Both the position numbers and the translations under genes were made by a program. The notes beneath the pieces are model-generated. The model was not told the origin of the DNA and searched no databases. It saw only the letters and a list, made by a program, of their open reading frames with translations. Below are positions 1 through 64,000 of a stretch of 64,000 nt of DNA, piece by piece (positions within the stretch are counted from its first letter, which is position 1; every line of letters starts with the position of its first letter). This stretch comes from Nitrospirota bacterium (GTDB lineage: Bacteria; Nitrospirota; Thermodesulfovibrionia; UBA6902), in contig JACQZF010000038.1 in the NCBI GenBank assembly GCA_016213945.1, forward strand, positions 1 to 64,000. Reading direction: 5' to 3'.

Positions 1-284
1 GAATTTTACCTCCGGTATTGTTTCGTCTTCCAACAAAACTTTACCAGACTCGGTCGAAATTCGATGCTTTTGTTTTTATGCCCTTACTTCCCTATCTATT
101 CCGTCCCTTTTACGTATCTTCAACTTTTTTACGAATGAACCTTATTTATTTTAATTTGTACAAAATCAACAACAGGCGGGACACAAAATCCAGCTTCTGG
201 TCCATATTGCTGAAGAAAGTTTCGTGAGCGGGGATTATTTTAACATATTGCTGTTAGGTTTCGGCTTTAAATTCAGATGGAATA

Positions 285-1238
285 TTAATACAAATCTTCC
301 AGCTTTCCGTGACACGCCTGGCAGAGAATTTTAGGCAGACGATGCCTGTAGCTTTCGCTTGCTCCCTTTGCGCCGCGCCGCCCTTTAGGGATGACACCCT
401 TTTCGTGCGGGTTATGGCAGGTAATGCAGGTAAGCTTTCCTTCTTCGTCAAGCGGCAGCACTGTTTCGAACTTGTCTTCCAGCATCTGCATTCTTATGTA
501 CATTTTGGTTGAGGGTACCCGATAGTGGTCAATACCTCCCGGATGCCTGATCATATCGCCGTGGCATCTCTGACAGATCATCTTCAAATCGCCGATAAGC
601 TTGACATCTTCGTAGTCGGCGGTTTTTTCATCCGGTTTTGCCACATGGCAATAAAGGCATATCTCAGGAATTATCTCACCTTTTTCATTCCTTTGCATAT
701 GAGGGTTGAGTTTCTGGTATTTTTGTTCTTCGTGACACTTAAAACATATATCCGTTCTCTTTTTTATATCTCCCCTGAGAAACAGCATCTGCAGCCTGTA
801 AAATCTTCGATTCCACTCACCGGCCTGAGCATACTCCGGGTTTTCCTGACACTGTTTGTAAATATCGTGGCAGGTGGTACAGACAATTTTCCCGTTTTTG
901 AGAGGGAAGTCCTTCGGAATCCTTGCCTTTTTTTCTTTGGACGGTTCTATGTCCACAGGATGTATGTAGGTAGCCGGGGTATACCCATGGCATCTGCACA
1001 ACCAGGTGAAATCTCCGCTGAATTTTAAATGCATGTTCTTATCTTTACCGGGAATTTTCTCATGACATTCATCACAGTATTTGCCTGAAAAGTGAAGGTT
1101 GGTTTTAAATGTTACATCTTTATTAACAAACGTGGAAGCGTCCGGCTGGTTTTTTTCTTCAGTTGTCTTACTGACGGCAGGGGACAGGCTGATAATAATT
1201 ATCAGCAGAATAAATAATATACATCTTTTGAAAAGCAT
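285..1238 (-). CDS. periplasmic multihaem cytochrome c (7-8 haems)
   Basis: A 317-residue secreted protein with an N-terminal hydrophobic signal or anchor (about residues 4-23). Seven classical CXXCH haem c motifs are visible: CDECH, CTTCH, CFKCH, CLYCH, CQRCH, CITCH and CQACH. An eighth site reads CRCH, a CX1CH spacing, in the position where the second haem would be expected. Histidines spread between the motifs could act as distal ligands. The protein is probably a periplasmic electron carrier or an oxidoreductase subunit. I do not recognise it as NrfA, HAO or OmcA. It stands alone on the minus strand with no operon partner in view. The start ATG has only a weak purine stretch upstream. Confidence 0.85.
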   Translation of the reverse strand: MLFKRCILFILLIIIISLSPAVSKTTEEKNQPDASTFVNKDVTFKTNLHFSGKYCDECHEKIPGKDKNMHLKFSGDFTWLCRCHGYTPATYIHPVDIEPSKEKKARIPKDFPLKNGKIVCTTCHDIYKQCQENPEYAQAGEWNRRFYRLQMLFLRGDIKKRTDICFKCHEEQKYQKLNPHMQRNEKGEIIPEICLYCHVAKPDEKTADYEDVKLIGDLKMICQRCHGDMIRHPGGIDHYRVPSTKMYIRMQMLEDKFETVLPLDEEGKLTCITCHNPHEKGVIPKGRRGAKGASESYRHRLPKILCQACHGKLEDLY

Positions 1239-1398
1239 ACCCTATTATCGTACTTTCCATTGAAGAATTTAAATAGCTAAGAAGATTTTCAGATGGAACA
1301 GCTCTTTTTTATAGTTTATTGGAAATCCTGAAAAGAACCTGTCTGCTGCCTGTCTGTCTTGTATCTGTCATTATGCAGTGATACAATTACGACAAAAG

Positions 1399-1434
1399 GC
1401 GGATGTTTGCCCATCCGCGGGGTGCGGATATAAT
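1399..1434 (+). promoter_or_regulatory. possible sigma70 promoter with overlapping hairpin
   Basis: TATAAT lies at 1429-1434 and TTGCCC at 1407-1412, with a 16-base spacer, upstream of the truncated DJ-1/PfpI start at 1458. A 7-bp inverted repeat (GCGGATG at 1399-1405, CATCCGC at 1412-1418) overlaps the -35 box and could be an operator or mRNA hairpin. No T-run follows, so it is not a terminator. Confidence 0.4.
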
Positions 1435-1457
1435 TTCTCAGATCAGTGAGGTGGGCC

Positions 1458-1547
1458 ATGAAGATATTGATCATAAGCGCGGACAACTTTGAAGACACGG
1501 AGCTCCTTGTCCCCTATTACAGGAGGCTTGAAGAGGGACATGATTAA
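1458..1547 (+). pseudogene. DJ-1/PfpI family N-terminal remnant (29 codons)
   Basis: An ATG at 1458 opens a 29-codon frame beginning MKILIISADNFEDTELLVPY, the characteristic first strand and helix of DJ-1/PfpI-family proteins (about 170-190 residues when complete). It ends at a TAA at 1545-1547, just past the ATG of the phosphotransferase gene at 1540, and nothing resembling the rest of the fold follows. It is therefore a truncated relic whose promoter and first codons survive. It may now act as a short upstream reading frame coupled to the next gene, because its stop overlaps that gene's start. Confidence 0.6.
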
Positions 1548-2670
1548 CGAAAAAGCGATCAAGGATTACATCAGGAGGGAATTCAAGGACGTTGTCCACG
1601 TAGAGATCAAAAAGCTCGGCCAGGGCGTGCAGGGCGCGGGGTTTCTGATCGACATACAGACGAAGCATGGCCGTAACTCATATGTGATAAAAGGCCTCTT
1701 CCCTGAAGGGCTGGAGCATGATTACCCGGCGGACAGGGCAGGGGTATTTCTTCTTGATCTTGATGAATTCAAGAATCTCCCGAAGCACGTGAAGGCCGTT
1801 GATGTGCTGGCTGAAATGGAAGACGGCTCAATAAAATCCATCGGCGGAGGCAGGGAATATTACCTCCTGATGGAAAGGGCTGAAGGCAGACATTACTTCA
1901 ACGATCTGACGGCATTCTCCAAAAGGGCAAAACTTACAAATACCGATACAGAAAAAATAAAGTCGATGACTTCCTATCTCGCGGAGATTCATTCGGTCAA
2001 AAATGAATCAAGACATCTTTACTGGCGAAAGGTGAGAGACACTATCGGGCACGGCGAATGTTTAATGGGAGTGTTCGATACATATCCAGACGGGACAATC
2101 AGCTATGAAGAAATGGCGGAGATCGAAAAGAGGTGCGTGGACTGGCGGGCGATATTGAAACCGAAATCCAAAAGGCTCTGCCAGATACACGGTGACTTTC
2201 ATCCGGGGAATATATGGTTCAGGGAAGTTAAGAGTGAAGACTTGAGAGTTAAGAGCTTAGAAGTCTTAAATCCCAAAAAACGGGACTCCAAACTTGTGAC
2301 CCCCGTTGACTTTGTCCTTCTTGACAGAAGCAGGGGGCCGTGGGGTGAGGCTGCTGACGATGTAACGGCGTTGACGATAAATTACATTTTCTTCTCCATC
2401 AATCATTATGGCAAAGTGCAGGGGACTTATCTTGAGGCACTGAAATTGTTTTATGACGAGTACATTCAAAAGACCGGAGACGCGGAACTCCTTAAAGTAG
2501 TCGCGCCGTTTTATGCTTTCCGCGGGGCAGTGGTCGCCAATCCGGTTTTCTATCCGGACGTGTTGCCTGAGAATAGGAGAAAGATCTTTAATTTTGTGCA
2601 TGGCGTTCTAAATGATGAATCATTTAAAGTAGAGAAGGTGAATGACTATCTCGCGACTCGTAACGCGTGA
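1540..2670 (+). CDS. aminoglycoside-phosphotransferase-like kinase (APH fold)
   Basis: The 376-residue protein has the APH/choline-kinase catalytic signature: HGDFHPGNIWF (Brenner loop with catalytic Asp) near residue 220 and DRSRGPWGEAADD, which carries the metal-binding Asp. These families phosphorylate small-molecule hydroxyls; the substrate here cannot be predicted. ATG 1540 was chosen over upstream ATGs because AGGAGG lies at 1521-1526 and the family motif content begins here. Between the Brenner loop and the metal-binding strand (about residues 228-255) there is an extra Lys/Glu/Ser-rich segment built from repeat-like DNA (around 2225-2300). Genes of this type normally go directly from one motif to the next, so I read it as an in-frame insertion. 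Confidence 0.75.
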   Translation: MINEKAIKDYIRREFKDVVHVEIKKLGQGVQGAGFLIDIQTKHGRNSYVIKGLFPEGLEHDYPADRAGVFLLDLDEFKNLPKHVKAVDVLAEMEDGSIKSIGGGREYYLLMERAEGRHYFNDLTAFSKRAKLTNTDTEKIKSMTSYLAEIHSVKNESRHLYWRKVRDTIGHGECLMGVFDTYPDGTISYEEMAEIEKRCVDWRAILKPKSKRLCQIHGDFHPGNIWFREVKSEDLRVKSLEVLNPKKRDSKLVTPVDFVLLDRSRGPWGEAADDVTALTINYIFFSINHYGKVQGTYLEALKLFYDEYIQKTGDAELLKVVAPFYAFRGAVVANPVFYPDVLPENRRKIFNFVHGVLNDESFKVEKVNDYLATRNA

Positions 2671-2681
2671 TGCGTCAATCT

Positions 2682-2749
2682 GTCATTCCGGCTTGTCCGG
2701 AATCTTTCATTAAGAAGGATTCCCGACTCGCTTCGCTTGCGGGAATGAC
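2682..2749 (+). repeat. interspersed imperfect palindrome, copy 1
   Basis: A 68-base element starting GTCATTCCGGCTTGTCCGG and ending GCGGGAATGAC, with the two ends inverted relative to each other. Related copies lie at 37486, 43479, 54505, 54926 and (divergent) 62083. This copy fills the gap between the phosphotransferase stop and the IMPase start. Because it is open in one frame it would give the downstream gene a spurious 35-residue N-terminal extension. Confidence 0.85.
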
Positions 2750-2771
2750 AACTGCTAATATAGAGATCATT

Positions 2772-3563
2772 ATGGATATTACACATCTCAGAAAAATCGG
2801 AGCCAGGCTGAAAGCAGAAATCTCTTCTCACCTTGAAGAATTGCGCAAGGCGGCTCCGCTTGGCAAAGGCGCGAGCGGTGATACCACACAGGCAGTTGAT
2901 AAGAGGGCTGAGGACATTGTCATTGAAGAAGCGGAAAAATTACACATTCCCATCACGATTGTCTCTGAAGAATGCGGGGTCAAAGACATCAGAGGCGGAG
3001 GAGTAAAGCTCTTATTAGACCCGATTGACGGAAGCAGAAACGCATTAAGCGGCGTTCCACTCTTTTCTACTTCAATAGCAATCGTTGACGGCGACACAAT
3101 AGGTAATACTGCGCTTGGCTACATTATTAATTTAATAAGCGGTGATGAATTCTGGGCAATAAAGGGCAAGGGAAGTTTTTTAAATGGAACGTCTGTAACG
3201 ACACAACGGGATGACATATTTAAAGTCATTGCCTACGAGGCACAAACTCCGAAAGAAGATATTCAGAGGATCATATCTCTCATTTCCCTGTTCCACCGGG
3301 CAAGATGTTTCGGCTCAACCGCGCTCGACATGGCGCTGCTTGCGCAGGGCGCTATCAGTGTGTTCGTTGTTCCCTCACAATCAAGGAGCTTCGATTTCGC
3401 GGCAGGATACCTTCTGATAAAGGAAGCAGGCGGGGTTGTTACAGACATCGACGGTAACGGCATTGAGGATATTGAGATCGGCGTTAAGAGGTCAACCTCA
3501 CTCCTCGCATCTGCGAATGAAGATTTTCATGCGAGGGCGTTGGCACAATTAAGGCGTAACTAA
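2772..3563 (+). CDS. inositol monophosphatase / FBPase superfamily phosphatase
   Basis: This is a 263-residue member of the Mg-dependent, Li-sensitive phosphatase superfamily (IMPase, FBPase IV, CysQ). Visible metal-site motifs are the SEECG segment, DPIDGSRN (the DPIDGT-like signature) and SFDFAAGYLLIKEAGG, which carries the third conserved Asp. It dephosphorylates a sugar or inositol phosphate; archaeal-type FBPases of this family have the same layout. The start is placed at ATG 2772 because everything upstream in frame is palindromic-repeat sequence and the family begins at about this point. It shares direction with the phosphotransferase and ends four bases before the convergent P-type ATPase gene. 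Confidence 0.85.
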   Translation: MDITHLRKIGARLKAEISSHLEELRKAAPLGKGASGDTTQAVDKRAEDIVIEEAEKLHIPITIVSEECGVKDIRGGGVKLLLDPIDGSRNALSGVPLFSTSIAIVDGDTIGNTALGYIINLISGDEFWAIKGKGSFLNGTSVTTQRDDIFKVIAYEAQTPKEDIQRIISLISLFHRARCFGSTALDMALLAQGAISVFVVPSQSRSFDFAAGYLLIKEAGGVVTDIDGNGIEDIEIGVKRSTSLLASANEDFHARALAQLRRN

Positions 3564-3567
3564 TCCC

Positions 3568-6120
3568 TTACAAAAATTTCTCTCGCTGTCTGTTAACTAT
3601 CTTGAACCCCTCAAACCAGAATATGCTGACGGCCCCGGCTGCTGCGCTGACGATGAGATCGGTATAGTGCAGGGTGCTGAAATGAAACATCTCTCTTAAG
3701 AAGGGAACATAAAGGACCATCCCCAGGAAAAAAAGCGCTCCTGACAGTACCCACCAGAGGGCTGTATTCGGCGTGCGCAAGGTACTCCAAATGGTGCGTG
3801 ACCGCGAGCGGTTCGTTAGTATCAAACCGATATTCGCGATAATAAGAGTGGTAAAACTCAAAGCCCTGGCGTCTGTTTCACCCTGTCCCCTTTGCATCGT
3901 TAAAATGAAAACAGCCAGAACTATGATCAATACACTCAGTCCCTGCAACAGGCTGATGGCTATGTTCAGCCTGTTAAACAAAGGCTCCTGCAGGTTGCGC
4001 GGAGGTCTGTCCATTATGCCTGCTTCCTCACGCTCAGCCTCAAAGACAATTGAGCAGGCAGGGTCAATGATCAGTTCGATAAACACAATATGAAAAGGTA
4101 AAAGCACAAGGGGCCAGTTGAAAAGCACGGGAAGCAATGACATGCCTGCGATAGGAACGTGGATTGCGAGGATATAGGTCATGGCATTTTTCAGGTTGTC
4201 GAAGATCCTCCGCCCCATTCTCACGGCCTGCACAATGGAAGAAAAATCATCGTCAAGCAAAACAATAGACGAGGCCTCGCGGGCTACATCCGTGCCGCGC
4301 CCTCCCATAGCTATTCCGATGTGGGCGGCTTTCAGCGCGGCAGCATCATTGACTCCGTCGCCTGTCATTGCAACGACTTCGCCGTTTGCCTTAAGCGCGT
4401 TCACTATGTGCAGCTTTTGCTCCGGCACGACACGCGCGAAGATATTGGCTGTCTTGATCCGCTCCTGAAGTTCTGATCTGTCCATTCTGTCAAGCTCCGC
4501 GCCGGTAATGGTCCCGTCTGTTTGTTTCAGCCCGATCTGTTTTGCAATGTTCTGGGCGGTGACGGGGTAGTCGCCGGTGATCATTACAACCCTTATACCT
4601 GCGCTGTAACATTCTTTAATTGCCTCCGCAACCCCGGGGCGCACAGGGTCTGCCAGGCCGATCAGGCCGAGGAACTCAAATTTGAAATCATGCTGTTCCC
4701 CTGGCAGAGATGTTTGTGTGAAATCCGATTTGGCCACTCCGATTATCCTCAGGCCTTCTTTAGCCATCGAGTTAATTTTTTCTGACAGGCTTTGAATCTG
4801 TTCAGTATTCATATGGCAGATATCAGCGATGGCCTCTGGCGCGCCTTTTGCCGCAATGACGTAGTTCATATTGTCAGGCGACTTCCAGACCCTCGACATT
4901 GCAAGCAGTTTTTGAGACAGGGGATATTCCTGTACCAGGGTCCAGTTATCATGAAGGTGTTCAGTATCAGAAAGGGCGCTTGTGCCGAGTTCCCTTAACG
5001 CTGTTTCCATAGGATCAAATGGCTTAAGCTGGCTCGCCAGGATGCTGAACTCCACGACCTCGTGAAATTCCTCAGGAAGGTCAGTTTGCGCATGACTTAT
5101 ATCGCAGAACTTTCCGTCTGAAAAGACCTTCTGTACTGTCATTTTATTTAAAGTAAGTGTGCCGGTCTTGTCCACGCACAGCACAGACGCCGAGCCGAGT
5201 GTCTCCACGGCAGGCACCCTGCGCGTGAGGACCCTTTTACGGGAAATTCGCCATGCCCCCAATGCGAGGAAAACAGTGAGCACTACAGGAAACTCCTCAG
5301 GCAGCATTGCCATAGCAAGTGTTATCCCTGCTAAAAATCCGTTCAGCCAGTTGGCCCTTGTCAGACCATATACGACAACCACGATACTGCAAAGGGACAA
5401 TCCGAATATTGCGAGACGGCGCACGAACTGTCCTGTCTCTTTCTGCAGGATTGTTTCTTCAGGCTCAATAGACTGCAGCGCCTTTCCTATCTTGCCGAGC
5501 TCGGTATTGATGCCGGTGGCCTTTACCTGTGCGATAGCGAAACCCTGTACCACGAGTGTCCCGGAAAAGACAAAGGGAAGGTTGTCGCCTCCGGGACGCG
5601 CCATTTCCTTCATGCCGTCACAAAAGGTTTTACGGACAGGCACGGATTCACCTGTCAGTAAAGATTCATCAACCGATAGATTTGTGCACGAAATGAGCAC
5701 CGCGTCAGCAGGTACACGGTCGCCTTCGGCAAGGACCAGGATATCGTCTCTTACTACTTCACGTCCTGGTATCCTTTTTTGCGCCCTGTCCCTGATTACC
5801 AGTGCGCGGGGGCTTGACAGGTCTCTGAGCGCTTCAAGTGCCCGCTCGGTCTTACGCTCCTGGTAAAGCGTGATGCCCATGACTATAAAGACAAAGCCCA
5901 GCAGCATAACGGCCTCCCTGACATCGCCCAACAACAGGTAGATCGCACCGCCCGCGATCAGAAGCAGGAACATCGGCTCGCGGATTACTTCAAAGGCAAT
6001 GGCGAAGATGCTGCGCTCTTTTGCTGAAGGGAGTTCATTATATCCCTCCTGTTTAAGACTTTGAGCTGCATTTGCTTCGGAAAGCCCTGAGACAGTAGTA
6101 ATGTCAAGGTTATTGTCCAA
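3568..6120 (-). CDS. P-type cation-transporting ATPase (P2/Ca-like)
   Basis: An 850-residue P-type ATPase. The order is: cation-ATPase N-terminal domain; two membrane helices; actuator domain with the TGES loop (LLTGESVPV); the M4 segment LPEEFPVVLT; the phosphorylation site DKTGTLT; the nucleotide-binding domain; GDGVNDAAALKAA in the hinge; and a C-terminal block of about six hydrophobic helices. The PEEFP sequence in M4 differs from the PEGLP of classical Ca pumps and is typical of an uncharacterised bacterial P2-like group, so the ion (Ca2+, Mg2+ or Mn2+) is open. Translation apparently starts at TTG (complement of 6118-6120), preceded by GAGAGGGACG as ribosome-binding site. Confidence 0.9.
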   Translation of the reverse strand: MDNNLDITTVSGLSEANAAQSLKQEGYNELPSAKERSIFAIAFEVIREPMFLLLIAGGAIYLLLGDVREAVMLLGFVFIVMGITLYQERKTERALEALRDLSSPRALVIRDRAQKRIPGREVVRDDILVLAEGDRVPADAVLISCTNLSVDESLLTGESVPVRKTFCDGMKEMARPGGDNLPFVFSGTLVVQGFAIAQVKATGINTELGKIGKALQSIEPEETILQKETGQFVRRLAIFGLSLCSIVVVVYGLTRANWLNGFLAGITLAMAMLPEEFPVVLTVFLALGAWRISRKRVLTRRVPAVETLGSASVLCVDKTGTLTLNKMTVQKVFSDGKFCDISHAQTDLPEEFHEVVEFSILASQLKPFDPMETALRELGTSALSDTEHLHDNWTLVQEYPLSQKLLAMSRVWKSPDNMNYVIAAKGAPEAIADICHMNTEQIQSLSEKINSMAKEGLRIIGVAKSDFTQTSLPGEQHDFKFEFLGLIGLADPVRPGVAEAIKECYSAGIRVVMITGDYPVTAQNIAKQIGLKQTDGTITGAELDRMDRSELQERIKTANIFARVVPEQKLHIVNALKANGEVVAMTGDGVNDAAALKAAHIGIAMGGRGTDVAREASSIVLLDDDFSSIVQAVRMGRRIFDNLKNAMTYILAIHVPIAGMSLLPVLFNWPLVLLPFHIVFIELIIDPACSIVFEAEREEAGIMDRPPRNLQEPLFNRLNIAISLLQGLSVLIIVLAVFILTMQRGQGETDARALSFTTLIIANIGLILTNRSRSRTIWSTLRTPNTALWWVLSGALFFLGMVLYVPFLREMFHFSTLHYTDLIVSAAAGAVSIFWFEGFKIVNRQREKFL

Positions 6121-6185
6121 CGTCCCTCTCTATCGCCGGGTCCATAGATATTTTGATTTTACAGGATGATGGGCCCTGTTGCTAA

Positions 6186-7883
6186 TCAGGATATTTTCCC
6201 AACCGCAATTGCCCTGTCTCCCCGGCGGCGGCTTTTGTATTTCCTTGAATATATTTCTTCCGGACGGACCTCTTTCAGAAAGATATTTTTATCTTTCTCG
6301 CTGGTAACATCCAGAAGCTCGGCATCATAGATAAAATAGATCCCGCCTTTTTCCCTTTTCAGTTCTTTTAAATCTGCAAACGTATTCACCTGGCGTACTT
6401 CCCTGTCCAAATAGCAGGTTATTGTCAGATACCTCCTGTATCCCATCTCGTATACCACGCCAACATCCGGGGGCAATAAAAGATCTATCTCACGGGCGAT
6501 CTCTCTGGGAGTGCTTCCCTGTTTTTTATCCAGCCCGATAGTGATGTCGGTATAAACGAGAAAAAAGAGCGCCGTTATGGCCGTCACATAGACGGGTACA
6601 TGCGGCAATCGCGCGGAACCGGCTTTATATAAAACAACAATGCCTGAGATCATAAGACATGCAATGAAAAATAATATCGTGAAAGAAAATTTCAAATGCA
6701 GGAAGATGACCGCGGGGATGACTGTAACGGCCAGTAAGATCGTCAGTATCGCAAGGACTTTTAAAAACTTCACAAAGAACACTTTGATTGCCGGAAACGC
6801 CTGCATCTTTCTGAGATATAATTCAAAAACAAACGCTACAGCGAGGGCGGCAAACGGATACGCGGGGAGAAAATACCTGTACCGCGTGTTTGGAAGCAGC
6901 CAGTAAAAAGGCAGATTGGCGGCGATCACGACAAAAGAAAACGTAAAAAATTCATTGTCGAACAATTTCCTTGCTTCCTGCCGCAGGTCTTTATAAATTG
7001 CAAGGGGAATAAGGAACAATAAACACGGCAGAAAAGACGGCAGTAACTCAAACGGATATTCGAGCACTTGCATCAGGTATGCTGAAATGTGTTTGCTTTC
7101 TGTGCGCTGTAGTCCCTCGCCGAGCCACATGTGTATATAGCGCTCAAGCGTTGTCCACTGAAGTAGCAATAATAAATAAAGAGCGAGAACGAGAAGCAAA
7201 AGGCCTAACCCGAATACATGCGCCTTTGAAAAGAAAAATGAGGTCCTTTTCCTTAAAAGCAGGTACGGTATTATGGACATGTAAAAAAACATGAGCATCT
7301 GGGGTCCCTTTGAAAGAAATCCGATCCCGGCGAGAGACAGCGTAAGGCCCCACAGCACAGCCGGTTTCCACTGCTTTAAATATCCGTTTATCCAGAGCAG
7401 CAGGATGAATGAAATAACAAAGGTCTGAAGACTGTCTATCTCCGCTTCCCTGCCTGCCCTGACCGGCCCGTACATGCAAAGCATCATAAGTGCGGCAAAG
7501 AGCCTGCCCTCTCTTGCAAGCCATTTCGTTGCGAGAAAATAAACAGACATCCCGGTCATCAGCATCAACAGCACGGAGGGCAGACGGCTGGTCCACTCAT
7601 TCACCACGCCGAACAAACCGCCGCTTGCGGCCATGAGCCAGTTCATCAGGGGAGGCTTCGCGAAGTAGGGGTTGCCATGCAGCATGGGCATTATCCAGTT
7701 GCCGGTCTTCAGCATCTCTTTAGCAACGATCACCCTTACAGGTTCATTGCCGTCCCACACCGGAATTCCAAGGAAAGGGATGTAGATTATCGCGCCTGTG
7801 ATGAGGAGCAATAAGCAATCCTGAAGCGTATGTTTTTTTTCCGGCAATGGACCCGTGGACATGTTTTGAAAATGATACAACAT
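6186..7883 (-). CDS. ArnT-like GT39-family glycosyltransferase
   Basis: A 565-residue polytopic inner-membrane protein with roughly 11-13 hydrophobic segments and a soluble C-terminal domain. The first periplasmic loop carries the GT39/GT83 pattern (GNEPVRVIVAKEMLKTGNW, then PYFAKPPLMNWL), where the usual catalytic DEP/DEPRY is replaced by NEP. The family moves a sugar from a polyprenyl-phosphate donor to lipid A, protein or another envelope acceptor. A polyprenyl-phosphate glycosyltransferase that could make such a donor lies 3.7 kb away at 11629, across an accessory island. The start is uncertain: ATG 7883 and an ATG seven codons later both lack a clear ribosome-binding site. Confidence 0.8.
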   Translation of the reverse strand: MLYHFQNMSTGPLPEKKHTLQDCLLLLITGAIIYIPFLGIPVWDGNEPVRVIVAKEMLKTGNWIMPMLHGNPYFAKPPLMNWLMAASGGLFGVVNEWTSRLPSVLLMLMTGMSVYFLATKWLAREGRLFAALMMLCMYGPVRAGREAEIDSLQTFVISFILLLWINGYLKQWKPAVLWGLTLSLAGIGFLSKGPQMLMFFYMSIIPYLLLRKRTSFFFSKAHVFGLGLLLLVLALYLLLLLQWTTLERYIHMWLGEGLQRTESKHISAYLMQVLEYPFELLPSFLPCLLFLIPLAIYKDLRQEARKLFDNEFFTFSFVVIAANLPFYWLLPNTRYRYFLPAYPFAALAVAFVFELYLRKMQAFPAIKVFFVKFLKVLAILTILLAVTVIPAVIFLHLKFSFTILFFIACLMISGIVVLYKAGSARLPHVPVYVTAITALFFLVYTDITIGLDKKQGSTPREIAREIDLLLPPDVGVVYEMGYRRYLTITCYLDREVRQVNTFADLKELKREKGGIYFIYDAELLDVTSEKDKNIFLKEVRPEEIYSRKYKSRRRGDRAIAVGKIS

Positions 7884-7968
7884 AGCATGAAAAAAAAGAC
7901 ATATTTGTCATTCTTTTGCTGTGGCTTGCAGATTGCAACTATGGGAACCATCTGCTAATATTATAACT

Positions 7969-8412
7969 ATGAAAATATATTTCGATGTATGCTGTCTTAA
8001 CCGCCCATTCGATGATCAAACGCAGGACAGAATACATCTCGAGGCTGAAGCAATCCTCGCTATTATTAATCACAGTCGGATATCTAATTGGAGCATAGTA
8101 GGTAGCGATGCTATTGATTTTGAAATTGCAAGAATGCCTGATCTTAACAAACGAATCATGGTACAAATACTTTCAACCTTGCATGATGCTCATATTAAAG
8201 TCGATTCAGGTATTGAAAAACGAGCGCTGGAACTCAAAAAAATGGGTCTGAAAGCTATGGACGCCTTGCATATTGCCTGCGCGGAAAAAGCAAAAGCAGA
8301 GGTTTTTCTCACAACAGACGACTATCTTTTTAGCAAGGCCGTGCAAAACAAAAAAATGTTGAAACTAAAGATAGAGAACCCGCTGCGATGGGTAACGGAG
8401 GTATTAAAATGA
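7969..8412 (+). CDS. PIN-domain ribonuclease (toxin-like)
   Basis: The 147-residue protein starts MKIYFDVCCLNRPFDD, with the first catalytic Asp in the FDVCCLNRP strand. MDALHIACAEKA and TTDDYLF supply the later acidic residues of the PIN metal site. PIN proteins of this subgroup are VapC-like RNases, usually paired with a small partner. ATG 7969 fits the family N-terminus better than the upstream in-frame start, which reads through unrelated sequence. The stop overlaps the next gene's start as ATGA (8409-8412), so the pair is translationally coupled. Toxin first, partner second is the reverse of the most common order. Confidence 0.8.
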   Translation: MKIYFDVCCLNRPFDDQTQDRIHLEAEAILAIINHSRISNWSIVGSDAIDFEIARMPDLNKRIMVQILSTLHDAHIKVDSGIEKRALELKKMGLKAMDALHIACAEKAKAEVFLTTDDYLFSKAVQNKKMLKLKIENPLRWVTEVLK

Positions 8413-8609
8413 GCACGCAAACTATGAGCCCGATTGTTATACGCAAAGCCGGATTGGAAGCAGTTGCAAAAAAACTGGGACCGCTTGGGATGGTGCGTTT
8501 CCTGCAGCAATTTGAGACGGGACTTGGAGATTACACCCGGGAGCGGACCCAATGGCTTAAAGATATGGACATTCATGAGATCGTGACGGAAATAAGGAAA
8601 AAACGGTAA
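8409..8609 (+). CDS. small partner of the PIN protein (candidate antitoxin)
   Basis: A 66-residue, charged, soluble protein with a recognisable core (IRKAGLEAVAKKLGPLGMVR, then FLQQFETGLGDYTRER) that I associate with small proteins found next to PIN genes of this type in diverse bacteria. It has no recognisable DNA-binding domain of the AbrB, RHH or Phd kind, so how it would neutralise the PIN protein or regulate the pair is unknown. The ATG at 8409 overlaps the PIN stop by four bases. GGAGGT, starting at 8396, provides the ribosome-binding site. Confidence 0.65.
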   Translation: MSTQTMSPIVIRKAGLEAVAKKLGPLGMVRFLQQFETGLGDYTRERTQWLKDMDIHEIVTEIRKKR

Positions 8610-8703
8610 CCTCTCCCCGAGTCCTTGAATTAGCCTTAATATTTCCATATCTACCGAGCTTTACTCCGTGAATAGAGATTATTTCCCTCCAAGAACAATT
8701 CCC

Positions 8704-11478
8704 ATGATAATAACCTCGGACATTTTCGAAGCCTATCTTAAGTGCCCTTCTAAATGTTGGTTTCGCATTCAGGGTGAAGAAACAGCCGGTAATATATATT
8801 CTCAGTGGGTGGAGAAAAAGAACCGTTTATACCGAGAAGAAGCTCTCAATCGGATTTCGGATAATATTGGCAGTGATAATTTTACCTTTTCTCCGGGCCA
8901 ACCTTTGAATATAAAGATGGCTAAGTGGAGGTTAGCTGCAGATTTTATTGTGCGAAAGGAAAACTTGGAAGCCCATGTTCCTGCTATCGAGCGATTGTCT
9001 TCCGAGGGCAAGCCTGTTCAGCTCATTCCCATTCGATTTACCTTTGCCAATAAACTTACCAGAGGGGATAAGCTGATACTTGCATTTGATTCGCTCGTGT
9101 TGTCTGAGGCATATAGGCATGAAATAGTCTACGGCAAAATAGTTCACGGCGACGACTTTTCCAGGTCAAAGGTTAAGCTACACCCTCTGATGCGAGAGGT
9201 ACGAAAGCTTAATGGCAAAATAGCCACTTTGCTTTCAAACAGCGCACCACCTGATATCGTTCTAAACCGACACTGCCAGGAGTGCGATTATAAAGCCAAG
9301 TGCCGGCAGAAGGCTATTGAAAAAGACGACCTCAGCTTGCTGGCCGGCATGAACGAAAAGGAGCGGACAAAATATAACAGTAAAGGGATATTCACTATTA
9401 AACAACTTTCGTACACATTCAGGCCTCGTCGCCGACCGAAAAGGCAACGGGATAAACGAGAGAAGTATCATCACTCGCTTAAGGCGCTCGCGATTCGTGA
9501 AAAGAAAATTCACATTGTCGGCAGGCCGGAACTGAGGATCGATGGCACACCGGTTTATCTGGATGTCGAAGGTATTCCTGACAGCGATTTATATTATCTA
9601 ATTGGGATACGCATCAAAACTGCTACAGGGATTGTTCAGCACAGTCTGTGGGCTGACGAAAAGGATACCGAGGGAAAAATATGGCGCGACTTTCTCGGAG
9701 CTCTCTCCCAAATCGAGAACCCAGTCTTGATCCACTATGGCAGCTTCGAGTCAACATTTCTAAAACGAATGTGTGACCGGTATGACGAGCCTGCAGCGGA
9801 TTCAGCAATGGCCATCGCCCTTAAATCGACAATCAACCTCCTGTCTTTTGTTTACGCACAGATATATTTTCCCACCTTCTCCAATGGTTTGAAGGAAATT
9901 GCCGGTTTTATGGGATTCACATGGTCTGATGAGAACTGCTTTGGGGTTCAGTCGATAGCATGGCGTCATCTCTGGGAGGAAAGTCGTGACAGCTCTGTGA
10001 AGGAGAAGCTTCTCCGATACAATGCTGAAGACTGTCAGGCACTGGAGAAGCTATCACAGACAATCCGGGAGATTGGCGACGCCGGAACAGTGGAGCCAAC
10101 TGATCAAATTAGCGAGACAAAGTTTATCAGATTAGATTCCGATAGGTTTAACAAAAAGTCTAAGTGGCATAGATTCACTAGTCCTGTTTCAAGCTTAGAA
10201 CTTATCAATTCTGCAGCGCAGTGGAATTATCAGAGAGATCGTGTTTATGTAAGGACTGGAGAAGTAAAGCAAGAGCGCAAAAAGCGACGATCTCGGCGAC
10301 AAAATATTTCACAACCAGAAAAAGTAATCATATGGGATAGTACGCGAACTTGCCCGTGCTGCAATCGTTCTTATTATAGAAAGGGGCCAGATAAATCAAA
10401 AAAGCTGTATGAGATTCTGTTTGGCCATCGCAGTATAAAACTGCGATTAGTGAAATATTTATTCCCAATCCGCCTTTGTCGAAAATGTGGTACAGCCTTT
10501 GGCATGCCGGACAGATATAAGTTTGCAAAGAAATATGGCTGGAATCTTATTGCATATTTCTTCTACCATGTTGTTGACTTATGCATTCCGCAACGCAAGA
10601 TCGTTCGTGGGTTTAACAGACTATTTAATTTTGAATTGAATCGCAGTACACTGCACTATCAAAAAATAAGAACCGCTGAATATTATGCCGATACTAAACA
10701 GCAAATTCTGGAAAGAATAGTTAGCGGCAGTCTTCTCCACATCGATGAAACAAGAGCAAACATTAAGGGGCAGTCTGCTTTTGTATGGGTGCTTACCAGC
10801 CATAAAGAGGTCGTATATATTTTGTCCGAGAGCAGAGAGGGCGAAATTGCACATAAATTGCTTGCTGAGTTCAAAGGGGTCTTGGTATCTGATTTTTACA
10901 CAGCTTACGACTCCATTAACTGTCCGCAGCAAAAATGTCTGATCCACTTAATGAGAGATTTAAACGACGAAATTCTGAACAATCCATTCGATGAACAGTT
11001 GAAGCAAATAGTCACTGACTTTGGTGGTCTATTAAAACCAATGATTGAAACGGTTGATAGATTTGGTCTCAAGAAATATTTTTTGAAGAAGCATATGATT
11101 CACGCCGAACGCTTTTATTGCGCTCTTGAGCGGACAGACTATCAAAGTGAAGCGGCAGTGAAGTGCAAGGAAAGATTTGAGAAAAATCGGGGAAAACTCT
11201 TTACTTTTCTGAAATACGATGGGGTACCATGGAATAATAACAATGCCGAACACGCAATCAAAGCTTTTGCGAGACTTCGGGATGTGATTGCTGGCTCATC
11301 TACTGAAAAAGGTGTTGACGAGTATCTAACCCTCTTGAGCATTTGTCAAACATGTAAATACAGTGGAGTGGACTTCTTGGACTTTTTACGATCCGGCGCA
11401 AAAGATATTCGTGCCTTCGCTGAAAGTAAACGAAGGCGAAGGGGAGATAAAGTCTCACTTCCCATGAACAGCGAGTAA
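8704..11478 (+). CDS. RecB/Cas4-like nuclease - RNase H exonuclease - IS66 transposase fusion
   Basis: One uninterrupted frame encodes three modules in 924 residues. Residues 1 to about 260 resemble TM0106-type RecB-like nucleases: N-terminal MIITSDIFEAYLKCPSKCW, and later CQECDYKAKC (CX2CX5C), giving the Cas4-like Fe-S cysteine arrangement. About 280-470 is a DEDDy RNase H-fold exonuclease: YLDVEG (DxE), HYGSFES and LRYNAEDCQALE (YNxxD). About 520-910 is an IS66-type transposase: zinc-ribbon cysteine pairs (CPCC, CRKC), LLHIDET (first Asp), VSDFYTAY (second Asp), CLIHLMRDL and NNNNAEHAIKAF (Glu). ATG 8704 fits the family N-terminus; a GTG at 8668 is the alternative, and neither has a strong ribosome-binding site. 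No TnpA or TnpB partners are present. By eye it is AT-richer than its surroundings. Confidence 0.8.
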   Translation: MIITSDIFEAYLKCPSKCWFRIQGEETAGNIYSQWVEKKNRLYREEALNRISDNIGSDNFTFSPGQPLNIKMAKWRLAADFIVRKENLEAHVPAIERLSSEGKPVQLIPIRFTFANKLTRGDKLILAFDSLVLSEAYRHEIVYGKIVHGDDFSRSKVKLHPLMREVRKLNGKIATLLSNSAPPDIVLNRHCQECDYKAKCRQKAIEKDDLSLLAGMNEKERTKYNSKGIFTIKQLSYTFRPRRRPKRQRDKREKYHHSLKALAIREKKIHIVGRPELRIDGTPVYLDVEGIPDSDLYYLIGIRIKTATGIVQHSLWADEKDTEGKIWRDFLGALSQIENPVLIHYGSFESTFLKRMCDRYDEPAADSAMAIALKSTINLLSFVYAQIYFPTFSNGLKEIAGFMGFTWSDENCFGVQSIAWRHLWEESRDSSVKEKLLRYNAEDCQALEKLSQTIREIGDAGTVEPTDQISETKFIRLDSDRFNKKSKWHRFTSPVSSLELINSAAQWNYQRDRVYVRTGEVKQERKKRRSRRQNISQPEKVIIWDSTRTCPCCNRSYYRKGPDKSKKLYEILFGHRSIKLRLVKYLFPIRLCRKCGTAFGMPDRYKFAKKYGWNLIAYFFYHVVDLCIPQRKIVRGFNRLFNFELNRSTLHYQKIRTAEYYADTKQQILERIVSGSLLHIDETRANIKGQSAFVWVLTSHKEVVYILSESREGEIAHKLLAEFKGVLVSDFYTAYDSINCPQQKCLIHLMRDLNDEILNNPFDEQLKQIVTDFGGLLKPMIETVDRFGLKKYFLKKHMIHAERFYCALERTDYQSEAAVKCKERFEKNRGKLFTFLKYDGVPWNNNNAEHAIKAFARLRDVIAGSSTEKGVDEYLTLLSICQTCKYSGVDFLDFLRSGAKDIRAFAESKRRRRGDKVSLPMNSE

Positions 11479-11628
11479 GCCAGCATCACATCACTAAGTG
11501 GTTTAATGCGTGAAATCAGTAATGGTATCCACGTAATCTCTGCTAATAACTCAAGGATATTCTTCGGAGCTTGATCCAGTCATGCCTCTGCTTGTTCTAT
11601 AATAACCCGCGAGGTATAATCATCAAAC

Positions 11629-12381
11629 ATGACCGCTGAAATGCTAACTCCTGAAATCGAACTTACCGTCATCATTCCCGTATACAACGAGGAAGAGAAC
11701 ATAGTGCCTTTGATCGGGGAGCTTTTCCCCGTTCTCAGGAACACCGGGAGGCCCTTTGAGGTCATATACGTCGACGATTTCAGTACCGACAACAGCATCT
11801 CAGTACTTGAGGAAATGAGGAAAAGGTATGCGGAGCTCCGCGTGGTCCGTCACAGGAGTAACTTCGGACAGAGCGCGGCCGTGGCAACCGGCTTCGCTCA
11901 TGCCAGAGGAAATATAATTATTACACTTGACGGCGATCAGCAGAATGATCCCGCAGACATCCCTCTGCTGCTTGAAGCCATGGGCAATTCTGACGCGGTC
12001 TGCGGCGTGCGGAAAAAGCGTGAGGACAATTGGGTCAGAAGGGTCTCATCGCGTATTGCCAACGGGTTTCGCAACTGGGTCACAAAAGACAAGGTCACTG
12101 ACGCAGGATGCACCTTCAGGGCTTTAAGAAAATCCGCTCTAAGCGAGATTCCCGTCTTTAACGGGATGCACCGCTTCCTCCCGACGCTGCTTCGCCTTCA
12201 GGGATACTCCGTGAAAGAGGTCCCGGTCAATCATCGGCCGCGGACGCGCGGGCTGACCAAATACGGGATAGGGAACCGCATGTTCAGGGGCATAGTTGAC
12301 TGCTTTGCGATGAGATGGTGGCGAAGGCGGTGCCTGCCCGGGCATAGAGTTAATAGCGACAACAGGGAGAACTTTTCATGA
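11629..12381 (+). CDS. polyprenyl-phosphate glycosyltransferase (GT2, DPM1/ArnC-like)
   Basis: A 250-residue GT-A fold enzyme. The N-terminal ELTVIIPVYNEEENI strand, VIYVDDFSTDNS, FGQSAAVATGFAHARG and TLDGDQQNDPADIP (DxD-like site) are diagnostic of the dolichol/undecaprenyl-phosphate sugar synthases. NHRPRTRGLTKYG is the usual C-terminal signature. No C-terminal membrane helices follow, unlike GtrB. The enzyme would load a sugar onto undecaprenyl phosphate at the cytoplasmic face, a donor for an ArnT-like transferase such as the one at 6186-7883. Its stop overlaps the ATG of the VTT-domain gene by four bases. Confidence 0.85.
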   Translation: MTAEMLTPEIELTVIIPVYNEEENIVPLIGELFPVLRNTGRPFEVIYVDDFSTDNSISVLEEMRKRYAELRVVRHRSNFGQSAAVATGFAHARGNIIITLDGDQQNDPADIPLLLEAMGNSDAVCGVRKKREDNWVRRVSSRIANGFRNWVTKDKVTDAGCTFRALRKSALSEIPVFNGMHRFLPTLLRLQGYSVKEVPVNHRPRTRGLTKYGIGNRMFRGIVDCFAMRWWRRRCLPGHRVNSDNRENFS

Positions 12382-13118
12382 AGGACATCGATCTTCCAGA
12401 ATCGCCTTCCGGGATAGGACCTGAAAACGGAAAGAACAGCCTGAACATAATAAAAACAATACTGCTGACTTTTCTGCTCATCGGCTCTTTGGCGCTGGTC
12501 CGCTATTCACCATTGGGTTACTATCTTGACCCCGCGCACGTGCACCTGCTTCAGGAAAAGCTGGCAGGGTTTCATTCAATGGCGCCTGTCATATTCTTTG
12601 CAGGCGGCGCAATCCTCATTGCCATGGGCGCTCCGCGCTCCATCATCCATGTTCTGGCAGGTATGGTTTTCGGTTTCTTCAGCGGGACATTACTGTCCAC
12701 CGCGGCTGCCGTCACCGGTTCCGGCGTGCTTTTCTGGCTTACACGTTTATTAGGCCGCCCGCTTTTTCATCAGAAGACCGGCAGCCGTCTTAAGGCTGTT
12801 GAAGGCCACCTCAAAAGCCACGGGTTACTGGTGATCATAATGATGAGGCAGCTCCCTCTGACATGCATGTTCGTCAGCATCCTGATCGGGCTGACCTCAG
12901 TAAGGACCTCCGTCTTTATTTCAGGATCGATCATCGGCCTCTTGCCTGCGGCCGCGATCTTCACGCTATTTGGAAGCAGCGTACGCGGAGGCTTCGCCTT
13001 GAGGGTCTCCATTGCCTCATGCCTGCTGGTCCTGCTTGTCCTGGCGGTCAAGACATTCTACAAGCGCTCCCCGCTGGGCAGGGAGTTGTCGCAAAAACTA
13101 ACAAAGGACAAGGCATAA
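12378..13118 (+). CDS. TVP38/TMEM64 (VTT/DedA-like) membrane protein
   Basis: The 246-residue protein has about five to six hydrophobic helices and the VTT-domain pattern: GAPRSIIHVLAGMVFGFFSG, then the amphipathic FWLTRLLGRP segment and a conserved RQLPLTCMFVSILIGLTSV stretch. VTT and DedA proteins are lipid scramblases or transporters that help recycle polyprenyl-phosphate and phospholipids. That fits its ATGA overlap with a glycosyltransferase that consumes undecaprenyl phosphate. The specific lipid is an inference from family and context. Confidence 0.8.
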   Translation: MKDIDLPESPSGIGPENGKNSLNIIKTILLTFLLIGSLALVRYSPLGYYLDPAHVHLLQEKLAGFHSMAPVIFFAGGAILIAMGAPRSIIHVLAGMVFGFFSGTLLSTAAAVTGSGVLFWLTRLLGRPLFHQKTGSRLKAVEGHLKSHGLLVIIMMRQLPLTCMFVSILIGLTSVRTSVFISGSIIGLLPAAAIFTLFGSSVRGGFALRVSIASCLLVLLVLAVKTFYKRSPLGRELSQKLTKDKA

Positions 13119-13224
13119 GAATGAAATTATGAGTTTGTTCCAAAATAGAACTTTAGTTGCCGATTTCATCATTATTCAGTTAAAAAATAAAGTCAGTCGG
13201 AGAATGCCTGACCCAAGAATGCCA

Positions 13225-13252
13225 TTGACTATGTACAAAATCGCGCTATAAT
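13225..13252 (+). promoter_or_regulatory. strong sigma70 promoter upstream of the structured RNA
   Basis: TTGACT at 13225-13230 and TATAAT at 13247-13252 are separated by 16 bases. Transcription would start near 13259-13261, about ten bases before the 5' arm of the long stem at 13270. No ribosome-binding site or protein-like frame follows. Confidence 0.7.
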
Positions 13253-13259
13253 AAACATA

Positions 13260-13435
13260 GGAGATGATGTTGCGATACCCTGGAACGTATTAAGCTAAGA
13301 ACCGGGCAAATCGGTCAACAAATGGGTGTTGCTGGCGGTAAAAAAGCTTTCCCCTCAAGCGCAGGGGAAACAAAAAACTGCCAAATACCCCAGAACAGAA
13401 AATTAAGGTTTTTGCCTTACAGGGTATCGCAAATT
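13260..13435 (+). ncRNA. ssrS: structured RNA, candidate 6S RNA
   Basis: About 175 bases fold into a rod. The closing stem is a perfect 13-bp pairing of TTGCGATACCCTG (13270-13282) with CAGGGTATCGCAA (13420-13432). A large central bubble follows, with a small hairpin on its 3' side (AAGG/CCTT around 13403-13418) and another on its 5' side (ACCG/CGGT). Then come two helices, GGGTGT/ATACCC and TGGCGGT/ACTGCCA, and a terminal hairpin TTTCCCCT/AGGGGAAA. Length, single-bubble architecture and a strong dedicated promoter are what 6S RNA looks like. 6S RNA mimics an open promoter and sequesters the housekeeping RNA polymerase. Identity rests on structure only, not on a covariance-model hit. Confidence 0.55.
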
Positions 13436-13571
13436 ATTTTACGCCTGCCTTTGAGCAAAAAAAGCCGTTTTTTCTGCACCTGTAAGGGATTCAATTATTA
13501 CTTCCTGCTGAAGCAGGTGGATAGTCCCCGTCAATTGAATTTCCGCATTATAGATTTGAAAACAGCTTATA
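13436..13571 (+). other. non-coding stretch with small hairpins
   Basis: Between the structured RNA and the tRNA promoter there is no convincing gene. An A-run/T-run hairpin around 13453-13477 could terminate the RNA upstream. CCTGCT/AGCAGG at 13504-13517 forms a tight 6-bp hairpin. The open frame that crosses this stretch overlaps the RNA and the tRNA promoter and has no start signal, so I do not call it. Confidence 0.4.
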
Positions 13572-13601
13572 TTGAATTTGTTGGCAGGTATTCTTTATAA
13601 T
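13572..13601 (+). promoter_or_regulatory. tRNA-Asn promoter
   Basis: TTGAAT at 13572-13577 and TATAAT at 13596-13601 with an 18-base spacer. The mature tRNA begins 40 bases downstream. Confidence 0.55.
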
Positions 13602-13640
13602 GTATAGTCTTAGTTAGCAAAGTGACTTGATAGAGAGTGT

Positions 13641-13716
13641 TCCCGGGTAGCTCAGCCGGCAGAGCGGGTGGCTGTTAACCACCATGTCGGGGGTTCGAAT
13701 CCCTCCCCGGGAGCCA
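13641..13716 (+). tRNA. tRNA-Asn (GTT), CCA encoded
   Basis: A full cloverleaf is visible. The acceptor stem is TCCCGGG/CCCGGGA. The D-arm carries GCTC/GAGC. The anticodon stem is GGTGG/CCACC with loop CTGTTAA, so the anticodon is GTT (13674-13676). The T-loop is TTCGAAT, the discriminator base is G, and CCA is encoded at 13714-13716. Confidence 0.96.
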
Positions 13717-13725
13717 GTCATTACT

Positions 13726-13757
13726 CTCAGCAAAACCGTTTGCTGAGTTAATTTTTT
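13726..13757 (+). terminator. Rho-independent terminator of tRNA-Asn
   Basis: A 9-bp stem CTCAGCAAA / TTTGCTGAG with the four-base loop ACCG, followed directly by TTAATTTTTT. It starts ten bases after the tRNA CCA end. Confidence 0.85.
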
Positions 13758-13759
13758 GA

Positions 13760-13800
13760 GGATCTACGGGAGGCAGTTCCCATAGATCCAATTTTATTTG
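13760..13800. terminator. second hairpin, possibly bidirectional terminator
   Basis: GGATCTA (13760-13766) pairs with TAGATCC (13783-13789), extended by GGGA/TCCC inside. T-rich sequence follows on the plus side. It separates the tRNA from the minus-strand recombinase remnant and could stop transcription from either direction. Confidence 0.5.
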
Positions 13801-14042
13801 GCAGTTATGAGAAACCTCAGTTCCGCCAATTGAATTAAGAGCTTTTCCGTTTCATTGAGAGAGCCCTTATTAAGATAAGTTTCAAATACCTCTTTGGAAA
13901 GAGGAACTTCTGATTCATTTACTGCATGACATTTGTTCTCATAATCTATATCGTAACCCAGTCTCGGATACCCTCCGTTGAACATACCCTGTTTTGCCCT
14001 GAAGGCCATGACGTCCATAGTCCTTTCACAATATAGTGGGAA
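13794..14042 (-). pseudogene. serine site-specific recombinase remnant
   Basis: On the minus strand about 80 codons read as the central part of a large serine recombinase: CERTMDVMAFRAKQG, MFNGGYPRLGYDID, then VPLSKEVFETYLNKGSLNET. This matches the region just after the catalytic domain, where these enzymes typically read NGG-PPYGY and later IFE-Y-GS. The catalytic Ser domain and the DNA-binding C-terminus are absent. In-frame sequence upstream belongs to the antisense of the DUF6448-like gene and is unrelated. The fragment lies about 80 bases from tRNA-Asn, a common integration target, so it is probably the scar of an old mobile element. Confidence 0.6.
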
Positions 14043-14046
14043 AGTC

Positions 14047-14709
14047 TTAATGAGCATGTTGTTCTTTTTCAGACTTTTCTTTTTCTTCAGGATGTTCTCC
14101 GGCTTCCGCTTTCCCATGATGTCCAACCTTGGCAGTGGCATCGTTGTACAGCCTCTCAACGTAATGGGTAAACACAACATAGGCTTCAACATATTCCCTG
14201 CCTGCCCCGACATTATCATCGGCATGTTTTTGGGTTTCTTTTGCGTGTGCAAAATTTTCCCGTATACCTTTTGCTACGGCATCAGTGACATGTTTCACGA
14301 GATTATCAGATGAGTCGCTTTCCAACGCCCTGTCTGATTCCACAATAACCGGCTCAATAGCTTCGCTGGGTTTCAGTCCTGTGTAAGGCGCTCCTTCACC
14401 TGTCCGGTGAATCCGCACAAGGGTTTCAAAAAAATACATGTCTGCAAGTTCTTTTGCCTCTTTGCCTTGTTTTCTGACTGCCAAAGTTTTCATGAAGGCT
14501 TCTTTTATCTCCCCCTCGTTTTCCTTCTTCACCCATTTCAGAACCGGCGTTATGTCGCCTTTTTCAAGCGCCGCTCTTGCTTCCTTCACCACAGGCCCTT
14601 CAAGGGTATCGCAATGGGCTCTGGCAATGTCTGGAATAAAACAAGAAAGGGTGAAGATACTTGATGTGATTATCAGGATTTTCCCGATAAGATTTAACCT
14701 TGCAGTCAT
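14047..14709 (-). CDS. secreted DUF6448-like protein
   Basis: The 220-residue protein has an N-terminal signal sequence (hydrophobic residues about 7-28, AHC at the likely cleavage region). It has the HCDTLEGPVV start and DITPVLKWVKKENE pattern that I associate with DUF6448, a family of unknown function often carrying a conserved Cys and several His. A long helical middle follows. The C-terminus is a His/Glu/Lys-rich tail ending EKEQHAH, which might bind metal. The start ATG is preceded by AAGGAAG. It is transcribed divergently from the Crp/Fnr gene, with about 155 bases between them. Confidence 0.7.
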   Translation of the reverse strand: MTARLNLIGKILIITSSIFTLSCFIPDIARAHCDTLEGPVVKEARAALEKGDITPVLKWVKKENEGEIKEAFMKTLAVRKQGKEAKELADMYFFETLVRIHRTGEGAPYTGLKPSEAIEPVIVESDRALESDSSDNLVKHVTDAVAKGIRENFAHAKETQKHADDNVGAGREYVEAYVVFTHYVERLYNDATAKVGHHGKAEAGEHPEEKEKSEKEQHAH

Positions 14710-14807
14710 TTTATCTTCCTTTGGTTTTTATTATGGTTTAATTTAAAAGTCTATCATTTTTGAAATAAATTACAACAGTAAATGATTTTAATAAACACAC
14801 TCAGTAG

Positions 14808-14834
14808 TTGACAACTCAGTTGCTGGTATTGACA
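14808..14834 (+). promoter_or_regulatory. paired TTGACA boxes and small palindrome before the Crp/Fnr gene
   Basis: TTGACA occurs at 14808-14813 and again at 14829-14834, exactly 21 bases apart (two helical turns). Between them CAACT C AGTTG (14812-14822) is an 11-base palindrome. No good -10 hexamer is placed for either box, so the boxes could be binding sites rather than -35 elements. Confidence 0.3.
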
Positions 14835-14863
14835 TACCCATATTAAATAATTACGCTAAGTTA

Positions 14864-15559
14864 ATGACAAAATTCATCTCAGACATGCTGGACGAGCTCC
14901 GTGCATTACCATGCCTTTCCGGTTTAAAAAAAGATGAACTGTCCATAATAGGAGAGCAGGTGCACATCAGGGCTTTTCTTAAAAATGAAATCCTGTTTAG
15001 AGAATCCGACCCGGCCAGTTTTTTGTTTGTGGTCAAAACTGGGCAGGTAAAATTATTCAAAACTTCACCTGAGGGGAGAGAGCTGTCAATTAAGATAATG
15101 GGGCCGCACGAATATTTTTGCTGTGCCCCGCTTTATCTGGACGGCAAATATCCCGTCAGCGCCTCTGCCAAAGAGGATTCTACGGTTGTAGTCATACCGT
15201 CAAAAGAGTTCAAGGATATAATTGGCGTCAGTGCAAATGAAATGGGACTAAAGATCATATCAGGCTTATGCAGCAGGATAAAATACCTCTCAGGGCTTGT
15301 AGAAAATCTCTCATTCAAGGACGTCGAGCAGAGGATCCTTATGGCTCTCTTGCGCCTGTCGGAAGAGAAAGCCCCCAAAGACAACATAGTCTCTCTTTCA
15401 ATATCCCATCAGGATATTGCTTCAATAACAGGGACGGTGAGAGAGGTTGTTTCAAGGATCATGTCAAGGCTGAAAAAAGACGGTATCGTAGTTGACAGCA
15501 GTGTAAAAGGTTTTAGGATAGACAAGGACAAGCTTAATAAAATCCTTAGCGAGAAATAG
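14864..15559 (+). CDS. Crp/Fnr-family transcription regulator
   Basis: The 231-residue protein has an N-terminal cNMP-binding-type beta-roll (about 15-125; FLFVVKTGQVKLFKTSPEGRE is its core), a long dimer helix (about 125-150) and a C-terminal winged helix. The recognition region reads SHQDIASITGTVREVVSRIM. The cysteine cluster of oxygen-sensing FNR is missing, and the phosphate-cassette residues of CRP are not evident. That leaves the DNR/NnrR-type, haem-using nitric-oxide sensors as one possibility given the neighbouring respiratory genes. A TTG-N8-CAA box at 16566 is a candidate target. No clear ribosome-binding site precedes ATG 14864. Confidence 0.85.
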   Translation: MTKFISDMLDELRALPCLSGLKKDELSIIGEQVHIRAFLKNEILFRESDPASFLFVVKTGQVKLFKTSPEGRELSIKIMGPHEYFCCAPLYLDGKYPVSASAKEDSTVVVIPSKEFKDIIGVSANEMGLKIISGLCSRIKYLSGLVENLSFKDVEQRILMALLRLSEEKAPKDNIVSLSISHQDIASITGTVREVVSRIMSRLKKDGIVVDSSVKGFRIDKDKLNKILSEK

Positions 15560-15568
15560 TCATTAAAT

Positions 15569-15976
15569 CTACTTGCCTTCAGGAACCAGATAATACCATG
15601 TGGATACCGCCTTCCTGCCGTCAACATCGCTTTCCGAGCCGTCCCAGACAGCGAAACTGACCGGAATGGCTTTACCGTTTGTAAATCTGATATTGTCTTC
15701 GCCGAACATCCCTTTGAACACCACGTTCCATTTCCCGTTTTCCCATTTCCCGCTTCCGGAAATATGTTGAAGCTTGTTATCTTCTTTGACCGCCAGCGTC
15801 CCCAAACCTCCTGCAATCAGATTTTCAACAGGGGATCCGGTGAGCGGCTGAAGACCGCCATTTATTTTTTCCTGAAGGTCTGCCTTCCAATACCAGATAT
15901 TCACCTTTCCTTTTTCATCTCCCATCCAGAATGAAGGCGTTGCAATGAGGAGGTCCATCAGTTCGGATATTGACAA
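15569..15976 (-). pseudogene. 5'-truncated haem b (gamma) subunit of a type II molybdoenzyme
   Basis: A 135-codon frame whose sequence (SFWMGDEKGKVNIWYWKADL, then VSFAVWDGSESDVDGRK near the end) matches the C-terminal half of ethylbenzene-dehydrogenase/selenate-reductase-type gamma subunits. The intact homologue in this window at 52200-53081 ends with an equivalent ISFAVWDGSKGNIGARK. The signal peptide and the first half of the haem b pocket are missing. The frame begins at a TTG exactly where the Rrf2 promoter module starts, so the gene was cut there. It converges with the Crp/Fnr gene, ten bases apart. It is almost certainly non-functional. Confidence 0.65.
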
Positions 15977-16017
15977 AGAGTTTTTAATATGCTAAAACAG
16001 GACATAATCAGTCCTGT
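15970..16017 (+). promoter_or_regulatory. promoter with Rrf2-type operator, upstream of the Rrf2 gene
   Basis: TTGACA (15970-15975), a 17-base spacer, an extended -10 TGC-TAAAAC (15993-15998), and overlapping it a perfect palindrome ACAGGAC-N7-GTCCTGT (15997-16017). GAC-N7-GTC with an A/T-rich centre is the core of IscR type 1-like sites. An 11-base block TTTAATATGCT (15983-15993) and the same spacing recur upstream of the selenocysteine peroxiredoxin at 24748-24797. Confidence 0.65.
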
Positions 16018-16104
16018 ATAGAAGATGGACCCTATGAAGTCAGTTTTTATTTTGCAATGTCAGGTCAGGCTAAAATGCTCAACGGATATTTCAAAGGCGA
16101 ATAA
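16018..16104 (+). pseudogene. small C-terminal remnant, possibly YtkA/FixH-like
   Basis: Between the promoter and the Rrf2 start a frame without a start codon reads IEDGPYEVSFYFAMSGQAKM and then LNGYFKGE before TAA at about 16102-16104. It resembles the last strands of YtkA/FixH-like immunoglobulin-fold domains. The evidence is thin. It may simply be leader sequence of the Rrf2 transcript. Confidence 0.25.
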
Positions 16105-16106
16105 GC

Positions 16107-16511
16107 ATGTATGTAACGCGAAAGGCAGATTATGCGGTGCGATGTGTGCTGCATTTGTCGAAGTACCCTGAGCAGGTAGTGTCAGTGAATGATATTGCTA
16201 AAGCCATGCATATACCAAAGAGTTTTCTTGCCAAAATACTGCAGCGTCTTGTGAGGAAGAATATTGTCATGTCCATTCGAGGAGTTAATGGCGGGTTTCA
16301 GCTTTCGAGAAACCCGAAGGATATTAATCTCCTTGAGGTTATTGAGGCGATTCAGGGAGTCACTGCAGCAAACATATGCGCGCTTGACAGCAAAAAATGC
16401 CGTCTCAGCTCTACATGCAGCGTTCACCCTGTATGGGTGGGAATAAGAAAAGAAATAGAAAAGCGCTTAAGAGAGTGGAGCTTTTCAAGACTGGCAGAGG
16501 CAAAAAGATAG
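16107..16511 (+). CDS. Rrf2-family (IscR/NsrR-like) regulator
   Basis: A 134-residue regulator. The winged helix at about 1-70 (MYVTRKADYAVRCVLHLSKY start; VNDIAKAMHIPKSFLAKILQ recognition helix) is typical Rrf2. Three cysteines with spacing CX6CX5C (CALDSKKC, then RLSSTC) follow the dimer helix, as in Fe-S-binding members that sense iron-sulfur status (IscR), nitric oxide (NsrR) or redox. The GAC-N7-GTC operator in its own promoter suggests autoregulation. A matching module upstream of the peroxiredoxin gene suggests an oxidative or nitrosative stress role. Which signal it senses cannot be told from sequence. Confidence 0.85.
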   Translation: MYVTRKADYAVRCVLHLSKYPEQVVSVNDIAKAMHIPKSFLAKILQRLVRKNIVMSIRGVNGGFQLSRNPKDINLLEVIEAIQGVTAANICALDSKKCRLSSTCSVHPVWVGIRKEIEKRLREWSFSRLAEAKR

Positions 16512-16531
16512 CTGTTTTTTTGTCCCTTTAA

Positions 16532-16552
16532 AGAGGACGTATTTTGTCTTGT
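16532..16552 (+). promoter_or_regulatory. possible third Rrf2 operator
   Basis: AGAGGAC-N7-GTCTTGT (16532-16552) keeps the GAC-N7-GTC core and an A/T-rich centre but has imperfect outer arms. It lies about 80 bases upstream of the first dihaem cytochrome gene. No TTGACA box accompanies it. Confidence 0.35.
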
Positions 16553-16563
16553 ATCATGCTAAA

Positions 16564-16581
16564 AGTTGCTCTGATGCAACT
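16564..16581 (+). promoter_or_regulatory. Crp/Fnr-type box upstream of the cytochrome/cbb3 operon
   Basis: AGTTGC-N6-GCAACT is a perfect 18-base palindrome whose core TTGCT-N4-TGCAA has exactly the 14-base geometry of FNR/DNR boxes. It lies 42 bases before the ATG of the cytochrome gene, and a Crp/Fnr-family gene is encoded 1.7 kb upstream. Confidence 0.5.
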
Positions 16582-16622
16582 GGTATCAGGAATAGATAAT
16601 TAATTAAAAAGGAGGAGGCAAG

Positions 16623-17369
16623 ATGAGAAAATTCATGTCAGGCGTAATCTTCGCTATCCTGGCGTTTGTTAACAATGCCGATGCGGTTGACAGTAAAATT
16701 GCCCAGGGCAGGGAACTTTTTATGACCAACTGCTCAGTGTGTCATGGAGAAAAAGGAGACAGCAAGGGACAGGTGTGTTTCAGCAGCAATATCGAAAAGA
16801 GCGGAAAAGTTCTTCACATCATGGCAAGGGACTTTACGGTCGGAGTATTTAAATTCCGCACAACCTCAACAGGGTGTCTGCCAAAAGACAGCGATCTCCT
16901 GCAAACAGTAAGCAATGGTATCCCCAAATCCTTCATGCCATCTTTCGCTGACCTTTCACTGCAGGAAAGAGACGCTTTGGTGGAATATATAAAGTCGTTT
17001 TCATCCAGATGGACAGAAGAGCCTGCCTGCAATGCCATTGCTGTTGTAAAACCCAAATGGGTCGGGACCCCGGAGTCAATCAGGAAGGGGGAAATGATAT
17101 ATAAGAATGTGAAATGCTGGGAGTGTCACGGTGATACAGGCAAAGGCGACGGCAAAAAATCAGAAGACCTTAAAGATGACTGGGGACACAAAATATTACC
17201 CTTTGATTTTACGACCGGCACGTTGAAAAGAGGCACATCTCCTGAAGCAATTTATATCACTTTCTCGACTGGCCTGGATGGGTCGGGTATGCCGTCATAT
17301 GAAGACAGCTTAAAAGAGGAGGACAGATGGCATCTTGTTTCTTATACGTTAAAACTGATGGGAATGTAA
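16623..17369 (+). CDS. dihaem cytochrome c (cbb3-linked)
   Basis: A 248-residue periplasmic protein: signal peptide (about 1-21), first haem domain with CSVCHGEKGD, second with CWECHGDTGKGDG, and a conserved ending DRWHLVSYTLKLMGM. It belongs to a set of related dihaem cytochromes in this window (31603, 32531, 46755; more distantly 17422), each next to a terminal oxidoreductase. Here it is followed by another dihaem cytochrome and the cbb3 oxidase, so it probably delivers electrons to that oxidase. The ribosome-binding site is GGAGGAGG, five bases before ATG. Confidence 0.88.
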   Translation: MRKFMSGVIFAILAFVNNADAVDSKIAQGRELFMTNCSVCHGEKGDSKGQVCFSSNIEKSGKVLHIMARDFTVGVFKFRTTSTGCLPKDSDLLQTVSNGIPKSFMPSFADLSLQERDALVEYIKSFSSRWTEEPACNAIAVVKPKWVGTPESIRKGEMIYKNVKCWECHGDTGKGDGKKSEDLKDDWGHKILPFDFTTGTLKRGTSPEAIYITFSTGLDGSGMPSYEDSLKEEDRWHLVSYTLKLMGM

Positions 17370-17421
17370 TTGTTTCATATCGGAATTAACAATAAATACA
17401 AATCAATAAGGAGGTATAAAT

Positions 17422-18192
17422 ATGAGTAAAAAGAGATGCATGGCCAAGCGCTTCCGCTCTCTTGTGATTCCACTGACTGCACTGCTTATCATGCTTGTTA
17501 CCTTTCCGGTTCCCTCGCATTCCCAAACAGATATATCAGCAGGCAAAAAGGTCTATGAGAAATACTGCATTGGCTGCCACGGTGAAAAGGGCGATGGCAA
17601 CGGAGCTGCCTCAACAAATTTGATAGTTAAACCCAGAAACTTTATTTTGGGCGTGTTTAAATTCAAGTCTACGCCGACAGGCTCGCTCCCTACAGATGAG
17701 GATTTGAAGAATGTCATCAGCAGGGGGTTGCCAACTTCGTCTATGCCTAATTTCAAACTTGTGCCTGAAGCCGACAAAGACAAGGTTATCGCCTATATCA
17801 AGGGACTTTCCGGCAGATGGGCGAAGGAATCCCCTAAAGGGGAATTTACTCAGCTTGCTGCCCCGGACTTTGTAGGCACCCCTGACTCTGTAAAAGAAGG
17901 GGAAAGGCTTTATTCAAACAGGTGTAAAATGTGTCATGGGACAAAGGAAGGCAGGCCCGATATATCATTCGCTTTAAAAGGGAACAATGAGGAATGTAAT
18001 GATTTAATAAAACCTGCAAACTTCAATTACGGCCTTATTAAAAGAGGTACGAACGTAGAGGATATCTATTTATCCATCACTGCAGGGGCCGAGGGGACGC
18101 CGATGCTGTCTTTTGCCAACATGTTGAGTGAAAACGACAGATGGCATCTTACGTCTTATATTTTAAATATTATGGGCAAGGGAAGGAGGTAA
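17422..18192 (+). CDS. dihaem cytochrome c, divergent paralogue
   Basis: The 256-residue protein has a signal peptide (about 15-35), haem motifs CIGCHGEKGDGNG and CKMCHGTKEG, and the same overall layout as its upstream neighbour. However, the second haem lacks the CWECHG signature of the other four copies and the ending reads DRWHLTSYILNIMGKG. It starts at ATG 17422 after AAGGAGG and ends four bases before the CcoN start, so it is the closest cytochrome to the oxidase. It may substitute for the missing CcoP subunit as the direct electron donor; this is inference from position. Confidence 0.85.
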   Translation: MSKKRCMAKRFRSLVIPLTALLIMLVTFPVPSHSQTDISAGKKVYEKYCIGCHGEKGDGNGAASTNLIVKPRNFILGVFKFKSTPTGSLPTDEDLKNVISRGLPTSSMPNFKLVPEADKDKVIAYIKGLSGRWAKESPKGEFTQLAAPDFVGTPDSVKEGERLYSNRCKMCHGTKEGRPDISFALKGNNEECNDLIKPANFNYGLIKRGTNVEDIYLSITAGAEGTPMLSFANMLSENDRWHLTSYILNIMGKGRR

Positions 18193-18195
18193 ATT

Positions 18196-19587
18196 ATGGC
18201 TGAGGAAAAAAACAGTATCGTCAATTACGCATTGGTCAAATTCCATATCGGATTTTCAATGTTATATCTCATCATAGTTATGCTTGGGGGGCTCCTGTAC
18301 GCCCTTCAGTTTATCGGACTTTATCCTTTTCCCAATATTGAATTTCTATCGCCGGGGAGGATAAGGATGCTGCACACAAATGGAGCTGTTTACGGCTTTA
18401 TTATCAACGGCTTTATGGCGGGACTCTACTGGGCGGTGCCGAGAATGACGGGCTACAGGGTCTGGAATGAAAAATATGTCGGGTGGTTTCTTGCCATAGC
18501 GCTTCAGGTTGCAGTCCTTGCTACAGCCGGCGGGCTTCTTCTTGGTTTTGCGCAGGCCATTGAATGGGGGGAGACCCCGATATTTATTGACCCTGCAATT
18601 GTCGCATGGCTGTTTGTTGCGTTAGGTCAATTTATCGTGCCTATTTATAAGTATGCCAAGGATAAACCGCTTTATGCGGCGAACTGGTATATTACCGCGG
18701 GGCTTATCTGGATAATTATGGTCTATATAATGGGCAATTATGTGCCTCAATTTTTCATCCCCGGGGTTGCAGGAGCAGCGGTTACCGGAACCTGGATCCA
18801 TGACGCTGTCGGTCTATACGTAACGCCAATAGGATGGGGACTGATGTATTACTTCGTTCCAATACTTTTGAAGAAACCCATATGGAGTCACTCTCTTTCG
18901 CTGTTAGGCTTCTGGGGGCTTGCCTTTTTCTATCCGTTACAGGGAGTGCATCACTATCTCTGGAGTCCGATACCGATGTATGCCCAGTACGCAGCGGTTT
19001 TATCAACAGTGGTTCTTGAGCTCGCAGTAATAACGGTTATTGTAAACTTCCTCATGACCCTGAGAGGAAACGCTGAGGCCATGAGAACGAGCATCCCTGT
19101 AAGGTGGATGTTTGTAGGCACCATAAACTATGCCATAACCTGTTTGCAGTGCGCATTTCATGTGCTGCTGACCACGCAGAAGGTCATTCATTTCACGGAC
19201 TGGGTCGTGGGACATGCACACTTGATAATGTACGGTACGTTTGGCTTCTGGATAATGGGATTTTTCTCCTATCTATGGCCTAAAATGAAAAAAGCAGAGG
19301 CTTACTCCAGGAGCCTTGATGAATGGGCCTTCTGGCTCGTTGTCCTGGGTCAGGCAACCATGTGGGTGGATTTAATATCCGCAGGACTCATGCAGGGCTT
19401 TAACTGGTGGGGGCTCAGTCCATTTATAGATTCCGTTAACTTCTCTATTCCCTTCTGGGCTGTGAGAGCGGTTTCAGGACTTGCAATGGCAGCCGGTGTT
19501 ATCCTGTTTACATACAACATGTATATGACCGGCAGGAAACAGCCTGTGTCATCGCTAAGGGCTCAAACAACAGGAGGTGCAGCATGA
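18196..19587 (+). CDS. ccoN: cbb3-type oxidase catalytic subunit I
   Basis: The 463-residue protein has about 12 transmembrane helices and haem-copper oxidase signatures. HTNGAVYGF holds a low-spin haem ligand. WIHDAVGLYVTPIGWG plus the following LMYYF segment give a CuB His and the cross-linked-Tyr region of cbb3 enzymes. GVHHYLWSPIPMY carries the CuB His pair. VGHAHLIMYG supplies the two haem ligands in the late helix. The E/K channel residues of aa3 oxidases are absent, as expected for C-type enzymes. It reduces O2 at high affinity in the inner membrane. The start follows GGAGGTAAATT. Its stop overlaps the CcoO start. Confidence 0.88.
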   Translation: MAEEKNSIVNYALVKFHIGFSMLYLIIVMLGGLLYALQFIGLYPFPNIEFLSPGRIRMLHTNGAVYGFIINGFMAGLYWAVPRMTGYRVWNEKYVGWFLAIALQVAVLATAGGLLLGFAQAIEWGETPIFIDPAIVAWLFVALGQFIVPIYKYAKDKPLYAANWYITAGLIWIIMVYIMGNYVPQFFIPGVAGAAVTGTWIHDAVGLYVTPIGWGLMYYFVPILLKKPIWSHSLSLLGFWGLAFFYPLQGVHHYLWSPIPMYAQYAAVLSTVVLELAVITVIVNFLMTLRGNAEAMRTSIPVRWMFVGTINYAITCLQCAFHVLLTTQKVIHFTDWVVGHAHLIMYGTFGFWIMGFFSYLWPKMKKAEAYSRSLDEWAFWLVVLGQATMWVDLISAGLMQGFNWWGLSPFIDSVNFSIPFWAVRAVSGLAMAAGVILFTYNMYMTGRKQPVSSLRAQTTGGAA

Positions 19588-20216
19588 ATAAAATACCGAC
19601 AGCAGAAAAATTTGCCACGATAGCGCTGTTTGTGGGTATTGTCTTTTTTGCCTTCGGCACCTTCTGGCAGGCGGTTGCGCCTTATCTCTCATTGAAAGAT
19701 ATACCCGTTAAGTCAATGGAGAAAATTGCAGAGGATATCCCTGCTGAATTTTACATGCTTGCAAGCGACTATCCGGAAGAGTTCAAAAAGTATCTGGGAG
19801 AGCCAGGGAAGGCCTCATTCATTGCGGCGCTTGAGACCGGGAAGAAAGTCTACATCGCAGAGGCCTGCTGGCATTGTCATTCCCAGTATGTACGCCCGGT
19901 TTCAAAGGAAGAGGAGAGATATGGCAAGGTTTCCTATCCTTCCGAATATGCAAATGCCATGCAGCTTCCACAGTTACTCGGCACAAGAAGAGTCGGCCCT
20001 GATCTTATAAGAGAATCAGGCGTTCACAGCAATGACTGGCATATAGCGCACTTTCAGAACCCCCCATCAGTTACCCCGGGGTCTGTAATGCCTTCATATG
20101 GCTGGCTCTTTGATAAAGACGGGAGGCCAAACAAGAAGGGGCTTTCACTGGTTGCATATATGCAGTGGCTTGGAAGCTGGGCCAAGCCGCCTGTCTACGA
20201 GCTAAGCCAAAGGTAA
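19584..20216 (+). CDS. ccoO: cbb3 oxidase monohaem cytochrome c subunit
   Basis: The 210-residue protein has one N-terminal membrane anchor (about 14-36) and a periplasmic haem c domain. The motif CWHCHSQYVRPVSKEEERYG is the CcoO hallmark. RRVGPDLIRESG and VMPSYGWLF follow, the latter carrying the axial Met. It passes electrons to the low-spin haem of CcoN. The start overlaps the ccoN stop by four bases (ATGA), so the two are coupled. Confidence 0.92.
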   Translation: MNKIPTAEKFATIALFVGIVFFAFGTFWQAVAPYLSLKDIPVKSMEKIAEDIPAEFYMLASDYPEEFKKYLGEPGKASFIAALETGKKVYIAEACWHCHSQYVRPVSKEEERYGKVSYPSEYANAMQLPQLLGTRRVGPDLIRESGVHSNDWHIAHFQNPPSVTPGSVMPSYGWLFDKDGRPNKKGLSLVAYMQWLGSWAKPPVYELSQR

Positions 20217-20225
20217 GGAGATAAT

Positions 20226-20522
20226 ATGAGCAAAAGAGACAAGATAATAGCGTATTGCATGATAATCTTTGTAATCATTCCGGGAGGCATAAGTTTTATT
20301 GCCAAGGTTGGAAGTTACTTTATGGTTGAGATGGAAGAAGGTATGTCAGGTTTTGCCATGCCTTTTTTTAACTATCTCTTTGTTGCTATGGGCTTTGTCT
20401 GCCTTTTTGTCTGGGCCTTCTTTATGGGGCACTTTAAAGACATAGATAAGCCCTCATATGATATGCTGGAAATGGAAAAGAGTTTCGAAGACAGTGATCT
20501 TAAGCAGGGAGAAAGGAGATAA
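20226..20522 (+). CDS. small two-helix membrane protein of the cbb3 operon
   Basis: A 98-residue protein with two hydrophobic helices (about 8-27 and 44-66) and a charged C-terminal tail. No family is recognised. It sits tightly after ccoO with AAGGAG upstream of ATG 20226, which suggests an accessory oxidase subunit comparable to CcoQ/CcoH-type small proteins, without sequence proof. Confidence 0.7.
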   Translation: MSKRDKIIAYCMIIFVIIPGGISFIAKVGSYFMVEMEEGMSGFAMPFFNYLFVAMGFVCLFVWAFFMGHFKDIDKPSYDMLEMEKSFEDSDLKQGERR

Positions 20523-20526
20523 AACT

Positions 20527-20718
20527 ATGCATACAGAAAGAGATGAGATGGGTTATGCCGACGGTAAAGGCACATGGTTTATATTGTTTATTATTTTATT
20601 TATGGCGCTGATTTCAATTTCATATGCCGTGATATACTTTTCTCCGGACCTGTCCAACTGGCTGAAAGAGGGAGCGGACCCTGATAAAATCATATGGCAG
20701 ATAGAACGGGGGAAATAA
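20527..20718 (+). CDS. single-helix small protein of the cbb3 operon
   Basis: The 63-residue protein has one membrane helix (about 16-38) followed by a short acidic tail. ATG 20527 is preceded by GAAAGGAGATAAAAC. It lies between the two-helix protein and the Cu-ATPase gene, whose start overlaps its last codons. It is probably a small oxidase subunit or assembly factor (CcoQ-like in size only). Confidence 0.65.
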
Positions 20719-22769
20719 GGTGTTATCAGTGCGGTCTTCCGGTTGCGGGTTACTCCCGCAGAGATAAAACAGAAGACCCGGATGAGGTATTTTGCTGTTC
20801 AGGGTGTTTTCTTGTACATAAAATAACAGGCAAAAAAGGAGACGAGGGGTTAAGCCAGATTTTAGCGGGCAAGTTCGGCCTGGGATTTCTCCTCTCCATG
20901 AACATTATGATGCTGAGTGCCCCGCTTTATGCAGAGGCATATACGTCTATAATTGTGCCCGGGAAATTTGCCGCTGCCATTAAGTTCGTCCTGCTTTGTC
21001 TTTCCATTCCTGTCATACTGATTTTGGGGTATCCGCTGCTGATATCATCCTGTAAATCCATCAAAGACGGTGTAATAGGGACTGAATTGCTTATTCTGAT
21101 TGGCACTGTAGCTGCATTTTTGATTTCCGTTAAATCAACCATAACAGGAATGGGTGAAATCTATTATGAAACAGCTACAATGACACTGACGCTTTTTACC
21201 CTGGGGCGTTACATTGACACAAAAGCCAAATGGAAGGCTTCAGAGTCAATGAAAGGACTTGCGGCAATTATTCCCACAGATGTTTTGCTGCTGAAACCGG
21301 ACAATACGACAGATAAAATGCCCGCAGATAAAGTCGCTATAGGAGACAGGGTCCTCCTGAGACCTGGTGACAGAATCCCACTTGACGGGGTCGTGATAAA
21401 CGGGAACAGTTCGGTTGATGAATCTTTTCTGACAGGAGAGAGCAACCCGGTCGTGAAAAAAGAAGGGATGGAGGTATTAAGCGGCTCTATTAACATTGAC
21501 GGAAGCCTTATCATAGAGGTCAGAAAGCCGGTGGATGAGTTTATTGTAAAAAAAATTGAGAGGTTGATGGAACGGATAAGAGAAAATCCCTCGCGCATAA
21601 AAAGAATAGGTGATACAATTGCATCATATTTTGTGCCGGGAATTATTTTTCTTTCGCTTGGGAGCTTTTTTTACTGGCTGGCCAGGGGCGAGACTACAAC
21701 GGCAGTAATGAGGATGCTTTCCATCCTCCTCATATCCTGTCCCTGCGCCTTCGGTATAGCTGCGCCTCTTGTGATCTGGAGGGGGCTTGCCAGGGCAGCG
21801 GGCAAGGGAGCGGTTATTATGGGCGCAGATGTTCTTGAGAGTCTTTCAAGGGTAAAGACAATTTTTTTTGACAAGACAGGGACTATAACTTCGCACGCCC
21901 CCGCTCTGTCGGAAATATACATGGACGGCCCCGGGTCAAAAGACGATATGCTGACAATTGCCGCATCAATTGAGGCCCATTCTACCCACCCTCTTGCCGT
22001 GTCTCTGCTGAAAGAGGCGGAAGGCCGGGGGCTGGCTCTTCTTGAAGCAATTGGTGTCAAGACAATGCCGGGACTTGGCATAACGGCAGAGATAAAACAG
22101 AAGAAATATTTTCTTGGAAGCAGGGTGTGGTTTGAGGACCTTGGTGTATCAATCCCACGGCGGCTGCTTGATTACTACGAAAAAGTGGGCGAAAGCATGA
22201 CGATTATATTCCTGAAAGAGGAAGAAAGAGTCATCGGATTTTTTGTTTTCAGTCAATCCTTGAGAGAAGGAGTTTCCGATACCATCAGGAAAATAAAAGA
22301 TATGGGCATCAGGACAGTTATCCTTACAGGTGATGATAAACAGGGCGCGATGTATATTAAAGACCAGGTGGACCCCGATGACATAAAATGGGGCCTTCAC
22401 CCTGAAGATAAAGTGTGCGAACTTGAGGCAGGCAAAAAGGGACAAATGGTTGCAATGACAGGCGACGGCATAAATGACGCTCCGGCCCTTGAGGCGGCTC
22501 ATATCGGGATAGCTATGGGATGCGGGACAGAGCTGACAAGAAAATCTGCAAATATCAACCTCCTCGGCGATGATCTGAGGCTGATACCGTATCTTGTTCA
22601 GCTATCAAAAAGAGTGAGGAGGAAGGTATACGAAAACTTTTTCTGGGCCTTCTCATATAATGTAATAGGCATATATTTTGCCGTGGATGGGACCATAACG
22701 CCGCTGTTTGCGGTAATTGCCATGATATTAAGCAGTCTCTTTGTTATCGGCAACTCCATGAAGGTGTAA
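20694..22769 (+). CDS. ccoI: copper-transporting P1B ATPase for oxidase assembly (CcoI/FixI-like)
   Basis: The 691-residue ATPase opens with a cysteine-rich N-terminus (CYQCGLPV, then CCSGCF) in place of a full HMA domain, as in FixI/CcoI. It then shows the LTGES actuator loop, the SCPCAFG ion-binding helix, [13 protein letters not shown] (the HP locus) and [10 protein letters not shown]. It exports copper towards the periplasm to metallate CuB of the cbb3 oxidase and possibly NosZ. The ATG overlaps the preceding small gene by 25 bases; no better start exists downstream before the first conserved Cys pair. Confidence 0.88.
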
Positions 22770-22770
22770 T

Positions 22771-23130
22771 ATGGATACAGCATTCTACATTGTTTTTGTC
22801 TTATCTGTTATCGTGGTATCGTCAATCACTCCATTGATGTTAAGCAGGAAAAGGTTTAAGGCTGACTGGTGGGATCATATATTCCCTTTTGTCGGCGTGC
22901 CTGTCTGGTTCAGCATGCAGGCCTTTGATCTGGGCAGCCGTATCAGCAGATCAAACTTTATTATTGAAACATTCATAATACTGATAATTTCAATCACGGT
23001 CCCGTGGCTGCGCTTTGCCATAACATATATGAAATCAAAGTCTACCCCTTATATATTATTCATTCTGACGTTACTCCCTGCAGCGGCAACAATATTTTTG
23101 CGTCTGACAATGCCGCTATTGCCGGAGTAA
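22771..23130 (+). CDS. four-helix membrane protein, unknown
   Basis: A 119-residue protein that is almost entirely hydrophobic, with about four helices. I do not recognise the family. It starts one base after the ATPase stop codon and precedes the SafE-like gene, so it is part of the oxidase biogenesis operon. Confidence 0.65.
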   Translation: MDTAFYIVFVLSVIVVSSITPLMLSRKRFKADWWDHIFPFVGVPVWFSMQAFDLGSRISRSNFIIETFIILIISITVPWLRFAITYMKSKSTPYILFILTLLPAAATIFLRLTMPLLPE

Positions 23131-23149
23131 ACAGCGGTAGTTTTATTTA

Positions 23150-23836
23150 ATGCTTACTGTCAAGCCGGTATATTTTCTGATGTTTGTATCTGGGCTGCTG
23201 GGTGGGTTTGGACACTGCCTGGCAATGTGCGGGCCTCTCGTAATGTCCTATTCGGTTACAGTAAAAAATAAAAGCCTGCTCCCACATGTGTTCTACAATC
23301 TTGGCAGGATATCAACTTATGCGCTTTTAGGCGGCATAGCCGGAATGACAGGTTCATTTGTCAGTATAGCCGGATATATTTATGGGCTGCAAAGAGTTGT
23401 AATGATACTTGCAGGCGGGGTAATTATACTCATGGGCATAGGGTTGGCGGGATGGCTTCCCTTTGCGGGATATTTTAAAGACCGCGCAATTTTATTTTCA
23501 CCTTTCATCAGCAGGGTCAAGAATCTTTCTTCAGAGAATATGACAAAGTTTTCCTATTATCCTATAGGCGTCTTCCTGGGCTTTGTCCCCTGCGGACTAC
23601 TTTATACTGCTTTAATAACAACCGCGCGCGCAGGCATGGAGGCCCGAAACCATTTTGAGGGATTTTTTGAGGGGATTTTAATAATGACGCTATTCGGCAT
23701 CGGCACAATGCCGCCGCTGCTTTTATTTGGAAAGGTTATAGGCCTTATCAGCTTGAAGATGCGGACAGGACTCTATAGGGTCGCGGCTGTTGTTATGATA
23801 ATAACTGGTGTAGTCTTCATTGCGAGAATGATATAA
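23150..23836 (+). CDS. SafE/DsbD-like membrane protein of cbb3 assembly
   Basis: A 228-residue, six-helix protein. The GGFGHCLAMCGPLVMSYS segment in helix 1 and GVFLGFVPCGLLYTAL in the second half are the paired HCxxMCGP/PCG motifs of the sulfite-exporter/DsbD-transmembrane superfamily members that accompany cbb3 operons. They are thought to handle copper or transfer electrons across the membrane. The next gene starts directly after its stop codon. Confidence 0.82.
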   Translation: MLTVKPVYFLMFVSGLLGGFGHCLAMCGPLVMSYSVTVKNKSLLPHVFYNLGRISTYALLGGIAGMTGSFVSIAGYIYGLQRVVMILAGGVIILMGIGLAGWLPFAGYFKDRAILFSPFISRVKNLSSENMTKFSYYPIGVFLGFVPCGLLYTALITTARAGMEARNHFEGFFEGILIMTLFGIGTMPPLLLFGKVIGLISLKMRTGLYRVAAVVMIITGVVFIARMI

Positions 23837-24751
23837 ATGAAATATTGTCCAACCAGATATGTATTGAGAAGGCTGACTCAGGGGATATTCTTTGTCCTGG
23901 CCCTGTTGACTCCTGTCTTCGATATATTCAGATTTGATATATCGGCAATGGAGCTTTATCTGTTCGGGCAGTTGTGGTCGTTTGCCCCTAAAGGAGAATA
24001 TATGTCAGGGGCAGGCGGAGACCCTGCTAATTTCATCTTCAGGGGGCTCATTCCGTGTATTGTATTATTTGCCTCTCTTCCGTTCTGGGGAGCTGTGCTC
24101 GGCAGGTTTTTATGCGGATGGTTTTGTCCTGTGGGGGCCACTCTGGAGATAGGCGATTTTATAAGTAATCATGCGGCTGAATTAAAAAAGTCCTGGCTGG
24201 ATTGGAAACATAATCACGGGTTTGCTGCCGGTAAGAGCATTTTTTACAGAGTGATTGAAAGCCTGTTTTATATGACGGCACTTTTAACGGTAAGCGTTTT
24301 TCTTTCAGGGTTGCTCATGTCTCCTTCAAGAATATGGCATGAAGTATCCTCCCTTAAATTATCTCCCCTTTTTATCATGATAGTTTTTGGCATCATGATG
24401 CTGATTGTCTTTACTTATATACTTGCAAGACGGTTATTCTGCAGTTACATATGTCTGATTGGGTTGACACAGATGCTTCCTGCTGCTGCAAGCCCTATTT
24501 CCCTGAGGATCAGGTTTGATAAAAAGAGAGCCTCTATGTGTACAAACTGCAGGCAGTGCGAAAAGGCATGTTTCATGGGCTTAAAGCCGAGAGCGCAGAG
24601 AAGGGTAGACACAAAATGCGTCAACTGCGGCAAGTGTATAACAGCTTGCGAGCTTGAGTTGGGAAGGGAAAACGGGCTGCTCAGTTATGGCTTTGGGGCC
24701 GGTGACAGGAATGACAGTAAAACGACCGAAGGTGTCGTGCCTTCAGATTGA
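23837..24751 (+). CDS. membrane polyferredoxin (CcoG/NapH-like)
   Basis: The 304-residue protein has about four to five helices, two CxxxCP-type loops (CGWFCPVG and CSYICLIG) and, at the C-terminus, two clusters CTNCRQCEKACFM and CVNCGKCITACELE. In the second loop the usual Pro is replaced (LIG), a small deviation. CcoG is a cupric reductase for cbb3 assembly and NapH a quinol dehydrogenase. Position at the end of the oxidase operon favours the CcoG role. The -35 box of the next promoter overlaps its stop codon. Confidence 0.8.
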   Translation: MKYCPTRYVLRRLTQGIFFVLALLTPVFDIFRFDISAMELYLFGQLWSFAPKGEYMSGAGGDPANFIFRGLIPCIVLFASLPFWGAVLGRFLCGWFCPVGATLEIGDFISNHAAELKKSWLDWKHNHGFAAGKSIFYRVIESLFYMTALLTVSVFLSGLLMSPSRIWHEVSSLKLSPLFIMIVFGIMMLIVFTYILARRLFCSYICLIGLTQMLPAAASPISLRIRFDKKRASMCTNCRQCEKACFMGLKPRAQRRVDTKCVNCGKCITACELELGRENGLLSYGFGAGDRNDSKTTEGVVPSD

Positions 24752-24797
24752 CAACTATAATTTAATATGCTTAAATAAGACCAAAACAGTCCTGATT
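24748..24797 (+). promoter_or_regulatory. promoter with Rrf2-type operator, upstream of the selenoprotein
   Basis: TTGACA (24748-24753), a 17-base spacer, an extended -10 TGC-TTAAAT (24771-24776), and GAC-N7-GTC at 24779-24791 with the A/T-rich centre CAAAACA. It aligns without gaps to the module at 15970-16017, sharing TTTAATATGCT and GTCCTG. The peroxiredoxin ATG follows about 45 bases later. Confidence 0.65.
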
Positions 24798-24832
24798 GAA
24801 TGGTCAGGGGAAAAAGATCGGAGGACTTAATA

Positions 24833-25456
24833 ATGTCGAATGCTTGTGAATGTTTGGGATGCAATATCGGGTCAACAGTGGCAGATTTTACACTTGAGAC
24901 CTATGAACCGGCTAAAGGCGATTTTGGGGAGATCAGCCTTGAGACTTTACGGAAGAACAAGAAGTGGACCATACTGTTTTTCTATCCGGCAGATTTCACG
25001 TTTGTCTGAGCTACTGAGTTTGCTGCTCTGGCAGAGCAGTATGACAGCTTCAGGAAATTGGGCGCTGAGGTCATCACGGTAAGCACTGACACGAAGTTTG
25101 TACATCTTGCGTGGCAGCGAGAGGAAAAACAGCTTGCAAATGTGAAGTTCCCGATGGGTTCTGACACTACAGGGAAACTTGCAAAAAAGTTCGGCGTCTA
25201 TGATGAGGCGACAGGACTCTCATTGAGAGGGACTTTCATCATCAGCCCTGAGGGGAAGCTCTTAAATGCAGAAGTAAACTACTACAATCTGGGCCGGAAC
25301 GTTGATGAGCTGATGAGGAGGTTAAAGGCAAACCTCCATCTTTCCAGGCACACTGCCGAGGGGTGTCCTGCTAAATGGAGGGAAGACGGAGACAAGACAC
25401 TGAAGCCTTCTGCGAAAATGGTTGGCAGAGTACACGAAGCTTTACAGGAGAAATGA
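24833..25456 (+). CDS. selenocysteine-containing peroxiredoxin (PrxU)
   Basis: A single 207-residue protein is obtained if the TGA at 25007-25009 is read as selenocysteine (residue 59). The flanks read DFTFV-U-ATEFAALAEQYD. In ordinary 2-Cys peroxiredoxins the same place is FTFVCPTEF, so the TGA sits exactly on the peroxidatic Cys. The remainder is complete: SLRGTFIISPEG, and EGCPAKW with the resolving Cys. A SECIS-like hairpin follows. The enzyme reduces H2O2, organic peroxides or peroxynitrite. ATG 24833 has CGGAGG upstream. The N-terminus has three extra cysteines (CECLGC). Automatic annotation would split the gene in two. Confidence 0.88.
25010..25045 (+). promoter_or_regulatory. bacterial SECIS-like hairpin
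   Basis: TGCTGCTCT (25021-25029) pairs with AGAGCAGTA (25033-25041), eight Watson-Crick pairs plus one G-U, closing a GGC loop. The loop begins 20 bases after the UGA with G at its first two positions. Both features fit the rules known for SelB-binding SECIS elements within coding sequence. Confidence 0.7.
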
Positions 25457-25474
25457 ACAGAGGTAAATGACACG

Positions 25475-25950
25475 ATGAAAAAATTACAGATTTTTAAGTG
25501 AAGCCGAAGACCTTGATATCAGTATCGCTTTTTATGCTATATCTGATAAGCGGTTTCACAATGCAGGATACCCAGGCTGCTTCAGGCATTAAAACAGACT
25601 GTGCCATTAATGCGGGACCGTGTTTAAAGAAAACCGGGACTGATAATGTCCAGATAGAGTTCGACATAACACCAAAGCCTGTCAATATGATGTCTGAACT
25701 TGTTTTTGCTGTTGTCGTTAAGCAGGGGGAACAGCCGGTTACGGATGCCGACATTACTGTTGACCTGACAATGCCGGGTATGTTCATGGGAATTAACAGG
25801 ACTGTCCTTGAACATATTAAAGCCGGCAGATATGAGGGGGAAGGCTTTTTGCCTGCATGCCCTCATGGAGGGAAATTATGGAAAGCAGCGGTGGCAGTTA
25901 ACCGGCAAGGCAAGGTTTCGACAGTAAGTTATCTTTTTGAAGTTCAGTGA
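25475..25950 (+). CDS. secreted YtkA/FixH-like domain protein (start region unusual)
   Basis: The main frame starts at GTG 25498 and encodes 150 residues: a signal peptide (about 4-28) and an immunoglobulin-like domain with VTDADITVDLTMPGMFMG, GRYEGEGFLPACPHGGKLWK and a final beta strand, typical of YtkA-like/FixH periplasmic domains linked to copper or oxidase assembly. An ATG at 25475 with AGAGG upstream opens an eight-codon frame (MKKLQIFK) that ends at a TGA overlapping the GTG (GTGA). Either this is a coupled leader peptide or a single-base frameshift has separated the true first codons from the rest; the listed start includes it. Confidence 0.65.
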
Positions 25951-26142
25951 AAATATAATTAAACAGCAGACTGTACAGGAAAATATTTCATGCTTTTTCT
26001 ATCGGGCGGCTGTGGCATTCTATTGCAACCAAAGATAATCTATGCTATATAGTGACGTAGTGACATAAGTTACTGAAAATTTTTTTTAATAGCATTATTT
26101 TTTAAGTGCACTGAATTTTTAAGACTTCCAGCTCTATACAAA

Positions 26143-27960
26143 ATGGCAAAACGGACATTCCAGATAGTAATCCCCGACTACAAATACTGGAGGCAGAATG
26201 TAAGGTGCCAGTCAGGCTGCCCCGTGAATACGGATTCAAGGGGGTATGTGAGGGCCATATCAGATGGTGATTATGAAAAGGCATACTGGATAGCAAGGCT
26301 GCCAAATCCTCTTGCCTCCATATGCGGCAGGATATGCGCTGCTCCGTGCGAGATGGCGTGCAGGCGGAAAAGTATTGACGCCGCGGTCTCCATAAGGGCA
26401 TTAAAAAAATTCGTTACTGAAAAATTCGGCGTCGAAATTTACACGGACAAAAAAAACTTTGCGCAGAATTTCATAAACAAGTATAAAGACGAAAGCACGG
26501 GCCTCATCGGCCTTGCCGCAAAAATAGACAAACCCGTTTCCATAATCGGAGCAGGGCCCGCGGGGCTGGCTTGCGCGCACGAACTTGCTTTAATGGGGTA
26601 CAGGCCTGTGATTTATGAAATGGAAAAAGTGGCCGGCGGCATGTGCGCTGTAGGCATTCCTCCGTACAGGCTCCCAAGAGAAATCCTTCAGGCAGAGATT
26701 GACGCAATAAAGGCCCTCGGAGTTGAGATAAAACTCGGCATGCAAATTGGGAAAGACATTTCACTGAAACAATTGCACGAAGAATCCGCTGCCGTGCTCA
26801 TGGCGGTGGGCGCAAAAAAGTCGAGATCCCTCCCGGTTGAAGGCGCAAAAAGCCAGGGCGTTCTCGGAGGGGTGGATTTTCTCAGAGACGTCTTTACAGG
26901 CAAAGAAGTGAAAATAGGACCCAAAGTTGTTGTCATCGGCGGCGGCAATGTCGCATATGACGTTGCAAGGACTGCGAAGAGGCATAAAGGTGTTGAGGCT
27001 GTCACACTCATATGCATAGAAGATATTGACCACATGCTTGCCGACAAAATCGAAGTTGAGGAAGGTGAGGAAGAAGGCATTCAGAAAATAAACAGTTATG
27101 GCCCTCATAAAGTAAATACAGACGCAGCCTCAGTCGCAAATTCAGTAACGTTCAAGAGAGTGATTTCAATATTTGACAGCGAGGGCCGGTTTAACCCGAC
27201 TTATGATGAATTGGATACAGTGACCGTTCCTGCAGACACAATCTTCTTTGCAATCGGACAGGCGTATGATTTTTCGTTCATTGAAAAATGCGGCCTTGAT
27301 ATTGAGATGACTGAAAGAGGAATGATAAAGGCAGGGCCGGACAAAGTTTCCACGTCAGTTCCGGGCCTTTTTGTCGCGGGCGACCTCGCATATGGGCCCA
27401 AGCTGGTTATTGACGCGGTGGCAAGCGGCAAGAAGGCTGCGATAGCGATTCATGAATATGTCAGCGGTAAAAAATTAACGCTTGAGAAATCTGAAGTACA
27501 TAAAGAGCTTCCATTTAATGATGTGCCTCAAATGGAGGATTATGAAATAATCCAGCGCTCTCATGTGCCGGTAGCTCCTGTGGACGAGAGAATGAAAAGC
27601 GTGTCAGCTATTGTAGAAAAAGGTTATACAAAGGATACGGCAGAGGAAGAGGGCGGGCGGTGCCTCAACTGCGCGGTCAACACGATATTCAACGGAGACA
27701 GGTGCGTGCTTTGCGGAGGATGCGCGGATGTCTGTCCCGAATATTGCCTGAGGCTTGTAAGCCTTGAGCATATAAAAGCAGATCCGGCGCTGACTGCATT
27801 GTATAAAAACAGGTACGGCACAGACCCTGAGGGCGAAGGCTCCGCGATCATCAAAGATGAAGACAGGTGTATCAGGTGCGGTCTCTGTGCAAAGAGATGC
27901 CCTGTTGACGCTATAACAATGGAGCGGTTTTTGTTTAAGGAGGTATGGGTAAGTGAATAA
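26143..27960 (+). CDS. GltD-like iron-sulfur flavoprotein oxidoreductase
   Basis: A 605-residue soluble protein. The N-terminal Cys-rich domain (about 20-85: CQSGCPVNT, CGRICAAPCEMAC) is that of the glutamate-synthase small subunit. An FAD-binding GxGxxG follows (IIGAGPAGLACAHELALMG), then an NAD(P)-binding site VVIGGGNVAYDVAR, DxAYGPKLVIDAVASGK, and two C-terminal 4Fe-4S clusters (CVLCGGCADVCP, CIRCGLCAKRCP). There is no amidotransferase partner. Its stop overlaps the Rieske gene start by eight bases, so it may feed NAD(P)H electrons into the bc complex or quinone pool rather than make glutamate. Start ATG 26143 lacks an obvious ribosome-binding site. Confidence 0.85.
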   Translation: MAKRTFQIVIPDYKYWRQNVRCQSGCPVNTDSRGYVRAISDGDYEKAYWIARLPNPLASICGRICAAPCEMACRRKSIDAAVSIRALKKFVTEKFGVEIYTDKKNFAQNFINKYKDESTGLIGLAAKIDKPVSIIGAGPAGLACAHELALMGYRPVIYEMEKVAGGMCAVGIPPYRLPREILQAEIDAIKALGVEIKLGMQIGKDISLKQLHEESAAVLMAVGAKKSRSLPVEGAKSQGVLGGVDFLRDVFTGKEVKIGPKVVVIGGGNVAYDVARTAKRHKGVEAVTLICIEDIDHMLADKIEVEEGEEEGIQKINSYGPHKVNTDAASVANSVTFKRVISIFDSEGRFNPTYDELDTVTVPADTIFFAIGQAYDFSFIEKCGLDIEMTERGMIKAGPDKVSTSVPGLFVAGDLAYGPKLVIDAVASGKKAAIAIHEYVSGKKLTLEKSEVHKELPFNDVPQMEDYEIIQRSHVPVAPVDERMKSVSAIVEKGYTKDTAEEEGGRCLNCAVNTIFNGDRCVLCGGCADVCPEYCLRLVSLEHIKADPALTALYKNRYGTDPEGEGSAIIKDEDRCIRCGLCAKRCPVDAITMERFLFKEVWVSE

Positions 27961-28450
27961 CAATGCTTGTTGCGCGCATAAAGACCCTCATAAGAAGGAA
28001 CCGGAGGGCGTATCAAGGAGGGATTTCCTCGGACTTGCAGGCATAGGTGTGGCAATAGCAGCTTCTTTTACTGCAATAGCAGGCATCTTCAGGATGACAA
28101 AGGCGACTGTTCATTATGAGGAATCACGCAAATTTAAGATAGGAATGCCTGCGGAGTTTCCGGTCGGCACAATAAAAAAACTTGACGACAAAAAGGTCTT
28201 TGTATTTGCGGACACCGAAGGGCTTTATGCAATATCCTGCATATGCACACACTTAGGCTGTATTGTGTCTCCCACTGAATGGGGTTTCCAGTGTCCGTGT
28301 CATGGTTCAAAATACAACAAAGACGGCAAGGTCATAGGCGGGCCTGCGCCGAGGCCGCTGCCGTGGCTTGAAGTAAGCCTGCACGAAGACGGCAACCTGG
28401 TTGTGGATGCGGCAAAGGAAGTAAAAAAGGGAACAAAGTTTACAGTTTAA
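27953..28450 (+). CDS. Rieske iron-sulfur protein of the bc complex
   Basis: The 165-residue protein has a Tat-type N-terminus (SRRDFLGLAGIGVAI) serving as signal anchor. Its [2Fe-2S] ligand loops are CTHLGC and CPCHGS, the two Cys-His pairs of a true Rieske centre. It would carry electrons from quinol at cytochrome b to cytochrome c. GTG 27953 is the start, with AAGGAGG upstream inside the previous gene. Confidence 0.92.
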   Translation: MNNNACCAHKDPHKKEPEGVSRRDFLGLAGIGVAIAASFTAIAGIFRMTKATVHYEESRKFKIGMPAEFPVGTIKKLDDKKVFVFADTEGLYAISCICTHLGCIVSPTEWGFQCPCHGSKYNKDGKVIGGPAPRPLPWLEVSLHEDGNLVVDAAKEVKKGTKFTV

Positions 28451-28470
28451 TTTATATATAAGGAGCGGCC

Positions 28471-30027
28471 ATGAGCGAGTCTACCCAAACAGGCATAAAT
28501 AAATTTGTAGGAAATCTTATAGGCATCAAAGATTCCTTCCTCGGTTCTTTTCTGAGAAGCCGCAGCCTCCTGTCTGACAGATCAAAGGCTGCTGTAATGG
28601 TCAATAATTTTTTCCTTCATGTCCAGGGCGCAAAGACGCATATAAACACCCTGAGACCGACATATACATTCGGCATGGGGCTTATCTCTTTGTATCTGTT
28701 TTTCTTTGCGGTAATATCCGGCGTCCTCCTTATGATTTATTACAGCCCCTCGCTTGAGAATGCATACGATTCTGTCAAGGATATAACGAATGTAGTCTTC
28801 GGCGGCAACCTGATCAGGAATATCCATAAGTGGGCAGGGGAAGGGATGATAGTCTTTGTCATGTTTCATATGGCAAGGGTATTCTTCACCAGCTCATATA
28901 AGAAGGGGCGGGAGTTCAACTGGGTTGTAGGCATTGTGCTTCTTGTGCTCACCTTTATCCTGAACTTCTCAGGCTACCTGCTCCCCTGGGACCAGCTTGC
29001 ATACTGGGCCATGGTAATCGGGGCCAATATCGCCGGCTCTCCGGCAGAGATTACGGATATTCTTGGCATAACAAAATATTTTGACTTCGGCGGATTGCAG
29101 AAAGAACTGTTTTTAGGCGGCACAGTCCCCGGCAAGGCAACACTTCCAAGGGTCCATTTTTTCCATGTGATGTTCCTTCCGATTATTCTTGTTATCTTCC
29201 TCGGCGTTCATTTCTGGAGGGTGAGAAAGGACGGCGGACTTACAAAGCCGGATGAATTCGGGCCTGCTCCTGTTGATGAAAAATTCCTTGCGCTGCCGGA
29301 GAAAAAAGGCGGGATATTCCCAACAAATAAAACATACGGGCTTATGGAGCTTGCGCACGGAAAGACGCCTGCTGTTGATAAAGACATTGAGAACACTGTA
29401 CTAAGCTGGCCCAATCTTGTGTGGGCGGAGTTTGCGGTGTTGATGCTCACCTTTGCAGGCGTGTTTGTGTACTCGATGTATATAAATGCCCCGTTGAAAG
29501 AACTTGCAAATCCTCTTATCCCTGAAAACCCTGCAAAAGCGCCCTGGTACTTCCTCGGGCTTCAGGAGCTTGTATCATATTCAGCATTCATGGGAGGCAT
29601 TGCCCTTCCTACATTGGCCTTGATAGGGCTTGGATTGATACCTTATCTCGACAGGGAGCCTCAACATGTCGGGCTCTGGTTTTCAAACAAACAGGGCAAG
29701 TCAGTGGCGCTCCAGTCATTTATTGTGGCAATTGCAGCGCTTGTGGGCCTTCTTGCATTTGTAGTCAACTTTGGCTGGCTCAGGACCTGGTTCACCGATA
29801 TCCCGCAGGTGGCTATTATTCTTGTTAATCCGGGGACCCTATGGGTCGGTTTTGTGATGGCCTGGTCTTTATTCATAATCAAAAAAACGGACTCGACCAG
29901 GATGGGTGCGATAGCCCTGTTCACAATGTTTTTAGTCAGCTTTGTGATACTCACATATGTCGGCACGGAGCTGAGAGGCCCGAACTGGGACTTCTACTGG
30001 TCTAAAAGCCAGTGGCCTGTTCATTAA
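28471..30027 (+). CDS. cytochrome b of the bc complex (long form)
   Basis: The 518-residue protein has about 12 hydrophobic segments, combining the b6 and subunit IV parts. Haem ligands are seen as His pairs in NIHKWAGEGMIVFVMFH and FHVMFLPIILVIFLGVH. The Qo-site PEWY motif appears as KAPWYFLGLQE, so the Glu is not conserved, as in some epsilonproteobacterial and other PDWY-type variants. Extra C-terminal helices extend past the usual subunit IV. It forms a quinol:cytochrome c oxidoreductase with the neighbouring Rieske and hexahaem proteins. Confidence 0.9.
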   Translation: MSESTQTGINKFVGNLIGIKDSFLGSFLRSRSLLSDRSKAAVMVNNFFLHVQGAKTHINTLRPTYTFGMGLISLYLFFFAVISGVLLMIYYSPSLENAYDSVKDITNVVFGGNLIRNIHKWAGEGMIVFVMFHMARVFFTSSYKKGREFNWVVGIVLLVLTFILNFSGYLLPWDQLAYWAMVIGANIAGSPAEITDILGITKYFDFGGLQKELFLGGTVPGKATLPRVHFFHVMFLPIILVIFLGVHFWRVRKDGGLTKPDEFGPAPVDEKFLALPEKKGGIFPTNKTYGLMELAHGKTPAVDKDIENTVLSWPNLVWAEFAVLMLTFAGVFVYSMYINAPLKELANPLIPENPAKAPWYFLGLQELVSYSAFMGGIALPTLALIGLGLIPYLDREPQHVGLWFSNKQGKSVALQSFIVAIAALVGLLAFVVNFGWLRTWFTDIPQVAIILVNPGTLWVGFVMAWSLFIIKKTDSTRMGAIALFTMFLVSFVILTYVGTELRGPNWDFYWSKSQWPVH

Positions 30028-30071
30028 TCCTTTAACAAGCAGGGGTGTACAAAATGAAAAGAATAATTAAC

Positions 30072-30139
30072 CACAGAGGCACTGAGACACTGAGTGAAAG
30101 AATAAGCAGGAATTTTCTCTGTGCCTCCGTGTCTCTGTG
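30072..30139 (+). repeat. inverted repeat of the CACAGAG...CACtGAG type
   Basis: CACAGAGGCACTGAGACAC and onwards (30072-30094) is inverted as CTCTGTGCCTCCGTGTCTC and onwards (30117-30139), with a 22-base loop. Similar elements are scattered in many environmental genomes. It lies between the cytochrome b and hexahaem cytochrome genes and would form a hairpin in the transcript. Confidence 0.7.
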
Positions 30140-30168
30140 TTTTATATCTTGCATAGAGAAGGAGGATT

Positions 30169-31572
30169 ATGCATAGAAGGTTTTATTTGAAGCTGCTTCT
30201 GGTATCTTCAATTGCTCTATTGGCATTTGCCCTTTTGGCTGCCTATAAAGAGATCAACCCTGAGTGGAAACATTACCAGAATAATTACAAAGAATTATTT
30301 ATGAAGAACGCCAAAGACGAGGCCATGAAAGAGAAGGCGAAGGCGTTTAAAGTCGAGGTGCAGCAGCTTTATATTGAAAAGTTAAACAGGGCTGACAGGT
30401 GTGTGAGCTGCCATATCGGAGTTGAAAACCCGATGATGGCCAAGGCGGAGGCCCCCTATAAAAAACACAGCGGCGACTATCTGGGAAAGCACCCTCTGTC
30501 AAGATTTGGCTGCACTGCATGTCATCAGGGACAGGGTCGCGCGACCAATAAAGAAGAAGCCCATGCCCTTGAACATGACACTCATTGGGAATACCCTATC
30601 GTGCCTTTAAAGCATATTCAAAGCTCATGCGCACAGTGCCATGATTACGCCATGTTAGAGAAAAACGGCGCGGACAAGGTAGTCAGAGGCAGGAAACTTT
30701 TTCTGGAAAAAGGCTGTCTCGGCTGCCACAAGGTTGACGGTGCCGGAGGCATTCTCGGCAAGGCGCTCGATGGGATAGGGACCCAGCCGAGGGCGTATTT
30801 CCCCATGCGGTATATACAAGGCGAGAGGACCCAGTCTGCGTGGCATAAAGAGCACTTCCTTGATCCGAGGGCTATAGTGCCTGAAAGCGAGATGAAGGCG
30901 AGCATCAATGATGAAGAAGCCGATTTCCTGGCAACATATATTTTGGCCCTCAAGTCAACAGAGATGCCGCGGGAATACAGACGCATCAGGCAAACTGAAA
31001 CACCTGACATGAGCGGGGAAGCCTTATACAAAAAATACTGCATCGGCTGTCACACCACAGGCAGGGAAAGCTACTTTGATGAAATATTCAACCGCACAAT
31101 CCCCTCTATCATGAATCCGGCTTTGCTCAAATCCGCGGACAATCAGTATCTGAAAAAGATTGTTAGCGAGGGACGCGAAGGCACGCAGATGACTTCGTGG
31201 AAGCCAACGGCAGCGGGACTGACTGAACAGGAGATTGACATGATAGTTGAGTACATATCAAAAGATAGGCCCGCAGCAAAACCAGAGCCGTTTGATGTGG
31301 CAAAGTTCAGGGCCGATGTAAAACGCGGCGGGGAATTATTCAATATCAGGTGCGCATTGTGTCATGGTAAAAAGGGGGAAGGAGAGCTTGGAATTAATCT
31401 CAAAAACCCCGTGGTGCAGTCGGCTGATCCGGAATTTCTTGCAGTAACAGTGCGTGACGGAAGGGCAGGTACGCCCATGCCGCCCTTCGGTAAAGACGGC
31501 GTGGGACTTAAAGAGCAGGAAATTGCAGACATCGTCTCTTATGTGAAGACGCTTTCTCAAAAGAAATTATAA
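30169..31572 (+). CDS. hexahaem cytochrome c subunit of the bc complex
   Basis: The 467-residue protein has an N-terminal membrane anchor (about 8-26) and six CXXCH motifs: CVSCH, CTACH, CAQCH, CLGCH, CIGCH and CALCH. The last three sit in cytochrome c-like folds that end with DIVSYVKTLSQKKL. Downstream of Rieske and cytochrome b it replaces cytochrome c1 and can store several electrons before passing them to soluble dihaem cytochromes. ATG 30169 follows AAGGAGG. Confidence 0.9.
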   Translation: MHRRFYLKLLLVSSIALLAFALLAAYKEINPEWKHYQNNYKELFMKNAKDEAMKEKAKAFKVEVQQLYIEKLNRADRCVSCHIGVENPMMAKAEAPYKKHSGDYLGKHPLSRFGCTACHQGQGRATNKEEAHALEHDTHWEYPIVPLKHIQSSCAQCHDYAMLEKNGADKVVRGRKLFLEKGCLGCHKVDGAGGILGKALDGIGTQPRAYFPMRYIQGERTQSAWHKEHFLDPRAIVPESEMKASINDEEADFLATYILALKSTEMPREYRRIRQTETPDMSGEALYKKYCIGCHTTGRESYFDEIFNRTIPSIMNPALLKSADNQYLKKIVSEGREGTQMTSWKPTAAGLTEQEIDMIVEYISKDRPAAKPEPFDVAKFRADVKRGGELFNIRCALCHGKKGEGELGINLKNPVVQSADPEFLAVTVRDGRAGTPMPPFGKDGVGLKEQEIADIVSYVKTLSQKKL

Positions 31573-31602
31573 TTGAAAACTTTATAGATTGATAAGAGAG
31601 GA

Positions 31603-32409
31603 TTGAAAATGGAAGGATTCTCTGATAAAGGAATTGTCAGGACTATAGCAGGGACCTGCGTAATATTTCTATTGCTGTTTTTAGCGGTAACATTTCACAA
31701 AACAGATGCTTACGGCGAAGACGGCAGTCCAGCTTTAGGCAAAAAGGTTTATGAGGAACGCTGCATGATATGTCACGGCGCAAGCGGCGACGGCAAAGGA
31801 CTGGTCGGCGTTATAAAAAGGTCGGAGAAGAGCGGACGCGTCCTTGATGTGCGCCCAAGGGACTTTACTACAGGGGTCTTCAGATTCCGTTCCACTCCCA
31901 CAGGCTGCCTTCCTGCGGATGAAGATTTAATGCGGCTTGTTGACGGCGGCATTACAAAATCCTTCATGCCGCCGCACAAGGACGAATTGTCCCTGGATGA
32001 GAAGAAGGCCGTGGTTGCGTACATAAAAATCTTCTCTGAAAGATGGAAAGAGGAAGAACCCTGCAAGGCCATATCCGCGGCAAAGCCCAAATGGCTTGGC
32101 AGCAAAGCGTCTGTTGAGAAGGGGCAAAAGATATACAAGGACATGAAATGCTGGGAATGCCACGGCGACGACGGCAAAGGGAAGGGGCCCAAGTCCAATG
32201 AATTAAAAGACGACTGGGGCAACCAGATATTACCGTTCAATTTTACAGCAGGGTCCCTGAAGAGAGGGGCAAATCCTGAGGACGTGTACATAACTTTTAC
32301 CGCAGGCCTTGACGGAACAGGAATGCCGTCCTATGAGGATTCCCTGAATGAGGAAGACAGATGGCATCTTGTGTCATATACACTTAAATTAATGGGAGTG
32401 GTGAAATAA
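31603..32409 (+). CDS. dihaem cytochrome c (nos-linked, first)
   Basis: The 268-residue protein has an N-terminal hydrophobic anchor or signal (about 13-34) and haem sites CMICHGASGDGKG and CWECHGDDGKGKG. The diagnostic tail is DRWHLVSYTLKLMGVVK. It is closely related to the copies at 16623, 32531 and 46755. It lies between the bc-complex genes and NosZ and is a plausible electron shuttle to NosZ. Confidence 0.87.
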   Translation: MKMEGFSDKGIVRTIAGTCVIFLLLFLAVTFHKTDAYGEDGSPALGKKVYEERCMICHGASGDGKGLVGVIKRSEKSGRVLDVRPRDFTTGVFRFRSTPTGCLPADEDLMRLVDGGITKSFMPPHKDELSLDEKKAVVAYIKIFSERWKEEEPCKAISAAKPKWLGSKASVEKGQKIYKDMKCWECHGDDGKGKGPKSNELKDDWGNQILPFNFTAGSLKRGANPEDVYITFTAGLDGTGMPSYEDSLNEEDRWHLVSYTLKLMGVVK

Positions 32410-32491
32410 TTGCTGCAAATTTATTAAAGAAGGAAGGAGGGAGGAGTTTTTAATATTTGAATTTATCGGAAATCAGATTAAACAGATAACA

Positions 32492-32510
32492 GTATCACAA
32501 CAGATGATAC
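32492..32510 (+). promoter_or_regulatory. palindrome upstream of second nos-linked cytochrome
   Basis: GTATCA-N7-TGATAC (32492-32510) lies 20 bases before ATG 32531 in the longest gap of the cytochrome-nosZ stretch. It may be an operator; no matching promoter elements are clear. Confidence 0.3.
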
Positions 32511-32530
32511 AAATTTGGGGAGGCTAAGAT

Positions 32531-33322
32531 ATGAAACTGAACAGAAGAGAGTTTAAACCTGCTGCACGGATTTTCTTTCTTGCGCTTCTGTCATGGTCCC
32601 TGATTAGCGCCGCAGGCACATATGCGGCTGACAGCAAAACCGCGGAGTTAGGCAAAAAGGTTTATGATAAACGGTGTGTCATATGCCATGGCTCTAACGG
32701 TGATGGCAAGGGCCTTGTCGGTATCGTGCACAGGTATCAAAAAAAGGGCGCAGTACAGTCTATTTATCCAAGAGATTTCACAACAGGTGTATTCAGGTTC
32801 CGTACGACGTCCACAGGATGCCTGCCTACTGATGAAGACATTCTGAAGGTAGTAACCAACGGCATCCCCAGGGCCTATATGCCGTCTCATCAGGATGTGC
32901 CGTTAGATGAGAGGAATGCCGTAGTGCAATATATCAAAACCTTTTCAAAGAGATGGAAAGAAGAGGAAGCCTGCAAACCCATAGCCGTAAAAAAGCCGGA
33001 CTGGGTAGGCAGCATCGCATCTGTAGAAAAAGGCAAACAAATATACAAGGACATGAAATGCTGGGAATGCCACGGGTATGAAGGCAAGGGCGACGGGACC
33101 AAGGCAGACCAGTTGAAAGACGACTGGGGCGACAAGATACTCCCGTTTGATTTTACCAGCGGCGCCACCAAGATGGGCTTTGCTCCTGAAAACGTATTTA
33201 CCGCATATACCACAGGCCTTGACGGGGCGGGTATGCCGTCTTTTGAGGATTCCATGAATGAGGAAGACAGGTGGCATCTTGTTTCCTACACGCTGGTATT
33301 AATGGGACGCGCTAAACAGTAA
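32531..33322 (+). CDS. dihaem cytochrome c (nos-linked, second)
   Basis: The 263-residue protein has a signal sequence (about 10-31), haem sites CVICHGSNGDGKG and CWECHGYEGKGDG, and the ending DRWHLVSYTLVLMGRAKQ. It is a tandem paralogue of the preceding gene and directly precedes nosZ (36 bases), so it is the most likely immediate donor to the CuA centre of NosZ. The segment between haems (CKPIAVKKPDWVGS) is nearly identical in design across the family. Confidence 0.87.
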   Translation: MKLNRREFKPAARIFFLALLSWSLISAAGTYAADSKTAELGKKVYDKRCVICHGSNGDGKGLVGIVHRYQKKGAVQSIYPRDFTTGVFRFRTTSTGCLPTDEDILKVVTNGIPRAYMPSHQDVPLDERNAVVQYIKTFSKRWKEEEACKPIAVKKPDWVGSIASVEKGKQIYKDMKCWECHGYEGKGDGTKADQLKDDWGDKILPFDFTSGATKMGFAPENVFTAYTTGLDGAGMPSFEDSMNEEDRWHLVSYTLVLMGRAKQ

Positions 33323-33358
33323 TGTCTTGCACGAAATCGCAACCAAAGGAGGAATACA

Positions 33359-35191
33359 ATGTCTGATAAAAAGATTGGAAATAAAAAAATTGACAGAAGA
33401 AGTCTTCTGAAGTTTCTGGGTGTGGCCGGCGCAGCAGCAGGCGCAAGCGTAATGGTGCCAAACAGCGTCATCTCTGAAAGCAAAAAGATGATGTTTGCAA
33501 AGGCAGAGGGCGGTGAGGAGAAGGGCCGCCAGAGTTATGAAGTAAAGCCCGGCGAGTATGATGATTACTACGGCTTCTGGAGCGGCGGGCACTCCGGTGA
33601 ACTCAGGGTGCTGGGTATCCCCTCAATGCGCGAGCTGAAAAGGATACCGGTATTCAATATTGACTGCGGCAGCGGATGGGGCATAACCAATGAGAGCAAA
33701 AAGCTCCTGAAAGGCCTTACCGTAGGAGACACCCATCATGTGCACGGTTCATATAAAGACGGCACCTATGACGGAAAATATCTCTTTGTAAATGACAAGA
33801 TCAACGCCAGGATCGCAAGGGTAAGAATTGATTATATGGAGACCGACGCCATGATTGATATACCAAATGCGCAGGGTTTGCACGGGACCTTTCCGCAGAG
33901 ATATCCAAAGACTGAATGGCTTGTCACAAATACGGAATTCCAGATCCCTGTCCCGAACAACCCCGGCGCGCCGCAGAACGAATACTACGGACTCCACACA
34001 ATCGTTGATGCTGAAAAGATGGCGGTTGTCTGCCAGATAATGGTTGAAGAGAATTTGGACCTTGCTGCCACCGATTATCAGGGCAAGTACTCCATGTCTA
34101 CATCTTACAATTCAGAACAGGGAGTCACCATATCCGAGATGTTAGCGGCAGACCACGATTACCTCCTCGTTTTTAACTGGGAGAGGATCAGAGAGGCGCT
34201 GAGAAAAAACAATTACAAGATGATAAACGGCGTGAAAGTAATAGACGGCAGAAGGGGCAAATCCGATATAGTTCTGCGGATACCCGTGCCGAAAAACCCT
34301 CACGGCGTAAATGTGTCGCCTGACGGCAAGTACGCCGTATGTTCAGGCAAGGTATCTCCAACATGCTCTGTAGTTGAGATCGCAAAGATAGACCAGGCCT
34401 TTGCAGGGAAGATAAAGCCTGAAGAGTGCGTAGTCGCCCAGCCGGAAATCGGACTCGGTCCTCTGCATACTACATTTGACGGCAGGGGCAATGCAATTAC
34501 CTCTGTCTTCATTGACAGCACGAATGTAAAATGGGACCTTGAAAGGGCCATAAAAGGTGAGAAGAAACCCATCGTGGATGTGCTGGACGTTCATTATCAG
34601 GTCGGCCATATAATGGCAACAATGGCTGAGACCAAAGAGGCGGACGGCAGGTGGCTCATTTCCCTCAACAAGATGTCAAAAGACAGGTTCATCAACGTAG
34701 GCCCGCTCAAGCCGGAGTGCGAACAGCTTGTGGATATAAGCGGAGAGAAACTCCGTATAGTCCACGACGGCACAACATACATAGAGCCGCATGACTGTAT
34801 AATGGTGAGGAGGGATGTGATAGAGCCCAAAGTAAAACACCGTTATGATATGTTTGAGCATCCGCTTGCAGTGACAAAGAGCGGTGTTGAGAGAAAGGGC
34901 AAGGACGTTACTGTAAGTCTTACCGCAAACGCCCCTGTGTACGGCTTGCAGGAAGTTAAGCTGAAAAAGGGCGACAGGGTCACTGTCATAGTCACCAACC
35001 ATGATGAGATATCCGACCTTACACATGGTTTTGCGCTTACCAATTACAACATAAATTTTATAGTATCTCCCTTCCAGACCAAGTCAGTGACTTTTACGGC
35101 AGACAAGCCCGGCGTATACTGGGCGTACTGCACAAATTTCTGTCATGCGCTTCATCTTGAGATGAGGATGAGATTTATTGTAGAGGCTTAA
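33359..35191 (+). CDS. nosZ: nitrous-oxide reductase
   Basis: The 610-residue enzyme reduces N2O to N2 in the periplasm. The N-terminus reads DRRSLLKFLGVAGAAAGA, which looks like a Tat signal. The beta-propeller carries the CuZ histidines in DTHHVHG, GLHGTF, PHGVNVSPDG, PLHTTFDG, GHIMA and EPHDCIMVRRD. The C-terminal cupredoxin domain has the CuA motif CTNFCHALHLEM (CX3CX3HX2M) plus an upstream His in DLTHGF. It is complete by length. GGAGG precedes ATG 33359. The flanking genes are dihaem cytochromes, split NosR, NosD, NosF and NosY. Confidence 0.94.
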   Translation: MSDKKIGNKKIDRRSLLKFLGVAGAAAGASVMVPNSVISESKKMMFAKAEGGEEKGRQSYEVKPGEYDDYYGFWSGGHSGELRVLGIPSMRELKRIPVFNIDCGSGWGITNESKKLLKGLTVGDTHHVHGSYKDGTYDGKYLFVNDKINARIARVRIDYMETDAMIDIPNAQGLHGTFPQRYPKTEWLVTNTEFQIPVPNNPGAPQNEYYGLHTIVDAEKMAVVCQIMVEENLDLAATDYQGKYSMSTSYNSEQGVTISEMLAADHDYLLVFNWERIREALRKNNYKMINGVKVIDGRRGKSDIVLRIPVPKNPHGVNVSPDGKYAVCSGKVSPTCSVVEIAKIDQAFAGKIKPEECVVAQPEIGLGPLHTTFDGRGNAITSVFIDSTNVKWDLERAIKGEKKPIVDVLDVHYQVGHIMATMAETKEADGRWLISLNKMSKDRFINVGPLKPECEQLVDISGEKLRIVHDGTTYIEPHDCIMVRRDVIEPKVKHRYDMFEHPLAVTKSGVERKGKDVTVSLTANAPVYGLQEVKLKKGDRVTVIVTNHDEISDLTHGFALTNYNINFIVSPFQTKSVTFTADKPGVYWAYCTNFCHALHLEMRMRFIVEA

Positions 35192-35216
35192 AAGCAGTTA
35201 ATTCTGTACAACAATT

Positions 35217-35248
35217 CTGGGGCCGGAGAAAAAATGCTCCGGCCCCAG
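35217..35248 (+). terminator. strong GC-rich hairpin after nosZ
   Basis: CTGGGGCCGGAG (35217-35228) pairs perfectly over 12 bp with CTCCGGCCCCAG (35237-35248), starting 25 bases after the nosZ stop. No T-run follows, so it may protect the nosZ mRNA 3' end or attenuate rather than terminate, giving more NosZ than accessory proteins. Confidence 0.55.
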
Positions 35249-35353
35249 ACTAATGTTTGGACTATGATAAAAATCATTTGTTCTGCTGCCGCGATGATGA
35301 TACAATTCCTTACAAAGGCTTCCAGCGATTTTTTTAAGAGAGGAATGGTAATT

Positions 35354-36430
35354 ATGAAAAGACTGATACTGTTATCCGCACTATTATTTGTCCTCTATCC
35401 GCTTTCCGCATATCCTGACCAGTGGAAACTCTTTGAGCACAGGTATGAGTACAAGCTGGAGGACGTGCTGCAGGCCACGAAATTTGTCCAGAAAAAAAGC
35501 TATTGGGAGGGCTACAAAGACGATAAGCTGGCCGGATATGTTTTTATTTCAAAAGAGTGGACGAGTAAGCTCGTGGGATATTCAGGCAAACATCTTGAGA
35601 CTCTTATCGGCATGGATACAAACGGGAACATCACAGGAGTAAAGATACTCTTTCATTCGGAACCCATAGTCCTTATCGGGCTCAAGGAAGAAAACTATCT
35701 GAATTTTATAAAACAGTATAAGGGACGGAACATTAAAGAACCAGTGTCTGTAGGAAAAGAGATATCAATGGATGCTGTCACAGGCGCCACGGTCACCGCT
35801 GTTGTGCAGAATTCAATAATCCTGGAGAGCGCGAGGAAGGTTGCCGAGGCCTCGGGGCTTCTCAAGGCCGCAAAGGGGAGCGGGAAAAAGATAAGCCGGA
35901 AATTCGCCGCGCTCACCTGGGAGGAACTGAAAGCATCAGAGGCGGTCAAAAATATAGTTGTCACAACAAAGGAACTGGGATTAGAGGATGAAGGCGACTA
36001 TATTGATCTTTATGTCGCCAATATAACACCGCCTTCAATCGGCAGGAATATCCTCGGCGACGTATTTTACAAGGATATCATGAGCACATTAAAGGAAGGC
36101 GAATCCGCAATAGCAATTTTTTCAAAAGGCAAAGGGTCTTTTAAAGGAAGCGGTTTTGCGCGTGGCGGGACCTTTGACAGGTTTAATATCGAGCAGGGCG
36201 CGAAGGTCTATTTATTTAATGACAAAGATTACAGGGTCTTGTCCGGGATCAAGGCTGAGGACGCCCCAGCCATAAACGAGGGGGGCGTATTTATTGTAAA
36301 AGGCGGGGAATTCAACCCTGTAATGCCTTTCAAGTTAACTTTGTTACTTCCCTATCGTCTTACTGTCACAAAAAAGGAGTTCAAGTCGTTTCGCGTGGAA
36401 TACGGGATTCCGGAGAGGTTCCTGGAATAA
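35354..36430 (+). CDS. FMN-binding protein, N-terminal half of a split NosR
   Basis: A 358-residue secreted protein: signal peptide (about 1-18), then an FMN-binding domain with MDAVTGATVTA, where the Thr of GAT is the covalent flavin site known from NosR/RnfG, then a beta-rich domain of the NosR periplasmic type. ATG 35354 is chosen because AGAGAGGAATGG precedes it and the signal peptide begins there; upstream in-frame ATGs run through the hairpin. The iron-sulfur half of NosR is encoded in the next gene. Together they would pass electrons to, or maintain, NosZ. Confidence 0.78.
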   Translation: MKRLILLSALLFVLYPLSAYPDQWKLFEHRYEYKLEDVLQATKFVQKKSYWEGYKDDKLAGYVFISKEWTSKLVGYSGKHLETLIGMDTNGNITGVKILFHSEPIVLIGLKEENYLNFIKQYKGRNIKEPVSVGKEISMDAVTGATVTAVVQNSIILESARKVAEASGLLKAAKGSGKKISRKFAALTWEELKASEAVKNIVVTTKELGLEDEGDYIDLYVANITPPSIGRNILGDVFYKDIMSTLKEGESAIAIFSKGKGSFKGSGFARGGTFDRFNIEQGAKVYLFNDKDYRVLSGIKAEDAPAINEGGVFIVKGGEFNPVMPFKLTLLLPYRLTVTKKEFKSFRVEYGIPERFLE

Positions 36431-36433
36431 CTT

Positions 36434-38848
36434 ATGTCTGAAATATGGTTGTTGATGAGCGGGATATCAGCGTCTTTTTTTAAAGACACAATTGAAGCGC
36501 TGGAGGTAACACCATGGATGCAGATATGGCAGATGAAACTTCCCTCTATAATCGTTTTTTCAGTCTTCTTGCTTCTGCTGGTTGTTCTGATGATATTCAA
36601 AGATACGCTTGCGAAGAGGCGCACGACGCTGAAAGCGGTCTCTTACGTGATGCTCCTGTTTTCCTTCATATACGTCGGATTGATGCTCAAGGCACAGCCG
36701 ACAACGACCAACATAGTGATCCTGGCTAACGGGATAATCAACGGGGCGTTTCCGCTGGGTCTTTATATAATGGAGCCGTATATATTTCTGTCTTTTCTTT
36801 TTATAATCGCGACCATTATCTTATGGGGGCGGGGCGTTTTCTGCGGATGGCTGTGTCCCTACGGAGCCATGCTCGAGCTTCTGAATAAATTACAGGCCCG
36901 GTTTTTTCCTAAACTGAGAATCACTCTTTCCGCAAAGGTCCACTGGAAGCTGATATATCTGAAGTACGTTGTCTTCGCAATTATACTCGGGGTGTCTTTT
37001 TACAGCTTCATGCTTTCTGAATATATTGCCGAGGTGGAGCCGTTCAAGAGTTTTGTGCTGAAATTGAAAAGGCAGTGGCATTTTGTTTCTTACTTTATGA
37101 TTTTAACCGCTGGGTCCGTGGTGATATACAGGGCCTACTGCCGCTACCTCTGTCCCCTCGGCGCGGCCCTGAGCATCCCGTCTTTTCTTAAATTCATTCC
37201 GCTCGTGAAAATGAAAAGACACGACCTTTGCGGCAAATGCAGGATTTGCGGTAACGAGTGCAATTATCAGGCGATCGCCTCTGACGGCAGGATCAGGGAA
37301 AGCGAGTGCCTTGATTGTCTGGATTGTCAGGTGAATTTCTGGGATGAGGGAAAATGCCCGGCGTTGATAAAAAAAAGGGGCAGGGGGCAGGAGGCAGGGG
37401 GCAAGAGTGAAGAGGATAATAATTTAAAATTCAAGATTCAAAATTCAAGATTCAAAACTCTTATTAGTAGAGTCGTGATAAGGATGTCATTCCCGCTTGT
37501 CGGGAATCCTTCTGAAGAAAGACTCCGGACAAGCCGGAGTGACCGTCATCATACTTATCAACTCATAATTATATGCGCGTTGCTTTTATTCCCGTCCATC
37601 ATTCATGCAAAGACTTTCAATGTTGGAGCTGATTATCCAACGATAAATGAAGCTCTGAAAAAAGCGGACAACGGTGATGTCATCGAGGTGAATGCCGGGG
37701 AATACCGGGAGAGACTGAAAATTGAAAAGGCAGTGCATCTCAGGGGGATTAATGATCCTGTCATCCTCGTGAATAAAGGATTAATCATTGAGATAGCGAG
37801 CCAGGGAGTGACCGTAGAGGGTTTTACAATAAAAGACGAAAGCACTACTTCTGATTTAAGCAGCTCTGGAGTATATATTTCCAAAGGATCTCACGGAGCA
37901 GCGGTAAGGAATAACCATTTTTATAATGTGATGCACGGCATATGGAGCGTCGGTGCCAACGGCATTACGCTTGAGAAAAACACTGTTGAAGGCAAAAAAG
38001 CGCTTGACAGGAACTACAGGGGCAATGGCATATATCTCACAGACAGTCAGGAGGCGACAATTGCGGGCAATAGTATGAACTACTGCCGCGACGGGATGTA
38101 TCTTGAGGTCTCGCATGGCGGCAGGATTATCGGTAATGATACGAGCAATTCACGTTACGCCATACATACAATGTGGGTTGACAGGTCGGTCTTTTCCAAA
38201 AACACTGCGCTGCATAATCTGGTCGGGTTTGCCGTCATGTATTCAAAGGGCTCAACGATCAGCGATAATATCTCGGTAGGAAATCAGACGCACGGCCTGC
38301 TGCTTATCCAGACTGTAAGAAGCGAAATAACAGGCAATACGGTCATTGGCAATACCAAAGGCATATTCCTCTACAATTCCGTGCTCAACAGGGTAGCGTC
38401 AAACCTTTTAATGAACAACAGCCTCGGGCTGCACAACTGGGGCGGCTCGGAAGAAAATACTGTAACCGGAAATTCCTTTATCAATAACGAAGCGCAGGTG
38501 AAGTTTATCGCAGGCAGGAATCAGCAGTGGGACGGCAACTACTGGAGCGATTACTTAGGATGGGACATGGAGGGAGACGGCAGCGGAGACATGCCGTATG
38601 AATCCAACACTGTAGTAGACCATATTCTCTGGCGGTATCCTTCTTCCAAACTGTTATACGCAAGCGCTTCTTTCCAGCTTTTGTGGATGATGGAGAAGCA
38701 GTTTCCCCTGCTGAAAGTTCCGAGGGTAATGGATGACAAACCTTCCATGCTCCCTCTGCAAAAAAACTGGAAGGAGCTGCAAAAAAAATACCCTTATAAA
38801 TCTGAAAATTTTTACGGAGAGATGGAGAAGTTTCAGGTCCTCCATTGA
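36434..38848 (+). CDS. NosR-like polyferredoxin fused in frame to NosD
   Basis: An 804-residue frame with two halves. Residues 1 to about 335 are the NosR C-terminal module: five or so helices, CGWLCPYGA and CRYLCPLGA loops, and ferredoxin-like clusters CGKCRICGNEC and CLDCLDC-QVNFWDEGKCP. Residues about 390-800 are NosD: its own signal-like helix (LIIICALLLFPSIIHA), a right-handed beta-helix of NosD/CASH repeats, and a C-terminal tail. NosD helps build the CuZ centre. The join (about 336-385) is encoded by low-complexity tracts and a GTCATTCC palindrome (37486-37543). NosD may in reality start at an internal codon such as ATG 37484. Confidence 0.78.
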   Translation: MSEIWLLMSGISASFFKDTIEALEVTPWMQIWQMKLPSIIVFSVFLLLLVVLMIFKDTLAKRRTTLKAVSYVMLLFSFIYVGLMLKAQPTTTNIVILANGIINGAFPLGLYIMEPYIFLSFLFIIATIILWGRGVFCGWLCPYGAMLELLNKLQARFFPKLRITLSAKVHWKLIYLKYVVFAIILGVSFYSFMLSEYIAEVEPFKSFVLKLKRQWHFVSYFMILTAGSVVIYRAYCRYLCPLGAALSIPSFLKFIPLVKMKRHDLCGKCRICGNECNYQAIASDGRIRESECLDCLDCQVNFWDEGKCPALIKKRGRGQEAGGKSEEDNNLKFKIQNSRFKTLISRVVIRMSFPLVGNPSEERLRTSRSDRHHTYQLIIICALLLFPSIIHAKTFNVGADYPTINEALKKADNGDVIEVNAGEYRERLKIEKAVHLRGINDPVILVNKGLIIEIASQGVTVEGFTIKDESTTSDLSSSGVYISKGSHGAAVRNNHFYNVMHGIWSVGANGITLEKNTVEGKKALDRNYRGNGIYLTDSQEATIAGNSMNYCRDGMYLEVSHGGRIIGNDTSNSRYAIHTMWVDRSVFSKNTALHNLVGFAVMYSKGSTISDNISVGNQTHGLLLIQTVRSEITGNTVIGNTKGIFLYNSVLNRVASNLLMNNSLGLHNWGGSEENTVTGNSFINNEAQVKFIAGRNQQWDGNYWSDYLGWDMEGDGSGDMPYESNTVVDHILWRYPSSKLLYASASFQLLWMMEKQFPLLKVPRVMDDKPSMLPLQKNWKELQKKYPYKSENFYGEMEKFQVLH
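37429..37465 (+). repeat. short tandem AAATTCAAGATTC-type repeat
   Basis: Alternating copies of ATTCAAGATTCAAA occupy the gap between the iron-sulfur module and the palindrome. Such tracts are usually intergenic, which supports the idea that this stretch was once a spacer between two genes. Confidence 0.6.
37486..37543 (+). repeat. interspersed imperfect palindrome, copy 2 (inside the nosR-nosD frame)
   Basis: GTCATTCCCGCTTGTCGGGA opens and CGGACAAGCCGGAGTGAC closes this 58-base copy. It is read in frame as part of the linker of the fused protein. The ends are mutual inverted repeats as in the other copies. Confidence 0.85.
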
Positions 38849-38858
38849 AATATATTTA

Positions 38859-39755
38859 ATGCTTGAGCTTTGTGACATATCAAAAAACTTCGGAGACATA
38901 AAGGCGGTTGAGTCTGTTTCCCTGAAAGTGAAAGAAGGCGAAATGCTGGGGCTTGTGGGCCCAAACGGCTCCGGCAAATCCACGCTGCTGAAAATCATGC
39001 TTGGGATTTCAAGGCCTTCTTCCGGCAGGATACTTTTAAACAACGGGGAGTTGACGGAGAAGGGCTGGCGGGATTTCAGAAAACAGATAGGATATATGCC
39101 GGAGAGGGTCAGTTTTTATGACAATCTTACAGGCAGGGAGACAATAGAACTATTTGCCAGGGTCAAAGGCGGAAGTGCTGCAAACGCTATTGAGCTGTTA
39201 AAGAAAGTAGGGCTGGAGAATGCGGTTGACAGGAGGGTCGGCGGTTTCTCAAAGGGAATGCGGCAGAGGCTGAATCTCGCTCAGTCGCTGTCCAATGATC
39301 CTGACTTCCTTGTGCTGGATGAACCTACCTCAGGACTCGACCCTGTCGGCACCAAGGAGTTCTACAAAATATTAAGCGATGTGAGGAAGATAAAAAATCT
39401 GACCGTCGTTCTATCATCACACATACTTGCAGAGATAGAGGACAAGATAGACCGTGTGGCTGTAATGAAGGCAGGCAGGCTCAACGCGCTTGGAAGTCTT
39501 GAAGATTTGTATTCGGGACTCAGTCTGCCAATGAGGCTTCATATACTCGTTAAAGACAGGGATGCAGGCCTGGAAGAGCTGCTCAGGAGAGAAGGCGCTG
39601 TGGATATAAACTATAAAGACGGACATCTGATAGCAAGTATACCGAGGGAAGACAAGCTCAGGATACTGTCTGTCATCATGGAGAGAAAAGAGAGCGTTGA
39701 CGATATCTCGCTGAGAGAACCTAATCTTGAGGAGGTATTTTTTGGTATTCACTGA
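38859..39755 (+). CDS. nosF: ABC transporter ATPase of the Nos system
   Basis: The 298-residue ATPase has Walker A GPNGSGKST, signature FSKGMRQRLNLAQ, Walker B FLVLDEPTSGLDP and the switch His in SSHILAEI. It pairs with NosY and NosD to supply sulfur or copper for CuZ assembly. The start is set at ATG 38859 where the ABC fold begins (MLELCDISKNFG); upstream in-frame sequence is antisense-free but belongs to the NosD coding region. No strong ribosome-binding site is visible. It ends overlapping NosY. Confidence 0.9.
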   Translation: MLELCDISKNFGDIKAVESVSLKVKEGEMLGLVGPNGSGKSTLLKIMLGISRPSSGRILLNNGELTEKGWRDFRKQIGYMPERVSFYDNLTGRETIELFARVKGGSAANAIELLKKVGLENAVDRRVGGFSKGMRQRLNLAQSLSNDPDFLVLDEPTSGLDPVGTKEFYKILSDVRKIKNLTVVLSSHILAEIEDKIDRVAVMKAGRLNALGSLEDLYSGLSLPMRLHILVKDRDAGLEELLRREGAVDINYKDGHLIASIPREDKLRILSVIMERKESVDDISLREPNLEEVFFGIH

Positions 39756-40572
39756 CGCCATGAAGGCGATAGCCCGTAAAGAGCTCTCTGATAAACTGAA
39801 AAGCAGATGGGTGCTGGTCATTGCGGCCGGCTTTGCGGTATTCACCCTCGTCATATCATATTTCGGAGGGGCTACCTCCGGCGTTGCCGGATTCCGCAGC
39901 ATGGACGCTACCATTGCAAGCCTAACGAGCCTTGTGACTTATTTCATCCCTATTCTCGCCCTCACGCTCGGCGGCGGCATAATCGCAGATGAGCGCGACA
40001 AAGGCACGCTTGAGATATACCTTGCGGCCCCTGTCTCAGTAGCAGAACTTATTTCAGGGAAATTCATTGGGCTTGCCATCGCGCTTACCTTATCCACTCT
40101 CGTAGGGCTTGGCGTATCTGGCATTGTACTGTTAGCCGAAATAGGCATGAACGCCCTTTCAAGTTATCTCATATTCATGCTGAATTCCGTCATACTCGGC
40201 ATCATCTTTCTCAGTATATCTTTTGTGGTGTCCATCCTCTTTACTGAAAGGGCCAGGGTGATTGCGTTTACGGTTTTTCTGTGGCTTTTCTTTGCAATAC
40301 TTTACGACCTGGGACTTATCGGCCTGCTCATTATTACCAAAGGCGCGGTCGGAGAGGAGATATTTTCAGGACTTTTGATGCTGAACCCTGTGGATGTATA
40401 CAGGATTCTCAACTTTCTGTCCATCGGCGAATTAAAGGTATTTCTTGGATTAGCGGCGGTGGAACTTCCTGCATACATGAAGATGCCTGTGCTCTGGGCT
40501 ATATCTCTTTTATGGGTTGTACTGCCGCTGATTATGAGTTATCATTTTTTTAAAAGAAGGTATCTTGCATGA
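39742..40572 (+). CDS. nosY: ABC transporter permease of the Nos system
   Basis: A protein of about 276 residues with six hydrophobic helices and the ABC-2 pattern DERDKGTLEIYLAAPVSVAELISGKF after helix 2, typical of NosY. TTG 39742 is the likely start because AGGAGG lies at 39730-39735; ATG 39760 would lack a ribosome-binding site. The gene overlaps nosF by 14 bases, indicating coupling. Confidence 0.87.
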   Translation: MVFTDAMKAIARKELSDKLKSRWVLVIAAGFAVFTLVISYFGGATSGVAGFRSMDATIASLTSLVTYFIPILALTLGGGIIADERDKGTLEIYLAAPVSVAELISGKFIGLAIALTLSTLVGLGVSGIVLLAEIGMNALSSYLIFMLNSVILGIIFLSISFVVSILFTERARVIAFTVFLWLFFAILYDLGLIGLLIITKGAVGEEIFSGLLMLNPVDVYRILNFLSIGELKVFLGLAAVELPAYMKMPVLWAISLLWVVLPLIMSYHFFKRRYLA

Positions 40573-40601
40573 TGCAAGAAAATAAATCTACTGGAGGACC
40601 T

Positions 40602-41372
40602 ATGAAAAAACTTTTACTTGCAGTTTCATTACTGTTGTTTGCCGCTTTTACAACTGCGGCTTCGGCATACGAGACGGTGGACGTAAAAAACGGGGGCGCT
40701 ATTAAAGGCGTGGTGAAGTTCAAAGGCAGTATCCCCCCTAATGAGAGTATTGCTATCGATAAAAATATCGAGGTCTGCGGCACAGCGCAAGTCCTTAACG
40801 AATATCTTGTTTATGATTCAAGGCTGAAAAATGCGGTTGTCTTTATAGACAGCCCGAAACAGGGCAAGCCTCTTCCAAAAGACTCTGTGGTAACTCTGAA
40901 TATAAGGAATTGCAGGGTGTCGCCTCTTGTCAGTATAGGTTTTGTAGGCGGCAAGTTCGTGTTCAAGAATGAAGACGATATCCTGCATACGCTGCAATTG
41001 AAGCTCTGGCTTGAATATCAGAGGCTGGCGTCCGCCCGTCCCTTAAAGGATGGAGCGACAATATATAACATTGCCTTCCCAACAAAAGACAAACAGATCG
41101 AAAAACCCATAAAAGAATATTACAGGTACCATACAGACACAGGGTTTATCCGCGTGACCTCCAATTCAGATCCGTGGATGAGGGGGTATGTATATGTATT
41201 TGACCACCCGTATGCGGCAGTTACAGACGGCAGGGGAGAATTTGTGCTGGATAATCTCCCGCCGGGTGAATATACACTTAATGTCTGGCACGAGGATGCG
41301 GGCCTGCAGAAAAAGAATATAAAGGTAACCCCGTCCGGGACCGTGGAAGTTGAAATTGAGTTTGGCCAATAG
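40602..41372 (+). CDS. cupredoxin-like secreted protein, ligand-poor paralogue
   Basis: A 256-residue protein: signal peptide (about 1-20), a beta-sandwich with the GGAIKGVVKFKGSIP start and the ending DGRGEFVLDNLPPGEYTLNVWHEDAG. It is homologous to the protein at 43623. The copper-loop region reads TSNSDPWMRGYVY where the paralogue has KCDAHAWMRAYLF, so Cys and His ligands of a type I copper site are replaced while Trp-Met remain. A His is kept in the earlier strand (DDILHTLQ). It may have a structural or chaperone role rather than electron transfer. ATG 40602 follows GGAGG. Confidence 0.72.
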   Translation: MKKLLLAVSLLLFAAFTTAASAYETVDVKNGGAIKGVVKFKGSIPPNESIAIDKNIEVCGTAQVLNEYLVYDSRLKNAVVFIDSPKQGKPLPKDSVVTLNIRNCRVSPLVSIGFVGGKFVFKNEDDILHTLQLKLWLEYQRLASARPLKDGATIYNIAFPTKDKQIEKPIKEYYRYHTDTGFIRVTSNSDPWMRGYVYVFDHPYAAVTDGRGEFVLDNLPPGEYTLNVWHEDAGLQKKNIKVTPSGTVEVEIEFGQ

Positions 41373-41934
41373 ATTGAGAAAGCAATTCATTATTGCAATC
41401 GCATTGCTGGGGGCCATGACAATATCGTGTACCCCGGGGAAGAAGGCGCAGGACTTTAAACTCGGCAACTGGGACAACAATACTGTCACGATGAGCGCCT
41501 TGAAAGATAAGGTGGTGGTGCTGGTTTTTTCATACGCATACTGCTCAGTCAGGTGCCCTGTAGTGACTGCGCGGCTATATTCCCTTGATGCGGCATTAGA
41601 TGCGCGCAAAGATGTTGTGTACCTCCATGTGTCTGTTGATCCCGAAATGGATACGGCAGAGAGGAGAAGACACTATTTCGAACTTTACAGTCTCGAGGCA
41701 GAGAAAGACAACCGGTGGATGTTTGTTTCCGGCGCAAAGGGTGAACTTGAAAAACTGTGGAAGTTTTACGGCGTGGCCGCAAACAGGATCGAGGTCAGGG
41801 AAATCCCTGAAGGCTACTACATGGAATATACGCAAAAAATGGCGATCATAGACAAAAAGGGCTTTATCAGATACGAGACGGATTACAACTATTCTGAGGA
41901 TGAGGTCGTGAAGGAGATTAAAAAGCTGATATGA
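41350..41934 (+). CDS. SCO1/SenC-like lipoprotein
   Basis: A protein of up to 194 residues with a lipoprotein signal (IAIALLGAMTISC) and a thioredoxin-like fold with YCSVRCPVV, the CX3C copper site of SCO proteins. The third SCO copper ligand, a His about eight residues before the final strand Asp, is Tyr here (MEYTQKMAIID). SCO proteins metallate CuA; CuA in this window is in NosZ. Start options are TTG 41350, overlapping the previous gene, or TTG 41374, which gives a more typical short signal sequence. Confidence 0.78.
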   Translation: MKLSLANRLRKQFIIAIALLGAMTISCTPGKKAQDFKLGNWDNNTVTMSALKDKVVVLVFSYAYCSVRCPVVTARLYSLDAALDARKDVVYLHVSVDPEMDTAERRRHYFELYSLEAEKDNRWMFVSGAKGELEKLWKFYGVAANRIEVREIPEGYYMEYTQKMAIIDKKGFIRYETDYNYSEDEVVKEIKKLI

Positions 41935-42980
41935 ACAGAAGGGAATTCATGAAACTTTCTGCCGCCGCAGCCGGAGCAATTTCCCTGAATGCGGTTTTGC
42001 ATTCAAATGTTGTCAATGCCGCAAAGTCTCATGCTGATGCTAAGGGAATCAGCGATTCAGCGGTCAAGGCAATGTCTTTTAAAATCACGTATACCACAAA
42101 GATAATCAATCCGCCAAAAGGTGATGAAAAGGTCAGCATCTGGATACCATTGCCGCAGAGCGATGAGGAACAGGAGATGACCAGCCTTTCGGTTTCCTCG
42201 CCTCACGCGTTCAGTATCCATGAAGAGCCTTATTACGGAAACAGGATCATTTATCTGGGGCAGAAAGTTTTCAGTAAAGACGACAGCATTACGCTTGCAT
42301 ACAGCATACGGAGAAAATCATCAGGTATTATTACATACAAAGACGATGATGTCAGCAAATACCTTGCGCTGACTAATAGAGAAAAGTGGGATGAAAACAT
42401 CACTGCTTTTGTTGACAGGGTAATCGGTGATGAAAAAGCCCCTCTTGAAATAGGAAGAAAGATATTCTATGCCCTTGCGGATTACCTCACCTACGACAAG
42501 GAGATACAAGGATGCGGAGAGGGCAGAAGCATCTGGACCTTTCATGGCAAACGGGGCAGATGCGATGATTTTCACGCGCTTTTCAGGACGATGATGATAT
42601 ATAAAGGGATACCGACAAGATGGGAGCAGGGGATTGCGCTGCCTTATCCTTCGGCAATTACAAAAAGCGGGAAATTTGAAGGCGACTGTACAGGAGCGCA
42701 CTGCTGGGTAAGGTTTCACACGGAGGGCGGCAACTGGGTCCCTGTTGATGTGTCCGAGGCGAATAAAAGGAAAGACCTGAGGGACTATTTCTTCGGCGTT
42801 CTTTCCCCTAACAGGTTCAAGGTGTCCACAGGAAGGGACATAGTTTTAAAACCGGCCCAGGCGGAGAGTCCTCTGAACAGCTTCCCGTATGCTTATGCAG
42901 AGGCTGACGGCGTGCCGCTGATATACGGGCATCACTACAGAAACCTCATCCGGTATGGACTGCTAAGGACAGAGGTATAG
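41931..42980 (+). CDS. Tat-exported transglutaminase-like protein
   Basis: The 349-residue protein begins MNRREFMKLSAAAAGAISL, a twin-arginine signal. The transglutaminase-like core shows the catalytic triad as Cys in GRCDDFHALF, His in GAHCWVRF and Asp in VPVDVSEANK. These periplasmic enzymes are proteases or peptide ligases; the target is unknown. It overlaps the SCO-like stop by four bases, so it belongs to the nos accessory operon, which is an unusual place for this family. Confidence 0.8.
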   Translation: MNRREFMKLSAAAAGAISLNAVLHSNVVNAAKSHADAKGISDSAVKAMSFKITYTTKIINPPKGDEKVSIWIPLPQSDEEQEMTSLSVSSPHAFSIHEEPYYGNRIIYLGQKVFSKDDSITLAYSIRRKSSGIITYKDDDVSKYLALTNREKWDENITAFVDRVIGDEKAPLEIGRKIFYALADYLTYDKEIQGCGEGRSIWTFHGKRGRCDDFHALFRTMMIYKGIPTRWEQGIALPYPSAITKSGKFEGDCTGAHCWVRFHTEGGNWVPVDVSEANKRKDLRDYFFGVLSPNRFKVSTGRDIVLKPAQAESPLNSFPYAYAEADGVPLIYGHHYRNLIRYGLLRTEV

Positions 42981-43475
42981 ATGATAAAACTCTCTGTTAT
43001 GATTATGTTTATAGTTACGTTAGCGGCGTCAGTCGCATACGGCAGTGAAGGGATAAAGGAAGGCGCGCCGCCTCCGATGTTTACGCTGACTGACGAAAAT
43101 GACAAGGGCGTGAGACTGGAGAGTATTCTGACAAAACCCACTATTATGTACTTCACACATAATGCGTGTTTCTACTGCACACAGATAGTGGCCTATCTGA
43201 AGAGGGCGGAGAAGAAATTCGGCAGGGAAAAACTCCAGATAATAGGCGTCAATGTTATGGCAAAAGACCAGAAACTGATAAAGGCGTACAAGAGAGAGCT
43301 TGATTTTACCTTCCCGATGTTCGCCGGAAACAGAGAGGATGTTCTCAGGGCCTATAAGATAAATTATGTGCCTCTTATTATTTTCGTAGATTCAAAAAAA
43401 ACAGTGAGAAAGGTGGTGGGGCATTACATACACGAAAAAGAGCTTCATGAGAATATAAAAGAGATAATGAAATAG
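42981..43475 (+). CDS. thioredoxin-like (TlpA/ResA-type) protein
   Basis: The 164-residue secreted protein has a signal sequence (about 1-20) and an AhpC/TSA-thioredoxin fold. The active site is THNACFYCTQIV (CXXC with Phe-Tyr between the cysteines) and the cis-Pro loop INYVPLIIFVDS. Such proteins reduce cytochrome apoproteins or copper-site cysteines, consistent with a role in maturing CuA or the many c-type cytochromes here. The ATG follows the previous stop codon with no gap. Confidence 0.83.
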   Translation: MIKLSVMIMFIVTLAASVAYGSEGIKEGAPPPMFTLTDENDKGVRLESILTKPTIMYFTHNACFYCTQIVAYLKRAEKKFGREKLQIIGVNVMAKDQKLIKAYKRELDFTFPMFAGNREDVLRAYKINYVPLIIFVDSKKTVRKVVGHYIHEKELHENIKEIMK

Positions 43476-43478
43476 TTT

Positions 43479-43545
43479 GTCTTTCCCGCAAGCGAAGCGC
43501 GTCGGGAACCTGATTGAGGAAAGATTCCGGACAAGCCGGAATGAC
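43479..43545 (+). repeat. interspersed imperfect palindrome, copy 3
   Basis: A 67-base copy in the gap after the thioredoxin-like gene: GTCTTTCCCGCAAGCG at the left end and CGGACAAGCCGGAATGAC at the right. It lies between an operon end and the next ribosome-binding site. Confidence 0.85.
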
Positions 43546-43622
43546 ACCTGTACCGAGTTTATAAACAGACTCTAATAATACCGGACATTGGTCCGTAACA
43601 ATCAAAAAATGAGGAGGTAGAA

Positions 43623-44339
43623 ATGAAAAGGATTTTAGTATCGGCTGTAGTGTTATCAATGTTGTTTGCCGCAACCGCTTTTGCCTATGAGGTTGTGGAT
43701 GTAAAAAACGGCGGAAGCATAAAGGGGAAGATAAAGGCGTCGGCCAAGGTTGACGACCTTGTGCTCACAATTGACAAGGATGTGGAGTTCTGCGGCAAGA
43801 GCCAGCCGGCAAGGATGTATATCCTGTCGCCTGCCCTTGAAGTGAAAAATGTGCTTGTCTTTATCGAAGAGGTGCAGAAAGGCAAGGCGGCCCCGAAGAC
43901 TGACATTACAATTGACAATAACAAATGCGTTTTTGAACCGCTCGTCGGCGTGGCATACAAGGGAGCAAACTTTGTAATAAAAAACAGCGACAATATCCTG
44001 CACAACACAAACCTCGGACTCCTGCTTAAAGACAAGAGATCAACGGTATATAACCTTGCGCTTCCGACAAAGGACCAGGTCATAACCAAGCCCATAAGAA
44101 GGGGCGGGCTGCATGCCATAAAATGCGACGCCCATGCCTGGATGAGGGCTTACTTATTTGTCGCGGACCATCCTTATGCTGCTGTGACCGATGCAAGCGG
44201 CAGCTTTGAAATAAAAGACCTCCTTCCCGGCAAATATAAAGTAACGGTATGGCATGAAGGGTTTGCCGAAGTTACAAAAGAAGTTGAGGTTACAGCGGGC
44301 AAGGCGTCGGATTTGAGCGTGACGCTGTCCAAGAAGTAA
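43623..44339 (+). CDS. cupredoxin-like secreted protein with intact copper loop
   Basis: The 238-residue protein has a signal peptide (about 1-20). The fold is a cupredoxin-like beta-sandwich starting GGSIKGKIKASAKV. A His in DNILHNTN and the loop KCDAHAWMRAYLF (Cys-X2-His-X2-Met) form a plausible type I copper site. The C-terminal part is a carboxypeptidase-regulatory-like domain (GSFEIKDLLPGKYKVTVWHE). Similar proteins occur near cytochrome and methylamine-utilisation genes. It may be a blue-copper electron carrier. It is followed by a clear terminator. Confidence 0.78.
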   Translation: MKRILVSAVVLSMLFAATAFAYEVVDVKNGGSIKGKIKASAKVDDLVLTIDKDVEFCGKSQPARMYILSPALEVKNVLVFIEEVQKGKAAPKTDITIDNNKCVFEPLVGVAYKGANFVIKNSDNILHNTNLGLLLKDKRSTVYNLALPTKDQVITKPIRRGGLHAIKCDAHAWMRAYLFVADHPYAAVTDASGSFEIKDLLPGKYKVTVWHEGFAEVTKEVEVTAGKASDLSVTLSKK

Positions 44340-44368
44340 CTGTATCTGATAAGACAACGTGTTTAAAA

Positions 44369-44412
44369 TTAGACCGCAGGGCGTTACCCCTGTGGTCTAA
44401 TATCTTTTGTCG
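44369..44412 (+). terminator. Rho-independent terminator after the cupredoxin gene
   Basis: TTAGACCGCAGGG (44369-44381) pairs with CCCTGTGGTCTAA (44388-44400) over 13 positions with one G-U pair, and is followed by TATCTTTTGTC. It marks the end of the nos accessory region before the two-component genes. Confidence 0.8.
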
Positions 44413-44450
44413 CAGCAGCGCCGGGGTCTTGCACAAGATAAAATTAAGAT

Positions 44451-45947
44451 ATGGTATACGGGATCAGCAAAATAAAACAGAAGTTATTGCTGCGTACCTC
44501 CAGCCCTCTGCTTATTAAGCTTGGAGGCATACTCCTTATTCTCCTCTTTCTCAAACTCTTTATGATAGGGACGGGTTTCTTTGCGGCAAAGCATTTGAAA
44601 GGCGATGCTGCCACTATAAATTTCGCGGGCAGCGAGCGAATGCGTTCCTTCAAGATAGGGCTTCTTCTGGAGAGCTGGCTTTACCATATTGAATACAGCA
44701 TCAGGGAAAAGGCCGATACCACTCTTAACGCGGCCCGGGATGAGATAATAATATTTGAAAAAATCCTTTATGGCCTGAGAGACGGCAATTCTGAACTGGG
44801 TATCCCCGGAGTCACAAAGAAAGACGCTTTACAGCAGCTGAATCGTGTAATAGGATACTGGGAGTCTAAAATGAAACCGCTGCTTGAGGATGTTATGATT
44901 GCCCCAAGGATAGAGACGTCCCGCCTCTTTCTGTACCAGTATAAAATTGAGGTCCATAATTTTGTCAACGAAGTAGACCGGTTTGTTTTATTGCATGAAC
45001 AGTACTCAACGTGGAAGGTAAAAGTATTTAACTTTTTCCAGTATATATTTCTTATTCTCACTGTAGGGGTCACCGTCCTGGCCATATTACTCATCATGCG
45101 CTTTATTAAAAAACCCCTTAAAGAGATACAGTCGGCAATCTTGAGGGTAACTTCAGGTGATTTTAAGGTGAGAGTAAAACCACTGGCTGAGGATGAGATA
45201 GGAAGCATAGCCACTGGTTTTAACTATATGGTTGAGAAGCTGGAAGGGCTTTATAAATGTCTTGAAGATAAAGTAACAAAGAAGGAGATGCGACTGGCGG
45301 CCATGGAGGAAAGGGTCTTGATTGCCAATGAGCTGCATGACAGTATCGCCCAATCTCTGGCATTTCTTAAAATACAGGGGCAGCTCCTCAATCAATCCTT
45401 TGCAGCAGGCAATATCAGTCAGGCTAATATTGATCTGGCGAGTATAAGCAGGGGGATAGAAGAATGCAACAGGGATGTGAGGGAACTGCTGACTCATTTC
45501 AGGACGAGGATAGATCCGGATGGACTTGAGAAAACGATAGAGAAGTATCTTGTCAGGTTTAATGAAGAGACAGGAATAAATATAACCTTTAATGTAAGCC
45601 CTGATATCCCGGCTATACCTGCGGAGGCTGAGATCCACGTGCTGAGGATAATTCAGGAGGCGCTTTCCAATGTCAGAAAATATGCAGTGGCTTCTGCAGT
45701 GAAAGTATATATAAGCAAAAACGGTTGTTTTGAAGTTGAAGTAACGGACAATGGAAAAGGCTTTGATGTTTCCCTTCCCAAAAACAGAGGTTTTTCCCAC
45801 ATGGGGATAGATATTATGCGTGAGAGGGCCCATCGGCTCAATGGCGAACTGATTATAGAAAGCCAAACCGGTGCGGGCACAAGGGTCCTTTTAAGGATAC
45901 CGGATGGAGAGGAGATGTGTGAAGAAAATAACGGTCCTGCTGATTGA
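44451..45947 (+). CDS. NarX/NarQ-type sensor histidine kinase
   Basis: The 498-residue kinase has two membrane helices (about 24-48 and 195-218) bracketing a helical periplasmic sensor. The sensor contains TINFAGSERMRSFK, matching the P-box (NxAGxxRMxS) through which NarX and NarQ bind nitrate. A HAMP linker follows, then a HisKA_3 domain with NELHDSIAQSLAFLK (phospho-His) and an ATPase domain with DNGKGFD. It lacks the cysteine module of NarX. It partners the NarL-type regulator encoded directly after it. Confidence 0.87.
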   Translation: MVYGISKIKQKLLLRTSSPLLIKLGGILLILLFLKLFMIGTGFFAAKHLKGDAATINFAGSERMRSFKIGLLLESWLYHIEYSIREKADTTLNAARDEIIIFEKILYGLRDGNSELGIPGVTKKDALQQLNRVIGYWESKMKPLLEDVMIAPRIETSRLFLYQYKIEVHNFVNEVDRFVLLHEQYSTWKVKVFNFFQYIFLILTVGVTVLAILLIMRFIKKPLKEIQSAILRVTSGDFKVRVKPLAEDEIGSIATGFNYMVEKLEGLYKCLEDKVTKKEMRLAAMEERVLIANELHDSIAQSLAFLKIQGQLLNQSFAAGNISQANIDLASISRGIEECNRDVRELLTHFRTRIDPDGLEKTIEKYLVRFNEETGINITFNVSPDIPAIPAEAEIHVLRIIQEALSNVRKYAVASAVKVYISKNGCFEVEVTDNGKGFDVSLPKNRGFSHMGIDIMRERAHRLNGELIIESQTGAGTRVLLRIPDGEEMCEENNGPAD

Positions 45948-46593
45948 TGATCATGCCTTGTTCAGGGAAGGTCTGAGGGCGCTTTTAAGCCGTCAGGATG
46001 ACATTGAGATTGTTGGTGAAGCCGGCGGAGGCAAAGAGGGTATCCAAAAGGCAATTGAATTAATGCCGGATGTGGCGCTTATGGACCTTAAGATGCCTGA
46101 CATGACAGGGCTTGAGGCGCTTTGCAGGATAATAGAAAAAAGACCTCAAACAAAGGTGATCATTCTTACTGTATCAGAAGACGACGAAGACCTTTTTACA
46201 GCCCTGAGGCACGGCGCCTGCGGCTATCTCCTTAAGACAGTGGAAGTGGAAAAACTCCTCAACTCCATTTATGAGGTCGCAAGGGGCGGAGCCTGCCTTT
46301 CCGAGCGGCTCGCCGGCAAGATAATGAAAGAGTTCCGGGAAATGTCCAGTAAGAGCGCAATCCCCGTTTCGAAAAAAGAATCCCTGACCAGCCGCGAAAT
46401 GGAAATACTTTCATGTATTACACGCGGCAAAAGCAATAAAGAAATCGCAACCATTCTTAACATTGCTGAAAGCACAGTAAAAATTCATGTCCAGAATATG
46501 TTAAAGAAACTCAATCTTGCAAGCAGGGTCGAGGCGGCTGTTTATGCGATGAAACATAAATTGTTCACTGATATGCCGCCCCGCGACTCTTGA
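45919..46593 (+). CDS. NarL/FixJ-type response regulator
   Basis: The 224-residue regulator has a receiver domain with DD in LLIDDHALF, the phospho-acceptor Asp in ALMDLKMPD, and a Lys in LLKTVEVEK. The LuxR-type helix-turn-helix reads SLTSREMEILSCITRGKSNK. GTG 45919 is taken as start because GGAGAGGAGAT lies immediately upstream; an in-frame ATG at 45904 is possible. It overlaps the kinase gene and probably controls the molybdoenzyme operon downstream in response to nitrate or nitrite. Confidence 0.88.
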   Translation: MKKITVLLIDDHALFREGLRALLSRQDDIEIVGEAGGGKEGIQKAIELMPDVALMDLKMPDMTGLEALCRIIEKRPQTKVIILTVSEDDEDLFTALRHGACGYLLKTVEVEKLLNSIYEVARGGACLSERLAGKIMKEFREMSSKSAIPVSKKESLTSREMEILSCITRGKSNKEIATILNIAESTVKIHVQNMLKKLNLASRVEAAVYAMKHKLFTDMPPRDS

Positions 46594-46599
46594 CCGCAT

Positions 46600-46657
46600 T
46601 AGTCCTTCAGGACTATCCCCTGATACGCCTCTATATCTATAAAGCATAGTCCTTAAT
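46600..46657 (+). promoter_or_regulatory. palindrome and half-site before the molybdoenzyme operon
   Basis: TAGTCCT-TC-AGGACTA (46600-46615) is a perfect palindrome, and a half-site ATAGTCCTT recurs about 33 bases after it. The pair lies in the 160-base gap upstream of the dihaem cytochrome gene and could be an operator. It does not match the NarL heptamer as I know it. Confidence 0.3.
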
Positions 46658-46754
46658 TTTTTTAAAATTATACTTTCTGCGAATAGACGGCCCTCCGGAA
46701 TTTTGTTAGGCTTAATAAATCTGTTATTCCCATCTTACTTGGTAAAGGAGGTCA

Positions 46755-47534
46755 ATGATGCAAGTAATTAAAATCTCAAAAGCCGTTTTCGCTTTTACAA
46801 TTTTACTATGGGGTTTTGCCGCAATTACAGCAAGCGCCGTCTTTGCGGAAGAAAACCGGACATTAGAACTGGGCAAGATAGTTTATGAGAAGCACTGTGT
46901 AATATGCCACGGAGAAAAAGGCGACGGCAAAGGTGCATTCTTTGCAGTCGTCCAGGAAGCGTCATTGGCCTCAGGAATCTATCCGCGGGATTTCACCATC
47001 GGAGTATTCAGATTCCGCTCAACATCGACCGGATGCCTGCCTGCTAATGATGACCTTCGGAGAATAATAAGCAGCGGCATACTGAGGTCGCACATGCCTT
47101 CTCATCCTGATCTTCCTGAGGCTGAAGCAACAGCGGTTATAGAGTATGTTAAGACCTTCTTTGCGGAATGGGGACAAATGGAGCCGTGCAAGCCGATTAT
47201 TGCTAAAAAACCTGCCTGGCTTGGCATGCCGGATTCAGTGAAGAAAGGGGAAAAGCTGTGGAAAGACATGAAGTGCTGGGAATGTCATGGGGATATGGGC
47301 AAGGGCGACGGCCCAAAATCAAACCAGCTCAAAGATGACTGGGGCAAACAGATCGTGCCATATGATTTCACCTCAGGCGCTGCAAAACGCGGAGACGCCC
47401 CGGAGGATATTTATCTGGCATATACAACAGGACTGGACGGCTCAGGCATGCCATCCTATGAAGACTCCATGTCTGACGAGGACAGATGGCACCTGGTTTC
47501 CTATACACTCAAATTAATGGGTCTCGTTAAATAA
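46755..47534 (+). CDS. dihaem cytochrome c (molybdoenzyme-linked)
   Basis: The 259-residue protein has a signal peptide (about 8-30), haem sites CVICHGEKGDGKG and CWECHGDMGKGDG, and the ending DRWHLVSYTLKLMGLVK. It is the same family as the cytochromes at 16623, 31603 and 32531. It is the first gene before the molybdoenzyme alpha subunit and presumably exchanges electrons with its haem b gamma subunit. AAGGAGG is three to six bases from the two adjacent ATG codons. Confidence 0.87.
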   Translation: MMQVIKISKAVFAFTILLWGFAAITASAVFAEENRTLELGKIVYEKHCVICHGEKGDGKGAFFAVVQEASLASGIYPRDFTIGVFRFRSTSTGCLPANDDLRRIISSGILRSHMPSHPDLPEAEATAVIEYVKTFFAEWGQMEPCKPIIAKKPAWLGMPDSVKKGEKLWKDMKCWECHGDMGKGDGPKSNQLKDDWGKQIVPYDFTSGAAKRGDAPEDIYLAYTTGLDGSGMPSYEDSMSDEDRWHLVSYTLKLMGLVK

Positions 47535-47557
47535 AATTAAAGGAGGAATATATTAAG

Positions 47558-50500
47558 ATGGCCAGCATGATAAATCGCCGCAGTTTCCTTAAGCTCGCAG
47601 GCACAGCCGGATTGGCGATAGTAGCCGAGAACGCCTTTTCCGCAACCAAATTCCTTAAACCCGTCAGCGTTGACAATCCCATCGCATCATACCCGGACAG
47701 AGACTGGGAGAAGGTTTACAGGAATATGTTTAAAATGGACAGCGCATTTACATTCCTCTGCGTTCCAAATGACACTCATAATTGTCTTTTAAAGGCACAT
47801 GTAAAGAATGATGTAGTTATCAGAATCAGTCCGTCTTACGGCTTTGGCAAGGCAAAAGACCAGCTCGGCAATATGTCGTCTCACAGGTGGGATCCGAGGT
47901 GCTGCAACAAGGGGCTTGTGCTGGCAAGGAGATTATATTCTGACAGGCGCGTTAAGGGCGCAATGGTAAGGAAGGGCTTCAAGGAGTGGGCCGAGGCCGG
48001 GTTCCCGCGTACGGAAAACGGGCTTCCTGACAAAAAGTATTTCAAAAGAGGGCAGGAACCCTTTGTGAAATTGCCATGGGATGAGGCCTTTGATCTGTCA
48101 GCAAAGGCGATGGCAAACATAGCCGAGACATACTCCGGTAAAAAAGGCGAAGAGCTTTTGAGGAAGCAGGATTATGATGAGGCCATGATCAAGAAGATGG
48201 ATGAAAGCGGGGTGACCACCTTTAAGTTCAGAGGCGGTATGGCGCTCCTCGGCATCACAAGAGTATACGGAGAGATAAGAAGCGCCAACATGATGGCGCT
48301 TCTTGATTCGCATGTAAGGGATGTTGGCCCTGACAAGGCGCATGGAGCCAAAGGGCTTGACAGTTATACCTGGCATACAGACTTGGCGCCGGGAACGCCG
48401 ATGGTTACAGGACATCAGGCCATGGACTATGATCTTTCTACGCTTGAACATGCAAAGCTGATCATTGTTTACGGCGCAAACCTCATATCCACAAAGATGC
48501 CGGACGGTCACTGGCTCAGTGAAGCGAGGATGAAAGGCGCAAAGGTCATTGATATCAGCATAGATTACCATTCTACGGCAAATAAGGCGGACGACGTTAT
48601 TATTCTCAGGCCGGGGACCGACGCCGCATTGGCCGCAGGAGTTTCGCATTTGTTGATAAACAGGAAACTCTACAATGAAGAAAATGTGAAAGCGCACACA
48701 GACCTTCCGCATCTAATAAGGACAGACAACTGGAAAAAACTCCAGGCCTCGGATATTATTCCTGACTATCAACAGGCTCCTCTTTCAAATATGATAAAGG
48801 TCATCCCTGATTCTGCAGTAATCCCGAAAGATATCGGCGGCGCGGCAATGCATTCCCATGCATTTGTAAAAGAAGGGCTTAGAAAGCAATGGGGTGATTT
48901 TGTAATGTGGGATACGAAGACAAAAAAACCTGTTGTGGTGTCAAGGGATTATTGCGGCAAAAAGTTCGCCGAGCTCGGCATTGACCCTGCGCTTGAGGGG
49001 GAATTTGAAGTGACCCTCGCAGACGGGAAAAAGGTGAAAGTTACGCCGGCCTTTCAGGTAACAAAAGAGTATCTGCAGGAGTTTACTCCTGAAAACACAG
49101 CGGCAATATGCCGCATCCCCAAAGAGGCGGTTATAGATCTGGCAAACCAGATTGCCGCGAATCCGAGGAAGACCATTATAGCCACAGGCGCAGGCAATAA
49201 TCATTACTTCAATATGCACCTTAAGGACCGGTTGATATTGCTTGCAGCCATACTGACAGAAAACCTCGGGTATATCGGCGGTACATCTATAGGCAACTTT
49301 GTAGGCAATTACAGGGTCTCACTGTATGGCGGAGAGCCGCAGTATCTGTATGAAGACCCGTTTAATATTGAACACGATCCTTTAAAACCTGCAAAAGTAA
49401 AGTTCTATGCAAAGTTTGAATCATCACACTTTTATAATTATGGCGACAGGCCTTTGAAGGTCGGCAACAGGATGCTGACGGACCCGTCCCATATGCCGAC
49501 GCCGACAAAGGTGATCTGGCAGGCCAACAGTAACTCCTCCCTGGGCAACGCAAAGGGCCATTATGACCTGGTTATAAACACGATACCGCGCTGGGAACTG
49601 ATCATGTACAACGAATGGAACTGGAGCGCATCCTGTGAATACAGCGATATAGTATGGGGCGTGGATAGCTGGATTGAGAATAAAAATACTGATATGTCGG
49701 CCTCTTGCTCTAACCCTTTCATCTACGTTCTTCCAAAGACCCCGCTTAAGCGTGTCTTTGACACAAAGGGGGATATGGAGGTTTATCAGGGAGTCGGCAA
49801 GGCCCTTGCGAAACTGACCGGCGATACGCGGTTTAGCGACTACTGGAAGTTTGTTGACCAGAAAGAAGGAGGGGCAGAGGTCTACCTGCAGAGGATCATG
49901 AACCTGACCAATGGCGCAAGGGGGTACAAAGTTTCAGATATAGTTGAAGACGCGCTAAAAGGTATTCCCACGCTCATGATGAACAGGACCTATCCGAGGG
50001 TAAGCGGCTGGGAGCAGGGGCTGGGGAATGAAGGCAAGCCCTGGTATACAAAGAGCGGCAGGGCGGAATTCTATAACGATGAGCCGAGATTTATGGAATG
50101 CGGAGAGAACATCCCCGTGTACAGGGAACCGGTAGACTCTACACAATATGAGCCGAATGTAATAATAGGCGGGCACCGCTGCCTCAACCCCGCAACACCT
50201 GAGGATTACGGACTGGAGAGAAACGGCGACAGCCTTCATATTGCGGAGAACAGACAGGCTCGGAATGTTTTTAAAACCACAGAGGAGCTCTTAAAGTCTG
50301 AACATCCTCTGAAAAAATTAGGTTACTCCTTCTGCTTCAATACCCCTAAGTACAGGCACTCAGCCCACACCACACCTATTGACGCGGATTTAATGACACT
50401 ATGGTTTGGCCCATATGGAGATATATACAGGCATGACAAGAGAAAGCCGAGTGTTGGTGAAGGATTCATGGATATCAACCCGCTTGATGCAAAAGAACTG

Positions 50501-51037
50501 GGCATTGAAGACGGGGATTATGTCTGGATAGATGCTGACCCCGGGGACAGGCCTTACAGAAACTGGAGCAAGGGGACCAAGGAATACAAGCTCTCAAGGC
50601 TGATGGCGAGGGCAAGGCACTTTGGAGGCATACAGAGGGGGACACTGAAGATGTATTTCAGCGCTTATGGCGCGACGCACGGGAGCATAGAAGGCCAGGA
50701 GACGAGACCGGACGGCCTTGCAAAAAATCCGAGGACAAACTATCAGGCGATGTTCAGACACGGCAGTCATCAGAGCTGCACAAGGGCGTGGCTTAATCCG
50801 AATCTTCTGACTGATACACTTACACATAAGACAAACTTTGGACAACTTATAGTGCAGGGTTTTGAGGCGGATATACATGCCGCAAACGGAGCGCCAAAAG
50901 AGTCCTTTGTCAAGATATCAAAGGCTGAGTCAGGAGACCCTGCAGGAGGCACATGGAGGGTGGCAGCGCTTGGTTTCAGGCCCGCAAGTAAAAACGAGGC
51001 GGTTAAAAAATATCTGAACGGAGAATATATTAAATAA
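47558..51037 (+). CDS. type II DMSO-reductase-family catalytic alpha subunit (NarG/NxrA-like)
   Basis: The 1159-residue periplasmic molybdoenzyme has an N-terminal Tat signal (MINRRSFLKLAGTAGLAI). An [4Fe-4S] site follows (CVPNDTHNC and later RCCNKG). SYTWHTDLAPGTP aligns with the NarG segment that holds the Asp ligand to Mo, marking type II. The C-terminal molydopterin-binding domain includes HGSHQSCTRAW. Length fits NxrA, SerA, ClrA and EbdA alike. Substrate is therefore open: nitrate reduction, nitrite oxidation or another oxyanion. The nitrate-type two-component system upstream favours nitrate or nitrite. GGAGGAATATATTAAG precedes ATG. Confidence 0.88.
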   Translation: MASMINRRSFLKLAGTAGLAIVAENAFSATKFLKPVSVDNPIASYPDRDWEKVYRNMFKMDSAFTFLCVPNDTHNCLLKAHVKNDVVIRISPSYGFGKAKDQLGNMSSHRWDPRCCNKGLVLARRLYSDRRVKGAMVRKGFKEWAEAGFPRTENGLPDKKYFKRGQEPFVKLPWDEAFDLSAKAMANIAETYSGKKGEELLRKQDYDEAMIKKMDESGVTTFKFRGGMALLGITRVYGEIRSANMMALLDSHVRDVGPDKAHGAKGLDSYTWHTDLAPGTPMVTGHQAMDYDLSTLEHAKLIIVYGANLISTKMPDGHWLSEARMKGAKVIDISIDYHSTANKADDVIILRPGTDAALAAGVSHLLINRKLYNEENVKAHTDLPHLIRTDNWKKLQASDIIPDYQQAPLSNMIKVIPDSAVIPKDIGGAAMHSHAFVKEGLRKQWGDFVMWDTKTKKPVVVSRDYCGKKFAELGIDPALEGEFEVTLADGKKVKVTPAFQVTKEYLQEFTPENTAAICRIPKEAVIDLANQIAANPRKTIIATGAGNNHYFNMHLKDRLILLAAILTENLGYIGGTSIGNFVGNYRVSLYGGEPQYLYEDPFNIEHDPLKPAKVKFYAKFESSHFYNYGDRPLKVGNRMLTDPSHMPTPTKVIWQANSNSSLGNAKGHYDLVINTIPRWELIMYNEWNWSASCEYSDIVWGVDSWIENKNTDMSASCSNPFIYVLPKTPLKRVFDTKGDMEVYQGVGKALAKLTGDTRFSDYWKFVDQKEGGAEVYLQRIMNLTNGARGYKVSDIVEDALKGIPTLMMNRTYPRVSGWEQGLGNEGKPWYTKSGRAEFYNDEPRFMECGENIPVYREPVDSTQYEPNVIIGGHRCLNPATPEDYGLERNGDSLHIAENRQARNVFKTTEELLKSEHPLKKLGYSFCFNTPKYRHSAHTTPIDADLMTLWFGPYGDIYRHDKRKPSVGEGFMDINPLDAKELGIEDGDYVWIDADPGDRPYRNWSKGTKEYKLSRLMARARHFGGIQRGTLKMYFSAYGATHGSIEGQETRPDGLAKNPRTNYQAMFRHGSHQSCTRAWLNPNLLTDTLTHKTNFGQLIVQGFEADIHAANGAPKESFVKISKAESGDPAGGTWRVAALGFRPASKNEAVKKYLNGEYIK

Positions 51038-51053
51038 AAATCAGGAGGGATAA

Positions 51054-52190
51054 ATGGCTAAAGTAAAAAACTGGCAGTTGGGAAGGGAGATGGATTTTCC
51101 CTATCCGGAACATAGACCCAAAAAACAAATAGCCTATGTGTTTGACACTAATAAATGCATTGCCTGTCAAACCTGTACTATGGCGTGCAAGACCACGTGG
51201 ACCGTTGGAAAGGGACAAGAGTATGTTTTCTGGAACAATGTCGAGTCCAAACCCTGGGGTTATTATCCGCTGGGTTGGGATGTAAAGGTACTGGAGCTTC
51301 TGGGTCAGCAAAAGTGGGACGGTGATAAATACGCCGGCAAGACAATATTTGAAGCTGCTCCCAAGGGTGAGCCTGCTCTCGGATATGCGCCTGAGGATCT
51401 TGACTATGCAAGTCCAAACCTCGGGGAGGATGAATGTAAAGATGTTATAAAAGGGACAGAAGACCATTATATTAAAGGCCCTGTTCATAGTAACTGGGGC
51501 TTCTACCTGGCAAGGATATGCAACCACTGCACTTATCCTGCCTGTGTTGCCGCATGCCCGAGAAAGGCGATCTACAAGAGGGATGAAGACGGCATTGTCC
51601 TTGTAGATCAGAGCCGGTGCAGGGGGTATCGTGAATGTGTCAAGGCATGTCCTTATAAAAAACCATATTACAACAACACTACAAGGGTATCTGAGAAATG
51701 CATCGCCTGTTACCCGAAAGTAGAAAACAGCGAAATGCCCCAGTGTGTTACCACATGCATAGGAAAGATAAGGCTTCAGGGTTTTAAAAGTCATCCCGAC
51801 AAGATAAGAAAAAACAATCCTATGGATTATCTTATTCACGTCAGAAAGATAGCGCTGCCCCTTTACGCGCAGCTTGGCACTGAGCCTAATGTCTACTATA
51901 TTCCGCCTATGCACGTAGACCCGAAATACCTGAAGCAGATGTTCGGGCCCGGCGCGGAAAAAGCCGTGCAGATGTACAGGAACGCAGGCCAGGACAAAGA
52001 ACTCCTCGCAGCGCTGCTGCTTTTTGGCAGCACAGAAAAACGTATAGAGGCCTTTAAGATTAAAGGAGAAATGACTGTAGGGTATGACAAAGACGGCAAG
52101 GAGATTGTCAGCGTTCCGTTAACAGAGCCTGCTATTGTAAGGCCCGCAAAGGTTGAGCAGTCAGGCGCATACCTTTACAACAACACATAG
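51054..52190 (+). CDS. iron-sulfur beta subunit of the type II molybdoenzyme
   Basis: The 378-residue protein has four iron-sulfur sites: CIACQTCTMACKTTW, CNHCTYPACVAACP, CRGYRECVKACPYKK and CIACYPKVENSEMPQCVTTC. The aromatic residue in CRGYREC marks the [3Fe-4S] site typical of NarH and its type II relatives. It wires the Mo centre to the gamma haem. There is no Tat signal, so it is probably co-exported with alpha. It starts 16 bases after the alpha stop with AGGAGG upstream. Confidence 0.92.
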   Translation: MAKVKNWQLGREMDFPYPEHRPKKQIAYVFDTNKCIACQTCTMACKTTWTVGKGQEYVFWNNVESKPWGYYPLGWDVKVLELLGQQKWDGDKYAGKTIFEAAPKGEPALGYAPEDLDYASPNLGEDECKDVIKGTEDHYIKGPVHSNWGFYLARICNHCTYPACVAACPRKAIYKRDEDGIVLVDQSRCRGYRECVKACPYKKPYYNNTTRVSEKCIACYPKVENSEMPQCVTTCIGKIRLQGFKSHPDKIRKNNPMDYLIHVRKIALPLYAQLGTEPNVYYIPPMHVDPKYLKQMFGPGAEKAVQMYRNAGQDKELLAALLLFGSTEKRIEAFKIKGEMTVGYDKDGKEIVSVPLTEPAIVRPAKVEQSGAYLYNNT

Positions 52191-52199
52191 GAGGCTAAA

Positions 52200-53081
52200 A
52201 TGAATATTATAAAAACCCTGTCACTGACCGCTGTTTTTGTGTTATCTGTCGTATCTGTCTCTTTTGCCGCAGGGAATGTGCTGACATCAAAAGCCATAAC
52301 AGGCGCAATTCCATCCAGCCCTGCTGATAAAGTATGGGAGACAACTGCATCCGTGGAAATGGATTTATTGCCTCAGATTGTGGCCGTGCCAAGCATTGGC
52401 ACCGCGACAATCTCAAAGGCAAGAGTGTGGTCTGTTAATAACGGAACGGAAATCGCCTTTAAACTTGAATGGTTTGATTCAACGAGGGATGAGGCATTGA
52501 ATATGCCTGATAAATACAGCGATGCCTGCGCAATTCAATTCCCGTTGAAAGATTCAGACAAGCCGAATCTCGCTATGGGAGAAAAGGACAAACCTGTTTA
52601 TATCGTGCACTGGAAGGCCGCGTGGGAGAAGGATACAGCAATGGGATATCAGGATGTGGAGCATGCCTATCCAAATTATAATGTAGATGGTTATCCATTG
52701 GTAAAGACCGTTGAGAACAAAGCTGTCTATCCCGTCAACAGCTTCTCTGACGAGGCAAAGGCCTTTATGGCCGGTATCGCCGCTAAAAATCCGGTCTCAA
52801 ATACAGACAGGAGAGTTCCTGTGGAAGAGCTGAACGCTGAGGGCTTCGGCACGCTCACCAGCCAGTCAAGCCAGGATGCAAACGGAAAGGGTATTTGGGA
52901 TTATGCTTACTGGAAAGTGGTAATCACAAGAAAACTCATGACGGACGATACTGCGGACACCGTTTTGAGCAAAGAGCGGACATCCATAATATCTTTTGCA
53001 GTATGGGACGGCAGCAAAGGTAATATAGGCGCGAGAAAGAACATATATGAGGGGGAGTGGTTAAACCTTAAAATAGAATAG
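52200..53081 (+). CDS. haem b-binding gamma subunit
   Basis: The 293-residue protein has a Sec signal peptide (about 1-23) and an all-beta ethylbenzene-dehydrogenase-type haem-binding domain. Features include an early KLEWFDSTRDEALN strand, LPLK-DSDKPNLAMGEKDKP (candidate Met ligand region), VNSFSDEAKAFMAG and ISFAVWDGSKGNIGARK at the end. It is a soluble periplasmic haem b carrier, unlike membrane NarI, so the whole complex is periplasmic and should talk to a cytochrome c. A truncated paralogue is at 15569-15976. Confidence 0.85.
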   Translation: MNIIKTLSLTAVFVLSVVSVSFAAGNVLTSKAITGAIPSSPADKVWETTASVEMDLLPQIVAVPSIGTATISKARVWSVNNGTEIAFKLEWFDSTRDEALNMPDKYSDACAIQFPLKDSDKPNLAMGEKDKPVYIVHWKAAWEKDTAMGYQDVEHAYPNYNVDGYPLVKTVENKAVYPVNSFSDEAKAFMAGIAAKNPVSNTDRRVPVEELNAEGFGTLTSQSSQDANGKGIWDYAYWKVVITRKLMTDDTADTVLSKERTSIISFAVWDGSKGNIGARKNIYEGEWLNLKIE

Positions 53082-53093
53082 GGGTAATATAAA

Positions 53094-53804
53094 TTGAATA
53101 CAATAGAAATTAAGAAAGAAGATTTACTCGCAAAGGCGGATATATACAGAGTATTGGCGCGGGCCTTTTCATATCCCGATAAAGAGACCATCGAATCTCT
53201 TAAATTACTTTGTGACGATATTGCAGTTGCTGATATCCCCGGTAATGTTCGGGAAAGATTTCTGGCATTCAAAAATTCTTTCATCAATCCCGCAGCAGAA
53301 GAAATGGAAGCGGAATATAATGAGCTGTTTATGACGCGCATGTTCTGCCCTGCTTACGAAACAAGTTATGGCAGGAACAGCTTCAGCAGGCCGGAGACCC
53401 TGGCTGACATCAGCGCATTTTATAAGGCCTTTGGTTTTTCCATAGCAGACGGAGAGGAGATGCTTGATCACATTGCCGTGGAAATGGAATTTATGAGCCT
53501 TCTCCTGCTGAAAGAGGCTTACGGCGTTGAGCAGGGCCTGAATGATATGACGGATATTTGTGATGCTGCAAATAAAAAGTTTCTCGGCGACCATCCGGGA
53601 CGATGGGTGCGGCCCTTCTGTAAAAATCTGACAGAGAAGGCAATAACGGATTTCTATAAAAGTCTTGCTGTCTTTACTGAACAATTTATTGAAGGAGAAA
53701 TAGCCTGTCACGGAATTGATGTTAAATATACAGAGGGTCTTTTCAAGGATGAGATAGCTGAGGAGCCAATAACCTGTTCTATGGAAGAAGACAGAAAAAA
53801 GTAG
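53094..53804 (+). CDS. TorD/NarJ-family chaperone of the molybdoenzyme
   Basis: The 236-residue helical cytoplasmic protein has the TorD/DMSO-reductase chaperone pattern: YRVLARAFSYPDKETI, EYNELFMTRMFCPAYETSYG, and a late DHIAVEMEFMSLLLLKE. It inserts the molybdenum cofactor and proofreads the Tat signal of alpha. It is the fourth gene of the alpha-beta-gamma-delta order seen in ser, clr and ebd operons. The start is TTG 53094 with AGGGG upstream. Confidence 0.88.
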   Translation: MNTIEIKKEDLLAKADIYRVLARAFSYPDKETIESLKLLCDDIAVADIPGNVRERFLAFKNSFINPAAEEMEAEYNELFMTRMFCPAYETSYGRNSFSRPETLADISAFYKAFGFSIADGEEMLDHIAVEMEFMSLLLLKEAYGVEQGLNDMTDICDAANKKFLGDHPGRWVRPFCKNLTEKAITDFYKSLAVFTEQFIEGEIACHGIDVKYTEGLFKDEIAEEPITCSMEEDRKK

Positions 53805-53967
53805 AAAGGCAGTTTTTTTCGAAATTCAAAGACGTGTTTGTTTGCCCAAGGCCGCTGTGTTTCTATTCCTCCCCTTTGAAGCACGGCGGCCCCTCCTTTT
53901 TTTACCGTGCATCCGGAATGACAAAGACCTGATAGTTGTTTATAATACCTCTACTGATGGATTCATT
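53805..53967 (+). other. gap with degenerate repeat sequence
   Basis: This 163-base gap between the chaperone and NosL genes holds pyrimidine-rich sequence and a partial palindrome end (CCGGAATGAC around 53913). The NosL frame is open through it but lacks a start signal, so I place no coding sequence here. Confidence 0.4.
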
Positions 53968-54453
53968 ATGAAAAAAACAAGAATAGCGCTATATTTATTG
54001 ACGTTAATTATTGCCCTTTCTGTAGCCTGCAAACAATCAGAGACCAAACTGCAGCCCGTAGAACTTACCCGTGAGCACATGTGCCAGGTCTGCGGGATGA
54101 TCATAGTGGACTTTCCCGGGGCCAAGGCGCAGATACATTATAAAAAGGGGAAATATGACACCTTCTGCAGTACGCTGGACATGTTTTTATTTTACCTTCA
54201 GCCTGACAGGCCCAAAGACATCACTGCAATCTATGTGAATGATATGGGCAAGGCTGACATGGAGCATCCGGTGAATCTCTGGACAGATGCAACAAAGGCG
54301 TTTTATGTTTACGGGGGAGATGTTATGGGGCCTATGGGCGAGGCAATGATTCCGTTTTCAGAATTAAAAGATGCTGCGGCGTACATAAAACAGCACGGCG
54401 GCAAGTTGATTGCATTCAACGATGTGACAATGGATATGCTGAGGCCGCATTAG
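53968..54453 (+). CDS. nosL: NosL-family copper chaperone lipoprotein
   Basis: The 161-residue protein starts at ATG 53968 with a lipoprotein signal whose lipobox ends SVAC. The NosL core follows: REHMCQVCGMIIVDFPGAKA (CX2CGM copper site), YDTFCSTLDMFLFYLQP, and KAFYVYGGDVMGPMGEAMIPF near the end. NosL delivers Cu(I) to apo-NosZ in the outer periplasm. The ORF is open further upstream but that sequence is repeat-like. The gene opens a second nos accessory region 18 kb from nosZ. Confidence 0.85.
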   Translation: MKKTRIALYLLTLIIALSVACKQSETKLQPVELTREHMCQVCGMIIVDFPGAKAQIHYKKGKYDTFCSTLDMFLFYLQPDRPKDITAIYVNDMGKADMEHPVNLWTDATKAFYVYGGDVMGPMGEAMIPFSELKDAAAYIKQHGGKLIAFNDVTMDMLRPH

Positions 54454-54504
54454 TAATTGTTCTTGCTGGAGCTCTGCGGGTAATTCCAGGTATGCACGGG
54501 AGAC

Positions 54505-54564
54505 GTCATTCCGGCTTGTCCGGAATCTTTCTTTGCGAAAAGACTCCCGACAAGCGGGAGTGAC
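54505..54564 (+). repeat. interspersed imperfect palindrome, copy 4
   Basis: A 60-base copy: GTCATTCCGGCTTGTCCGGA on the left, CCGACAAGCGGGAGTGAC on the right. It lies 31 bases before a small gene that has another copy of the same element on its other side. Confidence 0.88.
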
Positions 54565-54594
54565 AGCATTCGAGTATTAATTACCGGAGCCATA

Positions 54595-54894
54595 ATGACT
54601 GCAAACAAATTGATAACAGCAACCGCTCTTCTCCTGACAATGTCAGTGCTCATACTATTAAGCGAGTGGCGCTTATGGAAAAGTTACGAAACCGCGAAGA
54701 TAAAAGAATTCCAGCAGTATGCAGGCGGACTTGGACTTGGAGCGTCTGTCAGCCCTGAATGGGGGTTCATAAATTATGACCCGCGTATTGATTATACAGA
54801 TGAGACGAATCTGTGGCCTGTCCCCGGGGGATACAGTTATGCTCCAGATAAAAATGCGTCTGTAGTTGAGATTAAGGAGTTCACTGTAAGATAA
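54595..54894 (+). CDS. small membrane-anchored protein, unknown
   Basis: The 99-residue protein has one N-terminal helix (about 5-24) and a short periplasmic domain with a PEWGFINYDPRIDYTDE segment and a C-terminal strand. I do not recognise it. It is flanked on both sides by copies of the GTCATTCC palindrome and sits between two NosL-like genes, so a role in copper delivery is possible but unsupported. Confidence 0.55.
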   Translation: MTANKLITATALLLTMSVLILLSEWRLWKSYETAKIKEFQQYAGGLGLGASVSPEWGFINYDPRIDYTDETNLWPVPGGYSYAPDKNASVVEIKEFTVR

Positions 54895-54925
54895 ATTGGA
54901 ATTAATAAGTAAGACTGAATGTTAT

Positions 54926-54992
54926 GTCGATCCCGCAAGCGAAGCGCGCCGGGAGTCTTCTTGGTGAAGGATTCCGGACAAGCCGGAATGAC
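54926..54992 (+). repeat. interspersed imperfect palindrome, copy 5
   Basis: A 67-base copy, GTCGATCCCGCAAGCG to CGGACAAGCCGGAATGAC. It is closest to copy 3 in having the CAAGCGAAGCGC left half. Confidence 0.85.
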
Positions 54993-55040
54993 AAGAGCAC
55001 TTAGTAAGCAGACACTTAACAGTTTGAAATAGGAGGCGAC

Positions 55041-55541
55041 ATGAACAAGAAAATCTTGTTTCTGGTTTTATGTGTCAGTATTGTACTTGCAGCAACGGTC
55101 TTTACCGCTGAACAGTTTAATATTGAACACCCCATCAAAAAGCCGCAGAAATTTACTGACCGGGAAAGATGCAGTAACTGCGGCATGGACCTGAATGAAT
55201 GGGCGAGGACCCGGCATGAATTTGAAAACTCAAAAGGCAAATTTCATACATGCTCCATTCACTGTGCTGCCGTAATGAAAAAGAAACTAAATGAGGCGCC
55301 CAAAAATGTGAAAGTTGCGGAATATCTCCATCCTGAAAAGATGCTGGATGCAGACAAGGCATTTTACGTCATCGGCTCTACTGCGCCCGGCACAATGGCC
55401 TTAAGGAGTAAGATCGCCTTTTCTTCAAAAGAGGAAGCGGAGAAATTTGCAGCCGGATACGGCGGGACCGTTGCTGGTTTTGAAGAGGCCTTTGTTGAAG
55501 CGGAGAAAGACGCCCACAGCCACAGCAAGCATAAACACTAA
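55041..55541 (+). CDS. NosL-like copper-binding protein, second
   Basis: The 166-residue protein has an N-terminal signal anchor (about 4-22). The NosL-type site reads RERCSNCGMDLNEWART, with a second cysteine pair in HTCSIHCAAVMKK, and the fold continues through KAFYVIGSTAPGTMALRSK. It ends in a His-rich tail DAHSHSKHKH suited to metal binding. It follows GGAGGCGAC and is part of the NosL/ABC exporter group. Confidence 0.8.
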   Translation: MNKKILFLVLCVSIVLAATVFTAEQFNIEHPIKKPQKFTDRERCSNCGMDLNEWARTRHEFENSKGKFHTCSIHCAAVMKKKLNEAPKNVKVAEYLHPEKMLDADKAFYVIGSTAPGTMALRSKIAFSSKEEAEKFAAGYGGTVAGFEEAFVEAEKDAHSHSKHKH

Positions 55542-55552
55542 AATAGAAGTTG

Positions 55553-55633
55553 AGAAGATAAGAAGTTGTGAAGTTGAGAAAAAAACAAAAATCTATTCCC
55601 CCAGCTTCTTAACCTCCTAACTTCTTATCTTCT
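55553..55633 (+). repeat. 28-bp inverted repeat (hairpin)
   Basis: AGAAGATAAGAAGTTGTGAA and onwards (55553-55580) is the inverse of 55606-55633 at 24 of 28 positions, with a 25-base loop. It belongs to a purine-rich GAAGTTAAGAAG repeat family; single arms recur around 59560-59595 at the start of the TolC gene. Confidence 0.75.
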
Positions 55634-55687
55634 ATAGTACTCTGTAATTTGTGGTTTTATTTAATTACATTTTTTGGCTAACCTAAA

Positions 55688-56857
55688 TTGAAACATCTTA
55701 ATATTCTATACGCAGCCGCCGGCAATGTCGTAAGACACAAGTTGAGGAGTGTTGTGGTTATACTCTGCCTTGTGGCGGTCCTCTTCCCTTTTTTATCAGC
55801 TATCGCCATTCTGGAAGGCGTCAAGACGCAGTCCCGCATATCTGTATCTGAAGGCGCTGACATCTATGTGACAATGGACATGTTTGGCAGAAACGGCGTT
55901 ATCCCTATTGAAATGGCTGAGGTGATGAAGCAGATACCCGGCGTTACAAAAGCGGTGCCGAGGGCCATCGGGAGGATATATATAGGAGGCAAGCTTGCTG
56001 TCCTGCTCGGCATAACTGATGATGAAAAGCCGTCTTCCCTGAATTTCATAAATGGCTCTTTGCCGAAGGCCGGAGAAATAGTTATTGGAAGGGGCCTGGC
56101 GGAACATCTCAACCTCGAAGTCGGGGAAGAACTGAACATAGGGACCAGGGTGGTGGCGTTCATTGAGAATGAACCGTACATAATAAAAAAGATGTATCAC
56201 GTGTCAGGGATATTTGATGCGCAGTCAGGCATATGGGCTTCCAATCTTGTCCTTATGAGCATTGATGATGCCGTCTCTGTTTTTGAAATGGAAGACTTTG
56301 CAACCGACATCGGACTGTATGTCAGGCCCGGCTATGAGGCAGCAGTGAGCAAGGGCCTTCAGAAGATGAATCCTTTTTTCAGGATACAGACAAAGGGTCT
56401 TGTGAGGACTTACATTGAAAGGGGCTTTAACATGAAAGGCGGCATCTTTGCCGCGCTTTATGTATTGGCCTTTGCGCTGACAATCCCTGCCATACTTGTC
56501 ACATCGGGGTTCGGCCTTTCCGGGAGAAGAAAAGAAATCGGAATTCTGAAAGCCACAGGCTGGCAGACGCATGAGGTATTGGAGATGGTGTTTTTTGAAA
56601 ACATCATGTTAGCGCTGATAAGCGCCCCTTCCGCCTTGGTCCTCTCATTTGTCTGGATAAAACTGTTCAATGCCCCGTTCATTGCCCCGCTCTTTATTCC
56701 GGGAGCAGGCAGCATACCTCCTTTTCCGGTGCCTTCGAGGTTCATGCCGTTGCCTTTTGTATTTTCATTTTTCTTTGCCTTGCTGCTGACAATGACCGGA
56801 AGTATTTATTCCACCTGGCGGGCCGCAATCGTGTCTCCCGCAGAGGCAATGAAATGA
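55688..56857 (+). CDS. MacB/FtsX-type ABC transporter permease
   Basis: The 389-residue protein has an N-terminal helix (about 18-42), a periplasmic MacB-like core domain (about 45-245; GGKLAVLLGITDDE, then VIGRGLAEHLNLEVGEE) and three C-terminal helices with GRRKEIGILKATGWQTHEV, the coupling motif of this class. It works with the ATPase encoded next. Such transporters act mechanically on periplasmic substrates or lipoproteins. Here the neighbours suggest copper-chaperone or NosL lipoprotein handling. The only start in register is TTG 55688, without a good ribosome-binding site. Confidence 0.8.
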   Translation: MKHLNILYAAAGNVVRHKLRSVVVILCLVAVLFPFLSAIAILEGVKTQSRISVSEGADIYVTMDMFGRNGVIPIEMAEVMKQIPGVTKAVPRAIGRIYIGGKLAVLLGITDDEKPSSLNFINGSLPKAGEIVIGRGLAEHLNLEVGEELNIGTRVVAFIENEPYIIKKMYHVSGIFDAQSGIWASNLVLMSIDDAVSVFEMEDFATDIGLYVRPGYEAAVSKGLQKMNPFFRIQTKGLVRTYIERGFNMKGGIFAALYVLAFALTIPAILVTSGFGLSGRRKEIGILKATGWQTHEVLEMVFFENIMLALISAPSALVLSFVWIKLFNAPFIAPLFIPGAGSIPPFPVPSRFMPLPFVFSFFFALLLTMTGSIYSTWRAAIVSPAEAMK

Positions 56858-57582
56858 CAAATATAAGAGTCAGGAGTCAGGAGTCAGGAGTCAGAAGAGA
56901 CGAATTAATTCGCTGCGAAGGTGTGTGGAAAATTTATAATGAGGGCCGGCCCCACGAGGTGCAGGCGCTTGCGGATGTGAGTCTGGAAATTAAGAAAGGC
57001 TCTTTTACCATACTTAACGGCCCGTCAGGCTCCGGCAAGACAACGCTTCTGGCCCTCCTCGGGACAATGGACAGGCCGAGCAGGGGGGGGATATTCATGA
57101 AGGGCAAAGATATTACCGGTTTTTCCGATACCGCATTGTCCACATTAAGAAGAGACAGCATAGGTTTTGTCTTTCAGAATTTCAACCTTATCCCAAGACT
57201 TTCTGCATGGGAAAACGTATCCACGCCGCTGATTCCTGCAGGAGTGAGTGAAAAAGGCAGACGAGACAGGGCGATGGTGTTATTGGAAAAACTCGGATTA
57301 GCGGACAGGGCTTCTCACGCCCCTGAAGAATTGAGCGGAGGAGAGCAGCAGCGCGTTGCAATAGCAAGGGCCCTGATAAATAATCCTGAGATAATCATCC
57401 TTGATGAACCGACGTCAAACATTGATGCAGAGGCCACAGATATTCTTATTGATATACTGAAGAACCTGAAATCAGACAGTAAGACCCTCCTTGTCTCTAC
57501 GCATGATCAGGTGCTGCGGCCCCATGCCGATACGGTCTTTGAATTAAAACGCGGGAGGCTGGCTGGAATAACTCATGACTGA
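56854..57582 (+). CDS. LolD/MacB-type ABC ATPase
   Basis: The 242-residue ATPase has Walker A NGPSGSGKTTLLA, Q-loop FQNFNLIPRLSAWENV, signature LSGGEQQRVAIARAL, Walker B IIILDEPTSNID and the switch His in VSTHD. It pairs with the permease whose stop it overlaps (ATGA). Its first 20 codons include four perfect copies of the heptamer GAGTCAG (56867-56894), so the native N-terminus may begin later, near LIRCEGVWKIY. Confidence 0.87.
   Translation: MTNIRVRSQESGVRRDELIRCEGVWKIYNEGRPHEVQALADVSLEIKKGSFTILNGPSGSGKTTLLALLGTMDRPSRGGIFMKGKDITGFSDTALSTLRRDSIGFVFQNFNLIPRLSAWENVSTPLIPAGVSEKGRRDRAMVLLEKLGLADRASHAPEELSGGEQQRVAIARALINNPEIIILDEPTSNIDAEATDILIDILKNLKSDSKTLLVSTHDQVLRPHADTVFELKRGRLAGITHD
56867..56894 (+). 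repeat. four tandem GAGTCAG heptamers in coding sequence
   Basis: Four perfect, adjacent 7-base units lie directly after the start codon region of the ABC ATPase gene. A gain or loss of one unit would shift the reading frame. Confidence 0.9.
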
Positions 57583-57602
57583 TTCTGATAACAGGTAATC
57601 TG

Positions 57603-58616
57603 ATGATACTCAATATATACACAATAATAATGATGTTTGCAGCCGCGCTCACGGGTGTGCTCGCGGTCCCCCTCGGCATCATGTCTTTCAGGATATTTCA
57701 GAAGTGGGAAAAGCCTCTTTATGCAGAAGAAAGGACTGACATAGAGAACAGGTCCTATCTCCTTTTGCTCACCGCGGCAGTCATCCTCTCGTTAAAACTA
57801 TTGACATGGCCCTTCTTCTATGTGACGCTTCAAAGCTATATTCCAAGCATCAGGGGGGCTATGTGCATTTTCGGAGTGACACAGTTTTATCCTTCCATGA
57901 GCAGCGCCCTTCAGCTATTCAAGCCGCTGGTTTTCTTTCTGATCGGCGGCTGGCTGCTCCTCAACCAGCTTGACAGAAAAACAGAGACATCACCCCTCTT
58001 TAGAAAAAAGTTCCTTTTTCTTCATCTCATAAGTTTCATGGTTCTTATAGACAGCCTGGGAGACCTTATGTATTTCACAGGTTTTAATACAGGCTCTTCT
58101 GTTGCATGCTGCACCACTTTTTTTGATGTACCCGAGCGGGCAACTGCCGTACTTCCCCTTTCTATTCTCGGCGAGGCATATGAAAAATATATGCTCCCCT
58201 CGTATTACACTATGAATATGTCACTGTTGGCCCTTATGGGCGTTTCATATCGGGGCCTTCAAAACAATAAACTCCTTCCCCCCTGGATGACAATAGCAGG
58301 CGCAATCCTTGCCGTACTAACTGCGGTAATCACCATCTTTGCCATGTTTGAAGTTATTGCGCCGGAATTGATGGGACTTCCTTATCATCATTGTATTTAC
58401 TGCATGTGGCAGTATGTGCCGGATTCAGTCCTGATAACAGCTCTTTTTATCATCGGCATATTTTCTCCATGCTGGGCGCTTTTGCTCAATATCATGGGCA
58501 GGCACAGCGAGACAGATGCAGCTTTGAAGGGATACATAATGAATCTTTATTTTTTCGGGATAATTTCAACAGGCGCATCAATGCTTATGGTCACAATACA
58601 TTTAATGCTTAAATGA
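57603..58616 (+). CDS. polytopic membrane protein with Cys/His loops, unknown
   Basis: The 337-residue protein has about eight transmembrane helices. Conserved-looking metal or thiol residues sit at helix ends: SSVACCTTFFD in the middle and GLPYHHCIYCMWQYVPD in a later loop, the latter a HHCxxC arrangement. I recognise no family. It is encoded 20 bases after the ABC ATPase and overlaps the next NosL-like gene by four bases, so it belongs to this copper-related operon and could be a copper or disulfide handling protein. Confidence 0.75.
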   Translation: MILNIYTIIMMFAAALTGVLAVPLGIMSFRIFQKWEKPLYAEERTDIENRSYLLLLTAAVILSLKLLTWPFFYVTLQSYIPSIRGAMCIFGVTQFYPSMSSALQLFKPLVFFLIGGWLLLNQLDRKTETSPLFRKKFLFLHLISFMVLIDSLGDLMYFTGFNTGSSVACCTTFFDVPERATAVLPLSILGEAYEKYMLPSYYTMNMSLLALMGVSYRGLQNNKLLPPWMTIAGAILAVLTAVITIFAMFEVIAPELMGLPYHHCIYCMWQYVPDSVLITALFIIGIFSPCWALLLNIMGRHSETDAALKGYIMNLYFFGIISTGASMLMVTIHLMLK

Positions 58617-59047
58617 ACGGTCATACCATGAATAGAAAAAGCATCTTAGCCGCAATTATAATCGCCTTTTCAGTTGCTATCTCGCTAATCACAATTTCCC
58701 TCCAGAGACAAAACGCCCCTGTCTGTCATTATGACGGTGAAAATATCATGCCTGTTTACGAGGTTGATATAGAACAGAAAGACAGAGGTGTGTTAAAGTT
58801 CTGCTCTGTTTACTGTGCACTGGAATGGTTTAAAAGAAACAATACAAAGTCTGCTTTCGTGACAGTAACTGACGAACTTACCGGGGAGAAACTGGACGCC
58901 TCCCTTGCCTTCTTTGTTGAGAGCGATGTAATCAGCGTGGCTGCTACCCGGAACAGGATGCATGTCTTTAAAGATAAACACCACGCTCAAGCACACGGGA
59001 AACAATACAACGGGAAATCCGTGCTCAACCCGTTCAATATGAATTGA
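58613..59047 (+). CDS. NosL-like/TRASH-type small anchored protein, third
   Basis: The 144-residue protein has an N-terminal anchor (about 8-28). A NosL-related metal site reads APVCHYDGENIMPVYEV, with a second cysteine pair KFCSVYCALEWF, then a short NosL-like beta domain (ASLAFFVESDVIS). The C-terminus has HAQAHGKQYNGKSV. The CxYDG form replaces the CGM of classical NosL. Start ATG 58613 overlaps the preceding stop; ATG 58628 is an alternative. Confidence 0.7.
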   Translation: MNGHTMNRKSILAAIIIAFSVAISLITISLQRQNAPVCHYDGENIMPVYEVDIEQKDRGVLKFCSVYCALEWFKRNNTKSAFVTVTDELTGEKLDASLAFFVESDVISVAATRNRMHVFKDKHHAQAHGKQYNGKSVLNPFNMN

Positions 59048-59115
59048 GCAGGCTGCTTTTATTGGGGTTTTCCATATGATGCTATCATGAAATATGTATT
59101 AGCTATATTTTTTTC

Positions 59116-59152
59116 TTGACAAACATATCAACACATGTTAATGTGTTGATAT
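59116..59152 (+). promoter_or_regulatory. ArsR-type operator overlapping promoter and start codon
   Basis: TTGACA at 59116-59121 is followed by a perfect inverted repeat ATATCAACACAT-N4-ATGTGTTGATAT (59125-59152). The repeat's last two bases are the first two bases of the ArsR start codon (59151-59153). No ribosome-binding site fits between the -10 region and the ATG, which suggests a leaderless or nearly leaderless mRNA under autorepression. Confidence 0.8.
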
Positions 59153-59561
59153 GAAAAACACGATTGAGGTTTTTAAACTTCTCACTGATGAACTCAGGGT
59201 GCGCATACTGATGCTGCTTGACAGGAAGGAATTGAGCGTGTGCCAGCTCATGGGGACCATCGGGGCGTCACAGCCGCTTATTTCGAGGAACCTCTCATTA
59301 TTGTATAAAGGCGGCTTCCTTGATGAGAGAAGGGACGGCAAGCTCAGGTTCTACAGTATAAAAAGCGGTATTGCGGAAGATAAAGTTGCCGTGCTTGTTT
59401 TGTTGCGAACCCTTTTGAAATCTGATACAAGATTTAAAGAGGACCTGGAAACTCTTGCCGAATGCACCGCATTTCAGAAGAAGGCTGGCAGGTGTGACAT
59501 GAAGACCCTGACTGAATTCATGAAATTAAAGGAACGTAAGATGAAGGGAGATAGAAGATGA
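59151..59561 (+). CDS. ArsR/SmtB-family repressor
   Basis: The 136-residue winged-helix protein shows FKLLTDELRVRILMLLDRKE, LSVCQLMGTIGASQPLISRNL (recognition helix with one Cys) and LLYKGGFLDERRDGKLRFYS. It has a C-terminal extension with two cysteines (AECTAFQKKAGRC) that could form a sensor site with the helix-3 Cys. The inducer may be a metal or metalloid, which would match the downstream efflux pump. Its stop overlaps the TolC-family start (ATGA), so the repressor leads an autoregulated operon. Confidence 0.87.
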   Translation: MKNTIEVFKLLTDELRVRILMLLDRKELSVCQLMGTIGASQPLISRNLSLLYKGGFLDERRDGKLRFYSIKSGIAEDKVAVLVLLRTLLKSDTRFKEDLETLAECTAFQKKAGRCDMKTLTEFMKLKERKMKGDRR

Positions 59562-60982
59562 GAGGTTGGGAAGTTAAGAAGATGAGAGGGAAAATCTTAA
59601 ATTACTTGTCACAATTTCACAGCTTCATAACATCTCAACTTCTTGTTTTTGCAATCTGTGTAATCTGTGGCGTAAATGTGGTAGCCGCTGAAACACTCAC
59701 ACTCAAGGAAGCCATAAGCGCCGCCCTTGAAAACAATCCTCAATTGAAGGCTTACATCTGGATGGTCCAGGCTCAGAAGGAAGATTCAAATATGGCAAAG
59801 AGCTATCTTTATCCAAAGCTGAGCATTGAGGAGAAATTTACACGGACGGACAACCCGACTTATGGTTTTATGGCAAAGCTCAATCAGGAGCGTTTTACAC
59901 AGCAGGATTTTGCCATCGGTTCGCTTAATCACCCTGATGACATATCCGATTTTCAGACCTCATTCAGCTTTGAACAGCCGGTGTTCGTTCCAAAGATCTA
60001 CTATGGGATAAACCTTTCGGAAAGAGAACTGGACGCGAAAAAGACCGAGCTTGAAAGGGTGAAAAGTGAAGTTGCGCGCAACGTAGTAAGAAGCGCGCTC
60101 ATGATCCAGACGGCAAAGGAATATTTAAGGATATCGCAATCGGCGTTGAAGGACGCGCAGGAACACAAGCGCCTTGCTTTGCTGAGATACGACACAGGAC
60201 TCGGCCTGTATTCAGACGTGCTGAGGGCGGATGCCGGGACCAAGAACGCTGAAGTCATGATCGCAAAGGCGGAGGGAAATCTTGAGGTGGCAATGAGGAC
60301 ACTCGGTTTAGTTACTGGCAGTACCGGGCCGGTTGACATTGTTGATGAGAAACCTTCATTGATTCTGGATGAGCTGACTGTTTATCTTGAAGCTGCAAAT
60401 CAGAGGGAAGACCTGAAGGCCGTTAACCTGAGATATGAGAACTCCCTGAAAAATGTAGAAATGGAAAAAGCGATCTTCCTCCCCGAAATCGGCATCGGAG
60501 GCAGTTACCTGCTGAATGACCATAAAAGCCCTTTCGCGTCTGAAGGGGAGAGCTATGTGTTCGCGGCGTTTCTCAGATGGAAACTCTTTGACGCCTCTTT
60601 GTATTACAAGGTCAAAAAGGCGGAGGCTGATGCCAATGAGATGAAACAGCGCGTTTCGGGATTAGGGCAGGAGATACAGTTCAGGGTCAATGAGGCTTAC
60701 ATAAGGATCAGGGAGAAGGGAAAGACGCTCTCTCTTTCAAAGGCCGCGCTCGAAGACGCGGTGGAAGCCCTCAGGCTTGTCAGGACAAGGTATGAGAACG
60801 GGCTTGCTCCTGTGATTGATCTGCTCGATACTCAGGTAATGCTCGACAACGCAAGGGCGAAAAATTTAGAAGCGGAAAATGAGTACGTAAATTCAATCGT
60901 GGATCTGTATCACCAGAGCGGGATGCTTTTGAAGGGATTGAATTTAACCACAGAGGGCGCAGAGATAAAAGAGAATTATTAA
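59558..60982 (+). CDS. TolC-family outer-membrane efflux channel
   Basis: The 474-residue protein is an outer-membrane efflux channel: two OEP repeats of long coiled helices and beta strands, with TLKEAISAALENNPQLKAYI at the start of the first and ENGLAPVIDLLDTQVMLDNA in the second. The N-terminal 45 residues include a hydrophobic signal (LLVFAICVICGVNVVAA) whose DNA is unusually rich in repeat-like sequence (arms of the GAAGTTAAGAAG family and an AATCTGTG direct repeat). ATG 59582 is an alternative start. It is followed by adaptor and RND pump genes. Confidence 0.87.
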   Translation: MRGWEVKKMRGKILNYLSQFHSFITSQLLVFAICVICGVNVVAAETLTLKEAISAALENNPQLKAYIWMVQAQKEDSNMAKSYLYPKLSIEEKFTRTDNPTYGFMAKLNQERFTQQDFAIGSLNHPDDISDFQTSFSFEQPVFVPKIYYGINLSERELDAKKTELERVKSEVARNVVRSALMIQTAKEYLRISQSALKDAQEHKRLALLRYDTGLGLYSDVLRADAGTKNAEVMIAKAEGNLEVAMRTLGLVTGSTGPVDIVDEKPSLILDELTVYLEAANQREDLKAVNLRYENSLKNVEMEKAIFLPEIGIGGSYLLNDHKSPFASEGESYVFAAFLRWKLFDASLYYKVKKAEADANEMKQRVSGLGQEIQFRVNEAYIRIREKGKTLSLSKAALEDAVEALRLVRTRYENGLAPVIDLLDTQVMLDNARAKNLEAENEYVNSIVDLYHQSGMLLKGLNLTTEGAEIKENY

Positions 60983-60995
60983 AGGAGGCGACTTA

Positions 60996-62168
60996 ATGAT
61001 AAGGTCAGTACAATTGTTAGCGATTATACTCGTAGCATCCTTGATATATGCCTGCAATGAAAAAATTAAGCCTGGCGAGCAGGAAGTAAAGAGACCTCTT
61101 GTTCAGGGAATCGTTATTGAGGAAGTAAAACAGTCAGAGGTAACTGACCTTTACGAAACGTCCGGGACGCTCAGGTCAAGGAATACCGCGCTCGTATCGG
61201 CGCAGATCATGGGCGAGGTAAAGGAGATAAATGTGAAGCCCGGTGACAGGGTGAAAAAAGATGACGTTCTCCTCGTCATAAAAGCCCCTGATATCGGCGC
61301 GAGGGTCCAGGCGGCGCAAGAGGCGTTTGAGGAAGCACAAAAAGGCCTCAGCATGGCAGGCGAGAACAGGGACCTGATGGAGAAAACCTTTGAGCGCTAC
61401 AAAAAACTATTTGATGAAAAGGCCATCTCCGGGCAGGAGTTCGACGAGATAAAGACAAAGAAAGATGTTGCGGCGCTTGAGTATGAAAGGTCGCAGAAAG
61501 CGTTGAAACGCGCGGAGGCGGGACTGAACGAGGCAGAGGCGTTTAAGGGTTACGCTGTTATCAGGTCCCCGCTTAACGGAATTGTTTCAGAAAAGAAGAT
61601 CGATGCCGGCAGCATGACTGCTCCGGGCGCTCCGCTATTTATTATTGAAGAGCCTGTATACAGGGTTGAAGTCCCTGTTGATGAGGGACAGCTTTCTTAT
61701 ATAAATACAGGCACGCCTGTCGATATCGTAATTGATGCTATCGGCGTACAAACAGGCGGCAGGGTAGGCGAGGTGGTCCGCCAGATTGATCCGCTCACGC
61801 GGACCTTTACTGTCAAGGTCGACATCAGTGAAAGTGCAAAACCATTGCAGGGCGGTTTTTATGCAAGAGCTAAGTTCACGCTCGGGAAAAAATCCGGGCT
61901 GTTCATTCCTGAAGTCGCAATTGTATCAAGAGGCGAATTGAAGGCGGTCTATGCGGTAGATCAGGACGGCATTATTACATTCAGGCTTGTGAAAACAGGA
62001 AAGAGCGCGGACGGAATGACAGAGATACTTTCGGGGCTTAATGCCGGTGAGAGGATAATCGTGAAAGGGAGCAGTCCTTTAGCCGGAATCCATCTTTGTA
62101 TTTACTGGATTCCCGCTCAACAGACCACGGGAATGACGTCTGAGGTTGAGTTTATTAGAAGATTTTAA
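60996..62168 (+). CDS. RND efflux periplasmic adaptor (MFP/HlyD family)
   Basis: A 390-residue lipoprotein-like adaptor (LIYAC lipobox near residue 20). A biotinyl-lipoyl half-motif (IMGEVKEINVKPGDRVKKDD), an alpha hairpin (about 105-175), GYAVIRSPLNGIVSEK and the beta-barrel domain follow in the usual order. The end is abnormal. After LNAGERIIVKGS, where related proteins close the membrane-proximal domain, about 20 residues are encoded by a divergent copy of the palindromic repeat (62083-62137), then VEFIRRF. AAAGGAGG precedes ATG 60996. Confidence 0.85.
   Translation: MIRSVQLLAIILVASLIYACNEKIKPGEQEVKRPLVQGIVIEEVKQSEVTDLYETSGTLRSRNTALVSAQIMGEVKEINVKPGDRVKKDDVLLVIKAPDIGARVQAAQEAFEEAQKGLSMAGENRDLMEKTFERYKKLFDEKAISGQEFDEIKTKKDVAALEYERSQKALKRAEAGLNEAEAFKGYAVIRSPLNGIVSEKKIDAGSMTAPGAPLFIIEEPVYRVEVPVDEGQLSYINTGTPVDIVIDAIGVQTGGRVGEVVRQIDPLTRTFTVKVDISESAKPLQGGFYARAKFTLGKKSGLFIPEVAIVSRGELKAVYAVDQDGIITFRLVKTGKSADGMTEILSGLNAGERIIVKGSSPLAGIHLCIYWIPAQQTTGMTSEVEFIRRF
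62083..62137 (+). repeat. interspersed palindrome, divergent copy 6 (in coding sequence)
   Basis: CCGGAATCCA, an A/T-rich loop, CTGGATTCCCGC and CACGGGAATGAC give the variant form of the element. It is read through as the last part of the adaptor protein. Confidence 0.65.
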
Positions 62169-62182
62169 ATAAGGATAACTAA

Positions 62183-64000
62183 ATGGAACGGACAGGAATA
62201 GCGGGACGGATAGCAAAGACATTCTTACAATCAAAGCTGACGCCTTTGATAATTATCACTGCGCTGCTGCTCGGGATATTCGCGGTCGTCATAACGCCGA
62301 GGGAAGAAGAGCCGCAGATAATTGTTCCCATGGTGGATGTGTTTGTCCAGTATCCCGGCGCTTCCTCACAGGAAGTAAATGACCAGGTGGCAAAGCCGAT
62401 GGAAAAGCTCCTGTGGGAGATAAAAGGCGTTGAGTATATTTACTCAATATCAAAGCCCGGCACGGCAGTTTCCATAGTGAGGTTTTATGTCGGCGAGGAC
62501 ATGGAGAAGAGCCTTGTAAAGCTCTACAACCAGTTGATGTCCAATTATGACAGGATACCCCCCGGTGTTTCACAGCCTCTTGTTAAGCCCAGGTCCATTG
62601 ACGATGTGCCGATCCTGACGCTTACCCTGTGGAGCGGGCGTTACGACGGTTATCAATTACGGAAGGTCGCCAACGAACTTGCGGACCAATTAAAAAAGGA
62701 CGCGGAGGTCTCCGAGATAAAGGTCATCGGGGGGCAGAAAAGACAATTAAGGGTCATTCCCGACACATCGCGTTTAAAGGCATACAATGTTTCTTCATTA
62801 CGAATATTGCAAATGCTTCAGGGGGCGAACGCCTCGCTCAGTTCCGGTAAGTTCCAGAACAAGAATGAAGAGGTTGTTATAGAAGCAGGCGGGCTGCTTC
62901 AGAGCGCGGAAGATGTGGGCAGTGTTGTGATTGGAGTTTATAACGGAAGGCCCGTGTATCTGAAGAACGTCGCGGAGATAAAAGACGGGCCGGAGGAACC
63001 GGCGAATTATGTCCTGATGGGTTTCGGTCAGGCTGCTGACCCCTCTGTATCCCCCCTTAACAAGGGGGGAATTAAGGGGGGTGGCCTTTACGATGCCGTG
63101 ACCATTTCAGTGGCAAAGAAGAAGGGCACGAATGCAACACATATATCTGAGCGCCTGCTTGAAAAGACAGAGGCACTGAAGGGTGTTATCATTCCCGGCG
63201 AAATAGAAGTGACGACCACGAGAAATTACGGCGACACGGCAAAGGACAAATCCGATGAGCTCCTTGAGCACATGCTCATCGCGGCAATTTCCGTTACGAT
63301 CCTGATAGCGATCGCATTGGGTCTGCGTGAATCAGTTATCGTAGCAGTGGCAGTGCCTGTTACACTCGCGCTAACGATCCTTGTTAACTACATGTACGGT
63401 TACACGCTCAACAGGGTGACGCTCTTCGCGCTCATCTTCTCCATAGGTATTTTAGTTGATGACGCGATAGTCGTGGTGGAAAACATCCACAGGCATTTCA
63501 GACTGAAAGGCGTCTCTCCTGAAACAGCGGTGCGAGCAGTGGATGAAGTGGGCAATCCGACAATACTCGCAACCTTTACAGTTATCGCCGCGCTTTTACC
63601 TATGGCATTTGTGTCCGGGTTAATGGGGCCGTACATGCGCCCGATCCCGATAGGCGCATCCGCAGCAATGTTGATTTCTTTGCTGATAGCATTCATCATC
63701 AGCCCGTGGCTGAGTTTCATCGTATTAAAGAAAACACAACAGGGCCCTGACGTGGACGAAAAAGAGCACGGGATTTTCGCAACGCTTAACAGGCTCTATG
63801 AAAAAAACCTGCGCGGCCTCCTTGAAAGCAATACCAAAAAGATCAGCGCCTTCGTTGTGGTATTTATCCTCTTCGGCGGCGCAATAATGTTAGTGCCGTT
63901 AAAATTAGTCACGGTCAAGATGCTGCCCTTTGATAACAAAAGCGAATTGCAGGTGATCATTGACATGCCGGAAGGCACCACGCTCGAACAGACCGCGCTT
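62183..64000 (+). CDS. RND efflux pump inner-membrane protein (3' part beyond window)
   Basis: The frame is open for 606 codons to the window edge. It begins with a helix ([20 protein letters not shown]), then [20 protein letters not shown], the start of AcrB/CusA-type RND pumps, and continues with [20 protein letters not shown] and the membrane block containing [18 protein letters not shown] (proton-relay Asp pair). The substrate is unclear: hydrophobic compounds or metals. A palindrome (63049-63084) adds about 15 residues in frame at about 286-301. Start ATG 62183 follows AAGGATAACTAA. Confidence 0.9.
63049..63084 (+). repeat. CCCCCCTTAACAAGGGGGG palindrome inserted in the RND gene
   Basis: CCCCCCTTAACAAGGGGGG (63051-63069) is followed by AATTAAGGGGGG (63070-63081). 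This is a widespread G/C-run palindrome seen mainly between genes. It is in frame here and encodes [12 protein letters not shown]. Confidence 0.85.

Follow-up and report, generated by a model that had tools for sequence, protein, structure and literature searches.

Organization of the insertion and its fusion gene

The window analysed here is a 64,000-nucleotide stretch of DNA from a Nitrospirota bacterium (contig JACQZF010000038.1). Between two divergent genes it carries an insertion of about 3.66 kb, which contains only a PIN-type gene pair and one long fusion gene, with neither another recombinase gene nor a resolvase gene. The features, in window positions, are:

7921..11578, no strand: whole insertion, ~3.66 kb (PIN gene, small ORF and fusion ORF)
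7921..7922, no strand: left junction, GT followed by GGCTTGCAGATTGCAACT, defined against the empty site and genome G007
about 7969..8412, plus strand: PIN-domain VapC-like toxin candidate, 147 aa (Pfam PIN, E=2.3e-6)
8409..8609, plus strand: small ORF, 66 aa, antitoxin candidate; overlaps the PIN stop (ATGA)
8704..11478, plus strand: fusion protein, 924 aa
8725..9549, plus strand: module 1, TM0106/Cas4/Dna2-like Fe-S domain, motif III lost (PIRF at 109–112)
9550..10083, plus strand: module 2, DEDDy (PolB-type) exonuclease; D287, E289, E349 (D/E), Y439, N440, D443
9916..11343, plus strand: exchangeable segment, residues ~405–880, delimited by nucleotide identity to locus L003
10339..11394, plus strand: module 3, zinc ribbon C550, C553, C592, C595 and IS66-type DDE triad D681, D730, E849
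11344..11475, plus strand: C-terminal tail, residues 881–924, co-segregating with module 1
11577..11580, no strand: right junction, ...GAGCTTGATCCA followed by GTCATG; the G007 copy diverges at ~11565–11578

The fusion reading frame (stop-to-stop 949, stop at 11478) contains no frameshift or internal stop. NCBIfam assigns residues 8–448 to TIGR03491 (TM0106 RecB-like; 180.6 bits against a cutoff of 97.45) and residues 524–897 to NF033517 (IS66 transposase; 188.2 bits against a cutoff of 180), and Pfam places RNase_H_2 at 284–453 and DDE_Tnp_IS66 (PF03050, E=2.4e-29) at 612–871. The reading frame and both profile searches thus confirm the original prediction of three modules in one uninterrupted frame. 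The predicted CX2CX5C cysteines are C191-x2-C194-x5-C200, accompanied by C14. Module 2 was assigned from the Pfam RNase_H_2 match, residue conservation and fold matches to PolB exonuclease. In the AlphaFold model (mean pLDDT 85.8, pTM 0.56) the modules are confident and their relative placement is not. Predicted fold matches of the protein are the ISCth4 transposase, Cas4/Dna2 and PolB exonuclease, with the ISCth4 transposase the best PDB match of module 3.

A genome of the same genus (G004, contig C16) provides an empty site, joining window position 7922 straight to 11579. At this one clean site the 8-bp target duplication is absent, the left and right junctions having at most 2 bp (GT) in common. 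No inverted repeat was found at the insertion ends, and the single-strand fold of the right end is weaker than that of shuffled sequences. In a second same-genus genome, G007 (contig C93), the PIN and fusion unit lies at a different place with the same left end (GTGGCTT), and its fusion gene is broken by frameshifts. From the empty site and this second context we infer that the PIN–fusion unit itself is mobile. The PIN gene of the window also occurs in G007 and G006 and is decayed in G077; the 66-aa ORF, which has no family match in NCBIfam, is 96% conserved in G006. In the latter genome, on a contig that begins inside the PIN gene (G006:C139:1-527, locus L153), the PIN and 66-aa pair is 96% identical and no fusion gene follows it. 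A second empty site, sought through relatives of G069, was rejected because its flank is a repeated tyrosine recombinase and is uninformative. Elsewhere in the window, 16831–17362 and 17639–18176 form a weak direct repeat (56% over 553 bp).

The fused family and its conservation

Homologues were sought in a set of bacterial and archaeal genomes, one for each species, and 80 of the 150 relatives found were kept. Full-length, single-frame fusions with the same module order occur at about 60 further loci, spread over nine phyla or more, and are 33–62% identical to the query. Their hosts include Acidobacteriota, Verrucomicrobiota, Nitrospirota, Pseudomonadota, Planctomycetota, Bacteroidota, Cyanobacteriota, Myxococcota and Candidatus Hydrogenedentota, and a further member (L069) comes from an archaeal bin. 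The gene is found on two complete cyanobacterial plasmids and in isolates, with Pedobacter glucosidilyticus, Methylomonas methanica and Acaryochloris marina among its cultured hosts, and an independent assembly of the same genus carries a gene about 91% identical to ours. The original prediction had sought three-module homologues in unrelated genomes, which these loci supply, and had reserved chance insertion for a junction unique to this genome; the junction is common to about 60 loci. The ORF is a true three-module fusion, and a chance junction is excluded. Annotated homologues, which that prediction allowed might exist, do so by name only, the plasmid copies being called 'TM0106 family RecB-like putative nuclease' (WP_261892461.1) and 'transposase IS66, putative'; our literature search found no paper on a nuclease–exonuclease–transposase fusion. 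Scanned viral contigs gave no matches, and no searched genome holds near-identical copies of the fusion. The second copy in the window's own genome (G000:C77, L155) is 42% identical, contains one stop and lacks the N-terminus.

Across 60 aligned members the Fe-S cysteines C14, C191, C194 and C200 are invariant, as are D287, E289, Y439, N440 and D443 of the exonuclease (position 349 is E or D) and the zinc-ribbon cysteines C550, C553, C592 and C595 with the triad D681, D730 and E849 of the transposase. The exonuclease motifs DxE and YNxxD are kept throughout the fused family. RecB motif III behaves differently: stand-alone TM0106 relatives have an intact GDIK motif, whereas the fused family mostly has P-I-R-F, with no listed D/E at 110 or K at 112. 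A PD-(D/E)xK nuclease motif is therefore missing from the fusion, columns 110–112 being mostly I-R-F. With motif III gone and the Fe-S cysteines kept, nuclease activity has very probably disappeared from the RecB-like module, while its fold is retained. The earlier 'RecB-Cas4-like' label accordingly holds for the fold and the cysteines and fails for the catalytic motif, which at P109 reads P-I-R-F-like. Pairwise dN/dS, where dS is measurable, is about 0.08–0.32 in each module, indicating that purifying selection acts on all modules. The protein tree is discordant with host phyla, requiring 27 changes where 9 would be the minimum.

Neighbouring genes, vehicles and module exchange

Toxin–antitoxin (TA) genes of at least six families adjoin the fusion gene in about one third of loci, compared with about 2% of control windows placed farther away. 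Translations, inspected by eye and not blind, revealed TA genes or pairs in 29 of 125 windows near the fusion and in 2 of 82 distant ones (odds ratio 12, p=1.5e-5), with related loci not independent of one another. One of the two positive distant windows belongs to L054 and lies itself within a fusion-linked array. The types observed include HigBA, PIN/VapC, DUF5615/DUF433, UPF0175/DUF3368, AbiE, MqsA and ParDE/RelE. Among Pfam families, Gp49/HigB, HigA-type HTH, AbiEii, MqsA, DUF5615 and UPF0175 lead in ORFs up to 1.5 kb downstream, and PIN leads upstream; none of these leading families is among those listed for ORFs 2.5–4 kb away. Searches of the neighbour pairs against NCBIfam yielded no names. 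Related fusions are flanked by different TA pairs. Neither these recurrent neighbours nor the module swapping described below figured in the original prediction.

Several units are bounded by direct repeats of gene ends. The L055 unit (fusion and TA only) lies between 153-bp direct repeats of the yifB 3' end, and the C77 copy, with HigA after it, sits at a yifB 3' end of which 28 bp are repeated. Related fusion units in L055 and L063 also adjoin yifB. The L025 and L011 units (fusion and TA) are bounded by direct repeats of the tRNA-Gly 3' end, and the L037 unit (fusion alone) by direct repeats at a tRNA terminator; neither L037 nor L055 contains another recombinase. Immediately within the repeat, L011 and L025 share the attachment-arm-like motif AAAGCACTTACG; L011 also has a tyrosine integrase gene next to it. 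We therefore do not credit the fusion with the tRNA repeats, and set them aside as proof of fusion-driven integration.

Other settings differ. L062 contains attC-like repeats at ~110, 790, 1862, 2722, 6908 and 9918 (L062:110-9957) and, since these show the GCCTAAC...GTTAGGC form of attC, appears to lie in a chromosomal integron array; L081 may be an integron cassette too. In two Verrucomicrobia loci (L032:3917-8129 and L043:2465-3249) many palindromic REP-like repeats (GCAGCCGACGTGAGGAGGCT core) surround the fusion ORF, and in L032 they also occur within it, in frame, lengthening the protein. L068:981-6984 and L071:982-6984 share a 6-kb block (93% identity) set between different flanks. It contains the fusion, a DNA-methylase-like gene and a 262-aa gene; its cargo is perhaps a restriction–modification system. 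A tyrosine recombinase gene lies immediately upstream of the fusion at L070:3045-3881; related sequence occurs three times in the relative G126, and the gene is another mobile gene.

Comparison of the window with L003, from a Planctomycetota bin, shows a mosaic. Nucleotide identity is 74–95% over codons 1–400, mostly 35–65% over codons ~405–880, and 84% over codons 881–920. The N-module of the window is sister to that of L003, and its DDE module groups with L005, L006, L010 and L041. Trees of the N- and DDE modules contain 34 pairs of strongly supported conflicting clades. Both window breakpoints recur in L017/L020, and the left one in L012/L052 and L055/L063. These patterns indicate that family members exchange the transposase segment. 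The C-terminal tail tracks the N-module more closely than it does the neighbouring DDE module (partial correlation 0.45 against 0.22; 0.63 against 0.16 in closer pairs). In L054 (1650–5320) three extra copies of the fusion-ORF 3' end, with the same starting codons, separate cassettes of an HNH gene with a small ORF, of two small genes, and of ParDE with an antitoxin. Homologous tail DNA occurs as one extra copy each in L020 and L048, and the right breakpoint, at codons 880–884, coincides with the left edge of the extra tails in L054 and L020. A genome-wide search found solo tail copies only beside the ORF, plus one stray match. The exchange is most simply attributed to homologous recombination between conserved stretches; a specific exchange site is possible.

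A possible trimmer-transposase and related systems

The recurrence across unrelated phyla, the missing IS66 hallmarks and the frequent TA neighbours suggest a small mobile element of a kind not yet described. We give about even chances to the reading in which the fusion, a 'trimmer-transposase', serves as the recombinase of a mobile unit with TA cargo, its exonuclease trimming ends. Such an element would be small, horizontally moving and of the IS66/IS256-like DDE class, typically with one addiction module, here PIN-type. Module 1, its Fe-S cysteines kept and its catalytic motif lost, could serve only as a DNA-binding domain and would bind element DNA. The DDE module, with invariant triad and zinc ribbon, would cut and join the ends, and the DEDDy module would trim 3' ends or flaps, either ahead of joining or once it is done; such trimming could explain why the insertion has no fixed target duplication. 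The earlier proposal of a transposase with its own end-processing nucleases thus survives in its exonuclease half, which the anatomy fits, and not in its RecB-like half. By analogy with Tn3-family elements, the TA pair would prevent loss of a single-copy element. Family members recombine, swapping the DDE segment, as their sequences indicate, and may exchange cargo by the same route.

This reading draws on the conserved fusion with its invariant exonuclease and DDE residues and low dN/dS, on the clean 3.66-kb insertion with the G004 empty site and the second context in G007, and on the host-discordant tree, the TA link, the recurrent swap breakpoints and the fold matches. Against it stand the lack of terminal inverted repeats, a duplication of at most 2 bp, the lack of the near-identical copies seen with active insertion sequences, the fusions inside vehicles moved by other enzymes (the L062 attC array and the L011 and L025 tRNA-Gly islands), and the PIN pair without a fusion in G006. 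It is possible, if doubtful, that the fusion is instead cargo: a defence or genome-maintenance enzyme, built from a domesticated DDE domain and an exonuclease, that tyrosine recombinases move together with addiction modules. Its main support is that the gene rides several vehicles, including the integron array and tRNA islands. The lack of inverted repeats, target duplication and amplification also speaks for it; Phage_integrase genes occur in four near-upstream ORFs and near the plasmid copies, and AbiE, McrBC and DNA-methylase genes are among the neighbours. However, the window unit, L037 and L055 have no other recombinase, the only PADLOC defence models that match the fusion are those of Cas4, and the triad and zinc ribbon are exactly as in transposases.

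The gene-end repeats of the L055, C77 (yifB), L025, L011 (tRNA-Gly) and L037 units, together with the extra ORF ends between the L054 cassettes, invite the idea that the fusion aids cassette integration at gene 3' ends (tRNA, yifB or its own), duplicating the target end and so producing TA arrays. We consider this improbable: the repeats range from 28 to 153 bp and are not fixed in length, the tRNA sites resemble those of tyrosine integrases, the window insertion has no gene-end repeat, and solo tails lie almost only beside the ORF. That an IS66 gene landed in a TM0106 gene by chance, or that the fusion is an assembly artefact, has nothing in its favour beyond the modular look of the protein and a negligible probability, since the modules keep one order and meet at the same junction in about 60 independent loci, isolates and complete plasmids among them, and the gene recurs in the independent same-genus assembly. 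Within the trimmer-transposase reading, a fuller version would make these units a new class of elements that lack terminal inverted repeats, in which a self-contained trimmer-transposase acts, the nuclease-dead Cas4-like domain recognises an end in the gene's own 3' tail, and addiction modules and DDE segments are captured and swapped at a fixed site near codon 882 to give integron-like TA arrays; taken as a whole, we think it rather unlikely.

Should the exonuclease and DDE modules work in concert, the fusion would be a single-chain trim-and-join DNA system outside CRISPR adaptation. With no inverted repeats or fixed target duplication, the DDE enzyme would need a different rule for end recognition. 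The family is also a simple and testable example of convergent linkage between a transposase family and many unrelated TA types, a linkage that bears on why TA modules are so mobile.

Compared with known systems, the fusion has an IS66-type DDE domain with intact triad and zinc ribbon. The defined ends of eight units show no terminal inverted repeats above shuffled expectation, and a general scan across loci found no consistent pair, nor one with 8-bp duplications. Common ends in the insertion-sequence sense, which the original prediction had proposed to look for, were thus not found, either as inverted repeats or, at the one clean insertion, as an 8-bp duplication. TnpA and TnpB, as predicted, are missing both from the insertion ORFs and from the 25 commonest neighbour Pfam families. 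With inverted repeats, the 8-bp duplication, TnpA/TnpB and near-identical copies all unfound, this is not a canonical IS66 element. It resembles the ISBst12 subgroup in having a single IS66-type transposase ORF without TnpA/TnpB (PMC12898284). ISDge4, a single-ORF member of that subgroup, encodes a 449-aa transposase and has imperfect terminal inverted repeats and an 8-bp direct repeat (PMC12898284), whereas the fusion is about 920 aa, adds two nuclease-fold modules, has TA neighbours and lacks the inverted repeats and duplication; the window unit is therefore not a standard member of the ISBst12 group.

With the TIGR03491 family the fusion shares the Fe-S RecB-like and DEDDy domains, scoring above the cutoff. 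Stand-alone TM0106 proteins are about 490 aa and keep GDIK; the fused family has lost GDIK and gained a transposase. The natural Cas1-Cas2/DEDDh fusion known as the CRISPR trimmer-integrase (PMC10284694) likewise joins an exonuclease to an integrase and, as a working analogy only, indicates that trimming and joining can be coupled; it combines Cas1-Cas2 with DEDDh where ours combines DDE with DEDDy, and we do not claim common ancestry. Tn3-family transposons carry diverse TA pairs (ParE, PIN and Gp49 types) beside their transposition genes (PMC7157771), much as the fusion is flanked by diverse TA pairs. Unlike Tn3 elements, most of which have a resolvase and res site, the window unit has an unrelated transposase and no resolvase gene.
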